IMG/VR virus record: IMGVR_UViG_3300023184_000588
Span: 1-21,390 of that record
Source of the DNA: a virus
DNA: 21,390 nucleotides
Strand: one strand, 5' to 3'
Positions 1-21,390 of this stretch are shown here, one piece after another; positions within the stretch are counted from its first letter, which is position 1, and every line of letters starts with the position of its first letter. Under the pieces are notes generated by a model. The model searched no databases and was not told the DNA's origin. It saw only the letters and a list, made by a program, of their open reading frames with translations. The translations under genes were made by a program, and so were the position numbers.

Positions 1-569
1 CGGCCATGGTCGACTACGGATCCTGCGTTGGTTGGGATGCGATCTTGGCCAAGTTTAACGAAAAATATCCCGTTAAAGATTGCCCAGGTAAACTTATCCA
101 GTGCCATGGCGGCCTAGTGGATTCTGGATACGCCGCCCGCCGCACCGGGGGTGTGTACGAGTTTGTCTTAAACTCAGGCGGAAAATTCTGGGCATCTAAA
201 GGCAGGGGAGCGTCTACGGGCATGCGCGCCAGCGTCATCCGCCAAGTGATCGAGCACCGCGGCCGTGCTGTGCGATTGGTTCAGTACGACGACAACGTCT
301 GGAAAGAACGCCTCTACATTAACAAAATCAAGGACCGCGACACAAAGGATTGGTGGCTCCCTCGCAACACTGGACGCGACTACATCGCTCAGCTCACCGC
401 AGAACGCCTGGTCGAACGTCGAATGAAATTTGGCCATAAAGAACTTGCGTGGGAAGTCGTAGGAGGGAACCACCTTGGAGACACCGAAAAAATGTCTCTC
501 ATCATGATAGAGACAATGATACGCGACGCTGAGCCTGTTTCTCCCCAGCCCGTACCCGTCCCAGCATGA
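1..569 (+). CDS. Phage terminase large subunit, GpA type (3' part, truncated by window edge)
   Basis: This is the C-terminal nuclease part of a GpA-family packaging motor, which cuts concatemeric DNA and drives it into the prohead. The frame (codons from base 3) is open to the left edge, so the ATG at 6 is probably internal and the ATPase domain lies outside the window. Visible family features are the VDYG segment near the visible start, and LVDSGYAARRTGGVYEF followed about 10 residues later by ASKGRG. This matches the GpA pattern of an acidic DSG(Y) motif, then VY.F, then a KG turn. The Pro/Val-rich tail ends in an ATGA overlap with the next gene, as expected for the terminase-connector-portal order. 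The assignment rests on motif recall plus gene order; no alignment was run. Confidence 0.85.
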   Translation, partial: AMVDYGSCVGWDAILAKFNEKYPVKDCPGKLIQCHGGLVDSGYAARRTGGVYEFVLNSGGKFWASKGRGASTGMRASVIRQVIEHRGRAVRLVQYDDNVWKERLYINKIKDRDTKDWWLPRNTGRDYIAQLTAERLVERRMKFGHKELAWEVVGGNHLGDTEKMSLIMIETMIRDAEPVSPQPVPVPA

Positions 570-910
570 AATTTAGAAACTTAATTGGGTACGTTGACAA
601 ACTGCTAGGGAGAATGGCCGCCCTTTCCCGCAGATTGATCCGGGCAGTCGCCACCGATTACTTGGCTCAAGCCAGCGGGGTGACTGCGTCCGCCCTAGTG
701 TCGCTCGCAGCGGACCGCAACACCGCCATGACAGGCGCCGCGTCTGGCCGAGCGCTTGTGGGATCTTCAGCCGGTGGCCAATCCGCCAGCTTCCAGATCG
801 ATCTTAAGCCCACCGACCGCGTCGAACTTTTCCAAAGCGCCATCGATTACCTCGGCGGCCGAACTCTCACCCGTACCGCAGCGGACTTCACGTTCGTCAT
901 CGATAGTTAA
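566..910 (+). CDS. Small head-tail connector-like protein (gpW-like position)
   Basis: This protein of 114 residues sits between terminase and portal, where lambda-type phages encode gpW, the small protein that seals the filled head and receives the tail. The C-terminal half (GGQSASFQIDLKPTDRVELF and the following helix) can be laid over the gpW pattern of a short beta hairpin followed by a D-x-L-x-x-x-I helix, but the similarity is weak. The ATG at 566 overlaps the terminase stop by ATGA. A second in-frame ATG at 614 (residue 17) is preceded by AGGGAG and by a TTGACA placed 20 bases upstream, the spacing seen at other starts here, so the true product may be 98 residues. Identity as gpW is inferred mainly from position. 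Confidence 0.55.
   Translation: MKFRNLIGYVDKLLGRMAALSRRLIRAVATDYLAQASGVTASALVSLAADRNTAMTGAASGRALVGSSAGGQSASFQIDLKPTDRVELFQSAIDYLGGRTLTRTAADFTFVIDS
594..599 (+). promoter_or_regulatory. TTGACA start-linked motif upstream of ATG 614
   Basis: A TTGACA hexamer lies 20 bases before the in-frame ATG at 614, inside the 5' end of the connector gene. It belongs to the nine-member set described in the findings and suggests that initiation occurs at 614 instead of 566. Confidence 0.4.
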
Positions 911-911
911 C

Positions 912-2549
912 ATGGCCAACGTCTCCCTAGTTCGTCGGTTAGGCGCAGGCATTAAAAGCTTTAGCGCAGGATTCGGCTCTGGCATCAGTACGTTTCAGCC
1001 TTACGAGGCGGCAGGATTTTCCCGCAAACGTCCAGTCATTTACGGGGCGCATGCGAGAGATTCGTCACTGGATTTAAGCGAATGGACTAGAACGGAACTT
1101 CTTAAACTAGCCCGCCACATGTATCGAAACGTGGGACTGATTAAAGGCGCCGTCGATTCAATCGCCGCCTACTCCATCGGCCCCGGCTTGCGCCCCCAGT
1201 ATCGCGGCATTGATACAGAGTTTGGAAAGTTGGCCGAGCAGTACTGGCGGGACGTAGTGGCGCCTAACCCAGAAGTGACGGGCCGGATGACTTGGACGGA
1301 TCTCCTCTTAGCACTCAGCCGATCGATCGACGTAGACGGCGACGTGTTCGTCATCATGACCGACAAGGGGAAATTACAAGTCGTTGAAGGTCACAGAGTT
1401 TGCGAGGGTGACAACTATGAATCTACCGACGGCGTTTTCCTTGGTAAAATGGGCGAGCCCACCGCTTACCTTCTAGAACTCGGCGACACATACCGAAAAA
1501 TAAATTCCGATCTAGTAATTCATCTTATGGAAATGGAGCGACCTGATCAGATCCGTGGCGGATCTAACTTAGCCCGCGCACTCAATCACGTACGTGATCT
1601 GAAACTTCTGGGCGAGTTTGAAAAAGACGCGCTTAAGTTGCAGGGGTCGATCGCTGCCGTCATCACGTCCAGCGAAGGCGACGCCCTCGCTAGCAGTGGC
1701 GGATTCTTTGGGAACATTCAAGCCGCCGACACAGGCGATACGTCAATCGCCCGCGAGCAGATCACCAGCTCCGCCACCATCCCGCGTCTCGCCCCTGGGG
1801 AAAAGATTGAGATGGTCGCACCCAATAGGCCCAACAATGGGTTTGAGCCTTTCGCAAAGTATCTAATCCGCGACGTGGCCATGGGCCTTGGTCTACCGAT
1901 CGAGTTTGTTTACGATCCCGCCAGCGTCGGTGGGGCAGGGATGCGGTTTATCGTGGCCAAGGCACAGCGCAGATTTGAACAACGCCAACGCCTTTTAGTC
2001 GATCGATTCTGTAATAGGTCATGGGCGTACTTTATCGGCCGGGCAATCGCCAACGGGGATCTACCGCCCGCAGAAGATTATCGGAAAGTAAGCTGGCAGA
2101 CTCCGAAGTCTTTAACCGTGGACGCAGGCCGCGAGACACAGCAAGCACGCGAGGACTATAAGGCGGGCCTATCCTGCCTTCAACAGTACTTCGGAGAACT
2201 TGGCCTAGACTGGGAAGAGCAGGTCTTGCAGATGAACAAAGAAAAGCAGTTCATCGCCGCACTCACACCGGCGGCCGCGCCGATCACCGCCGCCCCAGAC
2301 GAAGCGCCGATCCCGGAGGAACCGAAGGACGACGCTACTGCCACCGATACCACCACCCCTACCGATATCATCACCGATCCGAACGAAGTTAAGCCCGGCC
2401 CCAACAGCGTACCTGAGCAGCTCGCCGCCCCATCCTTTATCATGGCCGACGATGCACCCGATTTTAACCTTAGCGCCAAAGAGCTCAACATGATCGTCCG
2501 CGCCTTGGGCATCGGCCAAGCCAAGACCAAAACTAAAAAGCGAAAGTAG
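912..2549 (+). CDS. Phage portal protein, lambda family
   Basis: This is the dodecameric portal forming the DNA entry and exit channel of the capsid. Length is 545 residues from the ATG at 912, which lies one base after the connector stop; the frame stays open further upstream, but only inside the connector gene. Family signs include GPGLRPQYRG near residue 95, the QYWRD helix, a DGDVFV segment, the characteristic RPDQIRGGSNLARALNHVRDL stretch (quoted in part: RPDQIRGGSNLA), and the clip/stem region with LPIEFVYDPA. The C-terminal ~60 residues are Pro/Ala/Asp/Thr-rich and end in a basic KTKTKKRK tail, probably a flexible extension. No Shine-Dalgarno sequence is visible before the start. A protease/scaffold and capsid gene follow, as in lambda-type head modules, with one foreign-looking gene in between. 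Confidence 0.93.
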   Translation: MANVSLVRRLGAGIKSFSAGFGSGISTFQPYEAAGFSRKRPVIYGAHARDSSLDLSEWTRTELLKLARHMYRNVGLIKGAVDSIAAYSIGPGLRPQYRGIDTEFGKLAEQYWRDVVAPNPEVTGRMTWTDLLLALSRSIDVDGDVFVIMTDKGKLQVVEGHRVCEGDNYESTDGVFLGKMGEPTAYLLELGDTYRKINSDLVIHLMEMERPDQIRGGSNLARALNHVRDLKLLGEFEKDALKLQGSIAAVITSSEGDALASSGGFFGNIQAADTGDTSIAREQITSSATIPRLAPGEKIEMVAPNRPNNGFEPFAKYLIRDVAMGLGLPIEFVYDPASVGGAGMRFIVAKAQRRFEQRQRLLVDRFCNRSWAYFIGRAIANGDLPPAEDYRKVSWQTPKSLTVDAGRETQQAREDYKAGLSCLQQYFGELGLDWEEQVLQMNKEKQFIAALTPAAAPITAAPDEAPIPEEPKDDATATDTTTPTDIITDPNEVKPGPNSVPEQLAAPSFIMADDAPDFNLSAKELNMIVRALGIGQAKTKTKKRK

Positions 2550-2557
2550 TTGCTACC

Positions 2558-2576
2558 GCCTGCACTAGGAGCAGGC
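2558..2576 (+). promoter_or_regulatory. Intergenic hairpin followed by TTAAAGG leader
   Basis: GCCTGC (2558-2563) pairs with GCAGGC (2571-2576) around a 7-base loop. It is followed at once by TTAAAGG and the GTG start at 2584. It resembles the hairpin-plus-leader arrangement at four or more other junctions in this window. It could separate portal expression from the next gene or shape its ribosome access. Confidence 0.45.
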
Positions 2577-2583
2577 TTAAAGG

Positions 2584-3099
2584 GTGAGCCGGATATCCTT
2601 TGATCCTATTGATGCCGAGCCACAGCCTGCGGCCGCTACCCAATACTATAACGACGGCACCGTGGTCGTTACCCGTCAGTTTATCACCCTCGGCGCACCC
2701 TATAACCAAACTTACAACCTCTCCGCGATCCAGGGCGTCAGTCACGGGCAAGAAGATAAAAAGTTTCTTGGATTCTTTATGTGGGTGTTTCTGTCTTTGT
2801 TTGGGTTGATTTTTGGAAGCGTCCTTTTTTCTCAAAAAACTTATGGTTTTGGCTTTGTCTTCTTTTTTGGCTCCTTGGCCATTCTTTACAAAATGTTTGT
2901 AAATTCTTCAAAGCACTATGTTGAACTGAAACTAGGCGGATTGAACAATCAGATTTTATACATGAAGAAAAAAGAGGGCGCTGAGACTCTTGCCTTTTGT
3001 ATTCGCAAGGCCATGCAGGATCTACACACCCCGCCAGACCCCGGCCAACCCGTCGCCTACCAGCCAGTCTTTCCAGACCCCGTCCTCACCCGTAACTAA
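2584..3099 (+). CDS. DUF6232-like two-helix membrane protein (probable moron)
   Basis: The protein has 171 residues and starts at GTG 2584, just after a hairpin and an AAAGGG that may serve as ribosome binding site. The N-terminal part (YYNDGTVVVTRQFITLGAPY, then YNLSAIQGVS) resembles the beta-rich head of DUF6232 proteins, which is followed by transmembrane helices. Two strongly hydrophobic segments (about residues 60-80 and 84-104, rich in Phe, Gly and Leu) would sit in the inner membrane; the rest looks cytoplasmic. It has no counterpart in head morphogenesis, and the middle third is visibly AT-richer than its neighbours, with T-runs. Both suggest an acquired cargo gene. Function is unknown; superinfection exclusion is only a guess. 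Confidence 0.7.
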   Translation: MSRISFDPIDAEPQPAAATQYYNDGTVVVTRQFITLGAPYNQTYNLSAIQGVSHGQEDKKFLGFFMWVFLSLFGLIFGSVLFSQKTYGFGFVFFFGSLAILYKMFVNSSKHYVELKLGGLNNQILYMKKKEGAETLAFCIRKAMQDLHTPPDPGQPVAYQPVFPDPVLTRN

Positions 3100-3100
3100 T

Positions 3101-3106
3101 TTGACA
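3101..3106 (+). promoter_or_regulatory. TTGACA start-linked motif, protease/scaffold gene
   Basis: TTGACA lies wholly in the intergenic gap (previous stop at 3097-3099) and 20 bases before ATG 3121. Here the motif cannot be a by-product of coding sequence. No -10 box follows at promoter spacing. Confidence 0.5.
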
Positions 3107-3120
3107 CGCCATGCGCGGGC

Positions 3121-4026
3121 ATGGCCAACAAACTCCCGTCCGTTTCCATTCTCACCGTAGGCGAGGCTAAGGGCCACGACCTACTCATCGACCAAACCTC
3201 CCTAGAACAAGCGCTCGCCGTAGCGCAAACGATGAAGCGGATCAAAGTCACCATGGGCCACGGTGCCCAGGTAGACGGCATCCTCGGCTACCTCGACGGC
3301 TTTGTCATTAAAGGCGATCGGCTCATGGGCGACCTCACCCTTTTCAACACCACCCAAGCCCAGTTCGTCCAGCAGCTCGCGAAGGAACTGCCCGAAGGCT
3401 TTGGCTTATCCCTTACGTTCAGCGGCGTACCCGACGAAATGGGCGGGAATCGTTACGCACGCGTATCGGAAATTTTAGATGTGAGCATAGTTTCCACGCC
3501 TGCCGCAAACCCCGCAGGAATGTTTTCTGCCTTTAGCGCAGTTGACATCAAAAATCTACAAATGATCGAAACACCAGTAGTCGAAAAAATTGAAGCGGCC
3601 CCCGTGGTCGAAATCATCGCCACCCCCGAAGTCGCGCCCGTCGTCGCCGCCTTGGCCGAAGTGCCCGCCGCCACGCCTGACGCGCCCGTCGAAACCAAAG
3701 CCGCTGAGCCCACCTTGGCCGATGTTGTCGCCATGATTTCCGCAAATCACGCCGAAGTCCTTGCCTTATTGAAAGCCGATGCCGTTTCCGACATCACCGA
3801 AGAGCCCGCCATGGATATGGCTAAAAAAGAAGTCGCCGCCATGAGCGCCGTCATCGATCAAAAAAACGTCGTCACTCTAGAAAAAGCGAAGACCGACTCG
3901 GCCGGTGCCGAACCGATCCCAGCTGAATCCGCCCAGCCGGTTGGCCGCGGTGAGATCCTAACAAAATTCAACCAGGAAAAGGACGGCTCAAAACGAGTCG
4001 CGCTTCTCCGCAAATTGGGTCTGTAA
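3121..4026 (+). CDS. Prohead protease with fused scaffold domain
   Basis: The protein has 301 residues. Residues 1-140 look like a capsid maturation protease of the herpesvirus-protease fold. His47 (in VTMGHGAQ) and Ser97 (in GFGLSLTF) are 50 residues apart, the same spacing as the catalytic His and Ser of HK97 gp4. The domain closes with ILDVSIVSTPAANP (118-131), the E/D-V-S-I-V-x-x-P-A motif of prohead proteases. Residues 145-301 are Ala/Pro/Glu-rich, low in complexity and predicted helical, ending in the basic GSKRVALLRKLGL, as expected of a scaffold that is removed after assembly. The major capsid protein follows directly. An internal start at 3562 may release the scaffold alone. The third catalytic residue is not certain (E117 or D120). 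Confidence 0.8.
   Translation: MANKLPSVSILTVGEAKGHDLLIDQTSLEQALAVAQTMKRIKVTMGHGAQVDGILGYLDGFVIKGDRLMGDLTLFNTTQAQFVQQLAKELPEGFGLSLTFSGVPDEMGGNRYARVSEILDVSIVSTPAANPAGMFSAFSAVDIKNLQMIETPVVEKIEAAPVVEIIATPEVAPVVAALAEVPAATPDAPVETKAAEPTLADVVAMISANHAEVLALLKADAVSDITEEPAMDMAKKEVAAMSAVIDQKNVVTLEKAKTDSAGAEPIPAESAQPVGRGEILTKFNQEKDGSKRVALLRKLGL
3542..3547 (+). promoter_or_regulatory. TTGACA motif inside the protease gene, upstream of internal ATG 3562
   Basis: The hexamer lies 20 bases before an in-frame ATG exactly where the protease domain ends and the scaffold-like tail begins. The spacing equals that of the gene's own start at 3121. Confidence 0.45.
3562..4026 (+). CDS. Possible independently initiated scaffold protein (nested in protease gene)
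   Basis: Initiation at the in-frame ATG 3562 (Met148 of the full protein) would give a 154-residue scaffold lacking the protease domain. Lambda C/Nu3 and related phages use just such a nested in-frame start. Support comes from the domain boundary, since the protease-like fold ends at about residue 140, and from the TTGACA placed 20 bases upstream. No Shine-Dalgarno sequence is visible. The product is Ala/Glu-rich with a basic C terminus, consistent with capsid-binding scaffolds. This is a prediction, not a demonstrated product. Confidence 0.4.
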   Translation: MIETPVVEKIEAAPVVEIIATPEVAPVVAALAEVPAATPDAPVETKAAEPTLADVVAMISANHAEVLALLKADAVSDITEEPAMDMAKKEVAAMSAVIDQKNVVTLEKAKTDSAGAEPIPAESAQPVGRGEILTKFNQEKDGSKRVALLRKLGL

Positions 4027-4033
4027 AAAGACC
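4018..4033 (+). promoter_or_regulatory. Hairpin plus TAAAGAAA leader before the major capsid gene
   Basis: GGTCT (4018-4022) pairs with AGACC (4029-4033) across the protease stop codon. It is followed by TAAAGAAAAAAGGA and the capsid ATG at 4058. The AAAAGGA about a dozen bases from the start may act as a ribosome binding site for this highly expressed gene. Confidence 0.4.
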
Positions 4034-4057
4034 TAAAGAAAAAAGGAACCAAACACC

Positions 4058-4948
4058 ATGGCCAACACACTCGGAACAACCAATGCAAACGTAATCGCGC
4101 AGAGGGCGTTAGAAATCCTCGTCGCCGATTATTCGTTTTTGCGAAGCGGAGTTTCTAATTTTTCCAGCGATGCTGCGAAATACGGAGCTTCAATCTATAC
4201 GTCCCGCCTCTCTGCTCTCACGGCTGCTGATTACAGCCAGAGCACTGGTTACGCGGGATCAGCGATCACCCAGACGGATGTCGCGATCACGCTAAATAAG
4301 TTCAAACACGTCACCTACTCGGTGGACGATCAAGAACGTACCAGCTCAAACATCAATTTGATCGAGCGCTTCGCAGGTGCGGCCGCTCATGCGATTGGGT
4401 TGCAGATGGTGGGCGATTTGCTCACCCTCGTAACTTCCTCGACGTTCACCAACGCGATCACCGTTGCTTCCACCTCATTTAACTATCGCTCGGTAGTGTC
4501 TGCAGGTGCAGTGCTCAACGGGCTGAACTCGCCCGTCAACGGCCGCTACTGCGTGTTGGCGCCTTTGTTCTACGGTGCACTGATGAATGACACAACGGTC
4601 GTAGCGAATCCTCAGATCACTGGGGACATCGTTCGTGGCGGCGGAATCGGCAAAGTTGCCGGATTCGACGTGAACCAGTATAGCGCAATTCCTAGCAACG
4701 GAATCACCTTAGGTGGTTTTTTCGGGCAACAGGAATCACTGCTCATTGCGGCCCGCGTCCCTGAAGTGCCAACTACTGTGATGATTCCTGGCGACATCTC
4801 GGTGGTTACCGAACCCCGCACAGGACTGAGTTTACAGGTGCGAGAGGCATATAACATGTCCCTCGGAACCCTCAGCAGAACCTACGCGTTAATCTACGGC
4901 GTCAAAGCCGGAGAGCCCAACAGTCTCGTACGTATCAACGGAGCCTAA
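4058..4948 (+). CDS. Major capsid protein, P22 coat-like
   Basis: This is the shell protein of the capsid, 296 residues, expected to have the HK97 fold. The stretch DYSQSTGYAGSAITQTDVAI, then LNKFKHVTYSVDDQERTSSN, then LIERFAGAAAHAIG recalls the gp5-like coat proteins seen in P22-type and many siphovirus genomes: a spine helix, beta arm and an IYTSRL segment. The later GDIVRGGGIGKVAGFDVNQY matches the 'G..G...GFDV..S' turn typical of HK97-fold capsid proteins. It is shorter than P22 coat (about 430 residues), so an inserted domain is probably absent. Position after protease/scaffold and before a FII-like protein supports the call. It begins MANTLG with no large N-terminal extension, which fits a separate scaffold instead of a fused delta domain. 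Confidence 0.87.
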   Translation: MANTLGTTNANVIAQRALEILVADYSFLRSGVSNFSSDAAKYGASIYTSRLSALTAADYSQSTGYAGSAITQTDVAITLNKFKHVTYSVDDQERTSSNINLIERFAGAAAHAIGLQMVGDLLTLVTSSTFTNAITVASTSFNYRSVVSAGAVLNGLNSPVNGRYCVLAPLFYGALMNDTTVVANPQITGDIVRGGGIGKVAGFDVNQYSAIPSNGITLGGFFGQQESLLIAARVPEVPTTVMIPGDISVVTEPRTGLSLQVREAYNMSLGTLSRTYALIYGVKAGEPNSLVRINGA

Positions 4949-4960
4949 GTCACTCGGAAC

Positions 4961-4988
4961 GGGCGGTGGTCCACTCGGATCACCGCCC
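4961..4988 (+). terminator. Strong 12-bp hairpin after the major capsid gene
   Basis: GGGCGGTGGTCC (4961-4972) pairs with GGATCACCGCCC (4977-4988), including one G-T pair, around an ACTC loop. It is the most stable structure in the window and lies 13 bases after the capsid stop. There is no clean T-run (CTTCCACTT follows), so it may be a weak terminator or a 3' stabiliser of capsid mRNA. A TTAAAGAAATCCTC leader and ATG 5015 follow. The octamer CACTCGGA is repeated at 4951 and 4972. Confidence 0.6.
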
Positions 4989-5014
4989 CTTCCACTTAAA
5001 GAAATCCTCATTCA

Positions 5015-5314
5015 ATGTCTGAATTCACCGAAGCACTCAAAGAATCGCTCGCCGTTTTGCATGAGCAAACAGGCACCACCGTCACCATCGGATCTACCGC
5101 CGTCACTGGCATCCTTTCCACCATCACCCGCAAAGAGAACGTCGACCTAGGCGGATTCGATCTCGATCTCAATACCACCTTCACCATCGACGTCTCCTTA
5201 CTAGCCACCGCCCCCACCATCGGATCTGTCCTGGTGGCGAACTCTGTCTCTTATCGCATCGTCACCGTCGACACCTCCATCGGCTCCTACCTCCTCGGAC
5301 TTAGAGAAAAGTAA
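5015..5314 (+). CDS. Head completion / head-tail joining protein, FII-like
   Basis: This 99-residue protein lies right after the major capsid gene, where lambda gpFII and its relatives sit; these small beta proteins form the head-tail interface. The sequence shows an N-terminal helix (SEFTEALKESLAVLHEQ), then TGTTVTIGSTAVTGIL, a GGFDLDL segment and a final SYRIVTVDTSIG strand pair. This is the usual pattern of a helix followed by a beta barrel with a 'YRI' strand in this family. The start follows a TTAAAGAAATCCTC leader, with no Shine-Dalgarno sequence. It is the last gene of the head module before the sugar cassette. Confidence 0.65.
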   Translation: MSEFTEALKESLAVLHEQTGTTVTIGSTAVTGILSTITRKENVDLGGFDLDLNTTFTIDVSLLATAPTIGSVLVANSVSYRIVTVDTSIGSYLLGLREK

Positions 5315-5323
5315 GCCCTAGTT

Positions 5324-7015
5324 ATGGCACCCCGAAATCCTCCTAAAATATCGGTTTACTTTATCGCAGGCCACGAGGCCCAGTTCATCGGCAGGGCGTT
5401 GGCCGCCTTTAAACCATTCTGCCAAGAGATAATCGTGGCACTCGCCCAGGGTAACCGGCCGGACGACGGCACCCGCGAGATCGCCGAGAAAGCAGGGGCC
5501 ACCGTCATCACCTACCACAACTCTGGCACGGCCGCAGATTGGCCCCACGTCGATAATTTTGCCAACGCACGTAACTGCGCATTGAATGCGTGCACTGGGG
5601 ACTACGCCGTCTGGTTCGATTGCGACGATTTACCCGCCGAAGACCTCGATAAATGCTTCACAAGGGCCGTGGAAGCGTTTGAAAAAGATTCAGCCCTCGG
5701 CATCTACGCAGGCGTCTACGCCGTTTTAAACGCCAAACTTTCCCCAGTAAGGGAAAGAATGGTAAAGCGCTTACCGGGTGGCGGCTGGTCCGGCACCTGG
5801 CATTACGCCGTCCATGAAGCACTCCTGCCCGTTGCTGGCTTTAAATCCATAGGGGAGCAGAACGTCTGGTGCGAACACCACTGCGGTGGGTACAAGCCGG
5901 GCAGCGCAGATCGTAATCTCCGCATCCTTGGCGATGAACTCAGTCAGGCGGGCAAATACGCCTACTACTATCAACAAGAACTATTCTTAGGGAACAAGCG
6001 TGACGAGAGCGGCGCCTGGTCACGCATCGCCGCCTATTGGCCCAAGCAGGAACCCACCCTGCAGTACGAAGCCATGTGCAACTACGCGGCCGCCCACCCC
6101 GATCGTGATACCCGCATGCGGCTTTACGGGAAGGCTCATCAGCTCCAGCCCGGCCGCCGTGAGGCGCTCTACTACATCGCTCGCGAGGAAGCATCTATCG
6201 GCAGGTGGGGCGCCGTTTACTACATGCTGAAGGCGGCCATGGTCCAGCCGGATCCGGGTGTCTCAATTTGGAACTGCCAGCGCTCCATTTATGACTTTGA
6301 GTGCATCGACCTCTACCTAGCGGCCGCCCGCATGACGGGCGATACGGCCGAAGTGGAAAAGATCACAACCTCCTGGCGTAAACAGTGCCCTGTTAAAATT
6401 TCTATTCTTCACGCCACCCGCAATCGCGCCCAGGCAGCCATTAACGCCCGCGTCCTGTGGATGAAAAAAGCATCTCACCCGCAGAACATAGAATGGATCT
6501 TCTCTTGCGATAACGACGATCCTACGGCCGCCGTCCTTAAACCGTGGAATCCTGTCATGGGCGAGGGGAGCTGCGTAGCCGCATGGAATAGGGCCGCCGA
6601 TAAGGCCCAAGGCGAGATCCTTATCCAAGCTAGCGACGATTGGGACCCACCCCTCTACTGGGACACCATCATTACCGAACGCCTGGGCGATCTGAGCCAG
6701 CCGAAGGTACTAGCGATCTCCGACGGGCACCGTACCGACGACCTCCTTTGCATGGCCATTTTAACAAAAGCTCGGCTTATCCAGCAGAGCTCACTTTTTG
6801 CGAATGAATACGACGCCTGCTCAGGCATCTTTAGCGATAACGAGTATAGCCACCGGGCAAAAAAAGACGGCGTCATAGTCGATGCTAAGGACGTCGTCTT
6901 CACCCACAATAACCCGCTTTTTACGGGTGCAGTGCAGGACGAGGAATTTAAAAAGCATAACGCCAAAGAAAACTACATCCTCGGCGAAAAGATATTTAAG
7001 GAGCGTAACCCGTGA
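5324..7015 (+). CDS. Double GT2 glycosyltransferase with TPR-like middle
   Basis: This 563-residue protein has two GT-A fold glycosyltransferase family 2 domains. The first (about 8-200) has ISVYFIAGHEAQFIGRAL, the FANARNCALNACTGDYAVWF segment and an acidic metal/sugar-nucleotide motif DCDD at 99-102, close to the 'FAxARN..GDW.L.LDADE' pattern of WaaE-like enzymes. Residues about 205-345 are helical, Tyr/Ala-rich and TPR-like. The second domain (about 357-560) begins KISILHATRNR and has ASDDWDPP with Asp438/439. The substrate cannot be read from sequence. It opens a three-gene cassette and overlaps the next gene by GTGA. It probably acts in the cytoplasm because no signal peptide is seen. One protein with two GT domains could add two sugars in succession or make a disaccharide; this is inference. 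Confidence 0.82.
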   Translation: MAPRNPPKISVYFIAGHEAQFIGRALAAFKPFCQEIIVALAQGNRPDDGTREIAEKAGATVITYHNSGTAADWPHVDNFANARNCALNACTGDYAVWFDCDDLPAEDLDKCFTRAVEAFEKDSALGIYAGVYAVLNAKLSPVRERMVKRLPGGGWSGTWHYAVHEALLPVAGFKSIGEQNVWCEHHCGGYKPGSADRNLRILGDELSQAGKYAYYYQQELFLGNKRDESGAWSRIAAYWPKQEPTLQYEAMCNYAAAHPDRDTRMRLYGKAHQLQPGRREALYYIAREEASIGRWGAVYYMLKAAMVQPDPGVSIWNCQRSIYDFECIDLYLAAARMTGDTAEVEKITTSWRKQCPVKISILHATRNRAQAAINARVLWMKKASHPQNIEWIFSCDNDDPTAAVLKPWNPVMGEGSCVAAWNRAADKAQGEILIQASDDWDPPLYWDTIITERLGDLSQPKVLAISDGHRTDDLLCMAILTKARLIQQSSLFANEYDACSGIFSDNEYSHRAKKDGVIVDAKDVVFTHNNPLFTGAVQDEEFKKHNAKENYILGEKIFKERNP

Positions 7016-8862
7016 AAGTATTTATTTATAACAACCTAATCGACAATCCCGTTATGCAAGAGGGCAACAAGACGCTGGCTCAGCGCGATAGGCTGGAGCC
7101 GCATCTAGCCTATTTAAACGACATCTACTATTTTCTAAAAAAGTTTGAAACGACTAATCCTGAGGAAGCCGATTGCTTCTTCGTTCCACTTTTTCTGGCT
7201 GGGATGCAATTCTCTAACCTTGATCCAGAAAAAATTATTAACGAACACTGCACGCACCTGACCCGAGGAAACCATATACTTGTCAGCACTGGAGATGTCG
7301 GTCAACGCAAAGAGTCGATTTACGAAATGACTCACGAAGCTAACCCAATTCGAGCTTACAACAAAAAGTGGCGGTGGATGGATGACCGATTTATTCTAAT
7401 CGCTCTCGAATCCTTGCCTACCCTACACAAACAAGACATCGCAATTTTACCTTATCAGACGAAAGAAACAGAAGCCTATGATTGCGAGCGAGACATCTTT
7501 GCCTCGTTTATTGGGACGATGACCCAACTGCACCTACCCGAAGATCATATCCGAGGAGGGAGGCTGGTTGAGTTGCAGGCCAAAGCAAAAGACATCCTTA
7601 TTGGTTGGCCACAAGAAGTAGCACACAGGATGGGGGAGGAGATTCACCCGCATAAACTAATGGCACGATCTGTATTTACTCTCTGCCCTGCGGGATATGG
7701 GCGGTGGTCGTTTCGGTTTGTTGAGGCGCTGCTCAACGGCTCAATCCCTATCCTTTTGTCGGATGACTATGTTCTGCCCTTTGCCGATAAGATTCAATGG
7801 GAAGATTACTGCATTACAGTCGAAGAAAAAGACCTTCTTAATGTGGAGGAGATTCTAAAATCCATACCGCAAGACCAAATTTTGCAGATGCAAGAGAAAA
7901 TCAAAAACTCAAAGCATCTATTTACAAAGGATTTTATTCTGTCCTGCATTGCAGAAAAACTGCCCCAAAAGTCATGCGCCGATATTGCTATCGGAAAGAT
8001 GAGAAGCCCAGAGGCGATGCACATTGTTTGCGTGGATGTAACCAACAAGTGCGATCTAGCCTGCTCTAACTGCACCCGGCTTTTGGCTAATCAAGAAACA
8101 AAATGGGAGATGAGCGTCGAGAACTTTCGACTAGCTCTTCAAAGCCTGAAGAACTACGGCGGCATAATCGCTATGATTGGAGGCAATCCATGCGTTCACA
8201 CAAAGTTTGCGGAGTTGTGCCAAGTCTTTCGGGAGGAGATACCCAACCAATTTCAGAGGGGTATATGGACAAACAACTATTTCAAACACCGAGAGGTGAT
8301 TGAGCAAACCTTTGGAGCGTTGAATCTTAACCCTCACAATATGGAGAGAGCCAACGAGAAGCTAAAAGACCTTCACGATGTAATGGTGAAACAAAAAGGA
8401 TTTCACGGCGGGTATTATGTGGGCAACAGTCATCACGCTCCCCTTCTAACAGCGGTTAAAGACCTATATCCAGAGCAGGAGATGTGGGACAGAATTAGCC
8501 GGTGTGATATAAACAAAGACTGGTCAGCATCCATTATTCAAAACAGGGGACAACTTAGGGCTTACTTCTGTGAAGTTGCGGCGTCCTTTGACTTGGCAAG
8601 AGGGGAAGATCACGGTCACCCAGTTGTCCTTGACTGGTGGAAAAAGCCAATCTCGGCTTTTTCCGATCAAGTGAAACATTTCTGCACCGGGTGTGGAGTT
8701 CCCGCAAGACTCCGAGGGAATATGGATAACGAGGAGATCGACACCTACACCAAGTCAAACGCCGACATTGCACAAAAGTCTTTGGCAAAGGGACGCAAGA
8801 TACAGCTGCTTGATGTAGAAAATAAACTAAATCATAAAGTGACGGAGTATTTTGCAGGGTGA
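7012..8862 (+). CDS. Exostosin-like (GT47) glycosyltransferase fused to a radical SAM domain
   Basis: This is a 616-residue fusion. Residues 1-310 match exostosin/GT47: EEADCFFVPLFLAG near 51-64, ARSVFTLCPAGYGRWSFRFVEAL (218-240, quoted in part: FTLCPAGYGRWS), then GSIPILLSDDYVLPF and IQWEDYCITV. Residues about 335-570 look like a radical SAM enzyme. The [4Fe-4S] motif CxxxCxxC is C347, C351, C354 (NKCDLACSNC), followed by MIGGNP at 388-393 in the place of the SAM-binding GGEP. Cysteines at 498, 520, 558 and 561 may bind an auxiliary cluster. GTG start 7012 overlaps the previous stop and has AAGGAG 8 bases upstream. The gene is visibly AT-richer, with AGA/AGG arginine codons, than flanking structural genes. 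The radical SAM part could modify a sugar or a peptide acceptor; the substrate is unknown. Confidence 0.85.
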   Translation: MKVFIYNNLIDNPVMQEGNKTLAQRDRLEPHLAYLNDIYYFLKKFETTNPEEADCFFVPLFLAGMQFSNLDPEKIINEHCTHLTRGNHILVSTGDVGQRKESIYEMTHEANPIRAYNKKWRWMDDRFILIALESLPTLHKQDIAILPYQTKETEAYDCERDIFASFIGTMTQLHLPEDHIRGGRLVELQAKAKDILIGWPQEVAHRMGEEIHPHKLMARSVFTLCPAGYGRWSFRFVEALLNGSIPILLSDDYVLPFADKIQWEDYCITVEEKDLLNVEEILKSIPQDQILQMQEKIKNSKHLFTKDFILSCIAEKLPQKSCADIAIGKMRSPEAMHIVCVDVTNKCDLACSNCTRLLANQETKWEMSVENFRLALQSLKNYGGIIAMIGGNPCVHTKFAELCQVFREEIPNQFQRGIWTNNYFKHREVIEQTFGALNLNPHNMERANEKLKDLHDVMVKQKGFHGGYYVGNSHHAPLLTAVKDLYPEQEMWDRISRCDINKDWSASIIQNRGQLRAYFCEVAASFDLARGEDHGHPVVLDWWKKPISAFSDQVKHFCTGCGVPARLRGNMDNEEIDTYTKSNADIAQKSLAKGRKIQLLDVENKLNHKVTEYFAG

Positions 8863-9518
8863 AAAAGTGTATCCGATACCAGCAACGCTTAGGCGATGTT
8901 CTGCGCTGCTTGCCTGCCTGCAAATATCTCGCCGACCAAGGCCACGAGGTAGTCTTAGATTGCTTTGATCAATATCACGGTGTCTTTGATTTGGTTACCT
9001 ACGTGCGCCCAGGCACTGCTGATGACATAATAGATTTAGAAATCTGGCCCAATCGTTACAACGCATTTCGGCAGTCTGGCTTATCGTGGATGGACTTTGT
9101 CTATCAGCACCCAGCCATTGCCGGAGCGGATCGCAAGATCGTACTGGATCGCCTGCCAGATGGGCCGCCACCCGGACTGCCTGATCATTACAACCTGCTG
9201 GCGCCGATGGGTATCAGCCAATCGTGGAACTACCCGACGCTAGATATTCTACAGAAAGCTACCGAGCTGATGGGCGACTTTATCATTATGTGCGAAAAGA
9301 AATACTACTTTCACAACCGACACTGGACGGCGGCATCGGTAGTCGAAATGGCGCAAGCTATCAAGCACGCCAGCACCTTCATGGCGATAAACTCAGCCCC
9401 AGCCATACTTGCCTCAGCTCTACGCCAAGATCGCCCAACCTTCTTCCTTCCGCAAAAAGAACAGTGGGCACAAGACAACATCGCGCCGTGGCCTGGGCGC
9501 GTTGACGTGGAGCTATAA
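8859..9518 (+). CDS. Short GT9/heptosyltransferase-like glycosyltransferase
   Basis: This 219-residue protein starts at GTG 8859, overlapping the preceding stop by GTGA. The N terminus (RLGDVLRCLPACKYLADQGHEV) matches the 'lGDvl...P....L...' opening of GT9 heptosyltransferases, and MAINSAPAILASALRQDRPTFF near the C terminus resembles the sugar-nucleotide loop 'sGp.HlA.al..P.v.l'. It is about 120 residues shorter than typical GT9 enzymes, so the two Rossmann halves are compact or part is missing. It closes the sugar cassette; a tail gene begins four bases after its stop. The C-terminal codons contain the TTGACG that lies 20 bases before the next start. Activity and acceptor are unknown. Confidence 0.65.
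   Translation: MKKCIRYQQRLGDVLRCLPACKYLADQGHEVVLDCFDQYHGVFDLVTYVRPGTADDIIDLEIWPNRYNAFRQSGLSWMDFVYQHPAIAGADRKIVLDRLPDGPPPGLPDHYNLLAPMGISQSWNYPTLDILQKATELMGDFIIMCEKKYYFHNRHWTAASVVEMAQAIKHASTFMAINSAPAILASALRQDRPTFFLPQKEQWAQDNIAPWPGRVDVEL
9502..9507 (+). promoter_or_regulatory. TTGACG variant of the start-linked motif, tail terminator gene
   Basis: TTGACG inside the last codons of the GT9-like gene lies exactly 20 bases before ATG 9522. This is the only member of the set that deviates from TTGACA, by one base. Confidence 0.4.
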
Positions 9519-9521
9519 CCT

Positions 9522-9968
9522 ATGGCCGCCGTCACCATGCTTGATCGTTTAATCGAAGCCGCTTTCAAAGAGCTGGTCTCACCCGTAGTTACCGCTCCGA
9601 CCTATCACCTTTCCCACGATGCCACAGAGAACGTCCCGCCCAGCATTGTGATAAAGGCGTCCATGGGCTCAGAGGAGCCCGTCAGAGGCAGCGGCGTATT
9701 TAGCATCCCAGTAGAAATTATCTTTGACGAAAGCTACGACGACGCCACCCCCACCTCCCACAGCGCACAGTGTAGCAAGATCCTGCAGTGCTTCTACGAT
9801 GCGACCAATCTCTCCGCTAGGCTTAACGCCACCACCGCCATCGGCTCCGCCCGCACCTACAGCGCCAAGCTAGAATCCAGCGAAGCCAGCGCCGATAATG
9901 AGGAACGATCCTACACCCAAAACTATAAGCTTACCGTCATTGCGTTCCCCGGTTCCATCGCGAGTTGA
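9522..9968 (+). CDS. Tail terminator / tail completion-like protein
   Basis: The protein has 148 residues and is the first gene of the tail module. An N-terminal helix (MLDRLIEAAFKELV) is followed by PPSIVIKASMGSEEPVRGSG and a GVFSIPVEIIF strand, then a D-rich loop and a helix (CSKILQCFYDA), then a final strand near YKLTVIAF. This layout, with a charged loop and an alpha/beta core, and the place immediately before the tail tube gene fit siphovirus tail terminator (neck) proteins that cap the tube. Sequence similarity is too low to be certain. Its stop TGA is part of the TTGACA preceding the tail tube gene. Confidence 0.5.
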   Translation: MAAVTMLDRLIEAAFKELVSPVVTAPTYHLSHDATENVPPSIVIKASMGSEEPVRGSGVFSIPVEIIFDESYDDATPTSHSAQCSKILQCFYDATNLSARLNATTAIGSARTYSAKLESSEASADNEERSYTQNYKLTVIAFPGSIAS

Positions 9969-9970
9969 CA
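9965..9970 (+). promoter_or_regulatory. TTGACA start-linked motif, tail tube gene
   Basis: TTGACA incorporates the upstream TGA stop and lies 22 bases before ATG 9987. A GGTTAGGG stretch lies between motif and start. Confidence 0.4.
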
Positions 9971-9986
9971 CGTAGGTTAGGGCAAT

Positions 9987-10337
9987 ATGGCAAATGCAGT
10001 AACCATCGGTGTAACGGGCCTTTCTTTTGGCGCTACGGCGGAGAGCGGCCTACTCATCTCGAGTTTTTCTGAAACCCGCAACATCGAAAAAGCAGAAGTG
10101 CGCGATGCAACCGGAAATGTAGTCGGCCTCGCACTTTACAACCAAACCGATTCTATCTCCTTCTCTGGTTCCATTACTGGCTCCTTTGCGACAACTGCAG
10201 GCGCCGTTCTCACCACCCTGGCCAACGCCACCAGCACAGGTGGCAAAATCGTGGTCGAGTCTGTGGCCTTCTCCAAGAGCCCGGACGCTTTCGTCACCGT
10301 AGACGTCAGCGCCACCCGCTATCCAAACATGAGCTAA
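9987..10337 (+). CDS. Major tail tube protein-like
   Basis: This 116-residue beta-rich protein lies between the tail terminator-like and chaperone genes, the standard place of the tube subunit. Strand-forming segments include GLLISSFSETRNIEKAEVRD, LALYNQTDSISFSGSI, GKIVVESVAFSKSP and DAFVTVDVSATRYP. The 'SFSETRNIEKAEVRDATGNVVG' pattern (here split for quoting: EKAEVRDATGNVVG) suggests the N-terminal beta sheet of short tube proteins. It is compact with no Ig-like C-terminal decoration. A hairpin overlaps its stop codon. Confidence 0.65.
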   Translation: MANAVTIGVTGLSFGATAESGLLISSFSETRNIEKAEVRDATGNVVGLALYNQTDSISFSGSITGSFATTAGAVLTTLANATSTGGKIVVESVAFSKSPDAFVTVDVSATRYPNMS

Positions 10338-10354
10338 ACCGCACCGGCGGTTTA
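10335..10354 (+). promoter_or_regulatory. Perfect 8-bp hairpin overlapping the tail tube stop codon
   Basis: TAAACCGC (10335-10342) pairs with GCGGTTTA (10347-10354) around an ACCG loop; the first three bases are the stop codon. CTGAAATCCTCTC and ATG 10374 follow. It may uncouple the abundant tube protein from the next gene or attenuate transcription. Confidence 0.5.
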
Positions 10355-10373
10355 CTGAAATCCTCTCATAACA

Positions 10374-10751
10374 ATGGAAAGCTTCTGGGGTACAACTAAC
10401 TTGAAAGTAGCGGCCGCCGCTACTGCCTTTGGCGCCACCCTACGCCAGCTCGATCCCGTCACCTGTATTGTGAAGGAGGGCGGCCAGCGTCAGGTCACCT
10501 TCTGGTTTAGCTCATCCGGCCCCGACGGTGAGGAAGCCCGTGCCGAAATGGAACGCACTTGGGGCGAAATGAAGTCTGATAAAGAATCCGCCATCCGCTT
10601 TGTCCGGGCCGCCCTTGAGAATCGAGAAACCCTTCTAGGATTGGTTAAACGGGCCGAGCCCATCCTTTCCATCCAACGGGGCGGGCAAACGTTGCTAGTG
10701 CCAGAGAAGGCCCGTCCTGAGCTTAAGCGTGCCCTTCTAAACAAACTATGA
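10374..10751 (+). CDS. Tail-module protein of unknown function
   Basis: This 125-residue protein lies between the tube protein and the tail chaperones and overlaps the latter by ATGA. A beta segment (GGQRQVTFWFSSSGPDGE) is followed by two charged helices (EEARAEMERTWGEMKSD; AIRFVRAALENRETLLGLV) and a basic C terminus. I do not recognise the family. Position suggests a tail assembly factor, possibly a second chaperone. No signal peptide or membrane segment is present. Confidence 0.6.
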   Translation: MESFWGTTNLKVAAAATAFGATLRQLDPVTCIVKEGGQRQVTFWFSSSGPDGEEARAEMERTWGEMKSDKESAIRFVRAALENRETLLGLVKRAEPILSIQRGGQTLLVPEKARPELKRALLNKL

Positions 10752-11131
10752 GCGACACCCTCGAGCAAGATCTGGACGACGCGTTTATCGCCCCAGACAC
10801 CTACTTTAAAGGGGAGAAGCTGGCACCATATACGGAGGGCAGCCGCCTGCTCATGCTTCAGGTGAGGGATGAGGCGGACAGCGCCATCTACTTTGTCTGG
10901 TCATTCGTCTACATCCACATCCTGCTCGCCCAAGATCGTCGGGCCGCCATTAAACTGGCGTGGGATAGGGATGCCTTTCGCGAAAAGCTTTTGGATTGGT
11001 CTGAGAATATGACAGAGGAGGATCGGACAACCGCCTCCCTCGTCTGCTCCTCCGTGCTCGGGGCCGCCAACAAGGCCCGAGTGAATGTTATACCAAGCGC
11101 CTTGGTAGAAGCCGCACCCCCAAACGCCTAG
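10748..11131 (+). CDS. Tail assembly chaperone, G-like (zero-frame product)
   Basis: This 127-residue, mostly helical, acidic protein lies two genes before the tape measure, where siphoviruses encode the G/GT chaperones that coat the tape measure during tail assembly. RLLMLQVRDEADSAIYFVWS, then FVYIHILLAQ, AIKLAWDRDAFREKLLDWSE and an Ala-rich C terminus fit the helical pattern of G-type proteins. Six bases before its TAG stop lies C CCA AAC, a canonical slippery heptamer. The ATG overlaps the upstream stop as ATGA. Confidence 0.7.
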   Translation: MSDTLEQDLDDAFIAPDTYFKGEKLAPYTEGSRLLMLQVRDEADSAIYFVWSFVYIHILLAQDRRAAIKLAWDRDAFREKLLDWSENMTEEDRTTASLVCSSVLGAANKARVNVIPSALVEAAPPNA

Positions 11132-11334
11132 CGCCAGGGGGGAGCGCCGCGTGCGTCTTCGTCCTGGCTAAAGAAACTGGATGGTCCATCGAAAAAATCT
11201 TATGGGAAATACCCCTCAGCCAAGTTCACCAAGCGGAACACGTTTTTCTATATATGAACGGCGCGAAGTTAAGGCGGGCAAATCATATCCATGGCTCCGA
11301 TATTCGTGACATGGAAAGGCTGTTAGGATTATGA
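10748..11334 (+). CDS. Tail assembly chaperone G-T fusion made by -1 frameshift
   Basis: Shifting back one base after AAC at 11123-11125 gives codons CGC CTA GCG CCA and a 69-residue extension that ends at TGA 11332-11334, inside the ATGA that starts the next gene. The extension reads RLAPGGSAACVFVLAKETGW onward, with SIEKILWEIPLSQVHQAEHV and a C-terminal RDMERLLGL. Tryptophan-containing short helices of this kind ('W...kIL.eIPl.q') are typical of the T domain that recruits the tape measure protein. The fused product would be about 195 residues. Without the shift, 11132-11330 would be an unusually long empty gap for this densely packed genome. Frameshift efficiency cannot be read from sequence. 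Confidence 0.65.
11119..11125 (+). promoter_or_regulatory. Programmed -1 ribosomal frameshift site C CCA AAC
   Basis: The heptamer has the X XXY YYZ form in register with the zero frame, with codons CCC CCA AAC, three codons before the TAG at 11129. Slippage places the ribosome in a frame open for 69 further codons. G-rich sequence (GGGGGG at 11137-11142) follows at a distance that could support a stimulatory structure, but I do not see a clear simple stem. Confidence 0.65.
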
Positions 11335-12194
11335 GCGCAAGTCTTACCGTAGATGCCACTAAACTAGAAAGAGCGCTCAAAGCTTTTATCGGAAATACCA
11401 AACTGGAAGCAGGCAAGGAGATGAAAATCCAAGCCCGCAGCCTTTGCCTTAGTCTTGCAAAAGCAACCCAACCATTTGGCTTAGATTCAGCTACAAAAAA
11501 GCAGGGGGAGAAGGCGGTGTCGCGCGATATCGGGCGAGTCTATAAATCAGTCGCAGGCGCCAGCGTAGGAATATCAAAACTATCGCAAGGAGGAGGCAAG
11601 AGCCCCACTCAAAACGCCGAACAGGCGGGCCGCGCTTTTGCCGCCTTGGTGAATTTTAAATTTAAAGGCAAGGGCAAAAAAGCGCGTACTATGGCCGCAC
11701 GTAGCCAAGCGCAGGAACTGCTTAAGCGGATTAACACCGCCCCTTTTATCCACACCCAGCTAGGCCCGTTTGATGCTGGGAAAGCCCACACCGCCGCCAG
11801 ATTTGGCAAGCGCAAAAGCGTTCCAAAAAATCAGTTTGTTAGTCTTGTGGTAGATAAATCCAGCGATCTAAAAAAATACTACAGAGAAAAGATGAGTCAT
11901 GTCGGTATTATGAAAAGCGGCTGGGCCGCTTGCGCCAGAAGTTTAGGTGGCGTAAAAGGATTCCCCGCGTGGGTAACTCGCCATAGCGGAGGAGGAACGG
12001 TGGACGACCAGAGCTCTAAGGCCGTCGGTACCTTCTCAAAGCCTTATATTAAAGTCACAAACAAGATCCTTGGCATTGGTAACGTTATTAGTAATAGCAC
12101 GATCCAGCGTTCTATTGACATTCAGCTCGTAAAGATGATGACGCGCCTGAGAAAAATTGCTGGAGCCGAGCGCAAAAAAGCAGGCTTTGCCTAA
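11331..12194 (+). CDS. Basic tail-module protein of unknown function
   Basis: This 287-residue, Lys/Arg-rich protein lies between the tail chaperones and the tape measure. The N-terminal half has helical segments (TKLERALKAFIGNTKLEAGK), a low-complexity basic stretch (NFKFKGKGKKARTMAARSQA), and then NQFVSLVVDKSSDLKKYYRE. The segment MKSGWAACARSLGGVKGFPAWV followed by H recalls a recurring phage motif ('a..W...a..lG....P.W...H') found near tail and neck genes, but I cannot name the family. An HK97-gp10-like neck protein, or a tail component with acquired basic repeats, are alternatives. The start is ATG in an ATGA overlap with the frameshift product stop, with GGAAAGG 10-16 bases upstream. Confidence 0.6.
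   Translation: MSASLTVDATKLERALKAFIGNTKLEAGKEMKIQARSLCLSLAKATQPFGLDSATKKQGEKAVSRDIGRVYKSVAGASVGISKLSQGGGKSPTQNAEQAGRAFAALVNFKFKGKGKKARTMAARSQAQELLKRINTAPFIHTQLGPFDAGKAHTAARFGKRKSVPKNQFVSLVVDKSSDLKKYYREKMSHVGIMKSGWAACARSLGGVKGFPAWVTRHSGGGTVDDQSSKAVGTFSKPYIKVTNKILGIGNVISNSTIQRSIDIQLVKMMTRLRKIAGAERKKAGFA
12115..12120 (+). promoter_or_regulatory. TTGACA 20 bases before an internal in-frame ATG
   Basis: The hexamer lies near the 3' end of the basic tail-module gene, exactly 20 bases before ATG 12135, which is in frame and would give only a 19-residue peptide. It either is a chance member of the set or relates to expression of the tape measure gene at 12197. Confidence 0.2.
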
Positions 12195-12196
12195 AA

Positions 12197-13675
12197 ATGG
12201 ACGCCGTCGCAACTGCCAAACTAGCCCTCGACGCGTCCGGCATGGATCGCGGCCTGCAGAGCGCCAGCGCTAGCTTAGATAAATTCGCTAAGCAGGCGGG
12301 TGCGGCATTAGTCGGAGCCTTTGCCATGGATAAAATCATCGGCGGATTCAGCACCGCAATCGAGAAGGGCGACCAGTTGCAGGATCTAGCTAATCGTTTC
12401 GGCGTGTCCGCCGTTTCCATTCAAGAGATTGGCAACGCCGCCAGCCTAAGTGGGGCAGGGGTAGAAGACGTGGCCAGTGCCATGAATAAGCTGTCTAAAA
12501 ATGCAGGAGAAGCCATTGGCGGGAACGAGACCATGGCCGAGTCATTTGCAAAAATTGGACTCACTGTTGGAGACCTAAAAACGATGAGCCCAGAAGCTCT
12601 TTTCATGGCTCTAAGTAAAGCCATGTCCAGCGGTGCGATCCCAGCCACAGAACAGCTCGCGGTCGCTTCAGATGTTGCAGGTAAAAGTGTGGGAGCCTTA
12701 ATGGAGACTTTGCGCATGGGGCCGGAGGCCATCTCGGCTAACGGGCAGGCTATGGGCGTATGGTCTGCGGAAACCATCCTTCAACTCAGCGAGGCGTCTG
12801 ATGCAATCAAAACACTGCAAAACAGGTTTACCGTAGGGTTCGGTGTAATGGCACAGGTCATAATGCCGGTTATTAAAAAACTTGAAATGCTCTCAGAGCA
12901 GTTGGGTTTTGCTATCGTATCGGCAGGCGAATTAATGAAGGGAGACCTTAAAGGCGCCATGGCAGTAGCTGGTGCCGCTGCTACCGCTCGAAAAAACTTT
13001 GGGCAAGATACCGCCGCACCTAAAGCCACAACGGGTCCGATCGATACCGAGGGTGGCCCATCCATAAAAGAGAAATTAAAGGCTGAAAAATCTGCCATTA
13101 AAGACGCCGCCACCGCAGAAAAAGAAGCCATTAAAGATCGCACGGCCGAGGCCATGCGCATGCTTGCCGAAGAGGACAGCGAAAGAAAACTAGAAAACGC
13201 TAGCTACGAACGCCGCCGCGAACGTGCCAGTGAACGGATGCTCGAAGCCGCCAATGCAGAGGTTAAGGCAGCCATGGAAAAGCTGAGCATGAACAGGGAG
13301 CAGGAAAAGATGTTGGCTGGGCAGGGCGGAACCTCTCGTCAGAGGGAAGAGGCCAAAGGCGCGGCCTCAAGCGATATTCTTAACATGGCCAGCGGTCTAG
13401 GGGATAAAACTATTTCTGATAGGGTAACCAAGGAACGCAATAAAGCCGCCATGGAGCAGCAAAAAGTTAACAAAGAAGAGTTTGATTCTAGAGTTAGAGG
13501 CAACACCAAAGAATTTGTTGGCGGCAATCAAAGAACTATGACCAGCCGCCGTGAGGAATTTATAAAAACGGAAGCAGGCAAAGAAGCTCAAGGCACAAAA
13601 AACCTTTCAGACGTTTACAGGATTCTGGATGAAACATTGAGAAAAATAACCTCAGCCCCTCTGGTGGGTGCTTAA
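12197..13675 (+). CDS. Tail tape measure protein (short)
   Basis: This 492-residue helical protein follows the G/GT chaperones, the invariant place of the tape measure. ATAKLALDASGMDRGLQSAS opens it, in the style of phage tape measures that start with 'L.lda..f..gl....'; hydrophobic helices follow (AFAMDKIIGGF; FGVMAQVIMPVIKKL), and then a long charged coiled-coil region from about residue 285 to 420 rich in Glu, Lys, Ala and Arg. A GVSAVSIQEIGNAASLSG segment matches a motif common in tape measures ('fGvs...lq.l..aa...G'). At about 0.15 nm per residue it predicts a tail near 74 nm, short for a siphovirus. It starts two bases after the previous stop with no Shine-Dalgarno sequence. Confidence 0.85.
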   Translation: MDAVATAKLALDASGMDRGLQSASASLDKFAKQAGAALVGAFAMDKIIGGFSTAIEKGDQLQDLANRFGVSAVSIQEIGNAASLSGAGVEDVASAMNKLSKNAGEAIGGNETMAESFAKIGLTVGDLKTMSPEALFMALSKAMSSGAIPATEQLAVASDVAGKSVGALMETLRMGPEAISANGQAMGVWSAETILQLSEASDAIKTLQNRFTVGFGVMAQVIMPVIKKLEMLSEQLGFAIVSAGELMKGDLKGAMAVAGAAATARKNFGQDTAAPKATTGPIDTEGGPSIKEKLKAEKSAIKDAATAEKEAIKDRTAEAMRMLAEEDSERKLENASYERRRERASERMLEAANAEVKAAMEKLSMNREQEKMLAGQGGTSRQREEAKGAASSDILNMASGLGDKTISDRVTKERNKAAMEQQKVNKEEFDSRVRGNTKEFVGGNQRTMTSRREEFIKTEAGKEAQGTKNLSDVYRILDETLRKITSAPLVGA

Positions 13676-13679
13676 TATT

Positions 13680-14255
13680 ATGCCCGCCGCAAGAATTATC
13701 GGCCTGCCGTCTTCAGGCGTTAAAACCCTACGCCGTGTGGATTACTCTACCGAACGCAACGGCTTGGAAACCCTGACAGAAACTTACACCATTCGCACCG
13801 CAGATCGTGCCACCCTCCAACCTACTTTTAACGCCCCTCACACCAGCTTTAGCAAAAACTCTACCCTGTACCCGCGCATGGTTGTTGAAAACTTTAACAT
13901 CCGTGCCCAGGACGGTGATATTTCAGAGCTTACCGTCACCTTCGTTGGTCTCACCTCCACCTCAGGATTACCAGGTGCCTTAATCAAAGTATTGCCCGCT
14001 CCCCCTAAGGTAGTCTATCAAGTCGAATATTTATCATCCCAAACTGAATCGGAATTAATTGCGTCGGCTACTGTACTCACTCGTATGCCCGTCACGATAA
14101 ATGGCACGGTCATGCCATACAACAGGCCGTTTACGACAAACTCCGACAATAGTCGGAGTTTCTACGGGTACACTTATTCAACCACCGAGGCAACCCGCCG
14201 CGGGCTGTTCCTCGTCTGCACAGTAGTTTTTGCAGAATATAATATTATTTATTAA
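13680..14255 (+). CDS. Distal tail protein of unknown function
   Basis: The protein has 191 residues from ATG 13680; an in-frame GTG at 13668 inside the tape measure end is an alternative start. It is beta-rich (RVDYSTERNGLETLTETYTI, LYPRMVVENFNIRAQDGDIS, ELTVTFVGLTS) with an aromatic C terminus. Its position immediately after the tape measure is that of distal tail or baseplate hub proteins, but I see no signature that identifies it. A perfect 10-bp hairpin lies within the coding sequence at 14138-14161. Confidence 0.65.
   Translation: MPAARIIGLPSSGVKTLRRVDYSTERNGLETLTETYTIRTADRATLQPTFNAPHTSFSKNSTLYPRMVVENFNIRAQDGDISELTVTFVGLTSTSGLPGALIKVLPAPPKVVYQVEYLSSQTESELIASATVLTRMPVTINGTVMPYNRPFTTNSDNSRSFYGYTYSTTEATRRGLFLVCTVVFAEYNIIY
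14138..14161 (+). promoter_or_regulatory. Perfect 10-bp hairpin inside a coding region
   Basis: AAACTCCGAC (14138-14147) pairs perfectly with GTCGGAGTTT (14152-14161) around AATA. It encodes part of TTNSDNSRSFYG. The stem ends in TTT, so it could act as an intragenic terminator or an RNA processing site. Confidence 0.45.
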
Positions 14256-14269
14256 CGGATGTATAAATT

Positions 14270-14671
14270 ATGGCAATCGAACCAAGACTAAAACCCCTTG
14301 TCGGCGCGTCTCGCCTAGCGATAGGATTTTTTAATAGCATTATCAATCGGATTGAGTGCACCAAACCCCTCGCCGGTGACTTCATTACCATCAAAGAAGA
14401 AGATAACGGATATAGAATTAATTTTACTGGATTCAATATAGGGGTAGGGGAGGGAACCGCCGCCGCGACCGGCGCTACCGGCCCTAGCGGAGTTACTGGA
14501 CCAAAAGGAGACAAAGGAGACCAAGGAGACCCAGGATCTAATGGCGCTACTGGTCCTACTGGAGCTACTGGGCCAGGGGCAACAACATATGGCCACATCA
14601 TACTTAACGTCTGCTCAAACGGAAATCCTGCAACCATTAGCCTGATGCGGGGCCCAAACACTGTAACTTGA
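14270..14671 (+). CDS. Collagen-like phage fibre protein
   Basis: This protein has 133 residues. An N-terminal globular part (1-66) probably docks to the tail; ALA-rich residues lead into twelve Gly-X-Y triplets (68-103), with GPK, GDK, GDQ and GDP units typical of phage collagen-like stalks; a short C-terminal cap ([19 protein letters not shown]) follows. Such proteins form trimeric stalks in tail fibres. The start lacks a strong ribosome binding site (AACGGA lies 9-14 bases upstream). It lies between a distal tail protein and other fibre-like genes. Confidence 0.75.
14471..14578 (+). repeat. Twelve Gly-X-Y (collagen) codon repeats
   Basis: Tandem nine-base units encode [33 protein letters not shown] and G-P-G. 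Unit sequences such as GGAGAC and GGCGCTAC recur, so replication slippage could change stalk length. Confidence 0.75.
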
Positions 14672-14673
14672 CA
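14668..14673 (+). promoter_or_regulatory. TTGACA start-linked motif, beta-repeat structural gene
   Basis: TTGACA includes the stop TGA of the collagen-like gene and lies 20 bases before ATG 14688. GGGAAGG between them may be an additional ribosome binding site. Confidence 0.4.
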
Positions 14674-14687
14674 TCAGGGAAGGTTAA

Positions 14688-15725
14688 ATGGCACAAACCC
14701 TAGACATTGTAATTGATTCAAAGGCGGGAACACTGATTCCATTTGGATCGGCTCCCTTTGGTGTTCTTCCTACGTTTACTCGGAACGACATCTACACTGT
14801 CCGCATTAGGCCCAAGCAAGTAATAAACGAGCTTCAACGTGACACTAACTTTATCTCGCCTAGCTTTAAATTTGGTATTGGGTTTATCGATGTTGAACCC
14901 ACTTCAGGCAGTTTTAAGCTTACCACCACCACCGGCACCTCTGGCGCTATCGCCTACAATGCCACCACCGCCGCCATCCTCACCGCCGTCTCAGGGATTG
15001 CGGGTAACGTTACCGTGGCCACGTTTGGCGGGGATGGCTCTGCTTGGATCATCACCGCGGCCACCGCTAACACCGCCCTTAGCTTTAGCGGCTCGACATT
15101 TTCCTTGTTCCCACCCTGCGACGTCCTTGTCGGCACGCGTTTGAACTACTCCTCTGGCGTCTGCGCCCAGGTTACTGTTTCTTTAGTCGCCTCGCCTTCT
15201 GTTTTTTCCTCCAGCTTTGTCGCCAGCTCCACCGCTAGCGCTATCACATTAAACCTCCTTAACCAAGGATCCGCCACTGCCAACGAGACTTACCAGCTTT
15301 CCGTTGGCCCAGATGTAGACTCAGGAACATTTTTAATTAACTACGGATCGACGGCTACCACCGCGATTGTCGTGGGCACTTCCGCCGTATGCTTTGCCCG
15401 CGCGCTAGAAGGAATTAGCGCCATATCCTTTGGCAATATAGCCGTTGCAGCCGGCGCTGATCTTGCCACCTACAATATTAGCTTTGTTGGTTCTCTTGGT
15501 TTAACTAACATTGCCACCCCGCTTACCCTAGATGCGACTAACATAGTTTACGGCAAGTACTATCAAAGCACCATCACGATGGCCTCCGGGGTCATAGATC
15601 AGCTTTTTACGGAAACCACCGCTGACTTTATTCAGCCTGTTTTAGAAATTGAAATACTTGATAGCGGCGTTAAAAGCACCGCGTTGCAAAGCCAGGTTAC
15701 TCTGCGTCGCGATCTTATTGCGTAA
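14688..15725 (+). CDS. Beta-rich tail/fibre protein with two copies of a virion repeat domain
   Basis: This 345-residue protein is rich in Ser, Thr, Ala and Gly. Residues 74-140 (SGSFKLTTTTGTSGAIAYNA, then AILTAVSGI and NVTVATFGGDGSAWIITA) and 212-285 (SGTFLINYGS, ALEGIS, GNIAVAAGADLATYNISF) look like two copies of a beta domain. The first resembles a repeat of the form 'GtF.L...g..T.aIaYnAtaa.vq.aL..l..v.Vtg..G...v.f' that recurs in phage surface proteins. It probably forms part of the tail tip or a fibre, but the exact role is unknown. The start follows a TTGACA motif and GGGAAGG. Confidence 0.65.
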   Translation: MAQTLDIVIDSKAGTLIPFGSAPFGVLPTFTRNDIYTVRIRPKQVINELQRDTNFISPSFKFGIGFIDVEPTSGSFKLTTTTGTSGAIAYNATTAAILTAVSGIAGNVTVATFGGDGSAWIITAATANTALSFSGSTFSLFPPCDVLVGTRLNYSSGVCAQVTVSLVASPSVFSSSFVASSTASAITLNLLNQGSATANETYQLSVGPDVDSGTFLINYGSTATTAIVVGTSAVCFARALEGISAISFGNIAVAAGADLATYNISFVGSLGLTNIATPLTLDATNIVYGKYYQSTITMASGVIDQLFTETTADFIQPVLEIEILDSGVKSTALQSQVTLRRDLIA

Positions 15726-15731
15726 CAAGCA

Positions 15732-15743
15732 GGGCAGTTGCCC
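15732..15743 (+). promoter_or_regulatory. Hairpin plus TAAAGAAATCCT leader
   Basis: GGGC (15732-15735) pairs with GCCC (15740-15743) around AGTT, with an optional extra A-T pair. It is followed directly by TAAAGAAATCCT and ATG 15756. The leader is almost identical to that before 5015. Confidence 0.45.
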
Positions 15744-15755
15744 TAAAGAAATCCT

Positions 15756-16388
15756 ATGCCCAAGGTTTTGTATCCTCAGCCATTTCCCTTTAATCATTAC
15801 GATTTGGAGGCCCAAGACTTTCTTCCCTGCGGGCTTACCAATGGTCGCTATGTTCAAGGCACTCGAAGCCAGATGATGAATCTTTATTGGAAATGTAAAT
15901 CTTTTAGCGTTAGTGGTTCATACACTAACTATCCCTTTAACGATGATACTCAGTCACCTGTCAATACTAGCTGGACGGGAAACATTACTTCTTCAGCCAC
16001 CGATGAAACTCATTTAGTTTGCGATCAGACCATAGTGAATGATGTAGTAAACTACCGCTACATGACTCAGAACATTAATGTTAATGGGCTTATAAATAGT
16101 GCGTATTATGGCTCTGCGGGGGATTTTAAGTTTACTGGTTCTGATTTTTATTTTAACTCAGACCCCAATCAAGCCGTGGTAAAGCTATATGGTGAGTTTT
16201 ACTTTAATACAGATCAAGATGATACAGGAGGAATCACCACGGCAGTTGGCGGGTCTTTGTCTCCTTTTCTTATTAACGGATTCCAAGTATACGAAAGCGG
16301 CTCGGCAGTTAATTACGATGCGGTGGGTTTGATTGAAGATTTTGTTGCAAACTTTACAGAGAACTTTATCTGGCCTTATAACCCCTAG
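15756..16388 (+). CDS. Tail/fibre-region protein of unknown function
   Basis: The protein has 210 residues, is rich in aromatic residues, Asn and Asp, and is acidic, with a beta-rich look (FSVSGSYTNYPFND; DFKFTGSDFYFNSD; VVKLYGEFYFNTDQDD). It has no signal peptide and no membrane segment. I do not recognise a family. Its place among fibre genes and its Tyr/Asn-rich composition would suit a surface-exposed or sugar-binding tail component. Base composition is AT-richer than that of the following gene. Confidence 0.6.
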   Translation: MPKVLYPQPFPFNHYDLEAQDFLPCGLTNGRYVQGTRSQMMNLYWKCKSFSVSGSYTNYPFNDDTQSPVNTSWTGNITSSATDETHLVCDQTIVNDVVNYRYMTQNINVNGLINSAYYGSAGDFKFTGSDFYFNSDPNQAVVKLYGEFYFNTDQDDTGGITTAVGGSLSPFLINGFQVYESGSAVNYDAVGLIEDFVANFTENFIWPYNP

Positions 16389-16392
16389 CCCT

Positions 16393-16398
16393 TTGACA
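16393..16398 (+). promoter_or_regulatory. TTGACA start-linked motif, baseplate-like gene
   Basis: TTGACA lies in the intergenic gap after the TAG at 16386-16388 and 19 bases before ATG 16412, so it is independent of coding constraint. Confidence 0.45.
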
Positions 16399-16411
16399 CC
16401 CACCGCCCAGA

Positions 16412-16747
16412 ATGGCCGCTGGCGTCTATAATTTAACAATCGAGCAGGGCGTGGATCTCGCCCTTGAGGTGGCCGTGAAGGACAGCACCGCCGCCACATA
16501 CTCACTCACCGGCGCCAGCGTAGCCGCCCAGATCCGTGATACCTACAACGGCTCGCTTCTAGCCACCTTCGCCTCTGTCACTGCCACCGGCACCACCGGC
16601 GTCCTTACCCTGGCGCTTAACGCCGCCACCGCCTCTGCCTTACCCTTATCGGGCGGGTATTGGGATCTGCTTCTCACCACCAGCTCCGCCACAAAAGTCC
16701 GCCTGCTCCAGGGATCGGTCGTCATTGCAGGTGAGGTGACAGAGTAA
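16412..16747 (+). CDS. Small tail/baseplate beta-domain protein
   Basis: This 111-residue protein opens NLTIEQGVDLALEVAVKDST, continues LTGASVAAQIRDTYNGSLLA and closes WDLLLTTSSATKVRLLQGSV. This matches a recurring phage Ig-like pattern ('.i.qG..f...i....g....l.g.....iR.......l..f....G.......YDl.......v.rll.G.v.v..eVT') found in proteins near tail fibres. It may connect fibre components. A 45-residue gene follows with a TAATG overlap. Confidence 0.6.
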   Translation: MAAGVYNLTIEQGVDLALEVAVKDSTAATYSLTGASVAAQIRDTYNGSLLATFASVTATGTTGVLTLALNAATASALPLSGGYWDLLLTTSSATKVRLLQGSVVIAGEVTE

Positions 16748-16884
16748 TGGCCCTCACCGCCACCGTCTGCGGTCCGGCCAGCATCTCCGTAGCCGTCGGC
16801 ACGCCTATTGTTTTAAGCGGCTCATCCGGCGCAGGGGGCGTGACCACTGGCACGGCCGTCGCCTTAGCAGTTGCTCTGGGATGA
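16747..16884 (+). CDS. 45-residue Ala/Val/Gly-rich small protein
   Basis: It is translated from the ATG in TAATG overlapping the previous stop. It reads MALTATVCGPASISVAVGTP and continues with a Gly-rich turn, then TGTAVALAVALG. It has one moderately hydrophobic C-terminal segment. The family is unknown. Tight coupling and absence of in-frame stops support it as a real small gene, but it is short and of low complexity. Confidence 0.45.
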   Translation: MALTATVCGPASISVAVGTPIVLSGSSGAGGVTTGTAVALAVALG

Positions 16885-16909
16885 CATAGGAAAGCATAGA
16901 AAGAATAAA

Positions 16910-17839
16910 ATGAAACAAGTTTGGCCAAATTACTCATACTCGCCCACGACCAACGTCCTTACCCTGACGGGGCTAAACATAGACCGCGACCAGCTTCTCC
17001 TGGTATCCGCACCCGAACGCGGCCGGATCATGTACAACTTTGCCGATAGCACCGTTACTGCATCCGCCTTCACCGCTGGGGCAAACACTGGGCTCACCCT
17101 GGTGGCGTCTACTGCGGGCCTCACCACCACCGCAGCCCTCGTCATCTACTACGACGATCAAGTGGCGGGCATCTCTGGCACGGTGACGGCAAATCTTAAT
17201 CTACCAAGTTTTGCGGGGGGTAATGGAGATACCTTAACTTCGGCAGTTCAGATTGGATATTATGACGCAAACTCAGGTGAATTTAGAAAAGTAGATTCGC
17301 AATATAACCCTCTCCCCATCTCTGGCACAGTCGTGCTTGGCGCCGCTCTGCCTGTTGGTACAAACAGAATTGGCACGGTAACGGTTGGGAATACTGTTTC
17401 ATTTATTTCTGTTGCTAGTGATGATGAATTAACCGCAAATATAAGTAGTGCCATAATAAATTCGCCCCTCCCTGCGGGCACAAATCGCATCGGCGTTGTT
17501 ACGATTGGTGGTGGGACGGTAACAATCGGAGCTGGAACGGCTCAGATCGGCTCAGTCACCGCATCGCTCGCCATCTCATCCACCGCCATCACCTCGGGCG
17601 TTTTCAGCTCACTCACCTCCGCCACCCTCGTTCCCGGTAATGTCGCTCGTAAAATGGCCACCGTCTACAACCTTGGACCGGGGCAGTTATTCGTGAACGC
17701 TGGGGCATCGGCTACTACCCTTGGCGGTGGCTTCATGGTGGCATTATCCAGCTCAGATTACCTAGAATGCGACTATACGACGACGACTTTATCGGCACTT
17801 TTCGCCACGGCTGGAACGGCTAGCTGGGTGAGCCACTAA
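16910..17839 (+). CDS. Fibre-like structural protein with repeated LPxGTNRIG units
   Basis: The protein has 309 residues from ATG 16910. The frame is open a little further upstream through a TTG, but the ATG has AGGAAAG 18-24 bases upstream and lies after the preceding gene. N-terminal NYSYSPTTNVLTLTGLNIDR is followed by Ser/Thr/Val-rich beta repeats. Two clear copies of LP[VA]GTNRIG[TV]V (about 147-160 and 187-200) and several shorter [VT]TIG units suggest an elongated beta-repeat shaft. The C terminus (KMATVYNLGPGQLFVNAGAS, then GGFMVALSSSDYLECDY) resembles the head domain of phage surface proteins with 'N.g...lyv..G..at......l.pg...e'. It is probably a tail fibre or a decoration; exact role unknown. 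Confidence 0.65.
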   Translation: MKQVWPNYSYSPTTNVLTLTGLNIDRDQLLLVSAPERGRIMYNFADSTVTASAFTAGANTGLTLVASTAGLTTTAALVIYYDDQVAGISGTVTANLNLPSFAGGNGDTLTSAVQIGYYDANSGEFRKVDSQYNPLPISGTVVLGAALPVGTNRIGTVTVGNTVSFISVASDDELTANISSAIINSPLPAGTNRIGVVTIGGGTVTIGAGTAQIGSVTASLAISSTAITSGVFSSLTSATLVPGNVARKMATVYNLGPGQLFVNAGASATTLGGGFMVALSSSDYLECDYTTTTLSALFATAGTASWVSH

Positions 17840-17851
17840 AAGGAGTAGGCG

Positions 17852-18331
17852 ATGGCACTCTTTCGTTCCACTCCGCAAATCTTCACGCTTTACGACACGA
17901 CACTTACGCAGGCCGTTTCAACTACCTTTGTTGCAAGCACCAAATTTTTAACCCTTCCCGCTGGAACTTATCAGTATGACGGATGGGCTGGTGGTAGCAC
18001 GGCATCTGGAACCGCTGGAGTACAAATACAGCTTACATCAACTCTTTCTGGTTCTGGTTGTTTTGTTAATCGTGTATTGCGCGGAACTGGATATTTTAGC
18101 TTAACGATTGATCAAGGAGCATCACGCAGAGCAGATACTAATCCACAATTTTTAGTATCAGCAAATACAGGAGCGGCGGCAGCGGCTCTATGTGTTTGGT
18201 TAAGCGGAACGCTTATTCTAACTTCTGCACAAACATTTGGATTTGAAATCGCACAAAGAAACGCAACAGATGCCGCCAACGCAACCATCCTTTCAACTGG
18301 TTCTTATATTAGATTTCTAAAAATAGCCTAA
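17852..18331 (+). CDS. C-terminal fibre/receptor-binding-like beta protein
   Basis: The protein has 159 residues, preceded by a textbook AAGGAG six bases before the ATG. Jelly-roll-like features: FLTLPAGTYQYDGWAGGSTA, then TAGVQIQLTSTLSG, then ALCVWLSGTLILTSAQTFGF, ending NATILSTGSYIRFLKIA. This order of strands ('l.aG.Y.i.........g......l............v.....G....l...q.....l..r...s....i......L.i.kI') resembles the C1q/TNF-like heads at the tips of phage fibres. It is the last virion gene before the lysis region, a common place for receptor-binding proteins. Binding target unknown. Confidence 0.6.
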   Translation: MALFRSTPQIFTLYDTTLTQAVSTTFVASTKFLTLPAGTYQYDGWAGGSTASGTAGVQIQLTSTLSGSGCFVNRVLRGTGYFSLTIDQGASRRADTNPQFLVSANTGAAAAALCVWLSGTLILTSAQTFGFEIAQRNATDAANATILSTGSYIRFLKIA

Positions 18332-18468
18332 TGCCTCTCCTCCTCCTTGTCCTCTGCCTCGCTTCATGTAGCCCACGGCAACATGACCAGCGTGACGTGA
18401 ATAGATTACCAGATTACAGCGACATGTCTGCGGCTGAGGAGGCAGGCAAAACCCCCAGCCTTAAATAA
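18331..18468 (+). CDS. 45-residue small lipoprotein
   Basis: The start overlaps the previous stop as TAATG. MPLLLLVLCLASC is a very short signal peptide ending in a lipobox L-A-S-C with Cys13 as the lipidated residue; the mature part (SPRQHDQRDVNRLPDYSD and an acidic tail) is 33 residues. Size, a lipobox and a location at the head of a lysis region suggest an Rz1-like outer-membrane spanin or an exclusion lipoprotein. A terminator-like hairpin overlaps its 3' end. Confidence 0.6.
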   Translation: MPLLLLVLCLASCSPRQHDQRDVNRLPDYSDMSAAEEAGKTPSLK

Positions 18469-18478
18469 GGCTTTTCTT
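18457..18478 (+). terminator. Hairpin with T-rich tail after the small lipoprotein gene
   Basis: AGCCTT (18457-18462) pairs with AAGGCT (18467-18472) around AAAT, followed by TTTCTT. It contains the stop codon of the lipoprotein gene and precedes TTAAAGG and ATG 18489. It is the best rho-independent terminator candidate here, though the stem is short. Confidence 0.5.
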
Positions 18479-18488
18479 ATTAAAGGCC

Positions 18489-18644
18489 ATGACGATCGCC
18501 AATGATAGAGAGGGCCCCGGCTGGCGCGAGTTTTGGCAGAGCTTAAAATGGCTAGAGGCAGAGGGCTACATAGAACTATTTTACGACGATAACGGGGAAG
18601 AGACTGTCCGCATCGCGGAAGGGGCAGAGGGCTACACCCTGTGA
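18489..18644 (+). CDS. 51-residue small protein, winged-helix-like
   Basis: TTAAAGG lies close before the ATG, and the stop overlaps the next gene's GTG as GTGA. Sequence: REGPGWREFWQSLKWLEAEG, then YIELFYDDNGEETVRIAEGA. The helix followed by G-Y-I-E-L and a beta hairpin looks like the recognition end of a small winged helix, but it is too short to be sure. Function unknown. Confidence 0.45.
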   Translation: MTIANDREGPGWREFWQSLKWLEAEGYIELFYDDNGEETVRIAEGAEGYTL

Positions 18645-18901
18645 GTTCTGACCAAGTAGTAGAATTATCCGAACGGCTTGCCCTAGTCCGTGAATCTATC
18701 GCCCGGATCGAGACTAGGCAGTCGGTTATTCTAGAAGTGCTAGAGCGATCGCAGGCCAGCCTGGGTGAGTACCACGGTCGCCTTCGCGAGATGGAAAACT
18801 CCGCCCATAGTTTACGGACTAAGATCTGGCTTATCTCCGTCTGCGCTGGGGCGGCCTGTTCAATGATCTGGGAGCTGGTAAAGCGACGGATGGGGCTTTG
18901 A
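18641..18901 (+). CDS. XhlA-like lysis/holin-associated protein (coiled coil plus C-terminal membrane helix)
   Basis: The protein has 86 residues and starts at GTG in a GTGA overlap. Residues 5-58 form an amphipathic coiled coil (VVELSERLALVRESIARIET onward), and residues 61-80 (KIWLISVCAGAACSMIWELV) a single membrane helix followed by KRRMGL. This layout is that of XhlA-type proteins that associate with holins, and of many unnamed proteins in phage lysis cassettes. Its stop TGA is part of the TTGACA preceding the next gene. Confidence 0.6.
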   Translation: MSSDQVVELSERLALVRESIARIETRQSVILEVLERSQASLGEYHGRLREMENSAHSLRTKIWLISVCAGAACSMIWELVKRRMGL

Positions 18902-18903
18902 CA
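18898..18903 (+). promoter_or_regulatory. TTGACA start-linked motif in the lysis region
   Basis: The motif overlaps the XhlA-like stop and lies 20 bases before ATG 18918 of a 55-residue protein. It supports the reality of this very small gene. Confidence 0.4.
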
Positions 18904-18917
18904 CTCCGGCCGCTTGC

Positions 18918-19085
18918 ATGGACATCATCAATAACATATTAACCAACTGGCAAACGTATCTGGGCGCCCTCTCGGCAGTGCTAGTGGCGGCAATAGCCGT
19001 GGCAGCCATGGTCCCAGGGGACGAGCCGGAAGCCACCCTGCAAAAGATCGTCGATTTCATCGCTCGCTTCTCCGCTAAGAAGTAA
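18918..19085 (+). CDS. 55-residue membrane protein, holin candidate
   Basis: MDIINNILTNWQTYLGALSA leads into one hydrophobic helix (about 14-32, LGALSAVLVAAIAVAAMV), then an acidic turn (PGDEPEATLQ) and an amphipathic C-terminal helix ending SAKK. Small proteins with one membrane span and a charged tail adjoining XhlA-like and endolysin genes are often holins or holin partners. Assignment is positional. Confidence 0.55.
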   Translation: MDIINNILTNWQTYLGALSAVLVAAIAVAAMVPGDEPEATLQKIVDFIARFSAKK

Positions 19086-19091
19086 AAGCAA

Positions 19092-19259
19092 ATGATCACC
19101 GGGATCCTAGCGTTGCTGGGGACGGTGGCAGGGATTGTCCTGTGGTTTATGAAACGACGCACCCCGCTACAACGCGATTACGAACAGATCGAGATCGATC
19201 GATTAAAGAGGAACCGTGATATTGATTCGTGGTGGTCTAACCGCCCTCCTGGTTCTTAG
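19092..19259 (+). CDS. 55-residue membrane protein partly overlapping a lipoprotein gene
   Basis: ITGILALLGTVAGIVLWFM is an N-terminal membrane helix, followed by KRR and a charged coil (DYEQIEIDRLKRNRDIDSWW). The last 44 bases overlap, in another frame, the lipoprotein gene at 19216. Overlap of a single-span membrane gene with a lipoprotein gene recalls Rz/Rz1 spanin pairs, but the KRR directly after the helix suggests the C terminus faces the cytoplasm, opposite to an inner-membrane spanin. Confidence 0.55.
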   Translation: MITGILALLGTVAGIVLWFMKRRTPLQRDYEQIEIDRLKRNRDIDSWWSNRPPGS

Positions 19260-19470
19260 TGCGCTCTCCTCCTGTGCGACTCTCCCGCGCACAGAAGGCC
19301 CGCCACCGACGCCGGACACGATCAGCGATCTCATCATGCGGTGGGACGCCATTGAGCGGCGCGTCGGTCATTGTAATAAAGAATACCGGGATCAGTACGT
19401 CGCGGCGCTTAAGGCGCTTAGTGACAGCTTGGCGGAAACTGCAAAATCCAACGCCAGGGAAGGACGATAG
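19216..19470 (+). CDS. Small lipoprotein, o-spanin (Rz1)-like candidate
   Basis: This 84-residue protein is read from GTG 19216 with AAAGAGG just upstream. A signal peptide (GGLTALLVLSALSSC) ends in lipobox L-S-S-C with Cys20 as the lipidation site; a proline-rich patch (EGPPPTPD) follows, then two helices (LIMRWDAIERRVGHCNKEYR; YVAALKALSDSLAETA). A lipobox plus a proline patch next to an endolysin gene is the usual look of outer-membrane spanins, although this one is longer than Rz1. It ends in a TAGTG overlap with the endolysin. Confidence 0.6.
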   Translation: MILIRGGLTALLVLSALSSCATLPRTEGPPPTPDTISDLIMRWDAIERRVGHCNKEYRDQYVAALKALSDSLAETAKSNAREGR

Positions 19471-19976
19471 TGACCACCCTAGCCGAGAGTAACGCCCGCA
19501 CCCTGCGGGCGATTGAAAGTCTTGCTCCCGCCTTTCAGCGTCAGGTGAGGGGATGGGTGACTGAGATGGTTAACAGCAAAATCCCGCCACTGATCTACTG
19601 CGGCCGCCGGACGATGGAGGAGCAAGCGGCACTTTATGCGATCGGGCGATCCGCCCCTGGTCGAATTGTGACCAAGGCCAGAGCAGGGGAGAGCTACCAC
19701 AACTACGGCCTAGCCTTTGATTGGGTGCCGTTAAAGCCAGCGCCAAAGGATCCTACGATGCTCGTAGTCGACTGGGACGACGAGACCGCGTTCCGTATCG
19801 GCGAACACGTCGGCGGCAGTTTTCAGTTAAATGGAATTAGTTGGGAGGCAGGCCATCTCCAGTCGAGCCAGTACGCAAGCTGGCGTGACATTCCACGCAA
19901 GGATGTGGAACAACCCACCCAGCAAATTGTTGCAAAACCTGTCACCACCCGTCGCGTAAAAATGAGGCGTCCATGA
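19470..19976 (+). CDS. M15 family peptidase, endolysin
   Basis: The enzyme has 168 residues and cleaves peptidoglycan peptide bridges at the end of infection. The zinc site of M15 peptidases is complete: SYHNYGLAFD (75-84), fitting SxHxxGxAxD with His77 and Asp84, then E126 and His129 in WEAGHLQ. This arrangement matches T5 endolysin/Ply500-type L-alanyl-D-glutamate (or D-Ala-D-Ala) peptidases. The final ~25 residues form a basic tail (KPVTTRRVKMRRP), which may help reach the outer membrane. There is no signal peptide, so release needs a holin from the adjacent small membrane genes. The start is GTG in a TAGTG overlap. Confidence 0.9.
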   Translation: MTTLAESNARTLRAIESLAPAFQRQVRGWVTEMVNSKIPPLIYCGRRTMEEQAALYAIGRSAPGRIVTKARAGESYHNYGLAFDWVPLKPAPKDPTMLVVDWDDETAFRIGEHVGGSFQLNGISWEAGHLQSSQYASWRDIPRKDVEQPTQQIVAKPVTTRRVKMRRP

Positions 19977-20317
19977 CCGAATCGCCTGCCATTCATAGCC
20001 CTATGAGCGAGGAACACGAAAAGCACTTAGCCGGGATCCTTGTCGATCTAACGAGGGACGTGTCCAAAAAATATCGCAAGGGGCAGAAGGAGCACGGTGG
20101 CGCCCTGTGGCGTAGGCCCGTGTGGAAGGATGCATGGGATGAAATTTTGGACCTCTGTGTTTATCAACATACCCTACGCCTCCAGCTTTCCGTAATCGCC
20201 GAGCTCGCCCTGCAGGGCGCTGCAGATTCGTCGGTCGCTGCCTCACAAAGCAGAGAAAATTGTCGCCAGATCCTAGCCGTCCTTCAAGGCTTTCCATCGG
20301 CCCAAGACAAAAAGTGA
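19973..20317 (+). CDS. EHGG-motif helical phage protein (possible MazG-like)
   Basis: The protein has 114 residues; the ATG overlaps the endolysin stop as ATGA and has GAGG five bases upstream. The core SKKYRKGQKEHGGALWRRPV then AWDEILDLCVYQHTL shows the 'KYrkGq.EHGG.L......a..EilDl.vY' pattern seen in many phage proteins thought to be distant all-helical NTP pyrophosphohydrolases of the MazG/dUTPase superfamily. The acidic residues in EILDL would be the metal ligands. The substrate is unknown and the family link is from memory of motifs. Confidence 0.5.
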   Translation: MTESPAIHSPMSEEHEKHLAGILVDLTRDVSKKYRKGQKEHGGALWRRPVWKDAWDEILDLCVYQHTLRLQLSVIAELALQGAADSSVAASQSRENCRQILAVLQGFPSAQDKK

Positions 20318-21072
20318 AAGTAATCAGAAAGTGGAAGCGCTGGCTGGCAGTGTCCTGCTCCCACGGCCACCTCGCTAACCCGGCTGCCTGTGCCGCCGCT
20401 TTAGAGATGAAGCGCAGGTGGATCCGCCCAAACAGCGGAGATCAAGTCCTGCATTTAGGTGATTTTCTTGACCTATCTTCCCTAATGGGCTCGGCCAGAA
20501 AAGATCCTGATAATCCCGAGCGATCAATCTCCATACGTGAGGACTTCGACGCTGGGCTAAATTTCGTCCGCCAGCTTGCCCCAAACTATCTTTATGAGGG
20601 GAACCATGAACACCGTCTAACCGCGCTACAAACCTCGCCTAGCGCCATTGTGGCTCACTGCTGCATGTCCGCTAAGTCGGAGATTTACAACCTGTGCAAA
20701 GATCTAAAGGCGGAGTGGGTGCCGTACGATATTGAAAAGGGGTGGCGGGATCTGGGTGGCACTGCGTTCGGCCACGGCTTTATGTTTTCAGAATCCAGCG
20801 CAGTGCGTGATCACGTAGAGATGACCCGCAAACCAGTAGTCATCGGCCATCTACATAGGATCGATCGATCTTCCGGCCGCAGTTTTGGTGCCCCGGTGGG
20901 ATGGACGATCGGATGCTTGGCGGATATCGGATCTATGCACTACGCCCGGCGCCAGAGATCCGTGACTAGGTGGCAACACGGCGTCGCCTGGGGCGAGTAC
21001 GTAGACGGAGGGCAGGGGTGCACCGTAAACGTGTTGTCGCCTGTGGAGGGCCAATGGCGATACCCGATTTAA
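20314..21072 (+). CDS. Calcineurin-like metallophosphoesterase with atypical first motif
   Basis: The protein has 252 residues from GTG 20314 in a GTGA overlap; upstream in-frame codons lie inside the previous gene. Metallophosphoesterase motifs appear in order: SCSHGH (14-19), GDFLD (49-53), GNHEHR (96-101), GHGF (153-156) and GHLHR (178-182). The first motif should be D-x-H; here Asp is replaced by Cys15 while His17 is kept. The other ligands are intact, so the enzyme may still bind metals, or Cys may serve as ligand. Substrate unknown; phage homologues act on phosphodiesters, phosphoproteins or nucleic-acid ends. It sits in a late region, not beside DNA-replication genes. Confidence 0.8.
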   Translation: MKVIRKWKRWLAVSCSHGHLANPAACAAALEMKRRWIRPNSGDQVLHLGDFLDLSSLMGSARKDPDNPERSISIREDFDAGLNFVRQLAPNYLYEGNHEHRLTALQTSPSAIVAHCCMSAKSEIYNLCKDLKAEWVPYDIEKGWRDLGGTAFGHGFMFSESSAVRDHVEMTRKPVVIGHLHRIDRSSGRSFGAPVGWTIGCLADIGSMHYARRQRSVTRWQHGVAWGEYVDGGQGCTVNVLSPVEGQWRYPI

Positions 21073-21380
21073 CCCGCGACTGGGCGCTGGCCCTGCAGGA
21101 TCATGTTTCAGGCAGAGCGGAACGCCCAGCGCCGCCGGGCTGGCTAACCACCAAGGGCATCGCACAGCTTTTAAAAATTACACCTCCCCACGCAAGCCGA
21201 CTTTTATCTCAGATGGTAAAGCAGGGGAAAGCGGAGATGGAAAAATTTTCTTACCCCGTCCAAGTCCGCCACAAAAACGCGCTCACTGGTTTTGGCCCGC
21301 GCCGTCCTTACACCCGCCTCACACCTTTTTTTCGTTTAGTAAAAGAAATAAAAAAAGATTCTAAGCGAGCAAGTAATTAA
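21054..21380 (+). CDS. Small HTH/winged-helix DNA-binding protein
   Basis: The protein has 108 residues. I chose ATG 21054 because GGAGGG lies 4 bases upstream, one of the best ribosome binding sites in the window; a longer reading from 20970 would lie wholly within the phosphoesterase gene. It overlaps that gene's end by 19 bases. GWLTTKGIAQLLKITPPHAS, then RLLSQMVKQGKAEM, is a helix-turn-helix with a following wing-like strand, as in MarR/IclR-like or phage regulator folds. The C terminus is basic (LVKEIKKDSKRASN). It may regulate late or neighbouring genes; the target is unknown. Confidence 0.6.
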   Translation: MAIPDLTRDWALALQDHVSGRAERPAPPGWLTTKGIAQLLKITPPHASRLLSQMVKQGKAEMEKFSYPVQVRHKNALTGFGPRRPYTRLTPFFRLVKEIKKDSKRASN

Positions 21381-21390
21381 GTCCTACCCC

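Follow-up and report, generated by a model that had tools for sequence, protein, structure and literature searches.

A virus represented by a 21,390-base IMG/VR record, which is the whole stretch of DNA analysed here and is referred to as the window, encodes a single protein that joins a GT47 exostosin domain to a twitch-type radical SAM (rSAM) domain, and the gene for this protein is a member of a three-gene glycan cassette (Table 1). The initial annotation had placed these two domains in one 616-residue phage protein, with coordinates, frame and length that are correct; both domains are recovered by profile and by fold, and the pair occurs in 11 viral contigs counting the window. The rSAM half belongs to a family without a name, which is present in 66 viral contigs and in bacteria. 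We propose that the viruses probably assemble an unusual sugar, either on the virion or on the surface of the host, and modify it chemically afterwards. The fusion gene overlaps both of its neighbours by 4 nt each, and the record also encodes portal, major head and tape-measure proteins.

Table 1. Cassette genes, domains and predicted cluster sites in the window
Feature	Position	Strand	Details
Cassette gene 1: GT2 glycosyltransferase domain and C-terminal half	5324..7015	+	Pfam Glycos_transf_2 E=1.4e-9
GT47::radical SAM fusion gene	7012..8862	+	616 aa, GTG start, one continuous intact ORF
Exostosin GT47 (GT-B) domain	7012..7980	+	Residues 1-323; Pfam PF03016; Foldseek EXT1/EXT2
Twitch-type radical SAM domain	7981..8859	+	Residues 324-616; standalone gene in most other phages
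C347-x3-C351-x2-C354 (CDLACSNC), predicted [4Fe-4S]/SAM cluster motif	8050..8073	+	Invariant in 63/63 relatives
C498, C520, C558, C561, predicted auxiliary (twitch) cluster ligands around a beta-hairpin	8503..8694	+	Conserved; strands from the model
Cassette gene 3: heptosyltransferase (GT9)-like, weak assignment	8859..9518	+	NCBIfam heptosyltransferase III, E=0.046 only

The N-terminal half belongs to GT47 by a Pfam Exostosin_GT47 (PF03016) match above its cut-off (residues 31-285, E=3.4e-30, 105.8 bits versus 33.4) and by a predicted GT-B fold. The AF2 model of the whole protein (pLDDT 83, pTM 0.68), compared with the PDB using Foldseek, retrieves EXT2 and EXT1 at the top (E about 1e-10 to 1e-9) and then EXTL3, with SpeY and BtrN ranking after these; residues 95-115 of the GT47 part are modelled with low confidence. 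The C-terminal block of the domain (CPAGYG...SFRFxEAL...P...SDDY) is intact in 11/11 fused proteins. EXT1, EXT2 and EXTL3 have the PF03016 domain, the GT-B fold and this conserved block in common with the fusion protein, but EXT proteins combine GT47 with GT64 and not with an rSAM domain. Scanning with the GT47 half of the clade as query recovered fused copies only, and close relatives of this domain outside the fusion were not seen. Synechococcus phage S-SKS1 (SWZG_00052) and cyanophage-like contigs encode more distant exostosins, about 31% identical; these are single-domain proteins, whereas the fusion protein adds the rSAM domain. A distant cyanophage match, SynMITS9220M01 (E=6e-4), was considered and is not an orthologue.

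The C-terminal half carries the CxxxCxxC motif on a partial TIM barrel whose predicted fold matches rSAM structures, which places it in the radical SAM superfamily. Its match to Pfam Radical_SAM (PF04055; residues 343-415, E=6e-4) reaches 20.4 bits against a gathering cut-off of 29.5, and relatives score up to 27.5 bits. This shortfall is a matter of detection threshold and is outweighed by the motif, the fold and the NCBIfam matches: 26 NCBIfam models, nearly all of them rSAM, match the same stretch, although all score far below their own cut-offs. The best of these, tetraether lipid synthase (E=3e-6), was rejected as an assignment, as only the rSAM core is shared and the score is far below the 450-bit cut-off. 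Modelled alone, the domain reaches pLDDT 86 and pTM 0.86, and its closest PDB structures are SpeY (E=6.5e-8, TM 0.51-0.53), then AbmM and BtrN (TM 0.56 by target length), with the peptide enzymes SuiB and SkfB among the weaker matches. Structure prediction, which the initial annotation had put forward as a check, returned both a GT-B fold and an rSAM barrel, matching EXT1/EXT2 and SpeY and BtrN, respectively.

Conservation across 63 rSAM relatives bears out the seven cysteines that had been named from the single sequence and adds others that had been missed. GGNP is invariant alongside C347, C351 and C354. At the proposed second cluster site, C498, C558 and C561 are present in 63/63 and C520 in 62/63, with phenylalanine at the latter position in one relative (L063:132-1040). 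The overlooked residues are C340 and C403, invariant in all 63 and needed for neither predicted cluster, and C394, which is present in 63/63 of the alignment set and is valine (within GGNPC) in L068 and L099. In the model, a beta-hairpin (strands 506-511 and 514-518) lies between C498 and C520, and the long helix that comes next ends with C558xxC561. This order of cysteine, hairpin, cysteine, helices and CxxC is the twitch layout, with a single auxiliary cluster site, as described in PMC6231123, where BtrN contributes four cysteines. A SPASM domain was rejected, as its seven-cysteine motif is not present and no conserved cysteines follow C561. Both iron-sulfur clusters of the fusion protein are thus predictions from sequence and model.

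SpeY and BtrN are twitch rSAM dehydrogenases of the spectinomycin and butirosin aminoglycoside clusters, and they are the nearest solved folds to our family (BtrN TM 0.56-0.58 by target length). They share with it the CxxxCxxC motif and one auxiliary site, with two cysteines around a beta-hairpin and a terminal CxxC. Unlike them, the phage family has the GGNP motif and extra invariant cysteines, lies beside or is fused to glycan enzymes in phages, and has no detectable sequence similarity to either: a search of the family profile against all PDB sequences lists neither up to E=10. The rSAM proteins of uncultured Caudovirales and Campylobacter phages in UniProt/BFVD are also phage-encoded, but they belong to a different family (best TM about 0.48, 12-14% identity) in which no glycosyltransferase fusion was seen.

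To ask how widely the architecture occurs, IMG/VR was scanned with the rSAM part, yielding 66 loci in viral contigs. The search for other proteins with the same domain pair, another proposal of the initial annotation, found ten other contigs (L002, L009-L016 and L069) from eight other metagenomes; nine of these carry complete genes, and the L069 copy is truncated in its rSAM half by the contig end. The fusion proteins are 616-620 aa long, and the fused copies are 58-81% identical to the window protein in the GT47 part and 80-97% in the rSAM part, a spread showing that the fusion has had time to diverge. An assembly chimera is ruled out because these ten contigs share the junction seen in the window. 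The ten complete fusions form a single clade with 100/100 support, which is consistent with one fusion event. In both halves dN/dS is well below 1 (0.126/1.29 and 0.019/0.66 for the window versus L002), indicating that both are under purifying selection and ruling out a degenerate half. A separate rSAM protein made from an internal start was also rejected, as the position of the standalone start lacks a start codon in 11/11 fused genes; the next in-frame ATG is M330. Along window positions 7000-9000, nucleotide identity to L002 in 250-base steps goes from 0.93 to 0.68, 0.94 and 0.97, and these jumps between what are the two closest cassettes suggest recombination within the fusion gene and its neighbour.

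The cassette is as constant as the fusion itself. The GT2 gene lies upstream in 11/11 contigs and the GT9-like gene downstream in 10/10 contigs that continue past the fusion. Throughout the fused clade, which includes two different head protein families, the cassette is flanked by the gene for the major head protein on one side and by downstream late genes on the other; the initial annotation had rightly placed the gene among virion genes, and in the window these are head and tail genes. The C-terminal half of the GT2 protein (6350-7015) has no Pfam or NCBIfam match; by eye it appears GT2-like (DDWDPP). In six contigs (L009, L010, L012, L013, L015 and L016) a TylF-like methyltransferase gene follows the GT2 gene and directly precedes the fusion, and it is absent in the window and L002. 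Elsewhere in the window, a small tail-region protein (14270-14671) contains G-x-y repeats resembling collagen (a Pfam Collagen match at E=8.9e-6, under the cut-off), and the window end carries, by weak Pfam matches, a VanY/M15-like peptidase that may be an endolysin (19470-19976) and a metallophosphoesterase-like gene (20260-21072).

In most other contigs the rSAM is encoded on its own, as a protein of about 300 aa, in a recurrent glycan setting. A GT2 gene of one family is near it in 48/66 loci, adjoining or overlapping it in most phages, and among 46 neighbouring pairs counted, 33 overlap by 4 nt; profile comparison found no relation between this GT2 and the cassette GT2. NAD-epimerase/dehydratase genes are found in 22/66 loci and TylF/Methyltransf_24 methyltransferases in 13/66. 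The terminase large subunit is often the gene following the rSAM. These phages are not of one lineage, since they differ in head proteins (PHROG 283 in the window, 1005 in L010, 9953 in L005) and in portal (SU10-type in L046). A tblastn search with a standalone member against 50,697 records of isolated phages gave no match, and culture-based work would therefore miss the family.

The strongest functional clue is given by bacterial relatives. A scan of bacterial genomes using a 41-row alignment gave ten loci, two of them distant, where a first scan with a poorer alignment had given none, and six of the proteins have other architectures. In three, the rSAM is followed by a GT2 domain (L098 from an Acetobacteraceae MAG, L101 and L102 from Pseudomonadota MAGs), which Pfam identifies in L098 (E=2.8e-27) and L102 (E=3.4e-33) and which L101 resembles by sequence. 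In the other three (L095 from a Caenispirillum MAG, L096 and L097) it is followed by an FkbM-like methyltransferase (TIGR01444, E=2e-5 to 1.3e-7, below cut-off). The GT47, GT2 and FkbM-like fusions form three separate clades. L095 lies near two GT25-like genes, and a Pelagibacteraceae single cell (L100) has a free rSAM near GT61, FkbM-like and dTDP-sugar-like genes. The family is rare in the class of the Caenispirillum MAG, being found in 2/385 genomes of a class-wide search. Since the rSAM is joined to three different glycan enzymes, we infer that its substrate lies in a glycan pathway. The link to sugar chemistry that the initial annotation had suggested thus appears likely, though that reading was only partly supported as a whole, having missed the wider family, the GT2 and FkbM-like fusions and the three-gene cassette.

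We therefore propose a glycan-assembly enzyme that would perform two steps, in either order, on one chain. The N-terminal GT47 domain would take a sugar from a nucleotide sugar and transfer it. The C-terminal domain would bind a [4Fe-4S] cluster through C347, C351 and C354 together with SAM, generating a 5'-deoxyadenosyl radical; the hydrogen atom that this radical abstracts would sit on a carbinol carbon, either in the same glycan or in the acceptor or precursor of that glycan. The second electron would then pass to the auxiliary cluster (C498/C520/C558/C561) to give a keto-sugar, as proposed for carbinol oxidation by BtrN, in which four cysteines ligate the auxiliary cluster (PMC9012708). 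The adjacent GT2 and GT9-like proteins, and in relatives the TylF-like methyltransferase, would be partners. That the rSAM chemistry acts on a glycan pathway is a reading we hold with reasonable confidence; dehydrogenation as the reaction is put forward tentatively, at somewhat less than an even chance. Several observations weigh against this picture: the structural agreement with SpeY and BtrN is moderate (TM-scores 0.5-0.58) and sequence similarity to them undetectable, an epimerase could draw hydrogen from the spare cysteines C340 and C403, C520 is missing in L063, the rSAM match falls short of the Pfam gathering cut-off and the GT9 assignment is weak.

The function of SPASM/twitch enzymes is hard to predict (PMC6231123), and the main chemical rival to dehydrogenation is epimerisation, because NeoN needs a donor cysteine (Cys249; PMC10991966) and our family has spare invariant cysteines. 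A thiol of C340, C403 or C394 would return hydrogen from the opposite face of the sugar with no net oxidation. In NeoN and HygY, both rSAM epimerases acting on a sugar carbinol, one cysteine separates epimerase from dehydrogenase, and neither enzyme is among the structural matches listed for the fusion protein; a title cited in PMC10991966 describes HygY as a twitch epimerase with latent dehydrogenase activity after a one-cysteine mutation. Yet the closest folds found are dehydrogenases, C340 and C403 are both located in the first half of the barrel, and conservation of C394 is not strict. We regard epimerisation as unlikely, if worth keeping in view. Still less probable, in our estimate, is a protein or peptide substrate for the rSAM, with a RiPP-like modification or one on a side chain of a virion protein, at a site that the GT47 domain then glycosylates. 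Many SPASM/twitch enzymes do have peptide substrates (PMC9012708), SuiB and SkfB appear among the weaker fold matches and the gene lies among virion genes. These peptide maturases nevertheless rank under SpeY and BtrN, neither a precursor-peptide gene nor a peptide-recognition domain was noticed (no dedicated model was used), and the recurrence of glycan partners, with pairing or fusion to glycosyltransferases, epimerases and methyltransferases across unrelated genomes, makes peptide modification less likely. Among the outcomes that the initial annotation had listed, the fold and cysteine layout favour a reaction at a sugar carbinol, oxidation or else epimerisation, over modification of a peptide.

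Where the glycan resides, and whether the two activities are coupled, are separate matters. The position of the cassette among head and tail genes favours a glycan on the virion, and we give this about an even chance. The alternative, that the cassette alters LPS or capsule of the host, as it might to prevent superinfection, is possible but somewhat doubtful: phage glycosyltransferases are often proposed to change the host O-antigen (PMC7029224) and some bacterial relatives adjoin GT25 (LPS-type), GT61 or dTDP-sugar-like genes, but unfused copies are mostly beside terminase or portal genes. The late-cluster position, kept in two head-protein lineages, thus leans toward the virion, and the bacterial neighbours lean toward surface polysaccharides. 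The fusion could also be incidental, joining two enzymes for co-expression with their chemistry uncoupled, as might be read from the unfused state of the gene in most relatives and from the lower pTM of the whole protein than of the rSAM domain alone. We think this improbable, as the adjoining glycosyltransferase genes in unfused phages and the three fusions to glycan enzymes suggest a common pathway. The most specific form of our proposal, in which a bifunctional enzyme glycosylates a virion protein and oxidises the attached sugar in place to a keto-sugar that is reactive or open to further tailoring, we consider quite unlikely; if true, radical chemistry would be used in virion glycosylation.

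Sugar-acting radical SAM enzymes are already known, as are phage GT47 proteins and glycan cassettes carried by phages. The combination of GT47 with rSAM in one chain is new and the rSAM subfamily has no name; neither is reported in the part of the open-access literature that we searched. Three fusions and operon position bind this family to glycan building, and it spans phages of several structural lineages as well as bacteria. The fused form offers a single assayable protein, and the bacterial versions offer cellular test material. If the proposed chemistry is right, these phages would carry genes for tailoring glycans by radical chemistry and could thereby make unusual virion or host sugars, with a bearing on host recognition and superinfection.

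Follow-up and report, generated by a model that had tools for sequence, protein, structure and literature searches.

A capsid-linked glycosyltransferase and an exchangeable cassette of sugar-modifying genes in metagenomic phages: a predicted late protein-glycosylation module

Why should enzymes that appear to handle sugars be encoded in the midst of the genes for a phage particle? The question is posed by a 21,390-base IMG/VR virus record, analysed over its whole length and called the window below, in which all genes lie on the + strand in the order terminase end, portal, capsid protein, head closure, three predicted enzymes (g08-g10), tail genes and tape measure protein. A sequence-only reading had seen in the three enzymes a cassette inserted between the head and tail modules, coupled to them in translation, and serving either the late glycosylation of a virion protein or a late remodelling of the host surface.

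Genes and predicted enzymes of the block

The presence of three coupled genes between the head-closure and tail genes is borne out: g08 (5324..7015), g09 (7012..8862) and g10 (8859..9518) are open reading frames on the + strand that overlap by GTGA at 7012-7015 and again at 8859-8862. Their dN/dS values (0.10 for g08 between the window and contig L006; 0.10 and 0.03 for the two halves of g09 between the window and contig L001; 0.06-0.10 for g10) point to purifying selection and hence to real genes. The head-side flank was also read correctly. The fixed upstream neighbour g06 (4058..4948) matches phrog_283, major head protein (E 1.8e-26), and g07 (5015..5314) is a head-closure (Hc1-like) protein: 8 of 10 of its relatives match phrog_82 head closure Hc1 (best E 8e-4), with the window protein taken alone giving a weak match (E 0.11). 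At the other border, g11 (9522..9968) occupies the position of a tail terminator, and it is from this position that the identity given to it in the sequence-only reading derives, no PHROG match supporting it. Downstream of g11 follow g12-g14 and then the tape measure protein.

The 563-aa product of g08 is a GT2-TPR-GT2 glycosyltransferase by profile and fold matches. PF00535 (GT2) is matched above the Pfam cut-off at residues 39-135 (E 1.4e-9), an acidic DxD-type motif has D99, D101 and D102 invariant in 13 sequences, and the AlphaFold2 model (pLDDT 89) comprises a GT-A domain (residues 1-190), TPR helices (194-353) and a second GT-A domain (356-563). The family profile matches GmaR (E 9e-16), SunS (3e-11) and ThuS (8e-9), and TPR chains match it at positions 216-340. 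In structure comparisons the first part of g08 aligns with SunS (Z 23.3, residues 1-289) and ThuS (Z 22.1, residues 1-351), which like GmaR have a GT2 domain followed by a helical or TPR domain; g08 differs from all three in being viral and in carrying, after the TPR helices, the second GT-A domain, which resembles the WrtF fucosyltransferase (Z 17.9) and RmlT (Z 17.3). Flagellin is glycosylated by GmaR, whose TPR domain has been proposed as the part that recognises it (PMC9638930); in FlmG the flagellin acceptors are bound by the TPR domain alone (PMC7591256). The architecture of g08 thus points to a protein acceptor, and we propose that g08 acts as the initiator of a glycan on proteins. Across g08-g10 the highest 19-residue hydropathy mean is 1.22, that is, there is no strongly hydrophobic segment and accordingly no flippase-like part.

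The 616-aa g09 protein is a fusion, as had been read from its sequence. Its N-terminal GT47 (exostosin) domain (7012..7965) is clear, with PF03016 matched at residues 31-285 (E 3.4e-30, 105.8 bits against a cut-off of 33.4). The C-terminal domain (7966..8862) proves to be of the radical SAM type, though divergent. As its PF04055 score (20.4 bits, E 6e-4) lies under the Pfam cut-off of 29.5 we term it radical-SAM-like; NCBIfam matches are weak, the CX3CX2C motif is intact (KCDLACSNC, invariant in five sequences), and FCX2C cysteines follow later in the domain. A PF04055 search of the window record gave no match and hmmscan of the g09 protein the weak one just cited, and we let motif and homologues decide. 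The radical SAM profile of g09 recovered 66 viral loci, among them the lineage of contig L271, which surfaced solely in this way; a scan with the GT47 half recovered only L001. GTDB genomes, scanned for a bacterial source of the radical SAM domain or for the phage host, yielded no relative.

At 219 aa the g10 protein is short compared with the WaaC, WaaF and 3tov chains (303-348 aa). It matches no Pfam family at E <= 1 and, among NCBIfam models, has only weak RfaQ-type matches (E 0.046-0.14). Its AlphaFold2 model (pLDDT 87) is of the GT-B type and has the GT9 (heptosyltransferase-like) fold over the full model, with matches to WaaF (Z 14.8), WaaC (Z 14.0), 3tov (Z 13.2) and TibC (Foldseek E 2.7e-8). 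Since this is a match in fold without sequence-level membership of GT9, we file g10, for which 15 sequences were aligned, as GT9-like in fold.

A core gene beside the capsid gene and a swap site behind it

Among 80 capsid relatives of the window, g08 follows g07 in every one whose DNA reaches past g07. Across lineages, head proteins were compared by single-protein scans. A second, distant group has capsid proteins that are 22-27% identical to that of the window and likewise assigned to PHROG 283. Directly 3' of its capsid gene lies a longer g08 homologue (33-37% identity), fused in most loci to a methyltransferase domain, and this GT2-GT2-methyltransferase gene comes directly after the capsid gene in 26/26 contigs with at least 744 bases beyond that gene. 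The GT47-radical SAM fusion marks a third lineage of eight contigs (L271, L272, L275, L279, L280, L281, L284 and L287); in the four that were compared, the order is GT2-GT2, methyltransferase, GT47-radical SAM, GT9-like protein, small protein and g11 relative, tail genes following the block, with identities to the window of 38-39% for the GT2-GT2 protein, 69-73% for the full-length fusion and 35-37% for the GT9-like protein. In L271 the gene before the block encodes a major head protein of another PHROG, phrog_1005, so that the same block recurs at the same place beside a different capsid.

Since g08 is present wherever a relative's DNA extends to the site, as well as in two more deep lineages, and is always tied to the capsid gene, it belongs to the core of these phages as a fixed partner of that gene. 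The insertion of g08-g10 in one event is therefore rejected, and the supposed three-gene cassette shrinks to g09 and part of g10, which alone are exchangeable. A clade with a related capsid protein, that of phage P8625, has no g08-like gene in its 34 records, many of which extend only a few kilobases past the capsid gene; glycosylation would thus be dispensable for that capsid fold. An invariant role of the block in head assembly accordingly fits g08 within its own clades and nothing more: as the P8625 clade lacks g08 and the other genes of the block vary freely, the block is not essential for head assembly. The host of the window phage may be guessed at via P8625, a cultured Verrucomicrobia phage (capsid 29%, portal 24%). 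In the annotated phage collection no record has g08 or the GT47-radical SAM fusion at full length, and the system is therefore known only from metagenomes.

The interval between g08 and g11 holds one of six cassette types in each of 63 distinct complete loci, the window included, all on metagenomic contigs of which many are fragments. Cassette A (35 loci) encodes a 254-aa protein, a thiamine-enzyme Pyr domain, a radical SAM/SPASM protein and an E1-alpha protein; B (10 loci) a 161-aa methyltransferase and g10; C (9 loci) a 211-aa methyltransferase and g10; D (3 loci) a DUF5672 protein, Methyltransf_24 and g10; E (4 loci) the 254-aa protein, separate transketolase N and transketolase Pyr proteins, a methyltransferase and a radical SAM enzyme; and F, found in the window and L001, the GT47-radical SAM fusion and g10. 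Four types thus share g10, and methyltransferases occur in B, C, D and E as well as in the distant lineage. In 61 of 62 scored relatives, spread over all six types, the stop codon of g08 contains the start of the first cassette gene, the two genes overlapping by 4 nt, which makes the GTGA at 7012..7015, where homology also breaks off, a conserved plug-in junction. Cassette G+C is usually below that of the flanks.

The exchange can be read directly from pairs of contigs. Window and L006 encode capsid proteins with 100% identity in tblastn and 99.7% in the alignment used for dN/dS, and their DNA is 89% identical up to base 7015 and 85% identical from 9520, with no homology between; homology of the window DNA to L007, L012, L026, L089 and L095 stops at 7015 too. 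With L001 the relation is reversed: identity is 77-98% in the cassette but 64-72% in the flanks, third positions agree at up to 96% in the former against 41-48% in the latter, and the borders of high identity lie near 6990 and, inside g10, near 9070. When the six types are placed on a quick one-gene DNA tree of the capsid from 59 phages, a gene that recombination may affect too, they require 22 changes against a mean of 24.5 for shuffled labels. The g08-g11 interval is hence a swap site whose cassettes change almost as often as shuffled labels, whereas the neighbours g05 and g12-g14 are of one family or nearly so among the relatives. The only other variable slot among those tested is that of g15 (window 11331-12194), a milder swap site with five families at 50% identity clustering and 14 changes against 19.8 for shuffled labels.

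Several smaller features of the cassettes were seen. Between window and L001, identity falls to 62-72% in the second half of the GT47 domain (window 7468-7967), against about 90% in its first half and in the radical SAM part, which may reflect either an internal mosaic or diversification on the donor side. A shared RLGD N-terminus made the 254-aa protein of cassettes A and E a candidate second homologue of g10; profile comparison gave a probability of 0.4%, and we leave the protein unclassified. The thiamine-diphosphate enzymes of the same cassettes are split into pairs (E1-alpha or transketolase N with Pyr) of 151-213 aa each, in phages of 33 kb (for example L023:4690-6907 and L078:13700-14793). 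Together with the GT47-radical SAM fusion, these small split pairs suggest enzymes for unusual sugars. In one contig an extra GT2 gene lies inside cassette A (L104:3675-4538), which suggests that cassettes also grow by gain of single genes.

Proposed pathway, its acceptor and the alternatives

The constant protein-glycosyltransferase architecture, the linkage to distantly related capsids and the swappable tailoring enzymes lead us to late protein glycosylation with a polymorphic finish. We propose, with a probability of about 0.6, that the late capsid-tail operon contains a phage-encoded protein-glycosylation module made of constant g08 and an exchangeable cassette; the late, translation-coupled glycosylation pathway suspected in the sequence-only reading is in this respect upheld by the conserved 4-nt overlap and by the architecture of g08. 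We infer the activities, their order and the protein nature of the acceptor as follows. The first GT2 domain of g08 would place the first sugar on a late phage protein held by the adjoining TPR helices, and the second GT-A domain would add the next. In the window the GT47-radical SAM protein and the GT9-fold enzyme would then extend, modify and cap the glycan; in other phages the final steps would fall to a methyltransferase, or to split thiamine-diphosphate enzymes and another radical SAM enzyme. Whole cassettes would be exchanged through homologous recombination in the conserved flanks (g08 and g10/g11) and would stay coupled to g08 by the 4-nt stop/start overlap, so that phages which are otherwise near-identical would differ in their glycan much as serotypes do.

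As an enzyme adjacent to the capsid gene is combined with exchanged sugar-modifying genes, varying sugars are probably added to a late protein, which would most likely be one of the particle itself; the acceptor would be a virion protein, with the capsid or the tail tube as the best candidates. Across 33 loci no gene family downstream of g14 tracks cassette type significantly, and co-variation thus names no acceptor. Counted against a virion acceptor are the position of the block beside two different capsid families, the participation of soluble GT2, GT9 and GT47 enzymes in the building of host surface glycans, and the fact that cassette swapping is equally expected for a product acting on the host surface. 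A further conceivable candidate acceptor is the small product of window 14270-14671, which has G-X-Y repeats of the collagen type and matches tail fibres.

The foremost alternative, which we consider unlikely though it deserves a serious hearing, is that the target of these late enzymes is the host surface (the LPS core, the capsule or an S-layer glycan), so that superinfection is blocked or progeny are not lost on debris, with the variety of cassettes mirroring that of host glycans. The resemblance of GT9-fold enzymes to LPS heptosyltransferases and the free swapping of cassettes, which fits a tracking of host glycan types, agree with this, and so do unrelated podophage-like contigs in which radical SAM, epimerase and GT2 genes closely precede the terminase. 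However, g08 matches protein or peptide glycosyltransferases and not lipid-linked ones, no membrane flippase or polymerase part is present in g08-g10, the linkage to capsid genes is strict and ancient across three lineages, and expression is coupled to that of virion genes.

Distinctly less probable as the acceptor is flagellin, pilin or another host protein whose late glycosylation would block the adsorption of other phages. The closest characterised relatives of g08 do include the flagellin glycosyltransferase GmaR (PMC9638930), but late expression would leave little time to act, and synteny with capsid genes that persists down to about 25% capsid identity would go unexplained. Very improbable, in our judgement, is the modification of a small phage-encoded peptide, either glycocin-like or a radical-SAM RiPP product: although SunS and ThuS are peptide S-glycosyltransferases and radical SAM enzymes of the g09 type often mature peptides (NCBIfam matches), most cassettes consist of sugar-tailoring enzymes with no peptidase or transporter, and between g07 and g11 there is no precursor-like gene among ORFs of at least 60 aa, the interval being filled by g08-g10. 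Least probable of all is the hypermodification of phage DNA with sugars, the role of many phage glycosyltransferases according to PMC12619734, since the closest structures belong to enzymes of peptides or glycans and no base-hydroxylating or thymidylate-synthase-like partner is seen within the 21-kb window.

Returning to the glycosylation of phage particles, a more specific form of it is that the site is a serotype locus, in which the starter in the capsid operon is kept and the finishing cassettes are traded, so that near-identical virions wear different glycans; this we advance tentatively, at rather less than even odds. The radical SAM and thiamine-enzyme cassettes could make sugars unknown so far, and the driver could be frequency-dependent selection through the recognition of particle surfaces by receptors, host defences or grazers. 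If true, the locus would be a phage-particle analogue of capsule or O-antigen switching in bacteria, confined to one site in a structural operon, and it would turn the question of why phages glycosylate their virions into a natural experiment with near-identical phages that differ mainly in their cassette.

Known systems and further occurrences of related genes

The phage seroconversion clusters (gtrA/gtrB/gtr) are a familiar case of phage genes that vary a surface glycan, through a membrane flippase and a bactoprenol glycosyltransferase with transmembrane helices. The window block differs in the absence of strongly hydrophobic segments from g08-g10 and in its place within the late virion operon, to which it is translationally coupled. 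Virion glycosylation itself is already known; a swappable cassette in a capsid operon has, to our knowledge, not been described so far.

Closest in outcome are the mycobacteriophages Che8 and Rita, whose virion glycosylation (Freeman et al. 2023, as cited in PMC11256854, PMC12619734 and PMC13313380) involves, according to the citing passages, phage-encoded glycosyltransferases and glycans thought or shown to sit on the proteins that form the capsid and the tail tube in a tailed phage. A methyltransferase is named there beside the glycosyltransferase in a related case, just as cassettes of the window's relatives carry methyltransferases. The glycosyltransferase genes of the F1 phage Maravista are placed in these passages near the 3' end of the genome, whereas the window block follows the capsid gene, and the same passages mention no cassette polymorphism and no radical SAM, GT47 or thiamine-enzyme part. 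In chlorovirus PBCV-1, conserved multidomain glycosyltransferases (A111/114R, A064R) underlie a constant glycan core and variable decorations form the signature of a virus (PMC7826918). The GT-GT-methyltransferase order of A064R is that of the fused enzyme of our distant lineage, a likeness for which we claim no homology; PBCV-1 differs in being a eukaryotic virus with N-linked glycans.

Genes related to those of the block also turned up elsewhere. Free-standing radical SAM relatives occur with GT2 genes, and in some cases a nucleotide-sugar epimerase, immediately upstream of the large-terminase gene of phages with an SU10-type portal (L002-L005, L226-L268). In a 735-kb megaphage (LR756501.1, about 295-333 kb), relatives of the GT47 domain, of the cassette A/E radical SAM enzyme (39%) and of the methyltransferase domain lie within 40 kb. 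One phage of the distant lineage has a C5 cytosine DNA methylase gene (L136:8169-9017) between the glycosyltransferase-methyltransferase fusion and the next glycosyltransferase. Finally, an open reading frame at window 20260-21072 with GDFLD and GNHEHR motifs resembles a metallophosphoesterase, an enzyme that P8625 also encodes.
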